Shown here: piece after piece, positions 1 through 64,000 of the stretch
Numbering within the stretch: position 1 is the first letter of the stretch
How the letters are laid out: the number at the start of each line of letters is the position of its first letter
From: Beggiatoa alba B18LD
GTDB taxonomy: Bacteria > Pseudomonadota > Gammaproteobacteria > Beggiatoales > Beggiatoaceae
NCBI RefSeq assembly: GCF_000245015.1
Contig: NZ_JH600070.1
Span: forward strand, 372,001-436,000
DNA: 64,000 nucleotides
Direction of reading: 5' to 3'
Notes under the pieces: model-generated
The model's database searches: none
Seen by the model: only the letters and a program-made list of their open reading frames with translations
What the model was told of the DNA's origin: nothing
Program-made: the position numbers and the translations under genes

Positions 1-1
1 G

Positions 2-241
2 AGCCGTTTAGCCAGTGAACAAGAACTGATAGGCTGTTATGAAGGACATATTAGTCATTTATTGCGCTATTATCTCAATGAACAAAATAAATTTTCTACC
101 GATTATCGCTATCACCTGTATTGTATCGGCTCATCCGAATTGAGCCAACGAGTGCAACAAGATTTAACCCTGCTAACACATCCTAAAGTCGTTACCTTTA
201 CAAACTTAATTCCCAAAGAATTACAGCAATTTCAGGCGTAA
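2..241 (+). CDS. C-terminal end of an unidentified protein (cut by window start)
   Basis: An open frame runs from the first bases of the window to a TAA at 239-241 and encodes 79 residues with no start codon in view. The sequence is rich in Tyr, Leu and Gln (for example HISHLLRYYLNEQNKF) and has no motif I recognise. The frame is uninterrupted and ends exactly where a family 1 repeat begins, which supports a real gene end. The function is unknown, and no link with the convergent glyA gene can be inferred. Confidence 0.5.
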   Translation, partial: SRLASEQELIGCYEGHISHLLRYYLNEQNKFSTDYRYHLYCIGSSELSQRVQQDLTLLTHPKVVTFTNLIPKELQQFQA

Positions 242-400
242 ATCAGGATTCACTAGACAAGATTAAAACATTGAAGGTGAAAAACGCTTTTTAATCCTGA
301 AAATCCTGTGAATTCTGATTCAGACAAAAAAAGACCTGCTAGGTTTTGAAATCTAGCAGGTCTCTGTTTTATTTTATAAAATCTCGCCGAACCCAGCTTA
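242..400. repeat. Family 1 palindromic repeat, copy A (truncated)
   Basis: This copy lies exactly between the stop of the first gene and the glyA stop. It contains the common CAGGATT-type arm, an AATCCTG/AATTCTG arm reading the opposite way, the hairpin GACCTGCTAGG...CTAGCAGGTC (about 341-362), a T-rich tail and the right terminal sequence CTCGCCGAACCCAG. The left terminal inverted repeat is missing. The hairpin followed by T-rich DNA probably serves as a transcription end for one or both convergent genes. Confidence 0.8.
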
Positions 401-401
401 A

Positions 402-1682
402 TTAAGCTGCATTTGCTTGGCGTGTATCCTCTGCATAAACAGGGAATTGTGCGCATAGTTGTTTGACTTGATGACGGACACGGGCTTGTACGTCGGTATT
501 GTTCAAGTCATCTAAAATGTCACAAATCCAATTTGCAATCTGCTTCGCTTCATTTAAGCCCATGCCCCGCGTGGTAATCGCTGGCGTACCAATGCGTAAA
601 CCACTGGTGACAAATGGCGATTGTGGGTCGTTTGGCACTGCGTTTTTATTCACGGTGATATGAGATAAGCCTAACGCCGCATCAGCCGCTTTACCCGTAA
701 TGCCTTTATTGATTAAATCAACTAAGAACAAGTGGTTATCTGTACCACCAGAGACAATATTGTAACCGCGTTCAATAAAGACGCTAGCCATAGCGCGAGC
801 GTTATCTAAGACTTGTTGTTGATAGGCTTTAAACGCGGGTTGTAAGGCTTCTTTAAATGCAACGGCTTTCGCCGCGATAACGTGCATTAAAGGGCCCCCT
901 TGAGTACCAGGGAAGACGAGAGATTGCAGTTTTTTCTCAATTTCAGGGTTTGCACGGGCTAAAATCATGCCACCGCGAGGGCCACGCAGGGTTTTATGCG
1001 TTGTCGTCGTGGTTACGTCAGCAATCGCAACAGGGCTTGGATATAAACCCGCTGCCACTAAGCCCGCAACGTGTGCCATGTCGACGAATAAATACGCGCC
1101 CACTTTGTCCGCAATGTCGCGGAATCGTTGCCAGTCGACAATACGAGAATACGCGCTAAAACCTGCAACAATCATTTTCGGTTTATGTTCTAGGGCTAAA
1201 CGTTCGACTTCTTCATAATCAATTTCACCCGTCGCAGGGTTTAAGCCATATTGTACTGCGTTATAGATTTTGCCTGAGAAATTGACTTTCGCACCGTGGG
1301 TTAAATGTCCACCGTGGGCAAGGCTCATGCCTAGTACGGTATCGTGTGGCTCAAGTAACGCCATGTAAACGGCGGCATTAGCTTGAGAACCTGAATGGGG
1401 TTGCACATTGGCATAATCCGCATTAAATAGTTGTTTCGCGCGGTCAATTGCCAGTTGTTCAGCGATATCAACAAATTCACACCCGCCATAGTAACGCTTG
1501 CTCGGATAACCTTCTGCATATTTATTGGTTAAAACAGAGCCTTGCGCCTCTAACACGCACGGGCTGGTGTAGTTTTCTGAGGCAATTAATTCTAAATGGT
1601 CTTCTTGGCGTTGTTGTTCTTGTTGAATCGCATGGAACAATTCGGGGTCAAACTCGGCAATAGTCATATTTTTTGAGAACAT
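402..1682 (-). CDS. glyA: Serine hydroxymethyltransferase
   Basis: GlyA interconverts serine plus tetrahydrofolate and glycine plus 5,10-methylene-tetrahydrofolate in the cytoplasm using pyridoxal phosphate. The 426-residue length is normal. The [10 protein letters not shown] motif near the N-terminus and the PLP-lysine segment [14 protein letters not shown] (lysine about residue 230) are intact. The ATG at 1682 is preferred because a GAGGG ribosome site lies about nine bases upstream; a second in-frame ATG at 1667 is possible. The glycine it makes links to the gcvT-gcvH-gcvPA genes at the other end of the window. No glycine riboswitch was seen upstream. The gene ends against repeat copy A. 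Confidence 0.97.
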
Positions 1683-1972
1683 AAATTTTTACCCTCATGA
1701 TTAAAGCGTTAAGGAGAAGTACAAGAATTTTGTCTGACTGGCTAATAAATGAAAATGAATTTTGAAAAAATCGTGACGAGAACAACAGTCATTGAATGAG
1801 GTAGGCGCAGTTAATAACGTTAAAAGTTTAGTAAAACGGTAGCAAATTACAATAAATCATCGATTGCAATCGTTTATTTTACCTGACATCAGACAGAGAA
1901 GATATGTTTAATCAGCGCATGGACTATTTTAGGCAAAATCGTTGTTAAGAGTTGAAAAAACTGATTTTTTAT

Positions 1973-2000
1973 ATTGTTTTTTGCTTAAAGCGACTATAAT
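1973..2000 (+). promoter_or_regulatory. Sigma-70-type promoter candidate
   Basis: TTGTTT (1973-1978) and a perfect TATAAT (1995-2000) are separated by 16 bp. The promoter points rightward at a small reading frame starting at 2032. This is the clearest feature in the glyA to acyl-CoA dehydrogenase gap (1683-2348). That gap otherwise holds only a short palindrome, CGATTGCAATCG, at 1861-1872 in the glyA upstream region. Confidence 0.5.
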
Positions 2001-2031
2001 AAAACGCTTGCAAAAAGAAAGGTTCTGCATA

Positions 2032-2267
2032 ATGACTGAAACAAAAGACTCAGCAAAAAACCAAAAAAGTATGAATGTTCATGTCAGTTTATGCGTCAAT
2101 GGCAAATATGGTGGATTTAGGCTATAACGCCCTTACTGCTGTTTTAATAAGCGCAAATTATTATGCATGAGGGAAAGTATGGACAAGCGTTGTTGATGAA
2201 TTCGTCCATCATCATGAGTGCAGAAATCCGTATTGCCTTGGCAGAACTCAGGTTATTTTATGTCTGA
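2032..2267 (+). pseudogene. Possible small or decayed gene after a promoter
   Basis: An ATG at 2032 follows a purine-rich AAGAAAGG site and the promoter at 1973-2000. The uninterrupted frame is only 31 codons (to 2127). Beyond it, plausible coding text continues in other frames: a segment with MANMVDLGYNALTAVLISA, then EGKYGQALLMNSSIIMSAEI and further, to a TGA at 2267. This pattern would fit a roughly 75-residue gene damaged by frameshifts. No family is recognised. It may equally be an intact 31-residue peptide gene or non-coding RNA. Confidence 0.25.
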
Positions 2268-2348
2268 AAATATAGTAACCCTCTGTTTTGATTTTTGAAT
2301 TTCGCAGAGATGGGAATAATAAAATTATTTTTCACCAAAGGAAACCTT

Positions 2349-3488
2349 ATGTTACACATCACGCAAGAACAGCGCATGATTCGTGATATGGCACGCAATT
2401 TTGCCCGTGAGCAACTCGCCCCAAATGCAACCCATTGGGATAAAGAAGCGATTTACCCCAAGCAAGCTATTACCGAAATGGGAAAACTGGGATTTTTTGG
2501 CATTATTATCCCTGAAGAATGGGGCGGCGTGGGGGCGGATTATGTTTCTTTCGCACTGGCATTGGAAGAAATTGCGGCGGGAGATGGTTCTTGCTCCACA
2601 ATTATCAGCGTAGTGAACTCACTGGCTTGTATGCCCTTGCTGAAATATGGGACAGAAGCGCAAAAAAATCGCTTTTTAAAACCAATGGCACGCGGGGAAT
2701 TACTTGGCGCGTTTTGTTTAACCGAACCACAAGCAGGCTCAGACGCGGCTGATTTACGTACTCGTGCGGTACGAGACGGAGACGAGTATGTGCTAAATGG
2801 GGTTAAACAGTTTATTACTTCGGGAAAAAATGCCGATTTAGCCATTGTTTTCGCCGTGACAGACCCAAAAGCAGGTAAAAAAGGCATTAGCGCGTTCCTC
2901 GTACCGACTCATAGTAAAGGCTATATTGTCGCTCGACTGGAGGAAAAATTAGGGCTACATGCCTCTGATACAGCTCAAATTATTTTAGAAAATCTCCGTA
3001 TTCCTGCTGACCATTTGTTAGGGGCAGAAGGCGAGGGCTATAAAATCGCTTTAGGCAATTTAGAAGGCGGGCGTATTGGTATTGCTTCCCAGTCGGTCGG
3101 TTTAGCCCGTGCAGCCTATGAAGCAGCATTGCAATATGCCAAAGACCGCCAAACATTTGGCAAGCCAATAATTCAACATCAAGCCATTGCTTTCCGTTTA
3201 GCCGATATGGCGACTCAGATTGAAGCGGCACGTTTATTAATTTGGCAAGCGGCAAATTTACGTGACCAAGGTTATCCTTGCCTCAAAGAAGCCAGCATGG
3301 CAAAACTCTTTGCCTCAGAAATGGCGGAGAAAGTCTGCTCACAAGCTATTCAAATTCATGGCGGTTATGGCTATTTGCGCGATTTTCCCGTAGAGCGGAT
3401 TTATCGCGATGTGCGCGTGACACAAATTTATGAAGGCACAAGCGATATTCAACGTATGGTTATCAGTCGTGCGTTAGCTGAGGAATGA
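2349..3488 (+). CDS. Acyl-CoA dehydrogenase
   Basis: This 379-residue FAD-dependent enzyme would oxidise an acyl-CoA to the trans-2-enoyl-CoA and pass electrons to electron-transfer flavoprotein. The family hallmarks are present: [12 protein letters not shown] and [11 protein letters not shown] (FAD/substrate contacts), the [17 protein letters not shown] stretch, and the catalytic glutamate in [11 protein letters not shown] (about residue 362). The ATG at 2349 is chosen because an AAAGGA site precedes it and because family members begin with a similar TxEQxMIRD segment; an upstream in-frame ATG at 2295 would add 18 unrelated residues. The substrate (short, branched or glutaryl type) cannot be decided. 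No other beta-oxidation gene is adjacent, so it stands alone. Confidence 0.93.
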
Positions 3489-3863
3489 AATGCAAACACC
3501 AGCAGTACCACAACCTGCTAATAATATTAAAATATTCCATTGATATCGAAACAATCCCCACAAGGCAATTAACATTAAAACCGCAGAAAAACCATCAAGC
3601 CCTCCAGACCAGCCTTGTGGATATATAGTAACCGTATCATAAAGTGATTTAAATCTAGGACTGGCAGTCCTGTGAGGACTGCTAGTCCTTCGCATCGTTT
3701 TATAATACGTTTGCTATAACACATGGTAAGTAAAAAATAAGCCCAGTTTGATAATAATCCCCACCACAGCAGCAGTAATTCCTGTGAGTGGGGCAGTAAA
3801 TGCCCTGTTATTCTGTGTTTTTTCAATCAACAGCGCGCCAACCAGAATAAAAATAGGTGGTGC
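3474..3863 (-). pseudogene. Remnant of a chromate transporter (ChrA-like), C-terminal part
   Basis: Read leftward, about 3863-3719 encodes APPIFILVGALLIEKTQNN followed by TGITAAVVGIIIKLGLFFTY, which matches the style of the second ChrA domain. After a family 2 repeat (3625-3717) the text resumes as GWSGGLDGFSAVLMLIALWG and so on, reaching a stop at 3474-3476 inside the end of the acyl-CoA dehydrogenase gene. The N-terminal three quarters are absent, cut at 3861-3863 by an IS-like end. ChrA is a membrane chromate/sulfate transporter family; this copy cannot be functional. The family assignment is by recognition only. Confidence 0.6.
3625..3717. repeat. Family 2 short inverted-repeat element inside the chrA remnant
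   Basis: This 93-bp element begins ATAGTAACC and ends GTTTGCTAT, a near inverted repeat, with a central dyad GGACTGGCAGTCC...GGACTGCTAGTCC. Related copies lie at 13635-13708 and 53064-53130. It separates two pieces of the ChrA-like reading frame, so it inserted into a formerly coding sequence. No open frame lies within it, as expected for a non-autonomous element. Confidence 0.75.
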
Positions 3864-4056
3864 TAAACAAGTCAGGTTTTAAATACGTAAAACCCGACTT
3901 TTATTTGTATTTCCTTCTGCTAACAAGTTTTGCTCCCATAAGGGTATAAACCATTTATAAAAGTCATCGATTGAGCAGAACAGGCTTGTTATCATATTCA
4001 TGATCGTGCCTTGGAAATAGGTACAACTTTTTGTAGTGCTAAACGAGTCAGATTTT
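3861..4056 (-). pseudogene. IS982-like transposase N-terminal fragment between repeats
   Basis: From an ATG at 4001 leftward, 40 codons read MNMITSLFCSIDDFYKWFIP and onward to a stop at 3879. The SLFCxIDDFxxxFxPxWE pattern resembles the N-terminus of IS982-family transposases. The fragment is flanked by two same-direction 20-bp sequences, TGCTAAACAAGTCAGGTTTT (3861-3880) and a copy with two changes (4037-4056); a third, inverted copy lies at 4103-4124. A 13-bp hairpin with one mismatch sits at 3869-3900. The rest of the transposase is gone. The remaining DNA to 4354 shows nothing else clear. Confidence 0.5.
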
Positions 4057-4354
4057 AGTGATTCATTTTAACCTTCTTGTCTGAATCAGGATTTACGCAT
4101 TTAAAACCCAACTTGTTTAGGGCATTACCCAATTTTTTATTTCAGCCCTTCTATTTTTCCAGATTTTACTGTTAATACTATGTTTTGTATTAATTATCTT
4201 ACAGCACTGGAATTGTCATACTATTTTAACCCGAGTTAATTTATAAAATCTCGCAAAATTCGGGTTAAATAACTATTCACTGAACTCAGGCTACCTTGTA
4301 AATCGCAGATTGATAAGTGATAGATTTTAATAACAACAGACAAATGGCTAAGCG

Positions 4355-7273
4355 ATGAATATAAAAGAAAAAATAAGCGTATTACCACCATTATTGCAGG
4401 GAGAGGCACAGCGTTTATGGGAGGATTTTTGTCAACGCGCAAGTGCAATGCAACAGCAACTCATTGAGCGACAAGCGAGTATTGCCGAAACCTTACCGTT
4501 GGTTTGGGCATGTAGTCCTTTTGTGGCGCGTCATTGTGTGCAGTATCCTGATTTATTAGAAAATTTAATCAAAACAGGGGATTTATTAAGCCCACCTGAT
4601 GCATATCCAAGTCATTTAGAAGATTTTTTAGGCGATACGCCGAATGAAGCGAGTTTATCGCAAAAATTACGTTTATTTCGTCGGCGGGAAATGGTGCGGA
4701 TTGCGTGGCGGGATTTAGCGGGCTGGGCATCGGTTGAGGAAACTTTAAAATCATTATCAGATTTAGCGGATGCATTGATTGATGGCAGTTTAAGCCGTTT
4801 ATATGCACAGTTGTGCAAACAATTTGGTACACCTTGCGATAAAAATGGCGTTGCGCAGTCATTAATCGTCTTAGGTATGGGAAAACTGGGCGGACAAGAG
4901 TTAAATTTCTCATCCGATATCGATTTGATTTTTGTCTATCCTCATGCGGGCGAAACGGTGGGCGGTGCAGGACGCGCCCGCGATAATCATGAGTTTTTTA
5001 CCCGTTTAGGACAGCAATTAATCAATAGTTTACATACGATTACGGTGGATGGCTTCGTTTTCCGTGTGGATATGCGTTTGCGTCCTTTTGGTGATAGTGG
5101 CTCATTAGTCTTAAATTTTAATGCCCTAGAAGAATATTATCAGTTGCAAGCCCGTGATTGGGAACGTTATGCAATGATTAAAGCGCGGGTAGTGGCAGGG
5201 GATAAGAAAGCGGGACAGGTTTTATTAAATATGCTCCGCCCGTTTATCTATCGGCGTTATCTGGATTACAACGCTTTTGAATCCTTGCGCAATATGAAAG
5301 CGTTAATTGACCAAGAGGCGAAGCGTAAAGGGCTGGAAAATAATATTAAATTGGGCGCGGGTGGAATTCGTGAGGTTGAGTTTACTTGTCAAACTTTTCA
5401 GTTAATTCGCGGTGGACGACAACCCGCTTTACAGCAACGACATTTATTAACCACGCTCGCCCATTTGGAAAAATATCGCTATTTATCTCCAACCGTCACG
5501 GCGGGCTTGCGTGAGGCTTATTTATTTTTACGGCTGGCAGAAAATCATTTGCAAGCGATTGATGACCGACAAACGCAGACCTTGCCCGATGATGAGCTAA
5601 ATCGTTCGCGTTTGGCATGGAGTTTGGGATTTAGCGATTGGGCGCAATTTTTGGCAGTATTGGAGAAGCATCAAGCTTTAGTACACGAACAGTTTCAAAC
5701 TGTGATAACACCTTTAGATGCGCAAAGTGGTGTTAATCATTCTGTCAGTCCATGGCTGACGTTGTGGTTGCGCGTTGCTTCTGCGGTGTCTGATGAGACG
5801 CAAAAAACTTTATTTGTCAGTGCTGGTTATGTCAATCCTGATGAGGCTTTAGCGCATTTACAGCGAGTTGCACAGTCGCACGCCTTGCAGAAATTGAGTC
5901 GGCAAGGGCGAGAGCGTCTTGATAAGTTAATTCCATTGGTTTTGGAAATGGTGAGCGAGTTACCGCAAAAAGATATTGCCTTGTCGCGTTTATTGGATTT
6001 AATCAGCACGATTGCACAGCGTAGCGTTTATTTAGCCTTATTAATTGAACGTCCTGCAGTTTTACGTCAATTAATTTATTTTTGTGCAAATAGTGCTTGG
6101 GTTGCGGAACAAATTACCCGTTATCCCTTGTTAATGGATGAATTATTAGACCATCGTGGCTTATACGATATGTTAAAGCCGAATGAGCTGGATAATGAAT
6201 TGAGTCATTTATTGCAACATTTGCCCGCTGATGATTTGGAAATGCAGATGGATTGCTTGCGCCAATTTAAACGTGCCAATGTGATGCGAGTAGCGACCGA
6301 AGAAATTGCGGGCAATATGACCCCGATGATTGCCAGCGATTATTTAGCCGCCATTGCAGATACGTTAGTCCGTCGTGCTTTAGTCATGGCGTGGGATTAT
6401 TTAATAGCAAAGCATGGTGTGCCGTATTGTGTAGTTGCAGGACAAAAACGCCCCGCGCATTTTTGTATTGTGGCTTATGGTAAAGCGGGTGGAATAGAGT
6501 TAAGTTATGGCTCTGATTTAGATATTGTTTTCTTGCATGACAGTGAAGGGGAATCCCAGCAAACCGATGGGGAAAAGCCTTTAGAAAACAGTGTGTTTTT
6601 TGTGCGTTTAGCACAGCGGATTATTCATATTTTAATGACGAATACCGCTGGTGGTTCATTGTATGAAGTTGACCCGCGTTTGCGTCCAGGCGGGGCATCG
6701 GGTTTGTTAGTCAGTGGTTTTGAGGCTTTTCAGTCGTATCAACATCACGAGGCGTGGACATGGGAACATCAAGCGTTAGTGCGAGCGCGTGCGGTTGCTG
6801 GTGAGTCCGCATGTTTAGCGCGTTTTGAGCAGATTCGTCGTGAGGTGTTGAGTTTACAACGCGACCCTGAAAAATTGCGTTTAGACGTGTTAGAAATGCG
6901 TCAAAAAATGCGCGATAACTTGAATAAAACTAATTCACAACAGTTTGATATTAAACAGGGAAATGGGGGCATTATCGATATTGAATTTATGATTCAATAT
7001 GCAGCATTGCGTTGGTCGCATCAGTATCCGCAATTGTTGACAACAACAGGGGTGATTCCGATGTTAAAACGGTTAGCGGAACAAGGGCTTATTCCTGAGT
7101 TAGCTTGTGAGCAGTTGAGTACGGCTTACCATGTTTATCGAGCAGAAACACATCGTTTAGCCTTACAAAATCAATCGGCTTATCTTGCACCTGATGCGTT
7201 TAATGAACATCGTCAGCAAGTTTGTGAATGGTGGCAAATGCTGCTTGGCGATAATAAGGCAAGTCCAAACTAA
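4355..7273 (+). CDS. glnE: Bifunctional glutamine synthetase adenylyltransferase/deadenylylase
   Basis: GlnE adds AMP to, or removes it from, glutamine synthetase according to the nitrogen signal relayed by the PII protein. The 972-residue length is that of the full two-domain enzyme. Both nucleotidyltransferase sites are intact: FSSDIDLIFVYPH near residue 188 (normally the deadenylylating half) and SYGSDLDIVFLHD near residue 718 (the adenylylating half). The linking segments LGAGGIREVEFTCQ and GNGGIIDIEFMIQY are also present. The gene stands alone between a decayed region and the leftward pot genes; its last base pairs coincide with the start of repeat copy C. Its presence fits the nitrogen-fixation theme of the window. 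Confidence 0.97.
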   Translation: MNIKEKISVLPPLLQGEAQRLWEDFCQRASAMQQQLIERQASIAETLPLVWACSPFVARHCVQYPDLLENLIKTGDLLSPPDAYPSHLEDFLGDTPNEASLSQKLRLFRRREMVRIAWRDLAGWASVEETLKSLSDLADALIDGSLSRLYAQLCKQFGTPCDKNGVAQSLIVLGMGKLGGQELNFSSDIDLIFVYPHAGETVGGAGRARDNHEFFTRLGQQLINSLHTITVDGFVFRVDMRLRPFGDSGSLVLNFNALEEYYQLQARDWERYAMIKARVVAGDKKAGQVLLNMLRPFIYRRYLDYNAFESLRNMKALIDQEAKRKGLENNIKLGAGGIREVEFTCQTFQLIRGGRQPALQQRHLLTTLAHLEKYRYLSPTVTAGLREAYLFLRLAENHLQAIDDRQTQTLPDDELNRSRLAWSLGFSDWAQFLAVLEKHQALVHEQFQTVITPLDAQSGVNHSVSPWLTLWLRVASAVSDETQKTLFVSAGYVNPDEALAHLQRVAQSHALQKLSRQGRERLDKLIPLVLEMVSELPQKDIALSRLLDLISTIAQRSVYLALLIERPAVLRQLIYFCANSAWVAEQITRYPLLMDELLDHRGLYDMLKPNELDNELSHLLQHLPADDLEMQMDCLRQFKRANVMRVATEEIAGNMTPMIASDYLAAIADTLVRRALVMAWDYLIAKHGVPYCVVAGQKRPAHFCIVAYGKAGGIELSYGSDLDIVFLHDSEGESQQTDGEKPLENSVFFVRLAQRIIHILMTNTAGGSLYEVDPRLRPGGASGLLVSGFEAFQSYQHHEAWTWEHQALVRARAVAGESACLARFEQIRREVLSLQRDPEKLRLDVLEMRQKMRDNLNKTNSQQFDIKQGNGGIIDIEFMIQYAALRWSHQYPQLLTTTGVIPMLKRLAEQGLIPELACEQLSTAYHVYRAETHRLALQNQSAYLAPDAFNEHRQQVCEWWQMLLGDNKASPN

Positions 7274-7572
7274 CCCCCCGTTTTGTACATTTTTTAAAAT
7301 AAAACAGAAACCTGCTAGGTTTTTAAAATCTAGCAGGTCTGTCGGAACACGCGAAAAGGATTCATCAGACAAGATTAAAACATTGTCTGAATCAGGATTT
7401 TCAGGATTAACAGAATTAGCAGGATTTAAAATCTTTAAACCAAGTAATGCGAATCACGCTTTTCAATCCTGCTAATTCTGAAAATTCTGTGAACTCTGAT
7501 TCAGACAAAAAAAGACCTGCTAAGTTTTGAAAACCTAACAGGTCTCTGTTTTATTTTAGAAAACTCGGTTAA
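7271..7572. repeat. Family 1 palindromic repeat, copy C
   Basis: This copy starts at the glnE stop codon (TAACCCC) and ends 9 bp before the convergent pot permease stop. Unusually it carries a CCTGCTAGG-type hairpin at both ends (about 7310-7340 and 7515-7543), with the 9-bp periodic CAGGATT/AATTCTG arms between. It fills the whole 308-bp gap and probably terminates both transcripts. Confidence 0.85.
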
Positions 7573-7581
7573 CTCGTTGTT

Positions 7582-8451
7582 TTAGCGATAACCCGCACTT
7601 TCAGCGGCTAAAGCCTCCGCAACGGCTTGTTGCATTTCGCGAGTGCGTTTACGTTCTAAGTGCATCATGATTAAGCCTGAGATAAAGACGACTGTGGAAA
7701 CAAGCAGAATAATAATTGTTGCCAATGCATTAATTTTCGGGCTAACGCCTAAGCGCACGCTGGAGTAAATAACCATCGGTAAGGTGGTTGAACCTGGCCC
7801 TGAGGTAAAGCTGGCAATGACTAGGTCATCTAAAGAAAGGGTAAATGCTAATAACCAGCCTGAAATAAGCGCGGGGGCGATAATGGGCAGGGTGATGACA
7901 AAAAACACTTTTAGTGGTGGCGCGCCTAAATCCATTGCCGCTTCTTCAATTGAGTTGTCCAATTCACGCAAGCGCGAGGTGGTGATAACGGCGACATAGG
8001 CTGTGCAAAAAGTGACGTGTGCTATCCACATGGTTAATAAGCCACGTCCTTCAGGAAATCCAATGGTTTGCTCTAAGGCAACAAACATCAGGAGCAGGGA
8101 TAATCCTGTAATCACTTCAGGCATGACTAAGGGGGCAGTAATTAAGGCGGCAAAGGTCACTTGTCCGCGAAAACGCCGAAAGCGCGTCATGACTAAACCC
8201 GCTAACGTGCCCAGAATCACAGCACTGGTTGCGGTAAAAACGCCCAGTTTTAAGCTCATCCATGCCGCTTCGAGCATTTGTTCATCTTGTAGTAATTCAC
8301 CGTACCATTTTGTCGAGAAAGTTGACCAAACTGTAACGAGGCGATTTTCATTAAACGAGTAAATCATCAGGATGATGATAGGCGCGTAAAGAAAGATGTA
8401 ACCGAGAAAAAGCATTGACCATAAAAAGCCTGAATTTGCCTTATTCGACAT
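7582..8451 (-). CDS. potI: Spermidine/putrescine-type ABC transporter permease (PotI/PotC-like)
   Basis: This 289-residue inner-membrane permease has six predicted hydrophobic segments and the type I importer EAA-like loop EEAAMDLGAPPLKVFFVITLP that contacts the ATPase. It follows the PotH-like permease with a 5-bp gap, so the two form a heterodimer in one operon. The polyamine specificity is inferred from resemblance of all three genes to PotGHI. No periplasmic binding protein gene is adjacent on either side, so PotF must be encoded elsewhere. Confidence 0.88.
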   Translation of the reverse strand: MSNKANSGFLWSMLFLGYIFLYAPIIILMIYSFNENRLVTVWSTFSTKWYGELLQDEQMLEAAWMSLKLGVFTATSAVILGTLAGLVMTRFRRFRGQVTFAALITAPLVMPEVITGLSLLLMFVALEQTIGFPEGRGLLTMWIAHVTFCTAYVAVITTSRLRELDNSIEEAAMDLGAPPLKVFFVITLPIIAPALISGWLLAFTLSLDDLVIASFTSGPGSTTLPMVIYSSVRLGVSPKINALATIIILLVSTVVFISGLIMMHLERKRTREMQQAVAEALAAESAGYR

Positions 8452-8456
8452 GGTAT

Positions 8457-9356
8457 TTAAGCCTCTGTTTGACGGTTTTGATAACGGTTAAAGATGATTA
8501 TCGGGACTATCAGCAGGAGTAGCATGATAATCGCAACGGAAGAGGCAACAGGCCAATCGCGATTATTGAAGAATTCTTGCCATAAAACTTTACCTATCAT
8601 CAGCGTATCAGGCCCTGCGAGGAGTTCAGGGACGATAAATTCACCTACGACGGGAATAAAGACCAGCATAGAGCCTGCAATAATGCCACCCATTGAGAGC
8701 GGAATTGTTACGGTTAAAAAGGCTTTAATCGGTTTACAGCCTAAATCCGCTGCGGCTTCTAGCAGGGAATGATCCATTTTGACCAAGTTGGTATAAAGTG
8801 GCAGAATCATAAACGGTAAGTAGTTGTAAACTAAACCAACATAGACGGCAAATGGGGTATAAAGCATTTCTATGGGTTGGTCAATAACGCCTAAACCAAT
8901 GAGAAAATTGTTAATAATCCCGTTATTTTTCAGCAAGCCAACCCACGCATAAACCCGAATAAGAAACGATGTCCATGAGGGTAAAATCACCAGCATTAAT
9001 AATACATTACGAATAGAACTATCTGCATTAGCGATGGCGTAAGCGATGGGATAGCCTATCAGTAGGCATAATAATGTGGTGAAAAAAGCAATAGTCAGCG
9101 AACTGAGATAGGCACTGATATATAAGTTATCAGTCCATAAATACGCATAGTTACCTAATTTTAAAGTTAATTGTACGACATCATCTTCACGCACAATTAA
9201 TGGCGTATAAGGGGGGATGGAAATTGCGGCTTCACTGAAGCTGATTTTTAAGACTATCGCGAAGGGAATCAGGAAAAACAGTAGAAACCAAATATATGGC
9301 ACTGCAATGACGAAAAAACGCGGTTTCGGCAACCAAGGGTTAAAAAAATTAATCAT
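8457..9356 (-). CDS. potH: Spermidine/putrescine-type ABC transporter permease (PotH/PotB-like)
   Basis: This 299-residue inner-membrane permease is the partner of the following PotI-like protein. It has an N-terminal hydrophobic segment, a periplasmic loop and the EAA-type loop LLEAAADLGCKPIKAFLTVTIP. The ATG at 9356 is chosen because it overlaps the TGA of the upstream ATPase gene in an ATGA junction (9353-9356), a sign of translational coupling. A start at 9389 would overlap more deeply and lacks support. The substrate is inferred, not shown. Confidence 0.88.
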   Translation of the reverse strand: MINFFNPWLPKPRFFVIAVPYIWFLLFFLIPFAIVLKISFSEAAISIPPYTPLIVREDDVVQLTLKLGNYAYLWTDNLYISAYLSSLTIAFFTTLLCLLIGYPIAYAIANADSSIRNVLLMLVILPSWTSFLIRVYAWVGLLKNNGIINNFLIGLGVIDQPIEMLYTPFAVYVGLVYNYLPFMILPLYTNLVKMDHSLLEAAADLGCKPIKAFLTVTIPLSMGGIIAGSMLVFIPVVGEFIVPELLAGPDTLMIGKVLWQEFFNNRDWPVASSVAIIMLLLLIVPIIIFNRYQNRQTEA

Positions 9357-10513
9357 GATGTCAGCACCACCATGCTTTCTGAATGCCAACTGATATAAAC
9401 TTCATCTTTCCAAGTCACGCTTAATTTAGAGAATCGCCCTTGATTCGCAACAATGACTTGTACCCGTTTGCCCGAGTCTAAATTGATGTAGTAAATGGAA
9501 TGACTGCCTAAATAGGCGATGTCGTGAACAATACCTTTTGCCCAGTTATAGTCGCCTTCAGGTTGTTCTGTCAGAATCGAAATTTTTTCAGGACGAATCG
9601 CAACCCAGACTTGCATCCCCTCTTCGCCTGTAATGCCATGTTCTACATAAAATTTATTCGGCATCGTAGGGCAATCAATCACGACATAATCAGGCTCGTC
9701 TTCAATCAAAATCCCTTCAAACATATTTGCCGAGCCAATGAATTCTGCTGTAAAGCGACTGTTTGGGGTTTCATAAACGGCACTGGGCGCGCCAATTTGC
9801 AATAAACGTCCTTTATCCATAATGCCAATGCGCCCCGCCATCGTCATGGCTTCTTCTTGGTCATGAGTCACCATTACACACGTCACACCAACACGTTCTA
9901 AAATCTCCACTACTTCTAACTGCATTTGTCCACGCAATTTTTTATCGAGTGCGCCCATAGGCTCATCTAACAATAACAATTTAGGCTTTTTCGCTAAACT
10001 CCGCGCTAATGCTACCCGTTGCTTTTGCCCGCCTGACAATTGATGCGGTTTACGCTTCGCATATGGTGACATACGCACAAGCTCCAACATTTTCGCCACT
10101 TGCTCAAGGCGTTCTGCTTTAGGAATATTATCTTGCTTTAAACCAAATTCGATATTCTGTGCAACGGTTAAATGTGGAAAAAGCGCGTATGATTGAAACA
10201 TCATATTAACGGGGCGCAAATAAGGCGGAATAGATGACATATCTTGCCCATCAATATAAATTTTCCCCTCTGTTGGTACTTCAAAACCTGCTAACATCCG
10301 TAATAAAGTAGATTTACCACAGCCTGAACTCCCCAATAATGCGAAAATCTCACCCTTATTAATGGTTAAACTGACATTATCAACGGCTACAAATTTATCA
10401 AAGGTTTTTGTAACGTTTTCAATGCGAATATAGTTAGCATTATGAGAGGATGGCGATATAGGCTTACTACTATCGTTTGCTAATGCGGAGGGGTCTTCTT
10501 CAACCACTGCCAT
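9353..10513 (-). CDS. potG: Polyamine-type ABC transporter ATP-binding protein (PotG/PotA-like)
   Basis: This 386-residue ATPase powers the importer formed with the two permeases downstream. The Walker A motif GSSGCGKST is at about residues 61-69, the signature LSGGQKQR and Walker B LLLLDEPMGALD follow, and the H-loop VTHDQEEA is present. A C-terminal TOBE-type region (from about residue 290) is typical of PotG/PotA. It is the first gene of a leftward three-gene operon. The N-terminal 25 residues before the ABC fold are Ser/Pro/Asn-rich and probably disordered. Confidence 0.92.
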   Translation of the reverse strand: MAVVEEDPSALANDSSKPISPSSHNANYIRIENVTKTFDKFVAVDNVSLTINKGEIFALLGSSGCGKSTLLRMLAGFEVPTEGKIYIDGQDMSSIPPYLRPVNMMFQSYALFPHLTVAQNIEFGLKQDNIPKAERLEQVAKMLELVRMSPYAKRKPHQLSGGQKQRVALARSLAKKPKLLLLDEPMGALDKKLRGQMQLEVVEILERVGVTCVMVTHDQEEAMTMAGRIGIMDKGRLLQIGAPSAVYETPNSRFTAEFIGSANMFEGILIEDEPDYVVIDCPTMPNKFYVEHGITGEEGMQVWVAIRPEKISILTEQPEGDYNWAKGIVHDIAYLGSHSIYYINLDSGKRVQVIVANQGRFSKLSVTWKDEVYISWHSESMVVLTS

Positions 10514-10886
10514 AATGGGACATCTCCTTAAGATAAAGGCTTATAAAATAAAGGAAGTTATTGGTAAAGAAATGTAAAATATGTCATTAGATATACACAA
10601 TACTACACAGCAAATTTAAATTTGTAACGCCTCTATTTATTGCTATGCAAAAAATGAGAAATTGTTTTGCTTTAATTGCAATATGTAATTGTACTGACCT
10701 TATTTAGTTATTTTCCCGAGAACATTGATGTATTATATTTTCATGCTTGTCGCGCTTGTCTTTGCCTCTCCTGAAAACGATACGACCACTTAAGCTGCTA
10801 TGCGATTGTACTTAAAGTATTACTTTGTCACTATTACCACTCATATTGATATTACTACTATTCCTTTTAGTGACATCCATTAACTC
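10514..10886. other. Divergent intergenic region, no gene seen
   Basis: This 373-bp AT-rich region separates the leftward pot operon from a rightward signalling gene and must hold both promoters. A run of near-tandem TACTACTA/TATTACTAC text occurs near 10840-10865. I saw no convincing operator, RNA or small gene. Confidence 0.4.
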
Positions 10887-12995
10887 ATGAATATCGTCAT
10901 GAATGTCTCACAAATACACATACTTGTTGTAGATGATGCACAACTCATCCGCAATATGATGGTACAAGTGTTAAAAAAAGCAGGCTATATCGTCAATACC
11001 GCAGAAAATGGGCAAGAAGCAGTCGACTACTTCACTGAACATCATCCCGATTTAATCCTTATGGATGCTGACATGCCGATACTTAACGGCTTAGAAGCCT
11101 GTCAACGCATACGAGACCTACCAGAAGGCAAAAACGTTCCTATCCTCATCGTTACTGCATTTGGTGAACGTGAATGGGTCGACCGTGCTTACCAAATGGG
11201 CGCGACGGATTATTTAACAAAACCCGTTAATTGGCACGTCCTACGCAACCGCATCCACTACATCCTTCAAGCCCGACAAGCTGAAGAAGCCCTCTTTGAA
11301 GAAAAAGAACGCGCACAAGTTACCCTTGCCTCTATTGGTGATGGCGTTATCACCACCGATGCTGATGGCAATGTTGACTACATCAACCCCGTCGCCACCC
11401 GCCTGACAGGCTGGACAGCCGCTAAAGCCTATGGTCGCCCGCTACAAAACGTCTTTTTTATCATTGACGAAACCACAGGCGAAGCCGTCCCCATTTCATT
11501 ACAACGCTGTTTAGAACAAGGCGAAATCGACGATATTGCAAAAGAAAATCACGTTTTATTTAACCATCAAACCAAAGATTATTTTGCGATAGAAGACTCC
11601 GTTGCCCCTATCCGTGACCGCAAAGGCAATATTATCGGCGTAGTCGTTGTCTTTCACGATGTCACCGAATTAGTTTACAAATCCAAACATGACTCCCTAA
11701 CCGACCTCTACAACCGTCGTGAATTCGAATCTCGTTTAAAACGCATTCTCCACACCCGCACCCCAACCGAGCATTGCTTGCTCTACATGGATTTAGACCA
11801 ATTTAAAATTGTCAATGACCTTTGCGGACACGAAGCAGGCGACCAACTGCTAAAAGATATAGCACTACTCCTTAAGCAACGAGTTAAAGAATACAATGGT
11901 TATGGACGCGCTACGCTTGCCCGTTTAGGTGGCGATGAATTCGGCTTACTCCTAGAAAAATGCAATTTAGAACAAGCACTCAAAATTGCTAATAACATCC
12001 GTGTTGCAGTAGAAACCTACCGATTTTTCTGGCGTAGCGATGCCCAAGAAACAGGCGTTTTTAGCATTGGTATCAGCATCGGTCTTGTCCCTTTCAACAC
12101 CGAACATGCTCCCCAACATGACGTATTAGCCATGGCAGATGCCTCCTGTTTCGCCGCCAAACACGCAGGACGCAACATTGTCCACGTCTATCAAGAAAAA
12201 CACGCCGAACAACTCGAACGCCATAAAGAAATTCAATGGGTTTCCCTGATTAACGACAATCTCACCCGTGAAAATGGCTTTTCCCTCTACTATCAACCCA
12301 TCATGCCCCTCTCAGAACCTGAACAAGGGTTCTACTACGAAATTCTGCTACGCATGGACGACCAACGAGGTAACTTACTCTCCCCTGGTTCATTCCTATC
12401 AGCAGCAGGACGGCACAACTTAATGCCCGTTTTAGACCAATGGGTTGTAAAAACTGTCCTCCAATGGTTTGTTGACAACCCGCGCTACATCCCTCAACTC
12501 ACCCTATTATCAATCAACATATCGGGACACTCCCTCAGCGATAAAAACTTTTTAACCACCGTTATCGATGACATCCGTCATGCACCGATCCCCCCTTACA
12601 AACTCTGCTTTGAAATCAACGAAACCAGCGCGATAACCAACTTAAGTGGTGCAGTCAACTTCATGACCCAATTGAAAAAGCTCGGCTGTCGATTTGCCTT
12701 AGATAACTTTGGCTCTGGCATGTCCTCCTTTAACTACCTGAAGAACTTACCAATAGACTTTATAAAAATAGATGGGGATTTTGTAAAAGGAATCGTCAAC
12801 GACCCGATAGACTACGCCACCGTAAAAGCCATCAACGACATTGGGCACTTAATGCACTTAAAAACCATTGCTGAACGGGTAGAAACCAAAGCGATTTTAG
12901 ACAAACTCAAGGGAATTAACGTCGACTACGTACAAGGCTACTGGGTCGGAGAACCACAACCCCTTAAAATTAAAGAAATGATTCACAAAAGCTAA
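10887..12995 (+). CDS. Receiver-PAS-GGDEF-EAL signalling protein
   Basis: This 702-residue cytoplasmic protein joins a phosphoacceptor receiver (residues about 8-130; VVDDAQ, phospho-Asp in LILMDADMP, VTAFG, lysine in YLTKP), a PAS domain (about 145-265), a GGDEF domain (about 270-440) and an EAL domain (about 455-700). GGDEF is intact (ARLGGDEFG), so cyclic-di-GMP synthesis is plausible; no RxxD inhibitory site precedes it. In the EAL domain ExLxR is present as EILLR and KIDG and ERVE are kept, but the usual DDFG is DNFG, so phosphodiesterase activity may be altered. No partner kinase is adjacent. It converges with the next gene across 5 bp. Confidence 0.93.
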   Translation: MNIVMNVSQIHILVVDDAQLIRNMMVQVLKKAGYIVNTAENGQEAVDYFTEHHPDLILMDADMPILNGLEACQRIRDLPEGKNVPILIVTAFGEREWVDRAYQMGATDYLTKPVNWHVLRNRIHYILQARQAEEALFEEKERAQVTLASIGDGVITTDADGNVDYINPVATRLTGWTAAKAYGRPLQNVFFIIDETTGEAVPISLQRCLEQGEIDDIAKENHVLFNHQTKDYFAIEDSVAPIRDRKGNIIGVVVVFHDVTELVYKSKHDSLTDLYNRREFESRLKRILHTRTPTEHCLLYMDLDQFKIVNDLCGHEAGDQLLKDIALLLKQRVKEYNGYGRATLARLGGDEFGLLLEKCNLEQALKIANNIRVAVETYRFFWRSDAQETGVFSIGISIGLVPFNTEHAPQHDVLAMADASCFAAKHAGRNIVHVYQEKHAEQLERHKEIQWVSLINDNLTRENGFSLYYQPIMPLSEPEQGFYYEILLRMDDQRGNLLSPGSFLSAAGRHNLMPVLDQWVVKTVLQWFVDNPRYIPQLTLLSINISGHSLSDKNFLTTVIDDIRHAPIPPYKLCFEINETSAITNLSGAVNFMTQLKKLGCRFALDNFGSGMSSFNYLKNLPIDFIKIDGDFVKGIVNDPIDYATVKAINDIGHLMHLKTIAERVETKAILDKLKGINVDYVQGYWVGEPQPLKIKEMIHKS

Positions 12996-13000
12996 ACACT

Positions 13001-13342
13001 TCATGCTTCAAACGGATTTATAGCTAAAGTTGTCACCTGCCATCCAAACTGCTGTAAATCGACTTTACCCTGCCAAAAAATCACCCCTTCCGCTTCTAAC
13101 AATTGTTTTTGCCATAAATACAAATCACTATCCAGCGGAAAAGAAATTTTTCCCTGTGCATTCAACACTCGAAACCAAGGCACGTCACTATCAGGCGGTA
13201 AATGATGCAACGCATACCCCACTAAACGCGCCTGACGCGGTAAACCCGCTAAACGCGCAATCTGCCCATAACTCGCAACGTTACCGACGGGGATTTGTTG
13301 GACGATTGACCAAATGTGGGAGTATAGGCTTGAGGAGGACAT
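13001..13342 (-). CDS. Alkyltransferase-like protein (ATL, MGMT family without active cysteine)
   Basis: This 113-residue protein has the DNA-binding fold of O6-alkylguanine DNA alkyltransferase, including QIPVGNVASYGQIARLAG and the arginine-finger region. Where active enzymes have PCHRV, this one has PWFRV. The methyl-accepting cysteine is therefore replaced, as in ATL proteins, which bind alkylated guanine and recruit nucleotide excision repair instead of repairing directly. The length suits the bacterial Atl form. Repeat copy D begins only 8 bp upstream of the start codon, so its leader has been remodelled and no normal ribosome site is visible. Confidence 0.9.
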   Translation of the reverse strand: MSSSSLYSHIWSIVQQIPVGNVASYGQIARLAGLPRQARLVGYALHHLPPDSDVPWFRVLNAQGKISFPLDSDLYLWQKQLLEAEGVIFWQGKVDLQQFGWQVTTLAINPFEA

Positions 13343-13349
13343 AGCGATT

Positions 13350-13632
13350 TTAATCTGAGTTCTGCGAGTTTCTTTTAAAAAGACAACAGCTTGTTTGAAT
13401 CAGAATTCACAGAATTTTCAGAATTAGCAGAATTAAAAAGCGTGATTCGCATTAATTTCTTGGTTTAAGGGTTTTAAATCCTGCTAATCCTGTTAATTCT
13501 GAAAATCCTGATTCAGACAAGGTTTTAATCTTGTCTGGTGAAACCTTTTCACGTGTTCCGACAGACCTGCTAGGTTTTCAAAATCTAGCAGGTCTCTGTT
13601 TTATTTTATAAAACTTGCCGAACTCACGTTAA
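13350..13632. repeat. Family 1 palindromic repeat, copy D (full length)
   Basis: This is a 283-bp element with TTAA at both edges, terminal inverted repeats (left CTGAGTTCTGCGAGTTTCTT, right AAACTTGCCGAACTCACG), four CAGAATTNN units spaced 9 bp apart near 13401-13436, a matching opposite-reading arm near 13480-13515, and the CCTGCTAGG hairpin near 13565-13595. It lies in the same direction as copy E on the other side of the restriction-modification genes. Confidence 0.88.
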
Positions 13633-13634
13633 AT

Positions 13635-13708
13635 ATAGTAAACACACTATAAAACGATGCGAAGGACTGCCAGTCCTAAATTTAGTCACTTTATGGTACG
13701 TTTACTAT
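13635..13708. repeat. Family 2 short inverted-repeat element
   Basis: This 74-bp element has perfect 9-bp ends, ATAGTAAAC and GTTTACTAT, flanked by TA-rich DNA. It contains one half of the GGACTGCCAGTCC dyad seen doubled in the other copies. It lies immediately after family 1 copy D, upstream of the DNA methyltransferase gene. The remaining bases to 13836 show no other feature. Confidence 0.8.
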
Positions 13709-13836
13709 AGGGTTTAAAAACCTAATAGCTCCCTATATCTGACTAAAAGATTTCGTTGAACTCAGGCTATAATAATAGCTATGGTAAAATATCAATATTT
13801 TCATGTAATTTCTTGTTTTTTTTAATCAAGTTAAAT

Positions 13837-14796
13837 ATGTATAAAACAATAGATTTATTTGCAGGAATTGGTGGCATCCGTCTAGGGTTTGAAGCGCATA
13901 AATGTAAAAATGTCTTCTCCTCAGAATGGGACAAAGATGCACAAAAGATGTACTTTGCCAATTTTAATGAACAACCTCATGGCGACATCAATCTCATTCA
14001 ACCGAAAGATATTCCTGACCATGATATTTTATTAGCAGGCTTTCCTTGCCAACCGTTTAGCATTGCAGGTAAAGGCTTAGGATTTGCGGATACACGTGGC
14101 ACATTGTTTTTTAATATTGAAACTATTTTAGCCACGAAAAGACCACGTGCATTTTTATTAGAAAATGTTAAACGTTTAACAACGCATGATAACGGTAAAA
14201 CCTTTGCAATAATTTTAGAAAAACTCCAACAATTAAACTATTCAGTTTTCTATCAAGTGCTTAATTCATTAGATTTTGGTTTACCTCAAAAACGAGAACG
14301 CATTTATATTGTCGGTTTTTCTCAACCACTTAATTTCCAATTTCCAAAGCCATTAGGATATTACAAACCACTCGCCGATGTTTTGGAGCATGATGATAAT
14401 GTTCCTAAAAATTATTATTTATCCGATGCTTTAAAACAAAAACGGTTACAGCTTGTGAAAGGAATACCGCCTTATCCTTCTATTTGGCATGAAAATATTG
14501 GAGGAAATATTTCTGCCTTACCCTATTCATGTGCTTTAAGAGCAGGAGGTAGTTATAACTATTTAGTAGTCAATGGCTTACGGCGTTTAACTGATAGAGA
14601 AATGTTACGTTTACAAGGATTTCCTGAAGATTTTAAAATTAACTTGCCTTATTCAGCCATTCGTAAAGTTGTTGGTAATTCGGTCTCTGTTCCTGTCATT
14701 CAAGCGATTGCTGAAGAAATGATAAAATCATTACAACAACAAGCAAAACCCCCACTTAAACCATTACAATTCAACCTATTCGAATCAACATTGTGA
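13837..14796 (+). CDS. DNA (cytosine-5) methyltransferase of a type II restriction-modification system
   Basis: This 319-residue enzyme transfers a methyl group from S-adenosylmethionine to carbon 5 of cytosine. Motif I is DLFAGIGGIRLGFE, motif IV with the catalytic cysteine is GFPCQPFS, motif VI is ENVKRL, motif VIII QKRERIYIVG, and motifs IX-X include RLTDREMLRLQGFP and VVGNSVSVPV. The ATG at 13837 is chosen because motif I normally follows within a few residues; an in-frame ATG at 13756 would add a non-conserved tail. The GTG start of the endonuclease overlaps its stop. Codon use is more AT-rich than in neighbours, which suggests transfer. Confidence 0.95.
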   Translation: MYKTIDLFAGIGGIRLGFEAHKCKNVFSSEWDKDAQKMYFANFNEQPHGDINLIQPKDIPDHDILLAGFPCQPFSIAGKGLGFADTRGTLFFNIETILATKRPRAFLLENVKRLTTHDNGKTFAIILEKLQQLNYSVFYQVLNSLDFGLPQKRERIYIVGFSQPLNFQFPKPLGYYKPLADVLEHDDNVPKNYYLSDALKQKRLQLVKGIPPYPSIWHENIGGNISALPYSCALRAGGSYNYLVVNGLRRLTDREMLRLQGFPEDFKINLPYSAIRKVVGNSVSVPVIQAIAEEMIKSLQQQAKPPLKPLQFNLFESTL

Positions 14797-15854
14797 CAAC
14801 TATTAAAGATGCTAAATACGCATTAGATAAAATCATTGATAAGGCGCGAGTACATTTTTATAAACCAATTCAAATCGCTGAAATACTTTACCGTGATCGG
14901 GTAATACAAGATATTAATCTCATTGATTTAGCAACTTATCGGATAAGTTCGAAAAAATGGCGGGACATTATTTGTTTACAATTTTTAGGTAGAACGAGTG
15001 CCTCTTCAGCACGTTATCAAGATGATTTATTCAACGATAACGCAATTCCTCCTCCAATATTAGCTTGTTTAGGTGAAGAAAATCGCATACATCAAGGTAT
15101 CGTTGAAGCCTATATTTATCATCGATTTGCTCAACGAATTGGACAATTATCAACTGGGTTAGATTACTGTCAAACACATGATGCAAACACATTTCAACTC
15201 AGAGAGTTTTTAGCTCTTTTTTGGCACGAAGCGGGATTACGCCGTAGTATAGATAAAGTTTATGAAATCATTGTTTACGCGCTTTTCTCCACTTTAGTAG
15301 AAGTTTTAGAAGTTAATATTGATGTCAGCATTAATACTGAGAAAAAGACAATATTACAAGATTTTGAAGATTTTACAGAAGCAGTGATTCAATTAAATGC
15401 TAAAAAAACACATTATCGCTTAAAAGCACGAATCAATCGCACTGGCGTAACTAATGCTGCTGACAGAGGGTTAGATATGTGGGCTAACTTTGGGTTAGCC
15501 ATACAAGTCAAACATCTTTCACTAACTGAAGAACTGGCAGAAAATATAGTAACCGCTATATCCGCTGACCGTATTGTTATTGTGTGTAAAGATGCAGAAA
15601 AAAAGATAATCGTTTCATTATTAAATCAAATGGGTTGGAAATCAAAAATACAAAGTATTTTAGTAGAAAGTGATTTAATTCGTTGGTATGAAAAAGCATT
15701 GCGTGGAGAATTTGCAAATACTATTGCACATCATATCCTTAATAAACTGTCTGCTGAAATTCAACTTGAATTTCCTAGCACTGATAAAACAGAATTTATG
15801 GCATTTTTAAAAACGAGAGGCTATGAGACATTGACGCATAACTTTTGGTTATAA
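14793..15854 (+). CDS. Type II restriction endonuclease, HaeII-like
   Basis: This 353-residue protein starts with GTG in a GTGA overlap with the methyltransferase stop, so the two are translationally coupled. I recognise the N-terminal style (RVHFYKPIQIAEILY, then SKKWRDIICLQFLGR) and DKVYEIIVYALFSTLVEVLE as like the HaeII family, which cuts RGCGCY. The central GLDMWANFGLAIQVKHL, with D followed by QVK, could form the PD-(D/E)xK-type catalytic core. The recognition sequence is inferred from resemblance and unproven. The gene is intact, ending 18 bp before repeat copy E. Confidence 0.75.
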   Translation: MTTIKDAKYALDKIIDKARVHFYKPIQIAEILYRDRVIQDINLIDLATYRISSKKWRDIICLQFLGRTSASSARYQDDLFNDNAIPPPILACLGEENRIHQGIVEAYIYHRFAQRIGQLSTGLDYCQTHDANTFQLREFLALFWHEAGLRRSIDKVYEIIVYALFSTLVEVLEVNIDVSINTEKKTILQDFEDFTEAVIQLNAKKTHYRLKARINRTGVTNAADRGLDMWANFGLAIQVKHLSLTEELAENIVTAISADRIVIVCKDAEKKIIVSLLNQMGWKSKIQSILVESDLIRWYEKALRGEFANTIAHHILNKLSAEIQLEFPSTDKTEFMAFLKTRGYETLTHNFWL

Positions 15855-15872
15855 AATCATCTTTACGTATTT

Positions 15873-16095
15873 TTAACCTGAGTTCGGCGAGTTTCTTTTA
15901 AAAAAGACAATAGTTTGTTTGAATCAGAATTAACAGGATTTAAACCCCTTAAACCAAGAAATTAGTGCGAATCACGCTTTTTAATTCTGCTAATTCTGAA
16001 AATTCTGTGAATTCTGATTCAGATAAAAAAAGACCTACTAGGTTTTGAAAATCTAGCAGGTCTTTGTTTTTTTATAAATCCCGCAAGGCTCAAGT
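15873..16095. repeat. Family 1 palindromic repeat, copy E
   Basis: This is a 223-bp element starting TTAACCTGAGTTCGGCGAG and ending in a degraded right terminus, CCCGCAAGGCTCAAG. The AATTCTG arm and the hairpin GACCTACTAGG...CTAGCAGGTC (about 16031-16061) with a T-rich tail are present. Same orientation as copy D, so the restriction-modification pair lies between direct repeats. Confidence 0.85.
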
Positions 16096-16146
16096 GATTT
16101 TTACGCATTCCCACGCAAAAGAGCGTGAGAACGGGTAAAAATAACC

Positions 16147-16686
16147 TTACAACACCGTATCCAGCTCTACATCAAACGTATTCAAAATCACGTCAATCGC
16201 GGACATTCTTGCACCGTGTTGTACTGCGTCTAAAATATCCGCGTCATCCCAACCTAATGCCCGTAATGCATTTAAATCAGCAACATCCGCTTTTTTGCAG
16301 TTTTTCACCGATTTTAAAACAAAAGTCAGCATTTTGTTTTCTTTCTCGCTTAATTTTGGGCTTTGTTGCGTCTGCTTGAGATGTGCCACATCATCCATTT
16401 GCCAGCCCATCAAGTTGACCAGTAAAGCAGTATTAAAATCAATGCAATATTGACAATTGGTGTTGCTAGACACTAACAAACGCACGCACGCCAATAAAGG
16501 CGCGGATAGCGTTTTGTGGGTCATGTAGTAGTCAATAAAATTGAGTTGTTGTTTATAAAGTTCTGGGCTAATACTCCAAATCTGTGAGGAGTTTGGCACT
16601 CTGCCCCGTAATGCAATGATGTGTTTGTATAATTCGGCGATTTCACCCGTTGCAGTTTCTGGGCTGATGGTTCTAATTAAGGGCAT
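16147..16686 (-). CDS. Carboxymuconolactone decarboxylase/AhpD-like family protein
   Basis: This 179-residue all-helical protein carries a CxxC motif in SNTNCQYCIDFNTALL and a downstream HGARMSAIDVILNTF segment. Both are typical of the AhpD-like branch, in which the cysteines reduce peroxides or act in redox stress. A good ribosome site (AAAGGAAG) precedes the ATG. Two palindromes upstream (16709-16724 and 16744-16759) look like operators for a TetR-type repressor, so expression is probably induced by a reactive compound. The regulator gene is not adjacent. It is separated from the DJ-1-like gene by a terminator, so the two are not one transcript. Confidence 0.85.
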   Translation of the reverse strand: MPLIRTISPETATGEIAELYKHIIALRGRVPNSSQIWSISPELYKQQLNFIDYYMTHKTLSAPLLACVRLLVSSNTNCQYCIDFNTALLVNLMGWQMDDVAHLKQTQQSPKLSEKENKMLTFVLKSVKNCKKADVADLNALRALGWDDADILDAVQHGARMSAIDVILNTFDVELDTVL

Positions 16687-16708
16687 GGTAGTCTTCCTTT
16701 TAAAGTAG

Positions 16709-16724
16709 TTGACCGATTAGTCAA
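16709..16724 (-). promoter_or_regulatory. Palindromic operator candidate 1
   Basis: TTGACCGATTAGTCAA on the plus strand has 5-bp perfect outer arms (TTGAC/GTCAA). It lies 23 bp upstream of the CMD-family gene start and 35 bp from a second, better palindrome of the same design. Confidence 0.6.
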
Positions 16725-16743
16725 GGGCTAGTTTAAATAGAAG

Positions 16744-16759
16744 TTGACTATTTAGTCAA
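16744..16759 (-). promoter_or_regulatory. Palindromic operator candidate 2
   Basis: TTGACTATTTAGTCAA has perfect 7-bp arms around two central bases. Two related sites centred 35 bp apart resemble a TetR-family operator pair; family assignment of the regulator is inference. Confidence 0.65.
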
Positions 16760-16776
16760 GTGGTAATGTAATAAAA

Positions 16777-16811
16777 AAGGACTAGCCCTATTTAAATAGC
16801 TACTAGTCCTT
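16777..16811 (-). terminator. Rho-independent terminator of the DJ-1-like gene
   Basis: The 9-bp arms AAGGACTAG and CTAGTCCTT enclose a 17-base loop. Read leftward the hairpin is followed by a run of T (TTTTTTATT), which fits termination of the gene ending at 16831. Confidence 0.75.
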
Positions 16812-16830
16812 AATATTTAAAAAATTTTAT

Positions 16831-17415
16831 TTATAGCGTAATTTTTGTTCCCAGCAATTCAAGGAATTTTGCTAACCATTGCGGATGGGCTGGCCATGCG
16901 GGGGCGGTGACTAAGTTGCCGTCGACATAGGCATCGGTCACAGCAATATCGACCCAGCAACCGCCTGTATTATTGATTTCTGGCGCGACAGCAGGATAAG
17001 CCGAGCAGCTTTTACCGCTCACAACGCCCGCCGCAGTGAGAATTTGCGCACCGTGACAAACAGCAGCAATGGGTTTGTTGGTTTCGGCGAAGTGTTTGAC
17101 GATTGTAATAATGTCAGGATTTAGGCGTAAATATTCAGGCGCACGTCCCCCTGGAATTAAAAGCGCGTCGTAGTCACTGGCTTTAATATCGGCAAAGGTG
17201 GCGTTGAGGGTGAAATTATGCCCGACTTTTTCGCTGTAGGTTTGGTCGCCTTCAAAATCATGGATAGCAGTTCGAACAATATCACCTTGTTTTTTCTGGG
17301 GACAAACGGCGTGGACAATGTGCCCTACCATGGTTAGGGCTTGGAACGGTACCATGATTTCATAATCTTCAACATAATCACCCGCTAAAAGCAGAATTTT
17401 TTTAGCACTCATCAT
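16831..17415 (-). CDS. DJ-1/PfpI family protein
   Basis: This 194-residue protein has the flavodoxin-like fold of the DJ-1/PfpI superfamily. The nucleophile elbow [10 protein letters not shown] holds the conserved cysteine (about residue 122), and the acidic partner is in GDYVEDYE near the N-terminus. Members act as glyoxalase III/deglycases, chaperones or amidases; which applies is not decidable from the sequence. It ends at a clear terminator, and its neighbour is a CMD/AhpD-like redox protein, so an electrophile or oxidative stress role is reasonable. Two adjacent ATGs (17415, 17412) are possible starts. Confidence 0.9.
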
Positions 17416-17504
17416 GAACTCTCTGAATAAATGGGAGGGATTGTTTTGCTTGTTAAATGGGAGCGTAACAAGCCCTTATTCAGTGTGGGAGTTGTTGGGA
17501 ATAA

Positions 17505-18257
17505 TCAAGTTGATTTTGTCGGTGTTGCCAAATTGCTGGCGTGTAAACCGCATTCTTTTTTCGTGCCTGCTTCCCACCACCAACGCCCTTCGCGCTCATG
17601 TTGATGCGGTAAAACAGGGCGGGTACAGGGTTCACAGCCGATGCTAACAAAGCCTTTTTCGTGTAAAGGATTATAAGGAACTTCATAGAGTTGGATGTAG
17701 TTCCACACTTGGACGGATGTCCAGTTAGCAAGCGGGTTAAATTTGACTAAGGTTTTTTCTGCGGTAGAAAATGCGTTGTCTTTTTCAATGACGGCAAGTT
17801 GTGCACGAGTGTCTAGGCTTTGGTCTTTGCGTTGTCCTGTTATCCATGCGTCGAGTTGGCTCAGTTGGCGTTTAAGTGGTGCAACTTTGCGGATGCCACA
17901 GCATTCTTGATGTCCGTCTTGTAGAAAGCTGAATAAGCCTTTTTCTTTGACAAACCGTTCTAATGCGCTCGTTTCAGGGGTGAGTATGTTTAAATCGCAG
18001 TGGTAATGGGTACGAACTGTTTCTAAAAAGCGATAAGTTTCAGGGTGTAAACGTCCTGTATCTAAACAGAAAACCGTAACGGATTTTTTAAGCAGTTGAT
18101 AGACCATGTCGATAAGGACGACATCTTCAGCCCCACTGAAGGCAATCGCTATATTTTCATAATGTTGTAATGCAAGTTGTAGAATTGCTTTAGGGGATTG
18201 GCTGGCATAATCAGCCGCATAGGTTTGAATTTGTTCGTCTGTGAAGCGGGCAGTCAT
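17505..18257 (-). CDS. cysH: Assimilatory adenylyl-sulfate (APS) reductase
   Basis: This 250-residue protein belongs to the CysH family and would reduce activated sulfate to sulfite with thioredoxin. The P-loop-like [11 protein letters not shown] is present. The cysteine pairs CCGIRK and CEPCT bind a [4Fe-4S] cluster and mark the APS-using bacterial form rather than the cluster-free PAPS form. The catalytic cysteine is in KKECGLH near the C-terminus. A ribosome site (AGGAAA) precedes the ATG at 18257. No other sulfate assimilation gene is adjacent. The tail after CGLH extends about 14 residues. Confidence 0.93.
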
Positions 18258-18435
18258 GAATATTTCCTGTCATAAAAACATTGCTATCAGACTTTATTGT
18301 ATTTTCTTTTCTAATCTTCTGAAACTTATAATAAACACGCCTATAGCGATAACTAAATGTTACGTTTTTGGATAACATTTTGTTTAATTTAGTTTTTTCA
18401 ATCAACTAGCTGTTGATGAATATTAGGCGCATGAC

Positions 18436-19200
18436 TTAAACCGTATTGAGGTTAGAAAGTGGTTTATCCAACTGTGCATAATAGGCATTTTGGTAATTAA
18501 TCCCTTGATATAGCACCCATTGACAGTGGGCAAAGTAACGCGGGAAATCGTAACCACTGGCGCGAAATAAATCGGCGTAGTTAAACCAAATAATTAACAA
18601 TGTGGGATAAAAAAGACATTTTTGCAATAAATTGCCTGTTATCCGCCCAATAATCCCTTTTTCCCAGTCCATCATTGCCAATTGTTCCGCGTGAAACCGC
18701 AAATGCATTCGTTCATCTTGCAAAATGTGATGACAAAGATGTTTTAACAATGCGGATTGTGTCGCGCGTGCCAGCGCAGTGTAGTAAACATCGGCAATCA
18801 TTTCAGCAACCTGTAGAACACGAATAGAGAAACGGAGGTTAAATTGTCGCCGTAATGCACGGAAACAGTGATCTAAGTGATTATGTTTAGTCGTTGGAAT
18901 TTCCCATTTTTTCATGTAAGTAGCGAGCAGTAAGGCATGGCGTTGTTCTTCACGGATAAAGAGTTTTATCGCGTCGACGTAATGCGCATCTGCTTGCGTG
19001 TGGGCATATTGTTGGGCAAAGCTTAATAAGTGTTTACCTTCAGAATTTTCACCGCGTTGAAAGGCTTGGAGCGATTGGCGGATAAGGGTTTGTTGGGCTG
19101 GGGATAAGTCATCAGGCAATTGCCAGTCAACACTTTTAAGGGTTTTTTGATTACTCAGAAAGTACTTAAGCCATGTTTGTGATTGTTGTTGATTGTGCAT
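18436..19200 (-). CDS. Ferritin-like di-iron protein of unknown function
   Basis: This 254-residue protein shows the paired metal-ligand pattern of a four-helix di-iron fold: EEQRHA in one helix (about residue 94) and DERMHLRFH in a later helix, with further acidic residues in VAEMIADVYY. The C-terminal third has a hydrophobic stretch, FYPTLLIIWF. It follows the DUF2236 gene with a 24-bp gap and is probably co-transcribed. A role as an oxygenase, desaturase or hydroxylase acting with its neighbour is inferred from context only. No exact family is recognised. Confidence 0.7.
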   Translation of the reverse strand: MHNQQQSQTWLKYFLSNQKTLKSVDWQLPDDLSPAQQTLIRQSLQAFQRGENSEGKHLLSFAQQYAHTQADAHYVDAIKLFIREEQRHALLLATYMKKWEIPTTKHNHLDHCFRALRRQFNLRFSIRVLQVAEMIADVYYTALARATQSALLKHLCHHILQDERMHLRFHAEQLAMMDWEKGIIGRITGNLLQKCLFYPTLLIIWFNYADLFRASGYDFPRYFAHCQWVLYQGINYQNAYYAQLDKPLSNLNTV

Positions 19201-19224
19201 GTTGAAAACTCACAGGCTATAAAA

Positions 19225-19998
19225 TTAGGGGGTATGAGTGTGATGTTGAAAACGGGTTAAGGTGTGAACAACATCAGGTTTTAGCAATAAACGCAGGATT
19301 AAACGCAGTAGCCACGTATTGCGACAGTAAGGATATAGTTTATAGGCAAGATAAAATAAGGGATTACGTTTTAAACCTAACAGGTTAGCAATTTGTGGAT
19401 GTGCAAAATAGGCTTGAAACTGGCACAGTATCCAATATCGCCAACTGCCTAAATCATCACGATAAACTTGATAAAAACGGGCGGTGTAAGCATTATTCAT
19501 TAATTGATTAGTGCGATGTTTAGCGCGATAAGTACAAAATTGGACATAATCGGCAGGAAAATCTTGAATATGTAAGCCTTGTGCAATGGCATACATATCT
19601 TGATAGTAGCTATTAATTGCTTTATCAGTTAATGGTTTAGCGTTTAAATATTGATAACCTTGAATACCGTATTCAACTAACATGCTTAAGACTTCAATAA
19701 ATGCTTTATTAGAAATACTGGTTTCTTGTGCCGCTTCCAATCGCTGATGAATTGCCCGAATCGCGCTTAAAATTTGTGGGGTTTGCTGTTTTGGGGAAAA
19801 GAATAGGGTTTGATTGTACAAAAATGTGTTAATAAACCGTTGTTGTGGGTTTTCGGTAAAGCGCAAGTTGGCAAACATCCAATGATTTTCGCGGGTCAGA
19901 GGGAATTCTGCCGCTGTTCCCACATAAATCAGTAAGATATTTTCTACGTCGCCCCAAATTTTGCGCGTGATGTCACTGCCAAAATAGTCGTTTTGCAT
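19225..19998 (-). CDS. DUF2236 (MpaB/latex-clearing-type oxygenase) family protein
   Basis: This 257-residue protein resembles the DUF2236 family in ANLRFTENPQQRFINTFLYN, in the AIRAIHQRLEAA segment and in YYQDMYAIAQGL. Some family members are b-type haem oxygenases (rubber oxygenase Lcp); others act with the fungal MpaB. The substrate is unknown. A 19-bp palindrome (20006-20024) lies 7 bp upstream of the ATG and is shared with the sugar transferase and membrane protein genes, so it is likely under the same regulator. The ferritin-like gene follows at once. Confidence 0.7.
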   Translation of the reverse strand: MQNDYFGSDITRKIWGDVENILLIYVGTAAEFPLTRENHWMFANLRFTENPQQRFINTFLYNQTLFFSPKQQTPQILSAIRAIHQRLEAAQETSISNKAFIEVLSMLVEYGIQGYQYLNAKPLTDKAINSYYQDMYAIAQGLHIQDFPADYVQFCTYRAKHRTNQLMNNAYTARFYQVYRDDLGSWRYWILCQFQAYFAHPQIANLLGLKRNPLFYLAYKLYPYCRNTWLLRLILRLLLKPDVVHTLTRFQHHTHTP

Positions 19999-20005
19999 AG
20001 TAGAA

Positions 20006-20024
20006 TACTTTAAATTACAAAGTT
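20006..20024 (-). promoter_or_regulatory. 19-bp palindrome, site 3 (upstream of the DUF2236 gene)
   Basis: Read leftward: AACTTTGTAATTTAAAGTA. It matches sites 1 and 2 in length and in the CTTT...AAAG arms and sits 7 bp from the start codon, where a bound protein would block expression. Confidence 0.6.
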
Positions 20025-20044
20025 AAAAAGCAAAAAAATAGGAT

Positions 20045-20638
20045 TTATGAGGCAGTTGATGCCGTTGATATGCTTAATGTCGTACTGAATTTTTTCGGAC
20101 GTAACCACGCACGAACACGCTGTTTTCCTAATACATTTATGAGAAATGAAATAACGATGACATAGCTATCAAGGCTTAATGAAGATTGTTCAATATAGCG
20201 TTTGTCTAAATAGGCAGAAACACGTGCACTGTGTCCGCTGTATAATTGCGCTAGCCCTGTAATGCCTGATGGTAATGACCAACGCGCATCAAATGCGGGT
20301 TTATCCCAGCCTAAACGCACAATATCTGCTTGGGTTAATGGTCGCGGTGCAACAATCGTCATTTCACCCCGTAATATATTGATAAATTGTGGTAATTCAT
20401 CCAGCCCTGTTGCTCGCAACCATCGCCCAACACGGGTCACGCCTTGCGCATTCATACTGCGAAATTTGAAAATCATGAAAGGTCGGCGATATTGTCCAAT
20501 ACGTTGTTGTTTAAATAAAATCGTGCCACGGTCATCTAAATAAATACTGATAACAATAATGAGCATTACGGGGGCAAAGAGTAGGCAACCGACGGTTGCT
20601 AAACCAATATCAAGCGGACGTTTTAAACGGTAAGACAT
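20045..20638 (-). CDS. Bacterial sugar transferase (polyprenyl-phosphate glycosyl-1-phosphate transferase)
   Basis: This 197-residue protein matches the catalytic domain of the WbaP/PglC-type family, which loads a sugar phosphate on undecaprenyl phosphate to start polysaccharide synthesis. It has one N-terminal membrane anchor (IGLATVGCLLFAPVMLIIVI), then FKFRSMN, the DELPQFINILRGEMTIVAPRP block and GITGLAQL. The ATG at 20638 has an AAAGGA site and gives the usual KRPLDI start; an ATG 48 bp upstream adds a non-conserved tail. Its ribosome site overlaps palindrome site 2. No other polysaccharide genes are nearby. Confidence 0.9.
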   Translation of the reverse strand: MSYRLKRPLDIGLATVGCLLFAPVMLIIVISIYLDDRGTILFKQQRIGQYRRPFMIFKFRSMNAQGVTRVGRWLRATGLDELPQFINILRGEMTIVAPRPLTQADIVRLGWDKPAFDARWSLPSGITGLAQLYSGHSARVSAYLDKRYIEQSSLSLDSYVIVISFLINVLGKQRVRAWLRPKKFSTTLSISTASTAS

Positions 20639-20644
20639 GTTTTT

Positions 20645-20663
20645 TCCTTTGTAATGCAAAGTA
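20645..20663 (-). promoter_or_regulatory. 19-bp palindrome, site 2 (upstream of the sugar transferase gene)
   Basis: Read leftward: TACTTTGCATTACAAAGGA. It lies 6 bp upstream of the start codon and overlaps the ribosome site, just after a terminator, so the promoter of this gene must lie within or next to it. Confidence 0.65.
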
Positions 20664-20672
20664 TGAAGGGAG

Positions 20673-20705
20673 AAAAAATCCCGCAATGAACACGGGATTT
20701 TTATT
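20673..20705 (-). terminator. Rho-independent terminator after the wHTH regulator gene
   Basis: The arms AAAAATCCCG and CGGGATTTTT flank a 9-base loop, with a T run on the leftward strand. It ends the regulator transcript and separates it from the sugar transferase gene. Confidence 0.8.
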
Positions 20706-20716
20706 TAATTCAACTA

Positions 20717-21082
20717 TTAAGCAGTGATAATTTTGCCATTAACGGCTTTAGTCTGTTGCGTAGCAAGTTCTGCATCTTTAATGACTTTTTCTAAGGCTTG
20801 CAAGTAAGCTAGAAATCGCTCTCGTCCTGTTGGGGTTAAACTGCACGCGGTTTGCGGGCGGTTATTTTGAAAACTTTTATTAATATCGACTAAGCCTTCT
20901 TCTTCTAAAACTTTTAAATGGCGACTTAAATTGCCATCTGTTAGCGCACATAATGCTTTTAAATCATTAAATAAAATTCCTTCAGGATGGGTGAGTAAGG
21001 AGGTTAAAATACCTAAACGAGCTTTTTCATGAATAACTCGTTCTAACCCATCATATGCATAACGACCTGATTCTTGAGACAT
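20717..21082 (-). CDS. Winged-helix transcriptional regulator
   Basis: This 121-residue protein has a single winged helix-turn-helix: ILTSLLTHPEGILFNDLKAL, then the recognition part LTDGNLSRHLKVLEEEGLV and the wing with PQTACSLTPTGRERF. This is the small MarR/ArsR-like type often paired with a membrane protein gene. It follows that membrane protein gene with a 16-bp gap. The three nearby 19-bp palindromes are its likely targets, including the one in front of its own operon, which suggests autoregulation. The signal it senses is unknown. Confidence 0.85.
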   Translation of the reverse strand: MSQESGRYAYDGLERVIHEKARLGILTSLLTHPEGILFNDLKALCALTDGNLSRHLKVLEEEGLVDINKSFQNNRPQTACSLTPTGRERFLAYLQALEKVIKDAELATQQTKAVNGKIITA

Positions 21083-21098
21083 AACAAACCGACCTGTA

Positions 21099-21701
21099 TT
21101 AACGAACCCGTTCTAAATCCCAGTAAAGAATTCCTGCAATAATCAGTTGTCCGATACCGAAGGCAAACCCCATATTTATTGGATGTAAACTCGTACCCGC
21201 TAAGGCTTGGAGAAAAAGTACGGTAGCTGCTAATAAATAAAAAGTGCCTGCCCACAACATTTTAAAAGGTAAGTAGGGGCGACAGGCAAAGATGCCAAGC
21301 CCAAAAATTAAGCACCATAACGCAGGTAAGTGAATAATAAAGCTTTCGCCCACTTGTCCCGCGACTAAGGCAACTAAACCGCCTGCAAACAGACTCGGCG
21401 CGAATTGCAAAAACATGGCGTGGTCTTTTTCACGGGCTAAAGCGGTTTGATGATATAGATAGCGATGCGTTAAAAAAATCAGCGTTATCGCAATATTCAA
21501 TGTCGCAATGCCTACCCATAACATCAGAAAATAATATGGATTTTCATCTAACCAGATTGCTTGAATCAGCATTGCGATAAAGCCACTGAGTGCTGTAAAG
21601 GCAATCGGTAACGCACGTAAACCGCGATAAGGTTCTGTACGGGATAGGTGCGCGTGAATCGTCGCTAATTGGTCTAAGGCTTTCTCAATTTCCATAGTCA
21701 T
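21099..21701 (-). CDS. Membrane protein paired with the wHTH regulator
   Basis: This 200-residue protein begins with a short cytoplasmic helix (EIEKALDQLATIHAHLSRTEPYR) and then has about six hydrophobic segments. I recognise the arrangement, a small multi-pass protein encoded directly before a winged-helix regulator, but not a function. The ATG at 21701 is chosen so that the upstream palindrome (21716-21734) stays outside the coding region; an ATG at 21779 would put the palindrome inside the gene. A TTTACA - 17 bp - TATTGT promoter lies just upstream, so the message may have almost no leader. Confidence 0.7.
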   Translation of the reverse strand: MTMEIEKALDQLATIHAHLSRTEPYRGLRALPIAFTALSGFIAMLIQAIWLDENPYYFLMLWVGIATLNIAITLIFLTHRYLYHQTALAREKDHAMFLQFAPSLFAGGLVALVAGQVGESFIIHLPALWCLIFGLGIFACRPYLPFKMLWAGTFYLLAATVLFLQALAGTSLHPINMGFAFGIGQLIIAGILYWDLERVR

Positions 21702-21715
21702 AACAATAGCCCAAG

Positions 21716-21734
21716 TACTTTGCAATGTAAAGTA
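21716..21734 (-). promoter_or_regulatory. 19-bp palindrome, site 1, with overlapping promoter
   Basis: Read leftward: TACTTTACATTGCAAAGTA, with 9-bp arms and one mismatch. Its TTTACA could serve as the -35 element, followed 17 bp later by TATTGT. Binding here would shut the operon that encodes the regulator. Confidence 0.65.
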
Positions 21735-21821
21735 GTTAGTGTTAGCAAAAGTCAATAAGACTTCTTTGAGATTTATCAAGCTATTAGGCTTTTTTTGTCG
21801 TACTCAAGTTAAAAGTTGTTT

Positions 21822-22274
21822 TCACGAGTTGCAATTTATTCCATGTTTCTGCGAAAACTCCAACCAACGCTTTTGCCAGATTTGTTCTTTAGGCATTTCA
21901 AATGTTGAAGCATCTCGATAACCCAACGCCGTTAAGGTCTCTTTATCGGGGTTAGAATAGGGCTTTCTCTTGCCTTTCTTTACTTTAAGTGCATCATTCC
22001 AACCACGCATATAAGCCCCTTTTAGATGCACCGTATCAATTTTAGATTTAACACCGAACTGATTAAGCTCTTCAAGTAGTTGAGAAATAGGCAAAGCAAG
22101 ATTGTTACTATCGAGTTTAATGACTTTTCCAGATAAAAAGGCATCAACACTATGTTTGGCTTCTGATAAAGAATAGCCTGCATAATGTTGTAGCAATTTT
22201 GTCAGTTTGATTTTATTCAAACCTACTTCCCAGTTGGTCAATTCAATAATGAGTTTACTCATGGGGTGTTTCAT
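21822..22274 (-). CDS. Hypothetical protein with an L7/L12-like N-terminal half
   Basis: This 150-residue protein is not assigned to a family. Its first half (VGLNKIKLTKLLQHYAGYSL, then SEAKHSVDAFLSGKVIKLDS) resembles in pattern the C-terminal domain of ribosomal protein L7/L12, a fold also used in small non-ribosomal proteins. The second half is basic (KVKKGKRKPYSNPDK) and ends in aromatic-rich helices. It follows a 98-residue unknown gene with a 23-bp gap and is probably in the same transcript. No function is claimed. Confidence 0.55.
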   Translation of the reverse strand: MKHPMSKLIIELTNWEVGLNKIKLTKLLQHYAGYSLSEAKHSVDAFLSGKVIKLDSNNLALPISQLLEELNQFGVKSKIDTVHLKGAYMRGWNDALKVKKGKRKPYSNPDKETLTALGYRDASTFEMPKEQIWQKRWLEFSQKHGINCNS

Positions 22275-22297
22275 TCAACTTTGAATATTAAAGGTTT

Positions 22298-22594
22298 TTA
22301 CTTTATTAGCTTTTTAGGATTCTTTGCAACTATGCCAACACTTGCGCCTGTTGTTCTGCGTCCACCGAATATTACAACTTCTTTTACATCAAATTGTTTA
22401 CCTAATTCAATAACTGCATTTTTTAGTTCAGTGCGACTACTCATGCCTTTACCTAAACCATCTATATGTAATTCATACAAGATTAAGCAATATTCTGTTT
22501 TGATTAAATCTGTGATGATTTCTATACTGCCGTTTTTTAATTCAATTAAAAAATGATAGGTTTCTTTATCTTGCAAGAGGGTTTGTATTTTCAT
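22298..22594 (-). CDS. Hypothetical small protein
   Basis: This 98-residue protein has an alpha/beta look: FLIELKNGSIEIITDL, then KNAVIELGKQFDVKEVVIFG and a basic end, GGRRTTGASVG. No family is recognised. It is the first of two small leftward genes next to thiamine pyrophosphokinase, and the pair may form a toxin-immunity or other accessory module, but nothing in the sequence proves this. Confidence 0.5.
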   Translation of the reverse strand: MKIQTLLQDKETYHFLIELKNGSIEIITDLIKTEYCLILYELHIDGLGKGMSSRTELKNAVIELGKQFDVKEVVIFGGRRTTGASVGIVAKNPKKLIK

Positions 22595-22646
22595 ATTGAT
22601 TTGCAGGTCAAAGTTTATAACCTTGACCCGAATATTTTAGCCTCAT

Positions 22647-24589
<1,943 letters not shown>

Positions 24590-24816
24590 TTATGTGATTA
24601 TTGTCAGGAAAAATTGAACGGTGATAATTGAAGCATTAAGCCACTAAAAAAGGCAAGCACACAAATTTACGGGTTTATCCCCCCTTTTACCAAGGAAACT
24701 AAGTGTCAATGAATCCCTTTAAACACCTTTTTCACTATATTATCTTTTGCCTAATTTTCCTGCCGCTCTCTAGCGTTGCGACAGAAAATAAAGCGACAAA
24801 ACAACCCCGTTTTATA

Positions 24817-25739
24817 GAACCGATTTGAAATGTTTAAAAAGAAGCGATTCGTTTAATCATGAGTCTGATAAAACACAGTTTCAGTTTAGCATTAGCATTC
24901 TCAAGAGTCCGTTCAAAGTTCTTAACTAAGGACTTACATCGCTCAACCCAAGCATTAGAACGTTCTACTACCCATCTTGCTTTAACAGGTACAAAGCCTG
25001 TCTTACCTTGTGCTAACTTTTCTTGCTTATTGGGCTTGGGAGATAACTCAAACTGGATTTTACTCAGAATATCAGGATAAATTTTTTCTAACGCTTCCTG
25101 AATACGCACAGGATGATAGCCATTATCCAAGAGAATTGTCGTTTTAGGCATCTCTAAAGGTTTGTTCCTGAAGTAATCGATATTCTCCTTGAACAGCTCA
25201 ATCAATCCTAGGTCATCATTGATATTGGCTTTTGTACAGCGTGTAAACAAGGGCAAGCCTAAACTATCAACGGCTAAGTGTCTTTTAATTCCATTGGTAG
25301 CTTTGTAAAAGCAGAAGCCTTTACTTTGACGACTCGCCAGACAAGTATTTTTCACCGCTTGGGAATCTACTATGATTAGGCTTGTATATTGAGCGTTTTT
25401 TTTGATTGCGTGCGGGCATTTTCATGTAAGCCTATCATCAGTTTATCGATAACTCCCGAAGCCCGCCATTGTTTATAATGCCAATAAACCGTTGAATAGG
25501 GAGGGAAGTCTTTAGGAAGGTCGCCCCAATGGCAGCCATTTTTGAGCTGATAAAGCATTGCATCAAATAGCAGGCGATAGCCCCATTTATGCGGACAGGT
25601 AAGCTTTTTTTTGGGCAATAACGCATTTAAGAGGGGTTCAACCACTGCCCATTCTGCATCTGTTAGGCTACTTGTGTAAGGACTCTTTTTGTTTTGTTTT
25701 TTCATCTTTTACATTTTATCTTAGACTTCAAATAGGTTC
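24817..25739. mobile_element. IS5-family (IS427-group-like) insertion sequence
   Basis: This 923-bp element has ends that read GAACCGATTTGAAATG (left) and, inverted, GAACCTATTTGAAGTC (right). TATA flanks it on both sides (24813-24816 and 25740-25743) as a target duplication. It encodes one DDE transposase in two overlapping frames on the minus strand. The bases after the right TATA are GAACCC, so the target already resembled the element end. Only one copy lies in the window. Confidence 0.9.
24834..25705 (-). CDS. IS5-family transposase, two frames joined by a likely -1 frameshift
   Basis: The first frame (25705-25376, 109 residues) holds the N-terminal DUF4096-type region: SSLTDAEWAVVEPLLNALLP and YQLKNGCHWGDLPKDFPPYS. 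The second frame (ending at 24834) holds the catalytic part: IIVDSQAVKNT (first Asp), TILLDNGYHP (second Asp) and RWVVERSNAWVERCKSL (Glu). The frames overlap at a run of eight A residues near 25394-25402. A -1 slip there reads QSKKNAQYTSLIIVDSQAVK and joins them without a stop. This is the usual expression strategy of the IS427 group, so the transposase may be active. Confidence 0.88.
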
Positions 25740-26457
25740 TATAGAACCCACCATGATCAAAATTACTGCGGGTAAATTCCTTGCGGGCTATAACGGCGGA
25801 GACCCTGACGAAAAACCCATACATGCGGTTAATCTCACCCGCGATTTTTATATTGGACAGTACGAAGTAACCTTTGCAGAATACGACTTATTTTGTGATG
25901 CGACAGGACGGGAAAAGCCTCACGATGAAGGTTGGGGACGCGATAAACGCCCAGTGATTAATGTGAGTTGGCAAGATGCAACTGATTATGCGGCGTGGTT
26001 AAGTGAATTGACCAATAAACGCTACCGCTTACCAACCGAAGCTGAATGGGAATATGCCGCGCGAGGCGGGACAAAAACGACTTATTGGTGGGGCGATGAC
26101 ATTAAGCTGAATATGGAAAACTGCTTAGATTGTGGCGATACATATGCAAATCAAACCGCTCCTGTTGGTTCATTTACCGCTAATCCTTACGGTTTATATG
26201 ATATGACTGGCAATGTATGGGAATGGATACGCGACTGGTACTCATCTTATAGTCGTGACCCCAAAACAGACCCTTACGGCTCTATGATAGGCTCTTATCG
26301 CGTCATTCGTGGCAACAGTTGGGAAGACAACTCACGCCGTTCTCGCCCTACATTTCGCGGATATCATGAACCTGAAAAGAAAACATCTTACTTAGGATTT
26401 AGGCTCGTACAAGAGCTTGATAATCAATAAAATTATGTTGTCAGCATTATAAAAAGG

Positions 26458-26496
26458 ATAAGGGCGAACAAAATTAGTTTTTGTCCCCCCCTTATT
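26458..26496 (+). terminator. Imperfect hairpin after the SUMF1-like gene
   Basis: ATAAGGGCGAACAAAA and the near-complementary TTTTTGTCCCCCCCTTAT form a stem with a TTAG loop, placed between the SUMF1-like gene and the convergent phosphoesterase gene. There is no strong T run beyond the stem, so termination is likely but not certain. Confidence 0.4.
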
Positions 26497-26528
26497 CATG
26501 TGAGATGCGTTAAGAAACAGCTCAATCT

Positions 26529-27161
26529 CTAAAAGAGGTCTTCACATAAACCATAAGGCAATAATGTTCCTTCTAACTTAATAAATTCAAGACTATGGGT
26601 TTTACTGTCATAAATACCATAGCGAATAAACAGCCCGCCACGTCGTGGATAACCGATTGCGCCAAAACAAATAACATATCGATTATCTAAAGCTAAATCA
26701 TACCTTCCATGATCCACGACATATGTTTGAGACTCTCCGAAAAACTCACATTGTGAACCGTATAAACAAGGGAAATGAAGATGACCAACAAAACAAAGAC
26801 GGTATGTTGTTTCATCAAAGATATTCCATGCCTCTATATAATCTATAATATTTTCTTTCTTCTTCCGTGGGCTAATGTGCGTAAAAATAATATCTTCTTC
26901 TATAAAACAGGTCGGGAGCTGGTCTAACCATCTTTGATTAACGGGTTTTAATTGGCAAGGGTTAATCGCATCATGATTACCCTGCACGGTTTGTATTTGA
27001 TTATTTTTAATAAACTCAACAACTTCATCGTTATATTTTCCGCCCTCGACTAAATCACCAAGGCAAATAACTCTATCAACAGACCTCGTTGCTATATCTA
27101 TAAAAACCGTCTTTAATGCCTCAAGATTACCGTGAATATCTGACACAATTGCTGTTCTCAT
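26529..27161 (-). CDS. Calcineurin-like metallophosphoesterase
   Basis: This 210-residue enzyme shows the complete metal-binding set: SDIHGN, CLGDLVEGG, VQGNHD, a THIS segment and GHLHFP. It belongs to the small YfcE/ApaH-like group and would hydrolyse a phosphodiester or phosphomonoester; the substrate is unknown. The ATG at 27161 is chosen because a GGAGAG ribosome site precedes it; a TTG at 27176 also lies in frame. It is divergent from the radical SAM operon across a 219-bp region, and a functional link with that operon is possible but unproven. Confidence 0.88.
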   Translation of the reverse strand: MRTAIVSDIHGNLEALKTVFIDIATRSVDRVICLGDLVEGGKYNDEVVEFIKNNQIQTVQGNHDAINPCQLKPVNQRWLDQLPTCFIEEDIIFTHISPRKKKENIIDYIEAWNIFDETTYRLCFVGHLHFPCLYGSQCEFFGESQTYVVDHGRYDLALDNRYVICFGAIGYPRRGGLFIRYGIYDSKTHSLEFIKLEGTLLPYGLCEDLF

Positions 27162-27380
27162 AGGCGTTCTCTCCAATAATCTAAAAAAACCAGTTATGTA
27201 TTCCCAACAAAGTCGGATAATTTATTTTCTTCCTACTTATTGCTAATCAGGATTCACCCAGAACTGGGGTTAATTTATTTTGCACAACCTAAAATTCATG
27301 ATATTGCAATAATAAATGGTTACTATTTATACCGATTTATGTTAGCACTTAGAATATAAACCTGATTCGGTATAGAAAAA

Positions 27381-29189
27381 TTGGAAAAATCTTACAATAA
27401 AAATATACACTTACTCTATAGTCCTACCTTAGCTTGTAACCTTGGTTGTCAATACTGTTACCTTGGCGGACAAACCAGCATTGCACCCATCAAAAAAGAC
27501 GCAGAAAGAGCTGTCAGCACCTTAGAATATGCCTTAAAAAAATGTAGCGAAGAAAACATATTACCGTTTCATATTTCCCTACACGGAGGAGAAGTTACCC
27601 TCCTTGCTGATAACATCCTTGAAGACCTATTTAATCTCATTAAGCAACATTACGTTACAAACTTTGATGAAATCAATGCACTCGGTCATAAAAAATCTAA
27701 CCCTCATATAAAAACAAATTTGTATCGATTTGCAAATCAATTCGATTTGATGAAAAAACATAAGGTTTCTATCAGTGCCAGTATTGATTTACCGCTTTTT
27801 ATGCACGGAAAATACAGAACGACAAAAGGCGGAAAAGATTGGCTTAACTTAACGATAGATAATATAAAACTCCTTTCACAATACCCTTACAGCAAAAAAA
27901 TATCGTCAACCATTTCTAGCGAACATATCGAGCATATTGACCAAATGATTCAAGATATTTGGTTTATACATCAAGAATTAAATTTCGATATGACCAATTT
28001 TAATTTTATGTTTGCCTTTGAATCGGCGTTAAACAGTATTGATAAACAAGATAAAGTACTCACACCCGCCTCAAAAGAAGAACAATTATTTTTATATCAA
28101 AAACTGAAAGAAGCGTTTACGGGCACGGAATTAGAGGAAGGATTTAAACGAAATTGGTTTGATGAATTTAAACCGTCTTACTGTACAAATGCATTCAACT
28201 GTGGCGAAAAATTTTATTTATTACAAAGTAATGGCTCTGTTTATTCTTGTGTTAGAGGTCAGGGCATAGAAGAGTTTTATTACGGTAATATCTTTGAAAG
28301 CTCCGTACAAGAAATATTGGATAACGGCGCAAGAAAAATCAGTGAAATTCATCAAAAATACGGGATGAATGCTGACTGTTCAGGCTGTAACAACTTATTA
28401 ACCTGTAACACAGGATGTGCTGTTGTAAAATTTCAACGTTCAAGCGCGAAGTCTTATACTTGTGAATTACAAAAGGAAATCTATAAAGACAATCCTTATT
28501 CTTATCCAGCGTCTCCAGAAGAGGAACAAAAAGCCTATTCAAAATATTACACAAGAGAGATGCACCCTTATTTAATTGAAAAACAGGCAATAGAACCTTC
28601 TTTAGTTTTTCCGAATGATTTAAACGAAAATAAAAACTTTTTGTTAAATTTGATAGAAGAAGATGAAGTATTACAAAAACTTTATAGTAATAAGTCTTTT
28701 ATACTTGAGCTTAATGATGAGGTTTTAAATTTAGAATCTCAAATCTTAAAAACGGATAATGATTTTTATACCTTATCTTCAGAAGATAAGATTATTATTC
28801 ATTTTCCTGTGGATTTGATGACTGTGAATTGTGACGAAACCGTAAAAAATACGCTTTATCTACAAATGCTCAACCATAATTTTGTTATTTATGGAGATGA
28901 AAAAAGGAGTAAACAACAGCATTTATTTACTTATCAGATATACAGCTCAATGTTGAAAAAAAGCACAGTTTTAGGCGACGATTACTTTATGTTTGACCTA
29001 AAAGAACTTATTTATTTACATAAAGAACTTTATGAACAGGATGTTTTAAATAACCTATTTTTTACGACCTCATTTTTAAGAGATTATCATTATAACAAGC
29101 AGAGAAATAATGCTTTTTATCATATACAGGCAGTGAATTTACCTTTTCAAAATTTTGAGTTTTTTTATCTCAATGAAAGAGAGGATTAA
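27381..29189 (+). CDS. Radical SAM/SPASM protein, candidate peptide-modifying enzyme
   Basis: This 602-residue protein holds the radical SAM cluster motif CNLGCQYC at about residues 19-26, the SAM-binding SLHGGEVTLL and, at about residues 330-365, a SPASM-type cysteine array (CSGCNNLLTCNTGC, then YTC). That architecture is typical of maturases of ribosomally made peptides and of sulfatase maturases. About 200 residues follow the SPASM region, including an acidic helical part with no motif I recognise. The start is TTG, as no in-frame ATG lies upstream before a stop. The next gene begins 3 bp after its stop and is a small protein with a poly-Asn tail, the likely substrate. The whole stretch is AT-rich. 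Confidence 0.88.
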   Translation: MEKSYNKNIHLLYSPTLACNLGCQYCYLGGQTSIAPIKKDAERAVSTLEYALKKCSEENILPFHISLHGGEVTLLADNILEDLFNLIKQHYVTNFDEINALGHKKSNPHIKTNLYRFANQFDLMKKHKVSISASIDLPLFMHGKYRTTKGGKDWLNLTIDNIKLLSQYPYSKKISSTISSEHIEHIDQMIQDIWFIHQELNFDMTNFNFMFAFESALNSIDKQDKVLTPASKEEQLFLYQKLKEAFTGTELEEGFKRNWFDEFKPSYCTNAFNCGEKFYLLQSNGSVYSCVRGQGIEEFYYGNIFESSVQEILDNGARKISEIHQKYGMNADCSGCNNLLTCNTGCAVVKFQRSSAKSYTCELQKEIYKDNPYSYPASPEEEQKAYSKYYTREMHPYLIEKQAIEPSLVFPNDLNENKNFLLNLIEEDEVLQKLYSNKSFILELNDEVLNLESQILKTDNDFYTLSSEDKIIIHFPVDLMTVNCDETVKNTLYLQMLNHNFVIYGDEKRSKQQHLFTYQIYSSMLKKSTVLGDDYFMFDLKELIYLHKELYEQDVLNNLFFTTSFLRDYHYNKQRNNAFYHIQAVNLPFQNFEFFYLNERED

Positions 29190-29192
29190 ATA

Positions 29193-29627
29193 ATGAGTCA
29201 ATTACAAAAAATAGCTTTTACGATAGATAGATTTCTTAACTCTTTGTCGATAACAGATTCTGAGAAAAGATTGAAAATAGAGAAATATCTTGTAGGTTGG
29301 CTTTATAGCGAAAGAGATTTTAAAAATTTTGTTATTTATCATCGAAAAGCACTGTTTTGCTATCACTATAAAACAAGAATAAACAGTTTTCTTTTGTCTG
29401 ATGCAACGGAACAAGAAACTATCTTTTGTAACGGCAATAAAATATCTGTTATTAATAACATGGTTGATTTTACACAACGCTCAGGTATTGTTATGTTAAG
29501 TTCTCTATACCTATCTTCTTTCACATCTTTTCCCACTGAAAACCGTTTCAGTGTCGGGCTTAGTAATAATAACAACAATAACAATAATAATAACAACAAC
29601 AATAATAATAATGGCAGTAATGGGTAA
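29193..29627 (+). CDS. Small protein with a C-terminal tract of 16 asparagines; candidate RiPP precursor
   Basis: This 144-residue protein has a helical N-terminal region (IAFTIDRFLNSLSITDSEKR and following) and ends with FSVGLS, then 16 consecutive Asn and GSNG. A GAGG site precedes the ATG, and the gene lies 3 bp after the radical SAM gene and 6 bp before a membrane protein gene. The Asn codons mix AAT and AAC (nine or more alternations are not one pure triplet run), which argues for selection on the amino acid rather than fresh slippage. A leader-plus-repetitive-core layout next to a SPASM enzyme fits a precursor peptide. Its length is large for a precursor, so another role is possible. 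Confidence 0.65.
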   Translation: MSQLQKIAFTIDRFLNSLSITDSEKRLKIEKYLVGWLYSERDFKNFVIYHRKALFCYHYKTRINSFLLSDATEQETIFCNGNKISVINNMVDFTQRSGIVMLSSLYLSSFTSFPTENRFSVGLSNNNNNNNNNNNNNNNNGSNG

Positions 29628-29633
29628 TAAAAT

Positions 29634-30131
29634 ATGGTTAATAGAAAACCTTTACATTTTAGATATAATCATAAAGATCTAAATAATGTAAACCTTAAAT
29701 TTAGACACGTATTTATATTTTTTATTGTTATCTTTGCTTTTTGCAGCAACCTGCCATATCCACATCCATTCTTATTATTTTTATTCATATGTTTTATTAT
29801 AATTTATCCACTGTATCTATCACATAGAAGAGCAATTCCATATAAAATATATATAGAACAACGATATTTTGTTTGTGGAAATACACTTTTATATTATAAA
29901 GATATTACTAAAATACTCATTACCAATTCGGATATATCTATTTACTCAACTTGTAATCCTAAGATTTTTAAAATAGAAAAAGATTTGTTTCCTACAAATG
30001 CCAGAAAACCAGAAAAGATTATTAATAATAAGAATAAAAAATTTAACTCAGTCGTTGATAAAATTATCAATAATATCCTTAAGGTTTCTTCAGTACCAAT
30101 TGAAGACCATCGCACAGTTCCCCCCACTTAA
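29634..30131 (+). CDS. Small membrane protein of the radical SAM operon
   Basis: This 165-residue protein has two adjacent hydrophobic segments (HVFIFFIVIFAFCSNLPY and FLLFLFICFIIIYPLYL), then a basic stretch and a soluble C-terminal domain with beta-like text (YKIYIEQRYFVCGNTLLYYK). The layout resembles two-helix proteins with a PH-like domain but no family is claimed. The 6-bp gap from the poly-Asn gene makes co-transcription almost certain. It could be an export, immunity or anchoring partner for the peptide; this is inference from position. Confidence 0.65.
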   Translation: MVNRKPLHFRYNHKDLNNVNLKFRHVFIFFIVIFAFCSNLPYPHPFLLFLFICFIIIYPLYLSHRRAIPYKIYIEQRYFVCGNTLLYYKDITKILITNSDISIYSTCNPKIFKIEKDLFPTNARKPEKIINNKNKKFNSVVDKIINNILKVSSVPIEDHRTVPPT

Positions 30132-30200
30132 AACGGTGTTTTACCCGTTTCTATCCAAAATCAAGATTCGCTAGATTGAAAAAATAATAATGCGCAAAAA

Positions 30201-30251
30201 AAGCAATCATTGAAGCTATTACACTTATCAATATCTTATTTGTGATTGCTT
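30201..30251. other. Inverted repeat between the radical SAM operon and the HipA-like gene
   Basis: AAGCAATCA (30201-30209) and TGATTGCTT (30243-30251) are separated by 33 bases and preceded by a run of A. It could act as a leftward-facing terminator or as an operator for the HipA-like operon that starts 34 bp on. Confidence 0.35.
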
Positions 30252-30285
30252 AGTACTGCCAAAAATTTTATTTCAGCTTAACATT

Positions 30286-31026
30286 ATGATAGACATCATT
30301 GAAATTTTTAAGCGTTCTGCTCAAGGGGCAACACAACCCTATATTTGTCGTGGTAGCGATGGCAATACTTATTTCGTTAAAGGTAAGAATGCTGGAGCAC
30401 GTAGTTTGATTTGTGAATGGATAGCAGGATGTTTAGCAAAAAACTTACAGTTACCAATTGCACCATTTTCTATTGTGAATGTATCTGAGCATTTAATCAC
30501 CAGTGAAGAATATAGAGCATTAGGTACAGGACTTGTCTTCGGCTCGCAAAAAAAAGCAGGTATTGAAGAACCCAGAAATTTACTCCCAACTTTTTATAAC
30601 GATATTCCTATTGCGTTACAACAAGATATTTTTGTATTTGATTGGTGGATTAGAAATATGGATCGGACATTGTCTGAATATGGTGGAAATGCAAATTTAT
30701 TATTAGAAGAACAGAATAATCAGAAACATATTTTTATCATTGATCATAACTTGGCATTTGATTCAGACTTTTGTGTACATGATTTCATGGCTACGCATAT
30801 TTTTAGAGAACAAGGCAGACACATCTTTGCTGATAAGCAAAAACAAATTATTTATAAGCAAAGATTTAATGACGCGCTTCAAGATTGGGAAAATATTTGT
30901 AGTATGATTCCTCATGAATGGTGGTTTATTGATGAAGAACAAACCTTAAATGTTGATTTTGATAAGACACTCGCTTATCAGCAATTACTTGCTTATCAAT
31001 ATGATACTTTTTGGGACGTAATATGA
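30286..31026 (+). CDS. HipA-like kinase-fold protein (HipA_2 type)
   Basis: This 246-residue protein matches the small HipA-related family: YFVKGKNAGARSLICEWIAG near the N-terminus, FDWWIRNMDRTLSEYGGNAN (catalytic-loop-like RNMDR...GGNAN) and FIIDHNLAFDSDF (metal-binding Asp). It lacks the N-terminal domain of classical HipA. It is coupled to a DUF3037 gene by a 4-bp ATGA overlap (31023-31026). This pair recurs in bacteria and is suspected to be a toxin-antitoxin or stress module; the target of the kinase is unknown. Confidence 0.85.
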   Translation: MIDIIEIFKRSAQGATQPYICRGSDGNTYFVKGKNAGARSLICEWIAGCLAKNLQLPIAPFSIVNVSEHLITSEEYRALGTGLVFGSQKKAGIEEPRNLLPTFYNDIPIALQQDIFVFDWWIRNMDRTLSEYGGNANLLLEEQNNQKHIFIIDHNLAFDSDFCVHDFMATHIFREQGRHIFADKQKQIIYKQRFNDALQDWENICSMIPHEWWFIDEEQTLNVDFDKTLAYQQLLAYQYDTFWDVI

Positions 31027-31451
31027 AAAAAATTGTTTGTCAGTATGCTGTTGTGCGTTTTATGCCCATGATTGAAACAGAAGAATTTATTAATATTGGG
31101 GTTATATTATTAGCACCCCAACAGCGTTTTTTTGGGTTTAAATTAGTAACAAAGCGTGTAGGACGTATTAGGCATATGTTTGGTAAAAAAGTACGTGATA
31201 CTTATCGATTTGCGAGAAAAGCAATTCTTGAAAAAGAGTTGTCTGGATTTAAAGAAATTTTACAAAAATATTGGCAAGAAAACTGTTCAGATATAAAGGC
31301 AAGTGATTTTGCAAAACGCCAGTTTTCTGAGTTTATTCGTCCTCGGGAAACGATGATACGTTTCAGTGAATCTAAAGTTATTTTATCTGAGGATGAAGAA
31401 AAAGCTTTAAATGAGATTTTCCAGTTTTATGTTGAGCGAGAGCTCAAATAA
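31023..31451 (+). CDS. DUF3037 family protein, partner of the HipA-like protein
   Basis: This 142-residue protein begins KKIVCQYAVVRFMPMIETEE and continues FINIGVILLAPQ, the characteristic start of DUF3037. The ATG at 31023 overlaps the upstream stop, so translation is coupled. The function is unknown; the constant pairing with a HipA-like kinase suggests it is the antidote, regulator or substrate of that protein. Confidence 0.85.
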   Translation: MKKIVCQYAVVRFMPMIETEEFINIGVILLAPQQRFFGFKLVTKRVGRIRHMFGKKVRDTYRFARKAILEKELSGFKEILQKYWQENCSDIKASDFAKRQFSEFIRPRETMIRFSESKVILSEDEEKALNEIFQFYVERELK

Positions 31452-31514
31452 AACCGTTATTTATCTGCATAATTTGTTTGAATCAAGATTTTTGGCGTTA
31501 ATCCGATTCTACTC

Positions 31515-31702
31515 TAACCTAAGTTCGGCGAGTTTCTTTTAAAAAGACAACAGCTTGTCTGAATCAGGATTCACAGGATTTTCAGGATTAGCAGGATTGA
31601 AAAGTGTCAGCAGACCTTTTCGTGTGTTCCTACAGACCTGCTAGGTTTTTAAAACCTAGCAGGTCTCTGTTTTACTTTATAAAACTCGCCGAACTCAGAT
31701 TA
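31515..31702. repeat. Family 1 palindromic repeat, copy F
   Basis: This 188-bp copy has both terminal inverted repeats (TAACCTAAGTTCGGCGAGTT and AACTCGCCGAACTCAGATTA). Three CAGGATT units (near 31569-31596) and the CCTGCTAGG hairpin (31637-31664) remain, but the opposite-reading arm is deleted. Confidence 0.85.
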
Positions 31703-31706
31703 CTCT

Positions 31707-31743
31707 AAAAAAAGCCCTGTTTTATAACATAATAGGGCTTTTT
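31707..31743. terminator. Bidirectional terminator downstream of pqqE
   Basis: AAAAAGCCCT and AGGGCTTTTT flank a 14-base loop, with A runs before and T runs after. It ends the leftward pqqCDE transcript at 31760 and could also stop readthrough from DUF3037. Confidence 0.8.
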
Positions 31744-31759
31744 CTATTTCTAACCTTTT

Positions 31760-32887
31760 TTAACTCGCCTTAATAAATTCCTTAGAATTTTTAGGATTAC
31801 GAAACACAAGCGGGGCTGCGTTACTGTTTATCTGTTCTCGAGAGTTAATCACTTGCATGATTTTTTCGTGTTCGGGCGAGAGACTGCAAACAGGGTCAGT
31901 GTTGGTCGGGTCGCCTGTGAATAGGTAGGCTTGACAGCGACATCCACCGAAATCTTTCGTTTTTTCAGGGCAAGAGCGACAGGGTTCTTTCATCCATTCG
32001 TCACCACGAAACCAGTTAAATGCTGGGGATTCGCGCCATATCCAGTCGACGCTGTGGTCGCGGACATTGGGAAATGTCATATTTGGCAGTTGGCGGGCTG
32101 CGTGGCAGGGGAGGGCTAAACCGTCGGGGGTGATGGTGAGAAATACCGCGCCCCAGCCGTTCATGCAGGCTTTGGGACGTTTTTCGTAGTAGTCGGGGAC
32201 GACGTAGTACAGTTTCATTTTGCCTTTAAGTTTGGCTTGATACTCGTGGGCAATGGCTTCGGCAGTTTGCAGTTGGGCAAGGGTTGGTAGTAAGTAGTCG
32301 CGGTTGACCCATGCCCAGCCGTAGTATTGGGTGGTGGCGAGTTCTACGTAATCGGCTTGTAGTTCTACTGCTAATTGAATGACTTGTTCAATTTGTTCAA
32401 TGTTTTGGCGGTGAAGTACAAAGCAGAGTACCATCGGGTAGCCGTTTTTTTTCACTTCTCGTGCCATGTCAAGTTTGTGTTGAAAGGCATCCGTTCCTGC
32501 AATGAAGTCGTTAAGTTCTTCACTGCTGGCTTGAAAGCTGACTTGTATGTGGTCTAGCCCTGCGTCTTTAAAGGCTTTAACCCGTTCTGCATCCATGCCA
32601 ACGCCTGAGGTTATCAGGTTGGTGTAGTAGCCCATGGCACGGGCTTCGCGGATTAAGATTTCTAGGTCTTGTCTAACGAGTGGTTCTCCGCCTGAAAAGC
32701 CAAGTTGTGTCGCACCCATGGCGCGGGCTTCGCGGAAGACTTTGAGCCATTCTTCTGTATTTAGCTCGTTTTTGGTTTTGGCAAAATCTAAGGGGTTTGA
32801 GCAGTAGGGACATTGTAGGGGACAGGCGTATGTCAGTTCTGCGAGTAGCCAGAGGGGTTTTGCGTTATTTGATACTAATCCAGCCAT
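31760..32887 (-). CDS. pqqE: PqqA peptide cyclase
   Basis: PqqE is a radical SAM/SPASM enzyme that, with the chaperone PqqD, forms the Glu-Tyr carbon-carbon bond in the PqqA peptide, the first step of pyrroloquinoline quinone synthesis. The cluster motif [13 protein letters not shown] lies near residue 22, [11 protein letters not shown] follows, and the C-terminal auxiliary-cluster cysteines include CMNGW, LPCHAA and [18 protein letters not shown]. At 375 residues it is normal length. It overlaps pqqD by 23 bp and is the last gene of pqqCDE. Confidence 0.97.
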
Positions 32888-33140
32888 GTTCTTGTGCTGC
32901 CTTTAGAAATTCATGAACATCTTGCACGATAGCCTCCCCCCCTTGGGGGAATGCGGTTTGTAGGTCTTGCACAATGTCACTGACTGTGCGTTGCCCATTA
33001 CATCGCTGGAGGATTTCGCCTGCGGTGGGGTTGAGTTGTACCATGCCTTCGGGGTAGAGGATGACAAAGCATTGTTGGGCTTCTTCCCATTGAAAGCGGT
33101 GCAGGGGGGCGATGCTGATAATGTGATGGTTTTCTATCAT
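32865..33140 (-). CDS. pqqD: PQQ biosynthesis peptide chaperone
   Basis: This 91-residue winged-helix-like protein binds PqqA and delivers it to PqqE. The family text [32 protein letters not shown] and a C-terminal [11 protein letters not shown] is present. It overlaps pqqC by 4 bp (ATGA type) and pqqE by 23 bp, so the three are tightly coupled. Confidence 0.95.
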
Positions 33141-33877
33141 GGTTGTTGGGGAATATTGAAGTAGGGAGGCATATCAGCGACGTAGGCGAGGTGCATGGCA
33201 TCGAGCATCGTCCATAAAACATCGAGTTTAAATTGGAGGATATTGAGGGCGCGTTCTTGTTGTTCGCGGGTGGTGAAGTAGTCTAGGGTGACTTGTAAGC
33301 CTTGTTCAACATCGCGTCGGGCTTCGGTAAGACGTTTGCGGAAATAGAAGTAGCCTTCTTTGTCTATCCATTCGTAGTATTGTGGCCAGTTGTCTAGGCG
33401 TTTTTGGTGAATTTCGGGGGCAAAGAGTTCAGTTAGGGAGGAGCAAACAGCTTCTTGCCATGGGGCTTTACGGGCGAAATTGACGTAGGCATCAACGGCA
33501 AAGCGGACACCTGGTAGGACATATTTAAGGGAGGTGATGTCTTCGCGGGTCATGCCGCAGGCTTCGCCGAGTCTTATCCATGCTTCGATACCGCCTTCGC
33601 TGTCGCCTTGTCCGTCGTGGTCGAGGATGCGTTGCACCCAACCGCGCCGTACTTCGCGGTCTGGGCAGTTTGCCATGACGTTGGCATCTTTAATGGGGAT
33701 GCTGATTTGATAGTAGTAGCGGTTGGCAACCCAGCCTTGTACTTGTTCTTTGGTGCATTTACCGCTGTTCATGGCGATGTGAAAGGGGTGATGGATATGA
33801 TAATACGCACCTTTGGCGCGGAGTTTTTCGGTAAATTCTTCACGACTCCACGGTAAACGGTTTTCTAGTTGTGTCAT
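33137..33877 (-). CDS. pqqC: Pyrroloquinoline-quinone synthase
   Basis: PqqC is a cofactor-free oxidase that carries out the last ring closure and eight-electron oxidation to PQQ. The 246-residue protein has [20 protein letters not shown], the [17 protein letters not shown] stretch and ILDHDG. The ATG at 33877 has a strong AAAGGAG site; an upstream in-frame start at 34003 would overlap the preceding gene. pqqA and pqqB are not adjacent, and I looked for a short pqqA-like peptide between 33878 and 33960 without success. Confidence 0.96.
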
Positions 33878-33947
33878 GGTATAAGCTCCTTTGGGGGTAA
33901 AAAGGGAAATTTTAGCAAGATTTTTTATAGTAGAGCGGTTTTGCCAT

Positions 33948-34262
33948 TTAACCGCCACCACGTTGATAGGCTTGGTGAAATTGGCGTATAAAATCGTGCA
34001 CAAAACGGGGGGAATAGCCTTTAAATGTCAGGGTAATATGTGTTACGGGTAAACAAATCAGGGCAATGCGTCTTTGTGTTTCGGGAGACAGTGTTATCGT
34101 GAGTTGTTGGTTATTTTCTTGACGTGTAATCGTATTACCTTGTTTTTGATAGAGGCAGTCGTTAAAAGCTTGGTGAAATGTGCGGAAGAAATCATGATGC
34201 GAAATGCTCATTTCATAGCAATAAGTCATCATGTTTTCTGTCGCTAGGTAAGGGTTAGACAT
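33948..34262 (-). CDS. Hypothetical protein upstream of pqqC
   Basis: This 104-residue protein starts [20 protein letters not shown] and ends in [18 protein letters not shown]. Its start overlaps the end of the DUF6976 gene by 8 bp, and its stop lies 70 bp upstream of pqqC. The middle reads as beta strands ([20 protein letters not shown]). No family is recognised. The position suggests it is co-expressed with the DUF6976 protein and perhaps pqqCDE. Confidence 0.65.
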
Positions 34263-35229
34263 ATTTTAATTCTAAATAAACAAGGGTTTGGTTAAGCAAT
34301 TGGTAGGCAATTTCACCAAAAGTCATAGGGCCTGTAATGGGTAACGTTTTTTTGCCTTCTAATTCTGAAAATAGGTAGTTTAGGATGCAGTTGCAGGCAA
34401 AAACGGGTTTTGCATCTTTTGGAAAAGCTTGTTCAAACGCTTGAATATAATTAGTTAATGGTTGTGCTAATCGGTATTTAACTTGTTTGAATACAGGTGC
34501 ATAAAGATGTACAACGCCTGTTTTTTGGTCTATGGCTTGAAAGCTGACGTTTACTAAAGCACCACAGTAATCTGCAATTAATGGGTAGCGTATATCGGCT
34601 TTTTTGTGAGTAATATAGTCAGCAAAACGCCATTTTTGTCCATTAACTATGCATTCTTTGACCATAAAGCCTTCATGTTCAAAGGTAATTGCGTCTGTTT
34701 CATCAGGTCGAAATAGGTTAAGAATGTGAATTAATGCCATGATGTCAGCGGGTAAGGTTAAATGCATGGCAATGGCGTGTTGGTGCGAACTATTGCCCGT
34801 TTCTCCATTAAAAATAATGGGTAAACGTTCACCAAATTCGTCTAAATGTACGCCCGCAATCCAACCAATAATCGGTTTTAAAAATAAGTTGGAATAACTG
34901 GGCGCATTGTGGGCATAAGTGATGTGGGCAGAACTGAACGCTGGAATGATAAGCAGTGTAAAACCATTGTTTGGCGCGTCTTGTGGAATTTGTGCGAGTG
35001 AATTTTTATCGTATTCGCAAATATGTATTGCAGAAACTTCGGCAGGGGCTTCTGTCGCAAAAATTAGCTGTTGTGTGCATAATCCCCCTGCTTCGCTCAT
35101 AAAATAGGGGATGCTACCCCCTATCCATTTACCTTGTGGCAGTTGACGTAATAGATTTTCATCCCCTGCCAAAAACAGCGTTTTTCCCGCTCGAATGGCT
35201 TCTTGCGCTTGTTCTACTGTAATTAACAT
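34255..35229 (-). CDS. DUF6976-like protein
   Basis: This 324-residue protein begins AGKTLFLAGDENLLRQLPQG, then WIGGSIPYFMSEAGG, and ends TGPMTFGEIAYQLLNQTLVYL. I recognise these segments from a family of unknown function (DUF6976), and the end recalls FIST-type sensory domains. A CNCILNYLF motif holds two cysteines near residue 277. It is translationally coupled with the 104-residue gene and lies upstream of pqqCDE. No reaction is known. Confidence 0.7.
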   Translation of the reverse strand: MLITVEQAQEAIRAGKTLFLAGDENLLRQLPQGKWIGGSIPYFMSEAGGLCTQQLIFATEAPAEVSAIHICEYDKNSLAQIPQDAPNNGFTLLIIPAFSSAHITYAHNAPSYSNLFLKPIIGWIAGVHLDEFGERLPIIFNGETGNSSHQHAIAMHLTLPADIMALIHILNLFRPDETDAITFEHEGFMVKECIVNGQKWRFADYITHKKADIRYPLIADYCGALVNVSFQAIDQKTGVVHLYAPVFKQVKYRLAQPLTNYIQAFEQAFPKDAKPVFACNCILNYLFSELEGKKTLPITGPMTFGEIAYQLLNQTLVYLELKYV

Positions 35230-35279
35230 ATTCTCCCCCTTTAGCTGTTCTTTTTTAATACGTTATTATTTTAGGTGAT

Positions 35280-35537
35280 TTACAACGAACTACCATTTCT
35301 TATTTTTTGTTCACTGCCAAAAATTGCCTGAATATCCTGTTCTAAAATGGGTTCGTAACGTGTAAAAAACGAGTGAATTTCGTTAATACATTTGTCGATA
35401 TTTTCGGCGGAATTATCAAGTTGTGTTGAGCGAATGACCCGCGCCAACATCATGCTGGCAGGAACAACCTGACATTTATAGCCTTTTTGTCCTGTCACAA
35501 GTAACCGCCATAGCGGTTCTGATTTATCAGGTACCAT
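35280..35537 (-). CDS. Hypothetical small protein
   Basis: This 85-residue protein starts at an ATG 8 bases after a strong GGGAGG site. It begins VPDKSEPLWRLLVTGQKGYK and holds two cysteines, with a helical C-terminal half (IDKCINEIHSFFTRYEPILE). No family is recognised. It lies 50 bp upstream of the DUF6976 gene on the same strand and probably starts that transcript. Confidence 0.6.
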   Translation of the reverse strand: MVPDKSEPLWRLLVTGQKGYKCQVVPASMMLARVIRSTQLDNSAENIDKCINEIHSFFTRYEPILEQDIQAIFGSEQKIRNGSSL

Positions 35538-35895
35538 GCAATGCACCTCCCTTTTACGCTAGTTACTTTTCCATCATACTCAGCACATGAAAACATTTAG
35601 TTTTAATAAGTTATGTGCGAACCAATTTTTTTTAATATTGGTGCGGGAAAAGCAGAATAGCTGGCGTATTTTATTTTTTCCAATGTGGATGAGTTGTTGG
35701 GGGGCGTTATTTGACTTTAGAGAAGGATGCAACTTTTGTACAAGTCTTTTAACGCTAACCCATTCATGATTAAGTATAGAATAGCCTGATATTGTCATGA
35801 GTTTTCTATTATCAGGCAATGAATTAATAACGGATTTGTCTAAATATGCATGATATTAGCGTTACTTCCCTAATATGCTGCTATTGTGTTTTAAC
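35538..35895. other. Gene-poor gap
   Basis: About 350 bp of AT-rich DNA lies between the 85-residue gene and the PP2C gene. Open frames on both strands of up to 79 codons overlap each other and have no ribosome sites or family resemblance, so none is called. Confidence 0.4.
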
Positions 35896-36717
35896 TTATC
35901 GAGACTCTCCAAAAACGATAAGCGTAATATCGTCACCACTTCCTGCATCGGAATAGTGATTTAACCATTGCGGCAATGCTTGCTCTACCGCAGACACGCC
36001 AAATTGTTGAACTCTAACAAGCAAACTATGTGCAAAAGCGTGAAATTGTTGTTCATCCGCAAACGAATTGCTTAAGCCATCAGTTGCTAATAAAAGGGCT
36101 TCGCCCGCATGACGTTCTACTGTGCGAATTTGCCAATATTTATCAGCATCGTTAGAAATCAAGGAAAATGTCGCGTTTCCGAGTAAATGAGGGTCTTCTT
36201 GAAAGGGACATTCTGTGCCACCGTCTGTCATTAAACGCAACATATCGCCATCACCGAGTTGTCCAAGTAACAGGAGTTCAGGTAATACTAAGGCAACTAA
36301 CAATGTAGAGCCGTAGCGTTTAAGTTGTGCCGTCATTTGTTCGGTGGACAAATGGGGAGAACGTCGTTGTATGTCTTGAATCACGTGGTTACGCCATACG
36401 CGCACCATTCGGCGGGGAAAGTCTTGACGGAAGTGATTGATAAATAGTGGGATACTACGTTGTTCAATATAAAAGTGCTGAAAAAACTCAAGCAGTTGTT
36501 CAACGGCTAAAGTCACCGCAAATTGTGCACCATATTGACTTAAATCATATTGTTTATCGCCATGTCCATCAGCAACGGCTAAGGCAATACAGGATTTATC
36601 GTGTACACGATGATGACGAATTGCAAAGGCATCTTGGCAGGGGAGTTGAGTTTGTCGATGTGATGCCCCTTGTTGACAAGCGGCAATCGTCCAGCCAATA
36701 GGATAATGGGCTAACAT
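35896..36717 (-). CDS. PP2C-family serine/threonine protein phosphatase
   Basis: This 273-residue enzyme has the PP2C metal ligands in order: QDAFAIR, VADGHGDKQ, GQLGDGDML, LATDGLSNSF and SGDDITLIVF. It is therefore likely active, removing phosphate from Ser/Thr residues in the cytoplasm. It follows the von Willebrand-type gene by 6 bp, so the two are made together. In related systems a Ser/Thr kinase completes a vWA-PP2C-kinase trio; no kinase is present here. Confidence 0.9.
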   Translation of the reverse strand: MLAHYPIGWTIAACQQGASHRQTQLPCQDAFAIRHHRVHDKSCIALAVADGHGDKQYDLSQYGAQFAVTLAVEQLLEFFQHFYIEQRSIPLFINHFRQDFPRRMVRVWRNHVIQDIQRRSPHLSTEQMTAQLKRYGSTLLVALVLPELLLLGQLGDGDMLRLMTDGGTECPFQEDPHLLGNATFSLISNDADKYWQIRTVERHAGEALLLATDGLSNSFADEQQFHAFAHSLLVRVQQFGVSAVEQALPQWLNHYSDAGSGDDITLIVFGESR

Positions 36718-36723
36718 GGGCAG

Positions 36724-37449
36724 TCAAAATACATCTTCACTGGTGCTTAATATGGGTTGTGGTGGCGGTGTCAAAATGACATTTTCACTTTGTTCTAGGG
36801 CTTGTGACCCTTTACTTTTCCCTTGCGAAACCCCTATAGAAGCGGTAATACTGGCCCATTTAATATATTCTAATAATTCCGCTGGATTATGCGCTTTTAA
36901 CACGCCAATTTCTCGGTGGGAAACGAATTTTAATAACTGCTCTTCATCATAATCGCTCTCATCTCCGATGGCTATTGCCAAACGCACTGCTTTTCTACCC
37001 CATGGCAGGCTATTCAGGCGTTTAATGGCTTGCGCGTATTCTTCATCGGTATCTGTACAAAAACCGTCAGATACTAACAGACAAACAGGTGGCAAGCCAC
37101 GACGAGGCATTTTCTGCAACTCTAATTCATCCGCTAATAATTCAACGGCTTGAGCCGTTGCAGTAAGACCCGCAACCTCTAGTTCTGGCCATGAAAATGA
37201 TTCAATGGGGACAGGGTCTGCACCAACATGCCAGTCAGCTTTATCAGCAAATTTGATGGCACGCATCATAATTTGTACTTGCGGATGATTGATGAGTGCT
37301 TTACGAATTTCAGGAATTGCTTCACGAATTGCTTGATTTAAAACAGCAATTTTTTTACCGCTCATAGAGCCTGAATAATCCGTAAGCCAAAAGAAATGCA
37401 AAGGACGTTTTGTCACTTCACCTTCAGGGACGGGAATAACTTGCGTCAT
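36724..37449 (-). CDS. von Willebrand factor type A domain protein
   Basis: This 241-residue protein has a complete metal-ion-dependent adhesion site: DYSGSMSG at about residue 24, the Thr in GLTATAQA and the Asp in LLVSDGFCTD. The domain resembles the TerY-type single vWA proteins encoded with PP2C phosphatases and kinases. The C-terminal 40 residues are Ser/Gln/Pro-rich and likely disordered. It is the first gene of the pair. The target of the sensed or scaffolded signal is unknown. Confidence 0.88.
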   Translation of the reverse strand: MTQVIPVPEGEVTKRPLHFFWLTDYSGSMSGKKIAVLNQAIREAIPEIRKALINHPQVQIMMRAIKFADKADWHVGADPVPIESFSWPELEVAGLTATAQAVELLADELELQKMPRRGLPPVCLLVSDGFCTDTDEEYAQAIKRLNSLPWGRKAVRLAIAIGDESDYDEEQLLKFVSHREIGVLKAHNPAELLEYIKWASITASIGVSQGKSKGSQALEQSENVILTPPPQPILSTSEDVF

Positions 37450-37699
37450 GGGTTTTGTCCAATAATGATAATTTGATGCGTCAAATGCCTTTGCTGTATT
37501 TTATATTTTATTGAATTTTATCAATTAAATACGATGGAATTTGTGCGACAAAATTAGCCCCGCGTTTATCCCTTATTAATTATGGGTGAACGCGAGCGTT
37601 TAACTATACCTGAAAATGCAAATAAAATTTGTGCAAATTAAAAAAAATACCTGCTTACTAAAAAAACTGTAAAAAATATTTATCCTTAGCGGTTAACCG

Positions 37700-38518
37700 C
37701 TAATAACGCTGTAAAATCAATTCCAGCACGATTTTACTACCAAAGTAGGCAAGCATTAGCAAGGCAAATCCGCTTAAAGTCCAATAAATCGCTTTTCGTC
37801 CGCGCCAACCATATTGCCAATGTCCCCACAGCAATATCATAAAAAATCCCCATGCTATCAGTGATAGTACAGTTTTATGAACTAAGTGTTGCGCGAATAA
37901 ATCTTCAATGAATAAAAAACCGCTGATAAGCCCCAGTGTTAGCCATAAAACGCCTAACGCTATCATCTGAAAGAGTAGTGTTTCCATCACTTTAAGCGGT
38001 GGTAAAACATGCATGACCCAACCTAAATGCTTGTGACGTAATTGATAATCTTGAATGGCAATAAAAACGGCTTGTAATGCGGAAATGCTTAAAAAGCTAT
38101 AAGCGACAATGGCGGAAAAAATATGAAATTTAACCCCCATGTCTGCGGTTAAAAGGCGAACTGATTGGAAATAGTTATCTAATCCAATGCTTAAGGCAGC
38201 AACAGGAAAGAGGATAAATATCAGATTTTCTACAGGTTCGCGGAATAAGGTCAGGAGTAGTAATAAGGCAATCACCCAAGTCACCAGCGACGCGGCGTTA
38301 AAAATGCCTAGATTTAGTCCGTCTGTTGTAATAATGCTTTGATAAAGGACAATTGCATGTAAGACGACAGCGATACCCCCTAAACCCATTAATAGTGTTT
38401 TGAGTTGAAACAGGGGCGGGTTTTCAGTATTTACTGGAATTTTATTGCCGTATAAACGTGCAATTGCCGTTGCAACATAGAGGAGCATGGCAGAAAAACT
38501 TAACATGAAAGTATTCAC
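37700..38518 (-). CDS. CcsA/YpjD-like cytochrome c assembly family membrane protein
   Basis: This 272-residue inner-membrane protein has about eight hydrophobic segments, with VKFHIFSAIVAYSFLSISAL and HKTVLSLIAWGFFMILLWGH placing histidines as in the CcsA/CcmC superfamily. It lacks the tryptophan-rich WWD signature of true haem exporters, as does E. coli YpjD. The function of YpjD proteins is unsettled. It lies alone, after a terminator on the cnoX side. Confidence 0.85.
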   Translation of the reverse strand: MNTFMLSFSAMLLYVATAIARLYGNKIPVNTENPPLFQLKTLLMGLGGIAVVLHAIVLYQSIITTDGLNLGIFNAASLVTWVIALLLLLTLFREPVENLIFILFPVAALSIGLDNYFQSVRLLTADMGVKFHIFSAIVAYSFLSISALQAVFIAIQDYQLRHKHLGWVMHVLPPLKVMETLLFQMIALGVLWLTLGLISGFLFIEDLFAQHLVHKTVLSLIAWGFFMILLWGHWQYGWRGRKAIYWTLSGFALLMLAYFGSKIVLELILQRY

Positions 38519-38574
38519 AGATAATCCTCTGATTTATTGCTTGATTTTTAATCAGTCAGTTGTTTTCATCGTTA

Positions 38575-38613
38575 AAAAAACCCGTCAGCTTTTGAGGTCT
38601 GACAGGTTTTTTT
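38575..38613. terminator. Terminator between cnoX and the YpjD-like gene
   Basis: AAACCCGTCAG and CTGACAGGTTT form a stem with one mismatch, preceded by A and followed by T runs. It ends the leftward cnoX transcript (stop at 38654) before the next gene start at 38518. Confidence 0.75.
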
Positions 38614-38653
38614 AATCACTGTAATGATGTTATTTAAACATGACAGGCTTTCG

Positions 38654-39517
38654 TCAATAAAGCAATGCGGACATTTTGCTCCGATAGCGACTGACTAAAT
38701 CCCCTTGATTGCCCAGTAATTCAAAGACAGCAATCAGCCCTTTACGCCCTGCATCATCTTCAAAACGACGATTTAAACGCATCACGCTTAAAAAGTCCGC
38801 AAGGGCATTTTCATATTCTCCGTGTAAAACGGCATAAGCACCGCGTTGGTAGCGAGCTTGTACGTCATTTTCTTGTGTGGTCAGTGTTGCGTTTAATGTT
38901 TCTAAAGAGGGCGCGTTTACGACTATTTTGGCAAAGTTCAATTTATTGGACAATTGTGTAAATAGTGCATCCGCTTGAATATTGACGGGTAGCGATTGCA
39001 AAATTTTTTCGGCGGCTTCTAGTTGCTTGTTACTGATGTAGTAATTTGCAAGGTCTAAATGTAGTGGATAATAGTTTGGTTCGCTGGCAAGTGCGGTTTG
39101 AATGATTTGTATTGCCGCAGGGATATTGCCTTGTTTATACGCATCATAGGCTTGTTGGCGTAATCTTTCGACAGGGCGTTCGATATGGCGTTCTAGTAAC
39201 GTGCGTAAGGCTGATTCGGGTTGTACGCCTAGAAATTCATCGACAATTTTGCCTTGTTTAAAAATTTTAACGGTTGGCACGCTACGAACAGAAAATTGTG
39301 CCGCAAGTTCTGGTTGTTCATCAATATTGACTTTTGCCAGTATAAATTTACCTTGATATTCATCTGCTAATTTTGCAAGTAATGGTATTAAGACTTTGCA
39401 AGGGGAGCACCAGTCCGCCCAAAAATCGACGAGAACTAAGGTTTCTTTAGATTTTTCTACAACAGTCGTTAAAAAGTTTTGTAGATTGACATCGATGATA
39501 TAAGGGGATTCAGCCAT
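38654..39517 (-). CDS. cnoX: Thioredoxin-TPR co-chaperone (CnoX/YbbN)
   Basis: This 287-residue protein joins an N-terminal thioredoxin domain (FWADWCSPCKVLIPLLAKL, then VRSVPTVKIFKQGK) to C-terminal tetratricopeptide-like repeats. CnoX proteins protect clients from over-oxidation and pass them to GroEL and DnaK. In E. coli the CxxC is degenerate; here WCSPC is complete, so oxidoreductase activity is possible. The gene stands alone. Confidence 0.93.
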   Translation of the reverse strand: MAESPYIIDVNLQNFLTTVVEKSKETLVLVDFWADWCSPCKVLIPLLAKLADEYQGKFILAKVNIDEQPELAAQFSVRSVPTVKIFKQGKIVDEFLGVQPESALRTLLERHIERPVERLRQQAYDAYKQGNIPAAIQIIQTALASEPNYYPLHLDLANYYISNKQLEAAEKILQSLPVNIQADALFTQLSNKLNFAKIVVNAPSLETLNATLTTQENDVQARYQRGAYAVLHGEYENALADFLSVMRLNRRFEDDAGRKGLIAVFELLGNQGDLVSRYRSKMSALLY

Positions 39518-39651
39518 AAGATGTGACTCCGTTAATTTAACTTATTTATTTTAATAAAAAATTAATAGATAAAATATGATGACTGTTGCTTGAAAGTTCA
39601 AGTATTTACTCAATTTAGCAATGGATGGTGATTTTAAATAGGGTGTATTAA

Positions 39652-39879
39652 TTAACCCAAGTTCGGTGATATTTATAAAATAAAACAGAGACCTGCTAGG
39701 TTTTCAAAATCTAGGCAGGTCTTTTTTTGTCTGAATCAGAATTTTCAGAATTAGCAGCATTAAAAAACGTGATTCGCATTAATTTCTCGGTTTAAGGGGT
39801 TTAAATTCTGTTAATTCTGAAAATTCTGATTCAGACAGGCTGTTATCTTTTTAAAAGAATCTCGCCGTACTCAGGTTAA
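39652..39879. repeat. Family 1 palindromic repeat, copy G (reverse orientation)
   Basis: This 228-bp copy has TTAA at both edges, the left end CCCAAGTTCGGTGATATTTA and the right end CTCGCCGTACTCAGG. The hairpin comes first (39692-39722) and the AATTCTG arm last, so it lies in the opposite direction to copies D-F. It occupies the cnoX to CopD-like gap (39518-40046), which otherwise shows no gene. Confidence 0.85.
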
Positions 39880-40046
39880 TCAGCAATCACTTTTTGAATA
39901 AATAGGGCAAGATATTCTAAAATAGTGTATTAGTTTGTCATTAGTATATCATCTAGTTATCGCTATAGTTGATTGATATCTATCGGTATCTTAGCAGGTT
40001 TCGGTAGAATGTTTTTATTATCACTACGCTTTGTTTAGGAAAACTC

Positions 40047-40511
40047 ATGTTATTCAGCTTATTAAAAACCTTGCATATTTTAGCCTGTCTTCTTTGGGTG
40101 GGAGGAATGTTTTTCGCTTACGTTGCCTTACGTCCTGTTGCTGCGCAACTTCTGGAGTTGCCGTTACGTCTGCAATTGTGGGTGCAGGTCTTTAAGAAGT
40201 TTTTCCCTTGGGTATGGGTTGCGATTTTTAGCTTGCTGGTAACGGGTATCGGCATAATACATTTGTACGGCGGGATGGCTCAGGTGCAATGGCATGTACA
40301 CCTCATGCTGTTGACAGGATTAAGCATGATGGTGATTTTTATCCATATCTTTTTTATCTTGTATCAGCGGTTGCAGGAGGCAGTAAAAACACAGGATTGG
40401 CAAACAGGTGGTTTACGCTTGGGGCAAATACGCCGTTTAATTGGGATTAATTTAACCTTGGGGTTGGTAACAGTTGTTATTGCGAGTTTAGGCAAAAGTG
40501 TTTTTATGTAG
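40047..40511 (+). CDS. CopD-like four-helix membrane protein
   Basis: This 154-residue inner-membrane protein has four hydrophobic segments. The first carries KTLHILACLLWVGGMFFAYV, and histidines recur at HLYGG, WHVHLML and FIHIFF, a pattern seen in CopD/YvlD-like and haem-binding four-helix proteins. Copper or haem binding is plausible but not shown. Its last 8 bp overlap the end of the convergent PP2C-like gene. Confidence 0.75.
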   Translation: MLFSLLKTLHILACLLWVGGMFFAYVALRPVAAQLLELPLRLQLWVQVFKKFFPWVWVAIFSLLVTGIGIIHLYGGMAQVQWHVHLMLLTGLSMMVIFIHIFFILYQRLQEAVKTQDWQTGGLRLGQIRRLIGINLTLGLVTVVIASLGKSVFM

Positions 40512-41295
40512 TGCGTACCAGTGCCGCAAGGCTTAAATCATCTGCGGCATAAATGCCTTGTTTGGCGAATTGTTCTAAAGCCCGTTTTACTCGACGTTTC
40601 ACGAAGTCACCTTCGACTTGTTTAAAAGCCAGTAATTGTGTTGCAACATCTAGTAGTGATATCCGCGTACCGTCGCTAAAGTTGTAGCATTGTCCAATTC
40701 CATCGGATGCAATGGCAATTGTGGGATATTCTGTTAAGGAAAACTCAAAAATGAGTGGTTTATGATAGATAGCGTTTTCTTTCTGGCTTGCGCGTGAATC
40801 CTGAATAATTAATGGGTACAGTTCATGGCTGGCATATTCTTGTTGGCGTTCTTCCGTTAGCCAGTAAGAAAGGTAGTAGGGGGCGTTGTGGGTAAATTCG
40901 ATATTGATATAGTCAATCTTATCTGATTGATTTTTAAGTAGAATCGTTCCATCACCATAAACGTAAATGCGCACACTGTCCGCAGTTTGATAAGCAATCA
41001 ATGTGGTTGCATCTAAGACGGATAGGGATATTGGCAGTTTTTGTGCGATATCGGCGGCTTGTTTAATCAGACGTTGTCCAAATAGATAATAATCGCTGAT
41101 TAAATTATCGACTTGTTTTTCTACGAGTGTTTTTGCGGTGAGTGCAAGAATACGCGCCCCGACATCGCTGTTCGGTGAGGACGAGCAACCATCGCAAACG
41201 ATTAAAAAGGGGGTTGGACTGTCGCCATGTAAGGCATAGTCTTCACAGACAACATGCGTTTTGCCGATGGTAAAAAAGGAGTCGTAATGCAGCAT
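40504..41295 (-). CDS. PP2C-like phosphatase domain protein
   Basis: This 263-residue protein keeps the PP2C order: CEDYALHG, LIVCDGCSSSPNSDVGARIL, VYGDGTILL, IASDGIGQC and AADDLSLAAL. The first metal motif is DGC rather than DGHG, so activity may differ from that of the PP2C at 35896. The ATG at 41295 is preferred; a TTG at 41322 lies in frame. No kinase or vWA gene adjoins it. It overlaps the CopD-like gene end by 8 bp. Confidence 0.8.
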   Translation of the reverse strand: MLHYDSFFTIGKTHVVCEDYALHGDSPTPFLIVCDGCSSSPNSDVGARILALTAKTLVEKQVDNLISDYYLFGQRLIKQAADIAQKLPISLSVLDATTLIAYQTADSVRIYVYGDGTILLKNQSDKIDYINIEFTHNAPYYLSYWLTEERQQEYASHELYPLIIQDSRASQKENAIYHKPLIFEFSLTEYPTIAIASDGIGQCYNFSDGTRISLLDVATQLLAFKQVEGDFVKRRVKRALEQFAKQGIYAADDLSLAALVRTT

Positions 41296-41360
41296 AGTCA
41301 ACCCTAATTCTGCGAGATTCAAAAATAAAAACGGATGGTTATTGTGTTTTTAGGCATAAA

Positions 41361-41629
41361 ACAGCCTGAGTTTTACGAGTTTCTTTTAAAAAGACAACAG
41401 CTTGTCTGAATCAGAATTCACGGAATTTTCAGAATTAGCAGAATTAAAAAGCGTGATTCACCTGACTTTTTGGTTTAAGGGTTTTAAATCCTGTGAATCA
41501 CGATGAAAAACAAGAGAATAATCTCTGCCAGTCCTTCAACCCTTTTCGCGTGTTCCGACAGACCTGCTAGGTTTTGAAAACCTAGCAGATATCTGTTTTG
41601 TTTTATAAAACTCGCCGAACTCAAGTTAA
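41361..41629. repeat. Family 1 palindromic repeat, copy H
   Basis: This 269-bp element has four CAGAATT units at 9-bp spacing (near 41411-41446), a partial opposite arm and a complete hairpin (41562-41588). The right terminal repeat ends GAACTCAAGTTAA. It lies between the PP2C-like start and the nifA stop and fills most of the 400-bp gap. Confidence 0.85.
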
Positions 41630-41726
41630 GTATAAGCAGGAATTATGATGACTGATAGCAAAATTTACTGTTGTGTCACTGTTTTATAAAAGGGGTCGAG
41701 TATGACTCGACCTTGTTCCGTTAGGG

Positions 41727-43301
41727 TTAAATATTCCGCAATTTAATATTGAGCGTTTGAATCCGATAGGCAATTTGACGCGGGGTCATGTTGAGCAACC
41801 GCGCAGCTTTTGCTTGTACCCAGCCCGCTTGTTCTAAGGCTGCAATCACTCGTTCACGCTCATCAATCGATTCATCGTTTAAATCAACTTTAGTGAGCGC
41901 GTTATTATTGCTATCGTTGTTTGTCGTGGGCATGGTGAGCTTTTCTTCTAGCCCCGTCATGCTGATGATGGAGCGGTCAATTAATTCACCTTCGCACATA
42001 ATTGCGGCACGTTCTAAACAGTTCTCTAGCTCGCGGACATTACCAGGCCAATCGTGACGGATGAGTAAACGAATAGCACTATCAGTGAGTTCCAATTTCC
42101 GTGCTTGCATTTTGGCAATTTTGGTGATGAGAAAATGCGCAAGTTCTGGAATATCTTCAATGCGTTCCCGTAAGGGAGGCAGGCGAATTGGCATAACGTT
42201 TAAGCGATAGTATAAGTCTTCACGAAATTCGTTATTTTCTACCGCATCTTCTAAGTTTACGTTGGTTGCTGCAATGACACGAACATCAACTTTTATTGTG
42301 CGTGTCCCGCCAATCCGTTCTAATTCGCCTTCTTGTAGAACCCGTAATAATTTAGCTTGGAAAGTGGGGGATATTTCCCCGATTTCGTCGAGAAAGAGTG
42401 TTCCACCATCGGCCCGTTCAAAGCGTCCTTTGTGTTGGTTAATCGCCCCACTGAACGCGCCTTTTTCATGTCCGAATAATTCCGATTCGAGCAGATTTTC
42501 AGGCAAGGCGGCACAGTTGACTTTGATAAAGGCGGCGGTGTGGCGGGGGGAATTATAATGAATTGCGTTGGCAATCAGTTCTTTCCCTGTGCCTGATTCT
42601 CCACGGATTAAAACGGTGGTGTTCCATTTAGCAACTTGGCGCACCATTTCGAAGACTCGTTGCATGGTGGGCGAATGTCCGACGATGTTGTCAAAGCTGT
42701 ATTGTCCGCGCACGGTTTGGCGTAAACGGTCGCGTTCGTCGGTTAAGTCACGACGTTCTTTGGCAATTTCATTAGAGAATCGGACGCTTTGGGCAATCAG
42801 TTGTGCGACCATTTCCATAAAGCGGGTACGCTCATGTAGGAAACGGTCGTTTTTACAGGGCTGGGCGGCTAATACGCCGACTAGCTCTTGGTTGATGTGA
42901 ATCGGTATGCCTATAAAAGGAAGATGCCGCTCGTATAAGCCTAAGCGGTCTAAAAAACGCGGGTCATCGCCCGCTCGTTCGACCACAATGGTTTTATTGA
43001 GCTGCATGACTGAGCCGATAATTCCTTCCCCAATTCGATAACGAAACTTAGGCGGCTGTTGTTTATCGCCCGCATAAACTGCGTTGACAGATAATTCACC
43101 GTCGTCCGTGCGTAATGTAACAACACCATAATGCATACCCGCATAATGGTGTAGGTGTTTTAGCACTTCTTCTAGTGTCTCATCCAAATTGAGGGAACGA
43201 CTTAAGACCTTGCCCACTTGGAACAAGGCTTCTAACTCAGATTCTATTAGGTTGGCACGATTGTTTAATAGGGTTACGTCTTGATCGTTTTTTGAATCCA
43301 C
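41727..43301 (-). CDS. nifA: Nif-specific sigma-54-dependent activator
   Basis: NifA activates nitrogen-fixation promoters with sigma-54 RNA polymerase. The 524-residue protein has an N-terminal GAF domain (about 25-180), the AAA+ domain (about 205-435; GESGTGKE, the loop GAFSGA instead of the usual GAFTGA, and [11 protein letters not shown]) and a C-terminal Fis-type helix-turn-helix ([20 protein letters not shown]). The linker lacks the cysteine motif of oxygen-sensing rhizobial NifA, as expected when NifL does the sensing. It starts with GTG immediately after the nifL TAA, so the pair is tightly coupled. Confidence 0.96.
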
Positions 43302-44972
43302 TTATACCGCTTCCCGATAACGCACACTTGGAAACTGAACAATAAACCGACATCCGCTGTCATAGTCTGGATCGATCCGTATTGTACCCGCGTGGAGGTT
43401 CACAACTTCTTGCACGGCTGTCAGTCCTAAGCCTGCACTACGATGTGCTCTACCTTTGGTAGTAAAGAACGGTTCAAAGACTTTTAAACGCAGATGTTCA
43501 GGAATACCAGGACCTGTATCTTCTACAATGATTCTGAGCATTCCTTCTTCGGTTGCTGCGGTACGAACCCGCAGTTCTGATAGTTTACCACGATTATCTT
43601 GCATCGCGTCTAAAGCATTATCTATCAGGTGTTTGAACAAGCTTCTTAAGCGTCCCACTCGACCAAGCATTGGGGGGAGTATGGGGGTTGGAATCCAATC
43701 GACCACAATGCCGTTGGCTAATAAACGGCTAGTAGAGAGGGTGAGCACGTCGCGGAGCAGTTCGTTTAAATTAACGGGAACAATGGCTTCATTGGTTAAA
43801 CTGGGTGTGCTTTGTCTTAGGTTATCAATGGCTTGTTCAGCCGCTGATAAGGCATTTTTTAATGCATCACACAAGGGATCAGAAGAGCCTTTGGCTTCTG
43901 AACGTCGTTCCAGCATACCGACTGCCGCCGCGATCATGTTGATAGGTCCTTGAAATTGGTGAATAGCCCCTGTTAGGGTTTCACGCATATTTTCAATAAC
44001 TTCTCCCTCTGCCAATAATGCCCTTAAGGCATTCATGCGAACTTCTTCTTGGCGATGTTTCAACTCGGTTATTTCCTTGGCGACTAATAAAAAATAACTT
44101 TCTTTTCTGACTTCAAAAAACGCATCAGCACTGCTGTCGCGTTCTCTAAACCATGTCCCCGCACAAACAAACCAGCGCGGCTGACGATTTCCCCCCATGT
44201 CTAAACTGACTTCTTGGTCTTCAAAACTACCATCGTTTGATGATAAATCTTTCCATTCATTGCCTAAGGCATCTTTTAAAGCGGTTAAGAAGAGTTTTGC
44301 AGGTTCTAGCCCGCGTAAATCGCCGACTAATTTTTTATATTCGTGATTGTCTAATACGACTTTTTCATGGTCGTTTAATAGGGCAATCACGACAGGGGCG
44401 GAATCAACAACGGATTCAATCAGGGCTTTTTGACTTTTAACCTTTTGTTCTAAATGGTAAACATCGGTCATATCACGGTGCATACCGAGATAATATGCCG
44501 CATCGCCTTGTTTATTGAGCACAGGGGCAATAATTACTTCGGCAAGATAACGTTCTCCATTTTCGCGCCGATTGACTAACATCCCTGTCCAAGGTTTATT
44601 CTGTTTTAGCCGTCCCCACAAGGTTTTATAAACCAAAGAGGGGGTTTTATGGTCAGATAACGCGGATTCTTTTTTACCGATAATATTTTCTAAGGCGTAT
44701 CCAGTGACTTGTTCAAAAGCAGGATTGGCATAGAGAATTTTTGCGTCTAAATCAGTGATAGAAATTGCAACTTGTGCTTGTTCAACCGCTTCGAAAAACA
44801 GGCGGGGAGGTAATGCCGTATCTTCGTTAGTAACGGCATGTTTAAATAATTCTAAGATGTCTGTGGGTGTCCCTTCTGGTGGGTTGTTCAGAAAGGACTC
44901 TATTGCGTCCGTTAAGGTATTTAAGCGGGCAGAAAGTAATTGCTTAGTCATTTTTTCTTGTGGTTCACTCAT
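43302..44972 (-). CDS. nifL: Nitrogen-fixation regulatory flavoprotein
   Basis: NifL binds and inhibits NifA under oxygen or excess fixed nitrogen. This 556-residue protein has an FAD-type PAS domain (AISITDLDAKILYANPAFEQ, then VTGY, GKKESALSDHKTP and YYLGMHRDMT), a second PAS domain, a central segment with the conserved His in GAIHQFQGPIN, and a kinase-like ATP-binding domain (EDTGPGIP, AGLGLTAVQE). It resembles the Azotobacter protein throughout. The ATG at 44972 has a GGGATGG site; an ATG 12 bp upstream is also possible. It lies 208 bp after rnfH. Confidence 0.94.
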   Translation of the reverse strand: MSEPQEKMTKQLLSARLNTLTDAIESFLNNPPEGTPTDILELFKHAVTNEDTALPPRLFFEAVEQAQVAISITDLDAKILYANPAFEQVTGYALENIIGKKESALSDHKTPSLVYKTLWGRLKQNKPWTGMLVNRRENGERYLAEVIIAPVLNKQGDAAYYLGMHRDMTDVYHLEQKVKSQKALIESVVDSAPVVIALLNDHEKVVLDNHEYKKLVGDLRGLEPAKLFLTALKDALGNEWKDLSSNDGSFEDQEVSLDMGGNRQPRWFVCAGTWFRERDSSADAFFEVRKESYFLLVAKEITELKHRQEEVRMNALRALLAEGEVIENMRETLTGAIHQFQGPINMIAAAVGMLERRSEAKGSSDPLCDALKNALSAAEQAIDNLRQSTPSLTNEAIVPVNLNELLRDVLTLSTSRLLANGIVVDWIPTPILPPMLGRVGRLRSLFKHLIDNALDAMQDNRGKLSELRVRTAATEEGMLRIIVEDTGPGIPEHLRLKVFEPFFTTKGRAHRSAGLGLTAVQEVVNLHAGTIRIDPDYDSGCRFIVQFPSVRYREAV

Positions 44973-45002
44973 TATTAACACCATCCCTAATACGGGTGAT
45001 TT

Positions 45003-45019
45003 GCTTCTGCAACAGAAGC
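45003..45019. promoter_or_regulatory. Short palindrome upstream of nifL
   Basis: GCTTCTGCAACAGAAGC has perfect 7-bp arms and lies 30 bp upstream of the nifL start. It could be an operator or leader hairpin controlling nifLA. Confidence 0.4.
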
Positions 45020-45150
45020 ATTTCTATCTTATTAGATTTTTATGTAAGTTTGTAATGCCTTCATTCACGTCATCATAAAAAGAGATGGGTTAAATCCTAA
45101 CAGTCAACAACAAGCAATACATTCAATGCGTTTAACGCGGTTGTGTAAGA

Positions 45151-45179
45151 TGGTGTTATGAAAAATTACCATAACACCA
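45151..45179 (-). other. Hairpin just after rnfH
   Basis: TGGTGTTATG and CATAACACCA form a perfect 10-bp stem 13 bp past the rnfH stop. There is no T run, so it looks more like an RNA processing or stability element than a full terminator. It would allow some transcription to continue into nifLA. Confidence 0.5.
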
Positions 45180-45192
45180 GATGACCGTTTTA

Positions 45193-45480
45193 TTAATCTT
45201 CATCATCGTCGTCGTCGTCATCCCGATCTCGCCGTTTGACCGTTTTTGGGTCGGCAATGATGGCGCGATAGATTTCTACCCGATCACTTTCTTGCAATGG
45301 GGTGTCTAACTTTACAATTTTTCCATAAACCCCTACTTTTTGTTTTTTCAGGTCAATATGGGGGAATCGTTTTAAAATACCTGATAAATTAATCGCTTCT
45401 TCAACTGAGCTACCATCAGGCACTTCAAGACGCAACCAGACTTGTTGCGTTGAGTCTGCATAAGCAATTCCGACATTCAT
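45193..45480 (-). CDS. rnfH: RnfH/RatB-family ubiquitin-fold protein
   Basis: This 95-residue protein has the beta-grasp text VGIAYADSTQQVWLRLEVPD and SDRVEIYRAIIADPKTVKRR, typical of RnfH. The C-terminus is a strongly acidic run of Asp and Glu. It is the last rnf gene of the operon, 60 bp after rnfE, as in Azotobacter-type nif-linked rnf clusters. Its molecular role is uncertain. Confidence 0.9.
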   Translation of the reverse strand: MNVGIAYADSTQQVWLRLEVPDGSSVEEAINLSGILKRFPHIDLKKQKVGVYGKIVKLDTPLQESDRVEIYRAIIADPKTVKRRDRDDDDDDDED

Positions 45481-45539
45481 ACGTATATCACCTATTTTGC
45501 TTTTTGCATGGGATTAAAGCATAACCCCATGGATAAAAA

Positions 45540-46223
45540 TTAAGTTGCTGGGGTTTCTACAGAATCTAAGGCAGGTGCTGATACTGTTTTACGCCGTGAT
45601 TCCCATACCCGTTTTGCAGCGATTAAAAAGCCCATGACAATAAATGCCCCTGGGGGGAGAATCATTAATAAATAGCCTTTATAATCAGGAATAATGGTCA
45701 TTTCTAAGAAGTGAAAACTTTGCCCTAATAAAGAGGAGGCTTGCGCAAATAAAGTGCCACTGCCAATGATTTCGCGAATTCCACCCATAATAGTGAGCAT
45801 GATAGTGAATCCTAAGCCCATGGCAAATCCGTCAACAATAGAGGCGGGAATACTATTGCGCGAGGCAAATGATTCAGCTCGTCCTAAAATAACGCAGTTC
45901 GTCACAATTAAGGGAATAAATAAACCGAGTACTTTGTATAAGTCATGTAAAAACGCATTGATGCACATGTCAATGATAGTCACTACTGCCGCAATCAAGA
46001 CGATAAAGACAGGAATCCGTACTTCAGGCGTGACGATGTCGCGGACTAATGCAATCACGAGGTTAGTTAGGACTAATACTAACAAGGTGGATAAGCCCAT
46101 GCCTAAGCCGTTAGTCGCCGTCGTCGTAACGGCTAGGGCTGGACATAATGCTAATTGTTGCGCTAACACAGGATTATTATCCCAAAGTCCATCACGCATA
46201 ATTTTGCCGTAATTTGTCGCCAT
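45540..46223 (-). CDS. rnfE: Rnf complex membrane subunit E
   Basis: This 227-residue inner-membrane protein has six hydrophobic segments and the conserved start [20 protein letters not shown], with [15 protein letters not shown] following. RnfE and RnfA are related and form the core that binds a membrane-buried cluster. It follows rnfG by 2 bp. The proline/threonine-rich C-terminus is ordinary for the family. Confidence 0.95.
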
Positions 46224-46225
46224 GG

Positions 46226-46903
46226 CTATTTGCCTCCTGCTGTTGTTGCTGTCGGGGCACTGTCAGCAACGGGTTTATTCACTTCTGCCAAAATGTCGGA
46301 TTGTTTTTCCTTATAGAAATCTAGCCCTTCTTTAACTGCATTCACGACAGCACGCGGGGTAATCGTCGCCCCCGTGAATTGGTCAAAAATCCCGCCGTCT
46401 TTCTTAACTTTCCACCCCTTCTCATCAGGATCAGCTAAGGATTTGGCTGTAAAGCTCTCAATCCATGGGGCTTTACTGATTTCGATTTTGTCACCAAGTC
46501 CAGGGGTTTCTTTATGCGCTAGGGTACGTACACCTAAAATTTTGCCTGATTTATCAATCCCCATGATGAGATTAATCGCACCTGCATAACCATGTCCTGT
46601 CACTTCAAAAGCGACACCTGTTAATTCACCTGCTTTCTTTGCCACATAAATTTGACGTTTAGAACCATCCGCATTTGTCACTTCAATCGCTTCTTTTAAC
46701 ATGTCATTGTCATGTAACGCAGCGGGTAACACTTGTTCAATAGAAGCCTGTTTTTCAGCCGCTTTCGCTTTTTCAATGGCATCATGGGTTTCTACGTTAG
46801 CAATTACTAAGGCGGCACTGGCTAATAAACCAACGCTCCCTAATAAACCGCTGTGATAACCAATACGGTTACGATAACTGGGGTTTTTAATACCTTTCGT
46901 CAT
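46226..46903 (-). CDS. rnfG: Rnf complex flavoprotein subunit G
   Basis: This 225-residue protein has one N-terminal membrane anchor ([20 protein letters not shown]) and a periplasmic domain that binds FMN covalently through the threonine in [24 protein letters not shown] is also conserved. It carries electrons within the complex. Spacing is 11 bp to rnfD upstream and 2 bp to rnfE downstream. Confidence 0.95.
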
Positions 46904-46914
46904 GATATTTCTCT

Positions 46915-47991
46915 TTAAGAACGGGTGCTAACGTCGATAGGTTTACCACGATAAGTACGACCATAAATGCGAGGGCGTACATAATGGTCAATTAATGGGG
47001 TTAATGCATTCATCAGTAACACCGCAAAGCCAACCCCTTCAGGGAAACCGCCCCATGTCCGAATGGTATATTCCAAAACGCCAGCCCCAACCCCAAATAA
47101 AATTTGTCCTATTTTGCTAGAGGGCGAAGTCACATAGTCAGTTGCAATAAAGAATGCTGCTAACATCGCCCCGCCATTGAGAATATGATAAAGACCATCG
47201 GTATAACGGTCGGGATTAATCAGGTGAAAAACCGTTGCTAAAACTAATGAGGTTAATAACATAGAGACAGGAATATGCCATGTAATCACCCGTTTATAGA
47301 GCATATATAACCCCCCTAACAATATTAATAATGCAGAGGTTTCCCCTAAACTACCCCCTGTCCATCCTAAAAGGGAATACAAGGGGTTATAGTCTGTAAG
47401 CACTTGTGGCACGGTATGATTTAAAGTTAATTCTGTCTTGACATGTCCTAAAGGCGTTGCACCGCTGTATCCATCGATATTTGGAATACTCCCGCCAAAA
47501 GTAATGCCTAAACTGGTCAGTAAACTGGGGGCATTACTAGAAAACAGTGGCGTTGGATTAATCCATGTCGTCATCTCTAGGGGGAAAGCAATCAGGAGCA
47601 TGACCCGCGCTAACATCGCAGGATTAAAAATATTTTGTCCTAAACCGCCAAATAAATGCTTGCCAATGCCTAGCGCAAACACCACGCCAACGACTGCAAT
47701 CCACCAAGGGGCCCATGGTGGCAAGGTTAACGCAATTAACCAGCCCGATAACACCGCAGAACCATCATTTAAAAACGGTTTAATCGGTTTTCCCATCAAG
47801 TACAAACAGGCAGCTTCTGTCGCTAAGGCAGCCGCGATGCTAATTAATAATAAAAATAAAGCAGGCCAACCAAACAAAAAAATGCCAAAAGCTGTCGTTG
47901 GAACGAGGGCGTAAATAACCGTACGCATCACGGTTGCAACCGATGTCGGTGCATGAGTATGAGGGCCGCTAATCAGCGTGGCAGGATTCAT
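46915..47991 (-). CDS. rnfD: Rnf complex membrane subunit D
   Basis: This 358-residue protein has about nine hydrophobic segments and the covalent FMN site in DGYSGATPLGHVK. It probably couples electron flow to ion movement. The family text GGLGQNIFNPAMLARVMLLI is present. It follows rnfC by 30 bp. Confidence 0.96.
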   Translation of the reverse strand: MNPATLISGPHTHAPTSVATVMRTVIYALVPTTAFGIFLFGWPALFLLLISIAAALATEAACLYLMGKPIKPFLNDGSAVLSGWLIALTLPPWAPWWIAVVGVVFALGIGKHLFGGLGQNIFNPAMLARVMLLIAFPLEMTTWINPTPLFSSNAPSLLTSLGITFGGSIPNIDGYSGATPLGHVKTELTLNHTVPQVLTDYNPLYSLLGWTGGSLGETSALLILLGGLYMLYKRVITWHIPVSMLLTSLVLATVFHLINPDRYTDGLYHILNGGAMLAAFFIATDYVTSPSSKIGQILFGVGAGVLEYTIRTWGGFPEGVGFAVLLMNALTPLIDHYVRPRIYGRTYRGKPIDVSTRS

Positions 47992-48021
47992 GAAATTACT
48001 CCGAGTAAACCTTCAATAACC

Positions 48022-49512
48022 TTAATCTAATGACAATTCTGCATTGACTGCTTTAGCAGCTTGCGCAGCTTTACGAGCATCTGCTTCTGCTTTTCGCTTG
48101 GCGGCGGCATCTGCTTTTAATTGAGCTTCCCGCTCTAAGCGTTGGGTACGTTGTTCAACTAAACGACGATTTTCCTGTGTTTTATGCTTCGCTTGTTGAC
48201 GTGCCGCAATTTCCCCTTTGGCATAATTAAAATATTGCACGAGAGGAATATGTGAAGGGCAAACATAGGAACAACAGCCACAGCTGACACAGTCAACTAA
48301 ACCAAAATCGACCACTTTATCCAAATTGCCCGCTTTTGCATGGGCTGCCATCTGTAACGGCAATAACCCACAAGGACACGCACCGACACAGCTACCACAA
48401 CGAATACAGGGCATGACTGTTTGTGCTGAAACTTCTTGCGCGGTTAACGCTATTACGCCACTTGTCCCTTTAACAACGGGAACATTTAAAGAAGGCATCA
48501 TCTGCCCCATCATCGGTCCCCCCATCAAAGTACGTGCGGGAGGCTCAGACAATCCGCCACAAAAAGCAATAACATCAGACAATAACGTACCTATCGGCAC
48601 TTCCACATTTTGAGGCTCTTTCACAGCCCCACCACCGACTGTAATCACTCGAGAAATTAAAGGACGATGATGTCTAATAGCCTGATGTACCGCGTAAGCA
48701 GTGCCCATGTTATGCACCAAGACCCCAATATCAGCTCCTAAGCCACCCGCAGGCACTTCTAACCCTGTGACCGCTTTAATCATGTGCTTTTCAGACCCCA
48801 TGGGATATTGCGCAGGCACAACCACGACGCGCAGATTGCCCGCATGTTCACAGGCTTTTTGCAGGGCAGCAATCGCAACAGGCTTATTATCTTCAACCAC
48901 TAACAAAGCTTTTTCCGCTTTAATGGTATGTAAAATAATGCGTGCCCCATCAACAATGCCGTCCGCTCGCTCTTGCATTAAACGGTCATCACAGGTTAAA
49001 TACGGCTCACACTCGCCCCCATTTAACACTAACATATGGATTTTATTGCGACTGCCTAAACGCAATTTCACCGCAGAAGGAAAAGTTGCCCCGCCCATAC
49101 CAACAATACCCGCAGCCCCCACACGCAAGGCAATTTCAGCCCCATCAGTTCTTAACGGGTCTGCATCCATGCTGGGCAAATCTACCCACTTATCTTCGCC
49201 ATCAGATTCTAAAACGATAGTACGGACGGGCAAGCCAGAAGGATGGGGGGCAGGATGGTCACTAATATCGACAATCATGCCCGACGTTGGCGCGTGTACA
49301 GGGGCAGAAATAGCCCCTTGACTATTTGCGAGTAACTGACCTTTTAAAACCGTATCACCCACTTTAACTGCAGGTTCAGCAGGCGCGCCAATATGCTGTT
49401 GTAAAGGGACATACAGACGCTTAGGCATGGGCATAACCCGAATTGGCTTAGCACTGGTAATCTGCTTATGTTCTTCGGGATGAACACCACCATTAAACTT
49501 AAACAACTTCAT
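48022..49512 (-). CDS. rnfC: Rnf complex NADH-binding/iron-sulfur subunit C
   Basis: This 496-residue peripheral protein binds NAD(H) and FMN (GAAGIVGMGGATFPSAVKL; GGECEPYLTCDDRLM) and two [4Fe-4S] clusters (CIRCGSCVGACPCG; CVSCGCCSYVCP). The C-terminal 60 residues are a charged Ala/Lys/Gln-rich helix, a feature that varies among Rnf complexes. The ATG at 49512 gives the usual KLFKFNGGVHPEEHK start; GTG and ATG codons a few residues upstream are alternatives. It is the only NAD-binding subunit seen. Confidence 0.95.
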   Translation of the reverse strand: MKLFKFNGGVHPEEHKQITSAKPIRVMPMPKRLYVPLQQHIGAPAEPAVKVGDTVLKGQLLANSQGAISAPVHAPTSGMIVDISDHPAPHPSGLPVRTIVLESDGEDKWVDLPSMDADPLRTDGAEIALRVGAAGIVGMGGATFPSAVKLRLGSRNKIHMLVLNGGECEPYLTCDDRLMQERADGIVDGARIILHTIKAEKALLVVEDNKPVAIAALQKACEHAGNLRVVVVPAQYPMGSEKHMIKAVTGLEVPAGGLGADIGVLVHNMGTAYAVHQAIRHHRPLISRVITVGGGAVKEPQNVEVPIGTLLSDVIAFCGGLSEPPARTLMGGPMMGQMMPSLNVPVVKGTSGVIALTAQEVSAQTVMPCIRCGSCVGACPCGLLPLQMAAHAKAGNLDKVVDFGLVDCVSCGCCSYVCPSHIPLVQYFNYAKGEIAARQQAKHKTQENRRLVEQRTQRLEREAQLKADAAAKRKAEADARKAAQAAKAVNAELSLD

Positions 49513-49657
49513 CGCTTTTCTCATCACCACTGAGGATGTAACCCATCTGTTACCATCAACTCAGGAAAGGGAAAGACAGTGTAGGGACTGTCACAAAATT
49601 ACTTAACCAAGCCCCTACCCAAATTTTTATTACATCTAACCGTTCAACACGGGTGCA

Positions 49658-50200
49658 CTAAGCTGCAACAGGTAATTGCTCCGCAGGTTTATCCCAACGC
49701 CATGTTTTCAAAGTCACCTCAATAGGACGCATTTGTAAGCACTCTGTTGGACAATGATCAACACATGCAGAACATCCTGTACAAGCATCTTTAATAACGG
49801 CATGAATTTGTTTTGGCGCGCCAATAATCGCATCGGTTGGACAATGCTTAATACAACGCGCACAACCAATACAATTATTCTCATCAATTCCTGCTAACAT
49901 CGGCACACTATCTGCCACTGCGGATGCATCAAATGACACATTCAACTTAACCGCTAATTCTTCCGCTAAAGCACGACCACCAGGCGGGCAACAAGTTACA
50001 GGTGCTTGTCCTGTTGCTAATGCATCAGCCGCCCCAGCACACCCTGGGAATCCACATTGACCACAATTAGAATTAGGTAAAATGGCTAAAATTTCTTCAA
50101 CAATTGGATTTTTCTCAACTTTAAAAATTCTCGCGGCATAACCTAAACCGATACCTAAAACAAAACCTAAAATTGTGAGACAAAAAACAGCAGCAACCAT
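49658..50200 (-). CDS. rnfB: Rnf complex iron-sulfur subunit B
   Basis: This 180-residue protein has an N-terminal membrane anchor (VFCLTILGFVLGIGLGYAAR), a four-cysteine cluster site (NCGQCGFPGC...TCCPPGG) and a bacterial two-[4Fe-4S] ferredoxin domain (CIGCARCIKHCP and CTGCSACVDHCP). It is the likely docking site for the ferredoxin or flavodoxin that feeds nitrogenase. The ATG at 50200 follows a GGAG site and matches the family start. Confidence 0.95.
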   Translation of the reverse strand: MVAAVFCLTILGFVLGIGLGYAARIFKVEKNPIVEEILAILPNSNCGQCGFPGCAGAADALATGQAPVTCCPPGGRALAEELAVKLNVSFDASAVADSVPMLAGIDENNCIGCARCIKHCPTDAIIGAPKQIHAVIKDACTGCSACVDHCPTECLQMRPIEVTLKTWRWDKPAEQLPVAA

Positions 50201-50219
50201 TGCATGTACTCCTTCACTG

Positions 50220-50801
50220 TTACTTAAATGACAAACCACCAAACCCCATAAACGCCATTGCCAACAAGCCCGCCGTTACGTAGGCAATGGGCGCACCTAC
50301 AAATGCAGCAGGCACATTTGCAATCGCAATCCGTTCCCGAATGCCTGCAAAAATCACCATGACTAACGTAAAACCCACCGCAGAGCCAAAGCCATAAACA
50401 ATGCTAGGTAAGAAACCGATTTTTTCTTGAATCACTAAAAGCGCAACCCCTAACACCGCACAGTTAGTCGTGATTAACGGTAAGTAAATCCCTAATACTT
50501 GATATAACGTCGGGCTGGTTTTATGAATGACCATTTCAGTAAATTGCACAACCGCCGCAATCACTAAAATAAAGAAAATAATTCGTAAAAAACTAATATT
50601 GAGGGGAATTAAGATGAAATGCTCCATTAACCAACTGGCAATGGTTGCAAGCGTTAACACGAAAGTTGTTGCTATTCCCATACTAATGGCAGTATCAATT
50701 TTGTTAGATACCCCCATAAATGGACATAACCCCAAAAATTTACTCAATAAGACATTATTGATTAAAACAGTACCAATCAAAATTAATAAATACTCGCTCA
50801 T
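50220..50801 (-). CDS. rnfA: Rnf complex membrane subunit A
   Basis: This 193-residue inner-membrane protein has six hydrophobic segments and the strict family start [20 protein letters not shown], then FLGLCPFMG, whose cysteine binds the membrane cluster. The ATG at 50801 is chosen to match that start; in-frame codons upstream add non-conserved residues. It is the first gene of rnfABCDGEH and lies downstream of a sigma-54-type promoter and a NifA-type site. Confidence 0.96.
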
Positions 50802-50844
50802 GACACTCATTACCCTCGTGGAAAGACCCATTTTTCCTACACAT

Positions 50845-50860
50845 GGCATAAAGTGTGCCA
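50845..50860 (-). promoter_or_regulatory. Sigma-54 promoter of the rnf operon
   Basis: Read leftward: TGGCACACTTTATGCC. The invariant GG and GC are 10 bp apart, as required, and TGGCAC matches the -24 element fully. Transcription would begin near 50834, about 33 bases before the rnfA start. Confidence 0.75.
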
Positions 50861-50967
50861 CTCGCTTTTAATGCTAAATTAAGCAACTAAAATCAAAATA
50901 ATAACCTCGTATAGTGCAGTGCAAAAATGTCGTATTTGTCGGTTCGAAAGACGCGCTTAAACCCTTT

Positions 50968-50983
50968 TGTAATAAATGTTACA
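50968..50983 (-). promoter_or_regulatory. NifA upstream activator sequence
   Basis: Read leftward: TGTAACATTTATTACA, a perfect match to TGT-N4-T-N5-ACA. It lies about 110 bp upstream of the -24 element, within the usual range for NifA acting by DNA looping. Confidence 0.75.
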
Positions 50984-51178
50984 AAATGAGGAAATTGAAT
51001 AAAAGCGATAATTTAAACTATGTTAAAGAAAAAAAATGTTATTTATTGCAGACTCTGCAAGTTTTGAGTTTATTGAAATAACAATATTTACTGTCTTTCA
51101 CAAAAAGTAACTACTTAATCTAAAAACTAAAATTGTAGTTATCTGTAAAAATATTGCTAAACGGATGGAGATTTACAA

Positions 51179-51571
51179 ATGACTGTACAAAAAACAAAAA
51201 TCAATATTGCAATCATCGGTGCAGGAGAGACAGGGACACCACTACTAAAACAACTCTCTGCAAGTAGTTTTATCCAAATTGTCGCCGTTGCGGATGTGAA
51301 TCAAGACACCGTCGGGATGCGCCTTGCTCGTGAGCAAGGAATTCACACCACACAAGATTTTATGGAAATCGCCAATATGGGCGAAACGGTAGATATCATT
51401 ATTGAAGTCACGGGGAAAACAGAAGTCCGTGAACAGTTACGTCAAGCGTTGTATAAAACAGGCAATAATCACACAGTCATCATGCATGAAATTATTGCCA
51501 TTCTGCTGATGTCCTTATCACAAGGCGAGCTAGTACAAATTAAACATGAAGAAGGTTTAGCCTACGCTTAA
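51179..51571 (+). CDS. Small NAD(P)-binding Rossmann protein, homoserine-dehydrogenase-like
   Basis: This 130-residue protein is a single nucleotide-binding domain: INIAIIGAGETGTPLLKQL gives the GxGxxG loop, VAVADVN the acidic strand end, and VDIIIEVTGKTEVREQL the later part, as in homoserine dehydrogenase N-terminal domains. No catalytic domain follows. A GGAG site precedes the ATG. It is divergent from rnfA and shares the region holding the NifA site, but no sigma-54 promoter faces it. The function is unknown. Confidence 0.8.
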   Translation: MTVQKTKINIAIIGAGETGTPLLKQLSASSFIQIVAVADVNQDTVGMRLAREQGIHTTQDFMEIANMGETVDIIIEVTGKTEVREQLRQALYKTGNNHTVIMHEIIAILLMSLSQGELVQIKHEEGLAYA

Positions 51572-51588
51572 AAACCTGCTCTGCGCAT

Positions 51589-51620
51589 CAATGACGCACG
51601 ATAACCTATGTGCGTCATTG
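51589..51620. terminator. Hairpin after the Rossmann-protein gene
   Basis: CAATGACGCAC and GTGCGTCATTG form a perfect 11-bp stem with a 10-base loop, 17 bp after the stop codon. No T run follows, so it may be a stability hairpin or a weak terminator. Confidence 0.5.
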
Positions 51621-51794
51621 TGATAGAAATAACACTTGCCATTGATAATTAGCGACCTCTACAATACTTCAATAAAACACGTCATCTTGAATGACAAGCC
51701 CTTTTTCCCCGCTTGCCTGCTTCGTCTTTTCTTTAATCCGACATAATCACCTGACATGATCATGGTCTCTATCCCTTACTGAGTGAAGCATCTC

Positions 51795-52274
51795 ATGAAT
51801 ATTAAGGCAATTTACCCTGGCACATTTGACCCCATTACATTAGGACATTCAGATATTGCCAGACGAGCGGCAAAACTCTTCAATAAGGTTATTATTGCTG
51901 TTGCTGCAAACCCTGCAAAAACTCCCTTATTTCCTTTAGAAGAACGGGTCGAATTAACGAAAACAGCTTTAGCCGATGTTTCAAATATTGAAGTCTGTGG
52001 CTTTGATAATTTACTGGCAAACTTCGCAACCCGAGCGCAAGCACAAGTCATTGTCAGAGGTTTACGTGCAGTCTCTGATTTTGAATACGAATTTCAGCTA
52101 GCAGGGATGAATCGCACGTTAATGCCTGAAATAGAAACGATTTTTTTAACCCCTGCGACGCAATATACCTATATTTCCTCAAGCCTTATCAAAGAAATTG
52201 CCCGTTTAGGGGGACCAATACACGAATTTGTTCACCCAAAAGTATTAGATGCCATTTCTAAGAAAATGCGCTAA
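51795..52274 (+). CDS. coaD: Phosphopantetheine adenylyltransferase
   Basis: CoaD joins 4-phosphopantetheine and ATP to form dephospho-CoA, the fourth step of coenzyme A synthesis. The 159-residue protein has the YPGTFDPITLGHSDIARRAA start with the (H/T)xGH motif, VRGLRAVSDFEYEFQLAGMN and the ISSSLIKEIARLGG block. The ATG at 51795 fits the family; a GTG 12 bp upstream is in frame. A ferredoxin gene follows by 40 bp, a common pairing. Confidence 0.96.
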   Translation: MNIKAIYPGTFDPITLGHSDIARRAAKLFNKVIIAVAANPAKTPLFPLEERVELTKTALADVSNIEVCGFDNLLANFATRAQAQVIVRGLRAVSDFEYEFQLAGMNRTLMPEIETIFLTPATQYTYISSSLIKEIARLGGPIHEFVHPKVLDAISKKMR

Positions 52275-52299
52275 TATTTGCAATACCCTAGCTTTTTAG

Positions 52300-52569
<270 letters not shown>

Positions 52570-52581
52570 TTAACTTTTTAT

Positions 52582-53065
52582 TTAATCTGAGTTCGGCGAG
52601 ATTTTATAAATAACACATAGACCTGCTAGGTTTTCAAAACCTAGCAGGTCTATTGTCGTCTAAATCTGAATCAGAATTCACAGAATTAGCAAAATTAAAA
52701 AACGTGATTCACCTGACTTTTGGGTTTGAGGATTTTAAATCCTGCTAATCCTGTTAATCCTGATTCAGACAATGTTTTAATCTTGTCTGGTGAATTCCGA
52801 TGAAAAACAAGAGAGTAATCTCTGCCAGTCCTTCAACCCTTTTCGCGTGTTCCGACAGACCTGCTAGGTTTTCAAAACCTAGCAGGTCTCTGTTTTGTTT
52901 TATAAAACTCGCAGAACTCAAATTAAACCAAGAAATTAATGCGAATCACGCTTTTTAATTCTGCTAATTCTGAAAATTCTGATTCAGACAAAAAAAGACC
53001 TGCTAGGTTTTGAAAACCTAGCAGGTCTCTGTTTTATTTTATAAATCTCGCAGAACTCAGGTTAA
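52582..53065. repeat. Family 1 palindromic repeats, compound copy I
   Basis: This 484-bp block is built from two or more family 1 units, one inserted into or joined with another. It holds three CCTGCTAGG hairpins (about 52621-52651, 52857-52889, 52998-53030), two sets of AATTCTG/AATCCTG arms, an internal terminal repeat (AACTCGCAGAACTCAAATTAA at about 52907-52926) and TTAA at both outer edges. Confidence 0.85.
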
Positions 53066-53130
53066 ATTTAGGACTGGCAGTCCTCACAGGACTGCCAGTC
53101 CTTCGCATCGTTTTATAGTGCGTTTACTAT
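53064..53130. repeat. Family 2 short inverted-repeat element (truncated)
   Basis: Only the right end, CGTTTACTAT, and the double dyad GGACTGGCAGTCC...GGACTGCCAGTCC remain. The left end is replaced by the TTAA edge of family 1 copy I, which suggests that copy I landed in this element. Confidence 0.75.
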
Positions 53131-53138
53131 ATCAATGT

Positions 53139-53178
53139 AAAAGCCCCCAACAATTGTAAAATTGTTGGGGGCTTTTTT
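53139..53178. terminator. Strong bidirectional terminator after degP
   Basis: AAAAGCCCCCAACAAT and ATTGTTGGGGGCTTTTTT form a perfect stem of 16 bp with a 6-base loop and T runs on both strands. It ends the leftward degP transcript (stop at 53198). Confidence 0.9.
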
Positions 53179-53197
53179 GTGACGAGCAGAAATTAAG

Positions 53198-54652
53198 TTA
53201 TTTCTTCTCTTCTTTTTTCTCCTCTTTCGGCATTTTTAGTGCGAGGAATAGCTGTGATGAGCCACGTTTTACTAAGATTGGAACAGCTTGCCCTGATTTT
53301 AAATTGCTAATTAATTCTTCAACTTGTGCGACATCTTTAACGGATGTATTAGCAATCATAAGAATGATGTCATCAACTCTGACACCTGCTTCTTGGGCGA
53401 TACCTTCGGCAGATTTAACAATCACTCCGCCTTCAGCAATTTCTAGTTCTTTTCGTTGATTTTCTTCCAAATTGCCGAGCGTTAGTCCTAACTTATTACG
53501 GATGACTTTGGATTGACCTGTCATTGTTTTTTGCAAGTCGTCTTCTGCGGGTAATTCGGCAATTGTCACTTGTAAGTTTTGTTCTTTACCTGCACGAATG
53601 ATTTTAGTCGCAATAACGCTGTTAATGGGGGTAACTCCGACAATAGGCGGTAAATCTGAGGAGTGGTCTATTTTTTTACCATTGAATTCAATGATGATAT
53701 CGCCTGCTTGAAAACCTGCGGCTTCAGCGGGGCTGTTTGGTAGAACTTTTGCTACTAACGCGCCTTGTGGTCTGGTCATGCCAAAAGATTCGGCGAGTTC
53801 TCTTGTTACGTCTTGGATGAGTACGCCTAACCAGCCACGGCTTACTTTTCCTTTTTCTCGCAGTTGGTCAACAATGTTTTTCATGACATCGACGGGGATT
53901 GCGAAGGATAAGCCCATAAATCCACCCGTGCGACTGTAGATTTGTGAGTTAACGCCAACAACTTCGCCGTCTAAGTTGAAGAGTGGGCCACCTGAGTTAC
54001 CAGGGTTGATTGCAACGTCTGTTTGGATGAAAGGGACGTAGCTGTCTGTTGGTAAACTGCGACCTTTTGCGCTGACAATCCCTGCTGTTGCGGAGTATTC
54101 AAATCCAAAGGGAGAACCAATTGCTAGCACCCATTCGCCTACTTTTAGATCGTTAGCATTGCCTAGTTTTACGAAAGGTAGTTCGGTTGCTGACAGTTTT
54201 AACAGGGCTAAATCGGTGCGGGCATCTGCGCCGATGAGTTCAGCCGTGAATTCTCGGCGGTCTGTTAGTCGAACAATAATTTCGTCAGCATTTTCAATAA
54301 CGTGATTATTGGTGACAACGTAGCCATCTGCGGAGATGATAAAGCCAGAACCTAGCGATGTTGAGGGGAGTTCGTTTAAGTAGGGGGCGTTCTCTTCATC
54401 TTCGAAAAAGCGGCGAAAGAATTCGTTAAAGGGGCTATCTTCGGGTAAATTTGGGATAGTTTGGGGTAATTTTTTTTCTGTTGGCGGTGGGGTCGTTTCT
54501 TTCTTTGTCGTTGTACTGATATTAACGACCGCAGGACCGTATTTTTCTACTAATTCGGTAAATTCTGGCAAACTCCGTGATTGTACGCCTAGACTTAATA
54601 AACTCATGCTTAATCCAATAAGGAATGAAGCATATACAAAAATTTTCCGCAT
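53198..54652 (-). CDS. degP: DegP/MucD-type periplasmic serine protease
   Basis: This 484-residue Do-family protease degrades or refolds damaged envelope proteins. A signal peptide (RKIFVYASFLIGLSMSLLSL) is followed by the trypsin-like domain with the triad His in VTNNHVIENA, Asp in ARTDLALLKL and Ser in NPGNSGGPLF, and then two PDZ domains. The Lys/Glu-rich C-terminus is short. The ATG at 54652 has a GGGAG site and gives a proper signal peptide; upstream starts overlap rseC. Order rseC then this gene matches mucC-mucD. Confidence 0.96.
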   Translation of the reverse strand: MRKIFVYASFLIGLSMSLLSLGVQSRSLPEFTELVEKYGPAVVNISTTTKKETTPPPTEKKLPQTIPNLPEDSPFNEFFRRFFEDEENAPYLNELPSTSLGSGFIISADGYVVTNNHVIENADEIIVRLTDRREFTAELIGADARTDLALLKLSATELPFVKLGNANDLKVGEWVLAIGSPFGFEYSATAGIVSAKGRSLPTDSYVPFIQTDVAINPGNSGGPLFNLDGEVVGVNSQIYSRTGGFMGLSFAIPVDVMKNIVDQLREKGKVSRGWLGVLIQDVTRELAESFGMTRPQGALVAKVLPNSPAEAAGFQAGDIIIEFNGKKIDHSSDLPPIVGVTPINSVIATKIIRAGKEQNLQVTIAELPAEDDLQKTMTGQSKVIRNKLGLTLGNLEENQRKELEIAEGGVIVKSAEGIAQEAGVRVDDIILMIANTSVKDVAQVEELISNLKSGQAVPILVKRGSSQLFLALKMPKEEKKEEKK

Positions 54653-54695
54653 ATTCGCTCCCAACAACACATGTTTATAATAAAGTGGCAAGCTT

Positions 54696-55202
54696 TTATC
54701 TGCTTGTTTCATGAAGAGAAGGACTGACATTATTAATGGTTGGATAGTATAAGGTTGGATTGGCTATTTTAATTAATACAGGTTGGTAACGTGTATCTTC
54801 TTCTAAACGGGAGGAGAGGTAGTGAGCCAGTCCTAATCCGCCTGCAAGTCCAAATAAACCCGCTAGTGCTGTCCAGCCTTCTCCACTGGGTAATCCTGAT
54901 GATATCGCAAGACTATCGTAACTTGCAGCAACTAAAAATAAAAAAATCAGCGGTAAGATATAGAGAAGAAGTGAGCCACGCAATAGGGCGCGTTCTTCTA
55001 ACCCAATAATGACTTTATCGCCTAATTTGGCGGATAGGTTATTTATCACTCTGACTTCATTGATTTTTTGCCCGAATAAGCTGGCGAGGCTGCTTGTTCC
55101 ACAACCATCAACGCTACATTGGGCGCAGCCACTGCGTCGTTGTGTCCGTACCCAAACAAATTTTTCTGTTGCTTCAACAATAACGCCTTCTTCTTCTAAC
55201 AT
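54696..55202 (-). CDS. rseC: RseC/MucC-family envelope stress protein
   Basis: This 168-residue protein has the N-terminal four-cysteine part (CAQCSVDGCGTSS), two hydrophobic segments and a short C-terminal tail. RseC/MucC modulates the sigma-E response or SoxR reduction. An AAGGTGG site precedes the ATG at 55202. In relatives it follows rpoE-rseA-rseB; those genes are absent here, and the 270 bp upstream are non-coding, so this pair has its own promoter. Confidence 0.9.
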   Translation of the reverse strand: MLEEEGVIVEATEKFVWVRTQRRSGCAQCSVDGCGTSSLASLFGQKINEVRVINNLSAKLGDKVIIGLEERALLRGSLLLYILPLIFLFLVAASYDSLAISSGLPSGEGWTALAGLFGLAGGLGLAHYLSSRLEEDTRYQPVLIKIANPTLYYPTINNVSPSLHETSR

Positions 55203-55472
55203 GGTGACCACCTTAATATGACATAACTGCTTAATGTGAGTCTTTGCATTATGCGTACAATTTAAAAAGTTCTAAAGAGGGCTTTAAAAATTATTCGTGG
55301 ACAATTAGTTAGTTCATCACTTTGCCTAAATTGTTGTGGCTTTTGATAACCGCAATAATGCATTTGTTGCTAACCCGTATTTAGTTAATAGTAGCATTAA
55401 CTGTACCGATTACGCAGAGGTCAGCAAAGGGCATTGAGATATTTTTGTGTATTTATTTTTAAAATAAGTGAG

Positions 55473-56093
55473 TTAATTGTCTTCTTGAAGGATTAGCGGA
55501 ATTGGTGTGGCATTTTCTAAAGCTTGTCCTGCTTCTTTCCAGCCGTCTGTCCCTTCGGGATACCAATAAACGCGGGTATATCCCATTTCTAGGGCGCGTT
55601 TTCCTGCATTCCATGACATCCAACAATCGATAATGCAGTAAAATACGAGGGGGTAGTTTTTATTGCCTTTTGTAGCACGGGCTAAATTATCGCTAAAATA
55701 GTGTTGCATTGGGGGGCTTAAGTGACCATAGCCGACATTGGGTAACCAGAGGCTGTGGGGCAAATTGGCTCGCGGTTCACTGAGTAACCAAGCCCCCTCT
55801 AATAAGGCGGATTCTTCACGGTAGGTAATAGCTAATACATCTATGAGTAATGCAGGTTCTTGTTGTAATAAATGTATTAATTCTGTTGTATTAATCGTTG
55901 TTGCCCCTGCTAATGCTTGAGGCGTTGGCGCACGATAATTATCCATACGATAATCTGTTGCAAAAACAAGATTAGAGAGTATTAATGGTAAAAAGCATAA
56001 CCCCTTGTATAATAACCCGCTAATACGGTGATACAGCGCATGATTAGACTTGATAAAAGCAGTTTTTAAAGTCAATATGTCGTTTATTATCAC
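55473..56093 (-). CDS. PQQ-dependent catabolism-associated CXXCW-motif rhodanese-like protein
   Basis: This 206-residue exported protein has an N-terminal hydrophobic segment (GLCFLPLILSNLVFATDYR) and a rhodanese-like domain whose active loop is FYCIIDCWMSWNAGKRALEM, ending VYWYPEGTDGW. That motif defines a family found with PQQ-dependent alcohol dehydrogenases and their cytochromes. No such dehydrogenase is in the window, but pqqCDE lies about 20 kb away. It diverges from gcvT across 32 bp. Confidence 0.85.
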   Translation of the reverse strand: MIINDILTLKTAFIKSNHALYHRISGLLYKGLCFLPLILSNLVFATDYRMDNYRAPTPQALAGATTINTTELIHLLQQEPALLIDVLAITYREESALLEGAWLLSEPRANLPHSLWLPNVGYGHLSPPMQHYFSDNLARATKGNKNYPLVFYCIIDCWMSWNAGKRALEMGYTRVYWYPEGTDGWKEAGQALENATPIPLILQEDN

Positions 56094-56125
56094 ATTTCCC
56101 CCCTTTAATTTAATAAGACACGATT

Positions 56126-57232
56126 ATGGGTAAACAAACACCGCTGTATGCAAACCATTTGCAAGCCAACGCTAAAATTGTTGATTTTAGTGGTTGGGAT
56201 ATGCCCTTGCATTATGGCTCTCAATTAAATGAACACAATCAAGTACGTCAGCACGCAGGCGTGTTTGATGTTTCACACATGGCTGTTGTTGATTTAGTCG
56301 GTCAACGTGTCACTGCATTTTTACGCTATTTATTAGCAAATGATGTCGCTCGTTTAAAAATAATTGGTAAAGCGTTATATACCTGCATGTTAAATGAACA
56401 AGGCGGTATTTTAGATGACCTCATTGTTTATAAACAGACAGATACTCAATATCGTTTAGTCGTGAATGCAGGAACACGTGAAAAAGATTTGCAGTGGATT
56501 CGCCAACATGCACAGGCTTTTGAGGTACAAGTCACTGAGCAAAAAGACTTAGCCATGTTAGCAATACAAGGTCCTAAAGCACATGCATTGACGTTGCCCT
56601 TATTACCACAAGCTTTACAAGCCAGTGCGACCGCTTTAAGCGTCTTTCAAGCCTGCTGGGATGAAGAGTTTTTTATTGCAAGAACAGGCTATACCGGTGA
56701 AGAAGGTTTCGAGATTATTCTACCTGCTCATCTTGCCCCTGATTTTTGGGATAAATTACTGGCTCAAGGGGTAAAACCTATCGGCTTAGGTGCGCGAGAT
56801 ACGTTGCGTTTAGAAGCAGGCATGAATTTATACGGCGTTGACATGGATGAAAATTATACGCCATTAGAATCAGGACTCACATGGACAGTTGCATGGTCGC
56901 CTGATGACCGTGATTTTATTGGACGTGCGGCTTTAAAAGCACAATTAGCGACAGGCGAACACTTTGTTATGGTTGGCTTAGTGCTAAAAAGTAAAGGTGT
57001 GTTACGTTCACATCAACAGGTTCAAATTCCAGAAGTCGGAGAAGGGCAAATTACGAGCGGGACATTTTCCCCGACATTAGGCGTATCTATTGCCTTAGCT
57101 CGACTTCCCGCTGGGATTTATGAAAATGTAACGGTTACAATACGCAATAAGCAACTACCTGCCCAAGTCGTCAAACCCCCGTTTGTGCGTCAAGGTAAAG
57201 CATTAATTGAAATTCCTAATTTTATTGATTAA
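56126..57232 (+). CDS. gcvT: Aminomethyltransferase (glycine cleavage T protein)
   Basis: GcvT takes the aminomethyl group from lipoylated GcvH and, with tetrahydrofolate, releases ammonia and methylene-tetrahydrofolate. The 368-residue protein has the VFDVSHMAVVDLVG start region, AGTREKDLQWIRQH, RTGYTGEEGFEI and LGARDTLRLEAGMNLYGVDM. It is the first gene of gcvT-gcvH-gcvPA. No glycine riboswitch is visible in the 32-bp region upstream. Confidence 0.97.
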   Translation: MGKQTPLYANHLQANAKIVDFSGWDMPLHYGSQLNEHNQVRQHAGVFDVSHMAVVDLVGQRVTAFLRYLLANDVARLKIIGKALYTCMLNEQGGILDDLIVYKQTDTQYRLVVNAGTREKDLQWIRQHAQAFEVQVTEQKDLAMLAIQGPKAHALTLPLLPQALQASATALSVFQACWDEEFFIARTGYTGEEGFEIILPAHLAPDFWDKLLAQGVKPIGLGARDTLRLEAGMNLYGVDMDENYTPLESGLTWTVAWSPDDRDFIGRAALKAQLATGEHFVMVGLVLKSKGVLRSHQQVQIPEVGEGQITSGTFSPTLGVSIALARLPAGIYENVTVTIRNKQLPAQVVKPPFVRQGKALIEIPNFID

Positions 57233-57263
57233 CTGATTATGTAATTCATTGGGAGTATGGTAA

Positions 57264-57653
57264 ATGAGTGAAATTTTAGATGATTTAAAATATGCAGAAA
57301 GCCATGAATGGGTTAGAGTCGAAAATGATATTGCCATCATCGGCATTACTGACCATGCACAAAAATTGTTAGGGGATTTAGTCTTCATTGAATTACCTGA
57401 AATCGGGCAACCTGTAGAAGCTGGCGACGAATGCGCGGTTGTAGAATCCGTCAAAGCCGCGTCTGACGTTTACAGCCCTGTTGGTGGTGAAGTCATCGCT
57501 GTGAATGCTAGTCTGGTCGATGAACCTGAATTAGTGAACAAAAGCCCCTACTATGACGGTTGGCTGTTTAAAGTACGTTTAAGCGACGGAGATACAGGTC
57601 TTGATGATTTATTAAACGCGGAAGAATACGCGGAATCTATCAACGAAGAATAA
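57264..57653 (+). CDS. gcvH: Glycine cleavage system H protein
   Basis: This 129-residue lipoyl carrier shuttles the aminomethyl group between the P and T proteins. The lipoylated lysine lies in [19 protein letters not shown] (about residue 65). A GGGAG ribosome site precedes the ATG. It follows gcvT by 31 bp. Confidence 0.97.
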
Positions 57654-57681
57654 CGCCTGCGTATTTTTCTCCGCGTTAAAC

Positions 57682-57720
57682 ATGTGTTTGACCGTTTACG
57701 CAACATACGGTTAAACACAT
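57682..57720 (+). other. Hairpin between gcvH and gcvPA
   Basis: ATGTGTTTGACCG and CGGTTAAACACAT pair over 13 bp with one G-T pair and a 13-base loop. It lies in the 101-bp gap and has no T run, so it may set the relative expression of gcvPA or protect the upstream message. Confidence 0.5.
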
Positions 57721-57754
57721 ACCCTCTCCGACTCATAAACGTCTAAAACTCATA

Positions 57755-59113
57755 ATGCCCTACATTCCGCATACTCAAGAAGAAATAGAAACGATGTTAG
57801 CCACCATTGGCGTTGGTAGCATCGAAGCCTTGTTTGACGAAATCCCAGACGCATTACGTTGTGCGCCACTGACACAACTCCCCCCCCAACTGACTGAATT
57901 AGAAATCGGTCAACTTATGCGCCAACGCGCAAACCAAGATGGCAATGCCCTATGCTTTATTGGCGCAGGTGCTTATGAGCATCATATCCCTGCTGCAGTA
58001 TGGGAAATTGCCACGCGGGGCGAATTTTACTCTGCTTACACCCCTTACCAAGCAGAAGCCAGTCAAGGCACTTTACAACTGTTATACGAATATCAAACCA
58101 TGATGACCCGTTTAACAGGGATGGATGTCTCTAACGCCTCCTTATACGATGGCGCGAGTGCATTAGCAGAAGCCGTTTTAATGGCAGTGCGTTTAAACAA
58201 ATCTGCCAAAGCCAATACCGTTTTACTGCCTGCAACAGTACACCCCATTTATCGACAAGTCGTAGAAACACTTGTTAAAAATCAAGGGATTCAATTAAAA
58301 ATGCTACCCTATCACCCAAAAACAGGGACAGTTGACCTCGAAAAATTACCAAGCGTCACAGAAAACATGGCGGCGTTAGTCATTCCTCAACCAAACTTCT
58401 TTGGCATGTTAGAAGCAGTTAATGCACTAACAGATTGGGCAAAAGCAAACAAATTATTGGTTATTGCACAAGTCAACCCGACAACATTATCAATCCTTTC
58501 CTCACCCGACACATGGGGTGAACAAGGCGCGGATATTGTGTGCGGAGAAGGACAACCGCTAGGCATTCCCCTTGCGTCAGGCGGCCCTTACTTTGGTTTC
58601 CTCTGCTGTAAACAAGACTACGTTCGCCAAATGCCAGGGCGCATTATTGGACGTACCACAGACCTTGACGGCAAAGAAGGATTTGTCCTCACCCTACAAG
58701 CCCGTGAACAACATATTCGCCGTTCTAAAGCCACTTCGAATATTTGCACCAATCAAGGCTTAATGGTCACAGCAGCAACTATTTACCTATCTATCATGGG
58801 CGCGGAAGGTTTAGAACGAACCGCGTTAGCCTGCCATGCAAATACCCATCAACTAATTCAACGCTTAAGCCAAATTGATGGCGTAACATCTGTCTTTAAA
58901 GGCGATTATTTCCACGAACATCTGCTACAACTGAATAAACCCGTTGCAGAGGTTTTAACCGCACTGGCACAACAACGCATTTGGGGTGGTTATGATGTCA
59001 GTCGTTATTATCCTGAATTAGGGAATGCTCTATTAGTGTGTGCTACAGAAACACGCACCGCTGAAGATATTGAATTTTTTGCGAAAACTTTAACACAAGT
59101 TTTAGCGAATTAA
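57755..59113 (+). CDS. gcvPA: Glycine dehydrogenase (decarboxylating) subunit 1
   Basis: This 452-residue protein is the N-terminal half of the P protein in species where it is split. Segments [35 protein letters not shown] and [13 protein letters not shown] are typical. The PLP lysine is on subunit 2 (gcvPB), which is not here: repeat copy J and the CRISPR array follow instead. The system therefore depends on a gcvPB located elsewhere. Confidence 0.96.
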
Positions 59114-59379
59114 TTAACCCCTGTTTTGCGAATTTTATAAAATAAAACAGAGACCTGCTAGATTTTTTAAAACCTAGCAGGTCTGTCGGAACACACGAAA
59201 AAGATTCACCAGACAAGACTAAAATATTGTCTGAATCAGGATTTTCAGGATTAGCAGGATTTAAAACCCTCAAACCAAAAAGTTAGGGTGAATCACGCTT
59301 TTTAATTCTGCTAATTCTGAAAATTCTGTGAATTCTGATTCAGATAATTTTTAAAAGAAACCCGCCAAACTCAGGTTAA
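59114..59379. repeat. Family 1 palindromic repeat, copy J (reverse orientation)
   Basis: This is a 266-bp copy with TTAA at both edges that begins directly after the gcvPA stop. The hairpin is near 59153-59182, three CAGGATT units near 59236-59262, and the AATTCTG arm near 59304-59341. The right end is CCCGCCAAACTCAGG. Confidence 0.88.
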
Positions 59380-59388
59380 GGCGCAAAT

Positions 59389-59424
59389 AAAAAAGCCTCA
59401 GTATCAACATACTGAGGCTTTTTC
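59389..59424. terminator. Bidirectional terminator between gcvPA and the CRISPR array
   Basis: AAAAAGCCTCAGTAT and ATACTGAGGCTTTTT form a 15-bp perfect stem with a 4-base loop and A/T runs at both ends. It would stop gcv transcripts from the left and CRISPR transcripts from the right. Confidence 0.88.
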
Positions 59425-59438
59425 ATTTCTATCATCTT

Positions 59439-59889
59439 CAATAAACCGCCTGCTTTGGCGAATCAGCTGTAACGGAAGTTGAGGAATTTGTCAAAAAACA
59501 TTCCGATGCGTTTCAACCGCCTGCTTTGGCGAATCAGCTGTAACTGGTGTATGTAGTAGTAACAAAGTAGAGGTAAAGTGTTTCAACCGCCTGCTTTGGC
59601 GAATCAGCTGTAACATACGATTAAGGTAACGGTGGAGTTATTCAATGTTTCAACCGCCTGCTTTGGCGAATCAGCTGTAACGCAGAAGTAAAAGATAGTA
59701 ATCGAAAACTAATGGAGTTTCAACCGCCTGCTTTGGCGAATCAGCTGTAACGTAATATCTTTCATGAACAATATAACTGTTCTATGTTTCAACCGCCTGC
59801 TTTGGCGAATCAGCTGTAACCAGTCACTAACCATTATGGTGTCAAAATTAATATGTTTCAACCGCCTGCTTTGGCGAATCAGCTGTAAC
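59439..59889 (-). CRISPR. CRISPR array, seven 35-bp repeats and six spacers
   Basis: Repeats begin at 59439, 59510, 59580, 59647, 59717, 59786 and 59855. Spacers are 36, 35, 32, 35, 34 and 34 bp. On the plus strand the repeat starts GTTTCAACCGCC and ends GAATCAGCTGTAAC. The first repeat differs in its outermost bases, which marks the old end. Read leftward the repeat ends in GGTTGAAAC, a handle of the kind known from type III and some type I systems, so transcription is probably leftward from the AT-rich right side. No cas gene lies in the window. Confidence 0.95.
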
Positions 59890-60130
59890 CCCGACGATCA
59901 AAATAATCACATATTTTTCACTTGCTTGCAAGCCAAAATTTTCACGAAAAATTGCCCAAAAAAGTAGAACTCTTTTGCATATTTCTTGCATAAGAAAATA
60001 TGCAATTAAATCAATAAAATACAAATGCCGTTTTTAAAAAAACCGCCCATTTTACGACCCTCGAAAAGTAGAACTCTCTTCTTGATTTTAAAGGACTATT
60101 CTATTATTCCCGTTTATCCCGACGAGATGA
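59890..60130 (-). promoter_or_regulatory. Probable CRISPR leader
   Basis: This AT-rich, gene-free region next to the youngest repeat carries two identical 14-bp sequences AAAAGTAGAACTCT (59960-59973 and 60064-60077), 104 bp apart, and a short inverted pair around 59976-60004 (TTTTGCATATTTCTTGCATA and AAATATGCAA). It extends to the 3' end of rlmH and shows no open frame of note. Confidence 0.55.
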
Positions 60131-60189
60131 ATAACTCGATATTGATGCAACTTCATTAAAAAACAGCAAAACTCTTCAAATTAAAGTTA

Positions 60190-60660
60190 TTACGCCCGAT
60201 GATAAGGATGGTTTTGTAACACACTCCAAGCGCGATAAATCTGTTCAGCAACAACAATGCGAACTAAAGGATGAGGCAAGGTTAAGGCTGATAACGACCA
60301 ACGTTGTTGAGCACGTTCTAAACAGGCAGGGGCTAATCCTTCAGGAGAACCTACTAACAGCGCGACAGTGCGGGCAGTTTGCATCCATTGAGCAAGTTGT
60401 TCAGAAAGTTGTAGCGTATTCCATGCTTGCCCGCGTTCATCTAAAGCGACGACATGCGCTTGCGGGGCGATAGCCTGCAAAGTTTTTTCCCCTTCTTCCC
60501 GTTGAAAGCGGGCAATATCTGCGTTTTTTCCCCGTTTTAACAAAGGAATTTCCACCAGTTGCAAGCTACAACTAGCGGGAAGACGTTTTGCATAATCTTG
60601 ATAGCCTTGTGTGACCCAATCAGGCATTTTCTGTCCGACACAAATTAATTGAATTTGCAC
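60190..60660 (-). CDS. rlmH: 23S rRNA (pseudouridine-1915-N3)-methyltransferase
   Basis: This 156-residue SPOUT-class enzyme methylates pseudouridine 1915 in helix 69 of 23S rRNA. The knot motifs [13 protein letters not shown] and [20 protein letters not shown], ending [15 protein letters not shown], are intact. It follows tatD by 12 bp on the same strand. Confidence 0.96.
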
Positions 60661-60672
60661 AATAAATTTAAA

Positions 60673-61443
60673 TCAGTGGTGAATTTGTCGCTGGAATAAG
60701 CGGAAAAAATTATCCGTGGTTGCTTGCGCGACTTTAGCGAAAGGTTCGCCTTTGAGTTCGGCAATATGTTCAGCAACATATTTAACGTAGGCGGGTTGGT
60801 TGAGTTTGCCACGATAGGGGACAGGGGCAAGATAGGGCGCGTCGGTTTCTATCAACATATAGTCTAAAGGCAATTGGCGAGCAACAGCTTTTAAATCTGT
60901 TGCCGTTTTAAAGGTGACAATGCCTGAAAAGGAGATGTAAAAATTCATATCCATGGCTTGCCGTGCGGTGTCCCAATCCTCAACAAAACAGTGCAAAATC
61001 CCGCCAACTTCGTGGGCTTTTTCTTCGCGGAGAATTTGTAGCGTATCGGCGCGGGCTTCGCGGCAGTGAATAATCAGGGGTTTGCCTGTGACTTTAGCAG
61101 CAGCAATATGCGTTCTGAAGCGTTGTTTTTGCCAGCTTAAATCACCTTCGCTACGGTAGTAGTCTAAACCTGTTTCACCGATAGCAATCACTTTGGGATG
61201 GTCGGCAAGTTTAATCAGTTGTTCAACATCTGGCTCGTTATCGCGCTCGCTATTGGGATGGATACCGACAGAGGCGTAAACGTTTGCATATTTTTCAGCA
61301 AGTTGTACGACATTAGGGATATTGTGTAAATCAACTGCAACACAGAGGAAATGACTCACACCCGCTTGTTGGGCGTTGTCAATTAAAGTCTGCGGTTGCA
61401 TTTTTTCAATTAAATCTAAATGACAGTGGGAATCTACAAGCAT
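60673..61443 (-). CDS. TatD-family metal-dependent deoxyribonuclease
   Basis: This 256-residue TIM-barrel hydrolase has the start MLVDSHCHLDL (HxH metal site), IGETGLDYY, IIHCREA, GILHCF and LIETDAPYLAP. TatD-type enzymes act as 3'-5' exonucleases or D-aminoacyl-tRNA-type hydrolases. It follows pilZ by 8 bp, an order often seen after holB in gammaproteobacteria; holB is not here. Confidence 0.93.
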   Translation of the reverse strand: MLVDSHCHLDLIEKMQPQTLIDNAQQAGVSHFLCVAVDLHNIPNVVQLAEKYANVYASVGIHPNSERDNEPDVEQLIKLADHPKVIAIGETGLDYYRSEGDLSWQKQRFRTHIAAAKVTGKPLIIHCREARADTLQILREEKAHEVGGILHCFVEDWDTARQAMDMNFYISFSGIVTFKTATDLKAVARQLPLDYMLIETDAPYLAPVPYRGKLNQPAYVKYVAEHIAELKGEPFAKVAQATTDNFFRLFQRQIHH

Positions 61444-61451
61444 TTTTTAAA

Positions 61452-61805
61452 TTACATGGTGTAAGTGGGTTTTTCGGATTTGAGCATCGCAACGATGGCT
61501 TGTTCGATTCTTTCACGAGTCTTGCCGTTGTCCATTTCGTTAAAATGTACGCCAATGCCCGCAGGACGACCACCGGGTGCACCTTTAGGGTTAATCCATG
61601 CAACTTTGCCTGCAACGGGGGTTGTGCCTTCATCGTTTAAGAGCGTGAGTTTTAAGAAGACTTCTTCACCCAATTCGTATTTTTTATCGGTTGGAAAAAA
61701 TAGCCCACCACGTTTGAGGAAAGGCAAATAGGAGTTGTAAAGAGTAAGTTCATCTTTCACATGCAGGGTGAGCATGTTTTTCGCGCCTAATGTAGGCTTT
61801 TTCAT
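61452..61805 (-). CDS. pilZ: PilZ domain protein of type IV pilus assembly
   Basis: This 117-residue protein matches the founding PilZ type: LTLYNSYLPFLKRGGLFFPT, LGEEVFLKLTLL, GKVAWINPKG and GIGVHFNE. Such proteins lack the RxxxR motif for cyclic-di-GMP, and none is seen here; they act with PilB and FimX in pilus assembly. A GAGG site precedes the ATG. Confidence 0.92.
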   Translation of the reverse strand: MKKPTLGAKNMLTLHVKDELTLYNSYLPFLKRGGLFFPTDKKYELGEEVFLKLTLLNDEGTTPVAGKVAWINPKGAPGGRPAGIGVHFNEMDNGKTRERIEQAIVAMLKSEKPTYTM

Positions 61806-61837
61806 GATATAAATCCTCTTTTTGTCATCAGGTTATA

Positions 61838-63283
61838 TTATTGCGCCCAGTAGCGATAGCCTTGTTTAACAGCTTCAAATAAGGCGTTGCTGGCTTTGAG
61901 TAGCATGGCGTTTTGTCCTTCTGCACCATCCCATGTGAGGATGAGGTATAGGGCTTGTGCGGATTGGAAAACGCTGTAAATGTGAAATCCACCTGGATCA
62001 AATTTGCAACTGTCATCAATACGCCAACAGCTCGATTGATTATAGTTTGCTAAGTAATCTTGAAAAATCAAGTTTGTCGGACTGACATAGATAATACTGG
62101 CTAACATTTCGTTATTTTGTCGTTGAAATTCAGCAACAACAATTTGTCCATTCTTACCGACATTGGCTAAGTGCCAGCATTGATTAATAGCACGTTGTCG
62201 TTGTTGGGTAAGGCGTTGGATAATTGCGCGTTCACAGTCTGCATAAACGCCCATCATGATGGGTTGTTGTGTCCCTAAGGCAAGTTTATCGTTGTCGTTG
62301 AGCAGTAAGCAGGTGCTATCGGGGCGTGTGTTGCCCTCCGCAATCAGAAATAATTCCCCACGTTGGTTGTTAAAGTTTTGGGCGATGTCGCGCAGACTGT
62401 TGCGGTTATTATTTCCTGATTGTAGTTGAACATAGCTGACGGGTAAAAGGCGATTGCCTTCACATAACGCCGTGGTAATTTTATCAGGTGCGTTGAGTTC
62501 GCCTAAAGCCAGTAGGCGTGAGCCTGTTGTATCGGCAAAGGCAAAACCGCTGTTGTCGAAATTGCTGATTAAAGTTGTTGGTGACGTTTTGCCAGTGGGA
62601 AAGATTCGATATTGTAAACGGCTATTGTCTGCGACAAAGGCATCACTTTGCGCGAGTCCTTGATTAATCAGTTGAGTACGTAACGCATTGGCTTGGCTTT
62701 TATTGGAGGCGGTGACAGCGACAATATTTAAGTTATTTGTGCCCCAGTAAACGCTTGCATCAAAGCCTTTTGCAATCAAACGTTGTGCGTTGTCTATGGC
62801 ATTGGGTTGCGATTGCATGGAGTAGAGAATCACAACGGTTGTTGGTAACGCGCTCGTTGTTGGACTTTTGACGGTTGCAGGTGCAACAGGGCTTGTATTA
62901 GCAGGCTCTACCGCTGTTTGTGGGTTGCCTGTGAGTTGGGTTTGAATTTGTTGCCGTAAGGTATCGGCTTTGCTTAAGATTTTGCTTCGGTCTTCGGAAA
63001 CCACCACCACGTTTATAATGCCTGCTTTAGAAAAACAGCGAACAAGGGCTTTAAAGCCATAATTTTTGCTGTCGCTGACGCTGGCAAATAAGGTCGGGCT
63101 ACCTGTTGCGCGGTTAATTTGGGTAAAGCCGTTTTGGGTTAATACCGTTTCTGATGTGTTTAAACAGTTTTCATCAGTGAATTGTAAATCTTCTGCAACG
63201 CTGATGCTCATATACGGGGATGCCGCATGACTGCTCAGAGAGATGAGCAGAATAGCAGTGGTTAAACAAGCGATGAGTTTCAT
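61838..63283 (-). CDS. Exported protein of unknown function with a possible SPOR-like segment
   Basis: This 481-residue protein begins with a signal peptide (KLIACLTTAILLISLSSHAA). Residues about 145-230 (TTVVILYSMQSQPNAIDNAQ through NIVAVTASNKSQANALRTQL) have the pattern of a SPOR peptidoglycan-binding repeat, but this is weak. The linker before it is Pro/Thr/Ala-rich. The C-terminal 250 residues contain five cysteines, possibly disulfides. It lies 32 bp upstream of pilZ. I do not recognise the family. Confidence 0.65.
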   Translation of the reverse strand: MKLIACLTTAILLISLSSHAASPYMSISVAEDLQFTDENCLNTSETVLTQNGFTQINRATGSPTLFASVSDSKNYGFKALVRCFSKAGIINVVVVSEDRSKILSKADTLRQQIQTQLTGNPQTAVEPANTSPVAPATVKSPTTSALPTTVVILYSMQSQPNAIDNAQRLIAKGFDASVYWGTNNLNIVAVTASNKSQANALRTQLINQGLAQSDAFVADNSRLQYRIFPTGKTSPTTLISNFDNSGFAFADTTGSRLLALGELNAPDKITTALCEGNRLLPVSYVQLQSGNNNRNSLRDIAQNFNNQRGELFLIAEGNTRPDSTCLLLNDNDKLALGTQQPIMMGVYADCERAIIQRLTQQRQRAINQCWHLANVGKNGQIVVAEFQRQNNEMLASIIYVSPTNLIFQDYLANYNQSSCWRIDDSCKFDPGGFHIYSVFQSAQALYLILTWDGAEGQNAMLLKASNALFEAVKQGYRYWAQ

Positions 63284-63328
63284 GGTTTATCCCTGTTAAT
63301 TGGTTTTTAGAAGTTTTTGGACGGTAAA

Positions 63329-63961
63329 CTATAACATAGTGTTGAAAGTGATACGGGCGTTGTCTATTGAGGGGTTCGCAAAATAGCGTTGTACATCTTC
63401 AGGTCTGTCTATGTCCCATTGTAAGGGGAGTTCGTACCAATCACAGCGCAGTTGACGCAATCGCGCTCGGGTTTCATGTATCAGATTTTCTTGACTCCAT
63501 GGCATTGTGCTAAAAATATCCAGTGCTTTGCCTTGTATTCCAACTAAGACATAGCCTCCATCTTCCGCAGGGGCTAAAACAACTGGACAACCTTGTTGTA
63601 ATACCTGAAAAGCCTGTTGAATGTCTGCCACGCTGAGGCTCGGGCAATCAGTGCCAATTAAAACTGTTGGAACAGGGAGATGTTGTTGTAATGCAAATAA
63701 CATCCGCATTCCTAAATCATCGCCTTGTTGGGTATAAAGTGAAATGGGGTATTGTTGTTGACAGTGTTGAAAAAAAGGATGTTGGCAGTTAGGAGAACAC
63801 CATAATTCGCTGTTAAAGTGCGGGGTAAACTGGGCAAGACAGCGGTGAATTAAGCCTTGATGTATTTTGGTCGCCTGCTCTGGTGAGTAGCTTGAAAATA
63901 AGCGGGTTTTAACGTGTCCGACAATTGGAGCTTTTGTAAAAATTTGTAGCCTATTTATCAT
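63329..63961 (-). CDS. DUF2064/TIGR04282-type glycosyltransferase
   Basis: This 210-residue protein has the nucleotide-sugar fold marks IFTKAPIVGHVKTRL, DLGMRML, VLIGTDCPSLS, LAPAEDGGYVLVG and LQWDIDRPEDVQ. The family is often annotated as arsenosugar biosynthesis glycosyltransferase and is usually paired with a second glycosyltransferase gene; the partial gene just upstream fits that role. The acceptor is unknown. Confidence 0.88.
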   Translation of the reverse strand: MINRLQIFTKAPIVGHVKTRLFSSYSPEQATKIHQGLIHRCLAQFTPHFNSELWCSPNCQHPFFQHCQQQYPISLYTQQGDDLGMRMLFALQQHLPVPTVLIGTDCPSLSVADIQQAFQVLQQGCPVVLAPAEDGGYVLVGIQGKALDIFSTMPWSQENLIHETRARLRQLRCDWYELPLQWDIDRPEDVQRYFANPSIDNARITFNTML

Positions 63962-64000
63962 AATATTGCTTTAACTGCTTTGGATTTGCGCCTAACCAAT
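63951..64000 (-). CDS. C-terminal end of a probable partner glycosyltransferase (cut by window end)
   Basis: Read leftward from the window edge, the frame gives WLGANPKQLKQYYDK and a stop at 63951-63953, overlapping the next start by 11 bp. The ending resembles TIGR04283-type family 2 glycosyltransferases that pair with DUF2064 proteins. Only 15 full codons are visible, so the call rests mainly on context. Confidence 0.4.
   Translation of the reverse strand, partial: WLGANPKQLKQYYDK

Follow-up and report, generated by a model that had tools for sequence, protein, structure and literature searches.

Radical SAM/SPASM enzymes paired with asparagine-tailed proteins in bacteria and phages point to an undescribed kind of protein-tail modification

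The cassette and its surroundings

The window, a stretch of 64,000 nucleotides from Beggiatoa alba B18LD, contains three closely spaced genes on the plus strand. The first (27381-29189, with a TTG start) encodes a radical SAM/SPASM enzyme of 602 residues, whose C-terminal domain of ~200 residues (28590-29186, plus strand) serves as the family marker. It is followed after 3 bp by the gene for the partner protein (29193-29627, plus strand), which has 144 residues and ends in N16-GSNG; this C-terminal tract (29565-29624, plus strand) is the proposed site of modification. After another 6 bp comes a gene for a membrane protein of 165 residues (29634-30131, plus strand). Simple hydropathy places two hydrophobic segments near its N terminus, at residues 19-37 and 45-63, ahead of a soluble part. 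A preliminary description of this DNA had reported the same three-gene layout, Asn-rich end, two-helix protein and gene spacing, and each proved exact on re-examination. The tail has 17 Asn codons, 16 in the run and one in GSNG, comprising 11 AAT and 6 AAC. When the window genome (4,265,146 bases) was scanned for eight consecutive Asn codons, nine overlapping matches were obtained, all within the cassette tract.

Two genes before the cassette lies an FGE-sulfatase (formylglycine-generating-enzyme-like) gene (25672-26430; Pfam, 209 bits), the cluster of which did not recur at related loci in ORF clustering. Two consecutive ORFs on the minus strand (24834-25705) resemble, by eye, an IS5-type transposase in two frames, and similar DNA occurs in several places in G001, a genome of the same genus. 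Past the cassette, a HipA_2 kinase-like gene and a DUF3037 gene (30286-31451) overlap by 16 bases and match the PADLOC candidate defense proteins PDC-M66A and PDC-M66B. The minus strand from 31760 to 34003 carries genes that by eye are pqqE-, pqqD- and pqqC-like, in a block 83% identical in G001.

The enzyme

The window enzyme passes the cut-offs of two SPASM models, TIGR04085 (37.4 bits, cut-off 27) and Pfam SPASM (24.5 bits, cut-off 21.5), and scores 27.5 bits with Pfam Radical_SAM, just below the cut-off of 29.5; a phage member of the family reaches 45.6 bits with the latter. The radical SAM motif CxxxCxxC is present as C19, C23 and C26, which are cysteine in all 19 rows of the family alignment that reach this region. 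Eight further cysteines (C268, C274, C290, C333, C336, C342, C346, and C361) are conserved in 20/20 rows and align with the auxiliary-cluster ligands of the anaerobic sulfatase maturases (anSMEs), the pattern of a twin-cluster SPASM protein with two auxiliary 4Fe-4S clusters.

The structure model of the enzyme (pLDDT 86.6) has its closest solved fold in anSMEcpe (Z 28.7, rmsd 3.4, 335 aligned residues), which is the best PDB match (4K36 to 4K39) both by sequence (E 2.5e-21) and by fold; the Foldseek and VIA match lists span residues 4-376. The two share the same eight auxiliary-cluster cysteines, and an anSME acts on a protein rather than on a released peptide, as is proposed here. They differ in other respects. 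The window family has the extra C-terminal domain, its partner is an Asn-tailed protein and not a sulfatase, and the third auxiliary Cys, followed by Asp in anSMEs, is followed by V, P or H. In anSMEs this Asp has a role as a base. With TIGR03942, the model for anaerobic sulfatase maturases, the window enzyme scores 71 bits and the Campylobacter phage member 82, against a cut-off of 349.45.

The best NCBIfam match is the dynobactin maturase DynA (NF041298), at 75.5 bits for the window enzyme and 96 for that of locus L021, with a cut-off of 450. In dynobactin the beta carbon of an Asn takes part in a crosslink, and in three-residue cyclophanes (triceptides) an aromatic residue lies two positions before the linked residue. 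Compared with the substrates of such cyclophane-forming SPASM enzymes, the bacterial Asn tracts lack an aromatic residue: none occurs inside or after the first tract Asn in 14/14 bacterial tails, and only L021 and L025 (Y) and L023 (F) have one immediately N-terminal to the Ser before the tract. In the phage proteins described below, the aromatic residue follows the Asn.

Among phage families, phrog_1802 (radical SAM domain-containing protein) matches residues 6-594 of the window enzyme (E 7e-47) and gives the Campylobacter phage enzyme 475 bits; no function or substrate is attached to the model. It is broad, matching 66 of 398 Pseudomonadota genomes in hits that mostly lack the C-terminal region, and the C-terminal domain was therefore used as the marker. 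No description of a SPASM family that modifies Asn tails was found in NCBIfam, Pfam, PHROGs, PADLOC or the open-licence papers searched, and PMC8743553 concerns other radical SAM genes. As far as these sources show, the family is new among SPASM maturases.

The partner protein

In its structure model the partner consists of a folded domain (residues 1 to ~90), a disordered linker and the Asn tract, with pLDDT of 81-93 in blocks up to residue 90 and mostly below 52 beyond. The protein has no match in Pfam, NCBIfam, PHROGs or PADLOC, nor any among plasmids. For the fold of the domain, the best PDB comparison gave a Z of 4.2 with unrelated rows close behind, and a comparison with viral structure models gave nothing with E below 0.001. 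Among 40 relatives of the window genome, two weak matches to the small protein apart from itself (E 0.008 and 0.014) were deemed due to chance; one of them has three internal stops.

Related loci in bacteria

A survey of 369 genomes of the class found the enzyme in three, the window genome and two others, both of which have an adjacent gene for an Asn-tailed protein. A single-sequence scan of genome contigs gave no match, whereas an alignment-based search with these three enzymes as query retrieved 14 loci, L015 to L028, with identities of 39 to 57%; L018 and L027 represent the contigs of L013 and L014. By record titles and tree labels, the 14 belong to Thermodesulfobacteriota (five), Myxococcota (four), Pseudomonadota (four) and Bacillota (one), and include the named isolates Archangium violaceum (L015), Desulfogranum japonicum (L020) and Pseudoalteromonas sp. 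CIP111854 (L023). An adjoining Asn-tailed ORF is present at 13 of the 14 loci, and at the last (L028) the contig ends inside the enzyme gene. The 13 partners have 125 to 159 residues (136 in L022 after an over-long start was trimmed), and each tail opens with 7 to 18 consecutive Asn followed by Gly. The preliminary description had held that homologs of the enzyme lacking any adjacent Asn-rich or repetitive small gene would speak against its view; none of the complete bacterial loci is of that kind, but a divergent phage locus, L076, considered below, has no fiber with an Asn run.

None of 37 other bacterial radical SAM loci, comprising eight of the window genome and 29 matches to phrog_1802, has a gene with an Asn run at its end; one ORF, in L044, has an internal NNNN, and no other NNNN lies in the last 30 residues. 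Since the flanks of these controls were ~1.5 kb and the partners in L022, L023 and L026 lie up to 3 kb off, a distant partner could escape this count.

The enzyme tree contains two supported bacterial clades (100/99 and 98/96), one with the window, L015 to L019 and L028, the other with L020 to L027. Tail and enzyme vary together between them. The six complete tails of the first clade have a single Asn run and Gly, with the extra SNG in the window alone, and all eight of the second have Gly-interrupted Asn runs, such as N10-G-N3-G-N2-G. An enzyme motif follows the same division, being CVRGQG in seven first-clade rows and CPRGQS in eight second-clade rows; five phage rows have CHRSQ or CHRTQ. 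The leader, i.e., the region before the Asn tract, has a mean identity of 23% (minimum 10%, 91 pairs), compared with 50% (minimum 39%) for the enzyme, and the two sets of identities are correlated (r = 0.90, with 0/9999 permutations as high), while the tail remains Asn. By these comparisons the pairing is real and conserved, and it behaves like that of an enzyme and its substrate.

A membrane gene is found in 14/14 complete bacterial loci, including the window. Some of these genes were masked by antisense ORFs in the ORF calls and were recovered by tblastn. One family comprises the proteins of the window and of L015, L016, L017 and L018 (the window protein is 31% identical to the L018 member over 77 residues) and a second all eight of L020 to L027; L019 encodes a 202-residue membrane protein without detected kin. 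Among the members scanned, no Pfam family reached the cut-off. The position of the gene varies: L015 to L018 have it upstream of the enzyme, in L022, L023 and L026 it separates the enzyme from its partner, and in the remaining loci it follows the partner. The membrane proteins of L020 to L027 (e.g., L021:9397-10119) have a KKPxKG-like stretch between terminal hydrophobic segments. Their layout is reminiscent of the GIDE family.

By ORF clustering, which had missed the membrane genes, no further gene cluster is common to at least three loci, and the same approach, which misses genes, detected no peptidase or transporter family common to at least three. Because neither a peptidase nor a transporter recurs in this clustering and membrane genes do, the partner looks like a tailed folded protein and not a classical secreted peptide. 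This alters the reading of the locus as a modified-peptide system, with which the preliminary description began. The pairing of enzyme and Asn-rich partner stands, and as in RiPP systems a candidate precursor is encoded beside its modifying enzyme (at 13/14 loci, the 14th being cut), but the partner does not resemble a classical peptide precursor, and members of the family also occur with phage tail fibers.

Phage homologs and tail fibers

Full-length homologs of the enzyme (34% identity, 97% covered) are found in Campylobacter Mu-like phages, namely on a plasmid record of Campylobacter coli and in phage CAM-P21, where they lie within the tail module. The order of the module is fiber, a 211-residue protein, enzyme, a DUF1353 protein, one more protein, and sheath. 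The fiber preceding the 211-residue gene ends in an Asn motif in 14/14 contigs: NNNNY in nine, GNNF in three, GNNS in one and CNNNNN in one. The GNNF and GNNS ends have two Asn only, and 12 of the 14 have an aromatic residue after the Asn. Apart from the motif the C-termini differ, and by eye these fibers have about four kinds of body; the ORF of the L032 fiber is cut and lacks its start. Among 336 distinct ORFs of at least 100 residues, taken from the 14 phage contigs and from 28 loci with a shared fiber domain, NN within the last six residues occurs in 16, which are the 14 fibers and two of the 322 others.

The common fiber N-terminal domain, present at these 28 viral loci, allows fibers with and without the enzyme to be compared. 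Two are cut; of the 26 complete fibers, the Asn motif ends 7/7 that are accompanied by the enzyme and 0/19 that are not, where the seven lie within the set of 14, near-identical ends are shared by 11 of the 19, and the comparison is among related phages. Three of the enzyme-less loci (L091, L099 and L102) have less than 1.3 kb after the fiber, L102 being too short to show an enzyme; the 211-residue gene, which elsewhere starts ~10 bp after the fiber, was not found in any of the three. Overall this gene is present at 7/7 enzyme-bearing and 0/19 enzyme-less loci, and the fiber end, the 211-residue gene and the enzyme may be swapped as a single block. The 211-residue protein (L029:5351-5986) corresponds to phrog_10241, which has no function given; it is perhaps a fiber chaperone or a substrate adaptor. 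Two loci retain the fiber end beside an altered enzyme reading frame: in L079 (6790-8582) the gene is broken into two ORFs next to a GNNF fiber, and in L039 its frame seems to shift near the end next to a GNNS fiber.

The exception among the phages is L076, from a contig of 96.7 kb, with a clear family member (35% identity to the window enzyme, with the C-terminal domain matched) and no fiber ending in Asn. An ORF of 34 residues, 611 bp upstream of the enzyme, ends in CTNNSNH, possibly by chance. A further contig of this kind was not found.

Other viral SPASM enzymes served as controls. The search gave at least 44 viral loci, nine in the family and 35 with other, distant SPASM enzymes; among the matches listed, the 35 include no gene with an Asn-run end (0/35) and no copy of the C-terminal domain of the family. 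Two ORFs at these loci have NNNN in their last 30 residues: that of L130 is antisense over the enzyme match, and that of L136 overlaps the enzyme match and has its run well upstream of the ORF end. The opposite case, a tail without the enzyme, is represented by L112, the only stretch among the viral contigs that matches a pattern of eight Asn codons followed by Gly and then a stop-like codon. There an unrelated phage gene (L112:4617-5987, minus strand, 456 residues) ends in NNNLNNNNNNNNG, and no radical SAM gene was seen by eye in the surrounding 6 kb. An Asn-Gly tail can thus occur without such an enzyme in view.

Distribution and origin

The cassette is rare. A search with the C-terminal domain in 398 genomes of the phylum matched the window genome alone, and in the other genome of the genus, G001, no cassette match was found among the best 40 of 133 candidates, its flanking genes being scattered there. 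A plasmid or a virus as the source of the window cassette was considered and rejected, as the sole near full-length enzyme match among plasmids is the Campylobacter coli record, and a viral-contig scan with the first three bacterial enzymes confirmed 0/145 candidates. Horizontal spread would fit the rare and patchy distribution.

The same patchiness could be taken to mean that the genes merely travel together on mobile DNA and that the tail is a product of slippage or a neutral linker, an explanation that the absence from G001 and the possible exchange of phage fiber end and enzyme as one block would suit. It is nevertheless very improbable. AAT and AAC codons are mixed in 14/14 bacterial tails, the window included, at loci of 35 to 67% G+C, so repeat slippage is rejected as the origin of the tail, in agreement with the earlier judgment that fresh slippage was unlikely in the window. 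Furthermore, the tail has been retained where the leaders have diverged and the gene order has changed, and Asn ends occur on different fiber bodies.

Proposed mechanism

Whatever the chemistry, the Asn tract is likely to be the site of modification. The fuller proposal, to which we give about an even chance, is that the enzyme recognizes the fold of its partner and oxidatively modifies the C-terminal Asn tract, the three genes making up a protein-tail modification cassette. Substrate recognition by SPASM enzymes is usually through a leader. Here the enzyme would recognize the folded domain of the partner and work on the disordered C-terminal tract, with the Asn residues as substrate. The reaction is proposed more tentatively. 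It may be an oxidation that starts with removal of a hydrogen from the beta carbon of the Asn side chain, in which the two auxiliary Fe-S clusters would carry electrons off, as in anSMEs, and the product might be dehydro-Asn or a link between neighboring residues, repeated along the tract. Because an Asn run lacks thiols and aromatic side chains to pair with, the ordinary options would be dehydro-Asn or bonding to a backbone or carboxamide nitrogen. In bacteria the product would be kept on a carrier that the third gene links to the membrane, and in phages at the C-terminal end of the fiber. That a single family with a C-terminal Asn substrate serves both the membrane-linked carrier in bacteria of several phyla and the fiber ends of phages is a view that the comparisons favor slightly.

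The tract could instead be an unmodified tail for docking or recognition, the enzyme altering another residue of the partner or fiber. This would explain why the tract is the only element found to be common to bacterial partners and phage fibers, but by eye the bodies of partners and fibers have no common candidate target residue, and in bacteria the place of the leader is already filled by the folded domain; the explanation is therefore considered unlikely.

A second alternative keeps the tract as substrate and changes the chemistry, so that the enzyme would epimerize tract Asn from L to D without crosslinks, giving an alternating tail in the manner of polytheonamide. A homopolymer requires no partner side chain for this. 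The YydG/EpeE and proteusin epimerases are likewise radical SAM enzymes able to modify one nearby peptide repeatedly along its length, according to PMC5682303, although here the tail is a homopolymer on an unfamiliar folded domain. The same source describes an extra Cys as the hydrogen donor of YydG, removal of the beta hydrogen by anSME, and auxiliary clusters that likely move electrons. Outside the clusters, no Cys of the window family is invariant in 20 rows, and the fold of EpeE is far less similar (Z 15) than that of anSME. The best candidate is C484, present in 14 of 19 rows; as these include 13 of the 14 bacterial rows, it keeps some standing as a hydrogen donor in bacteria. Epimerization is accordingly judged improbable, and oxidation is the favored inference, on account of the beta-hydrogen removal and electron-moving clusters of anSME and the want of an invariant Cys like that of YydG.

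Significance

The SPASM maturases whose products are known read specific residues, e.g., Cys, Ser or aromatic residues. The family described here seems to act on a run of one amino acid in which the carboxamide is the only side-chain group, so the product should be of unfamiliar chemistry. If the proposal is true in phages, it would mean a post-translational radical SAM change, encoded within the tail operon itself, to a receptor-binding structure. The pairing of enzyme and Asn tail across bacteria and phages, as read from their sequences, points to a form of protein-tail modification that has yet to be described.
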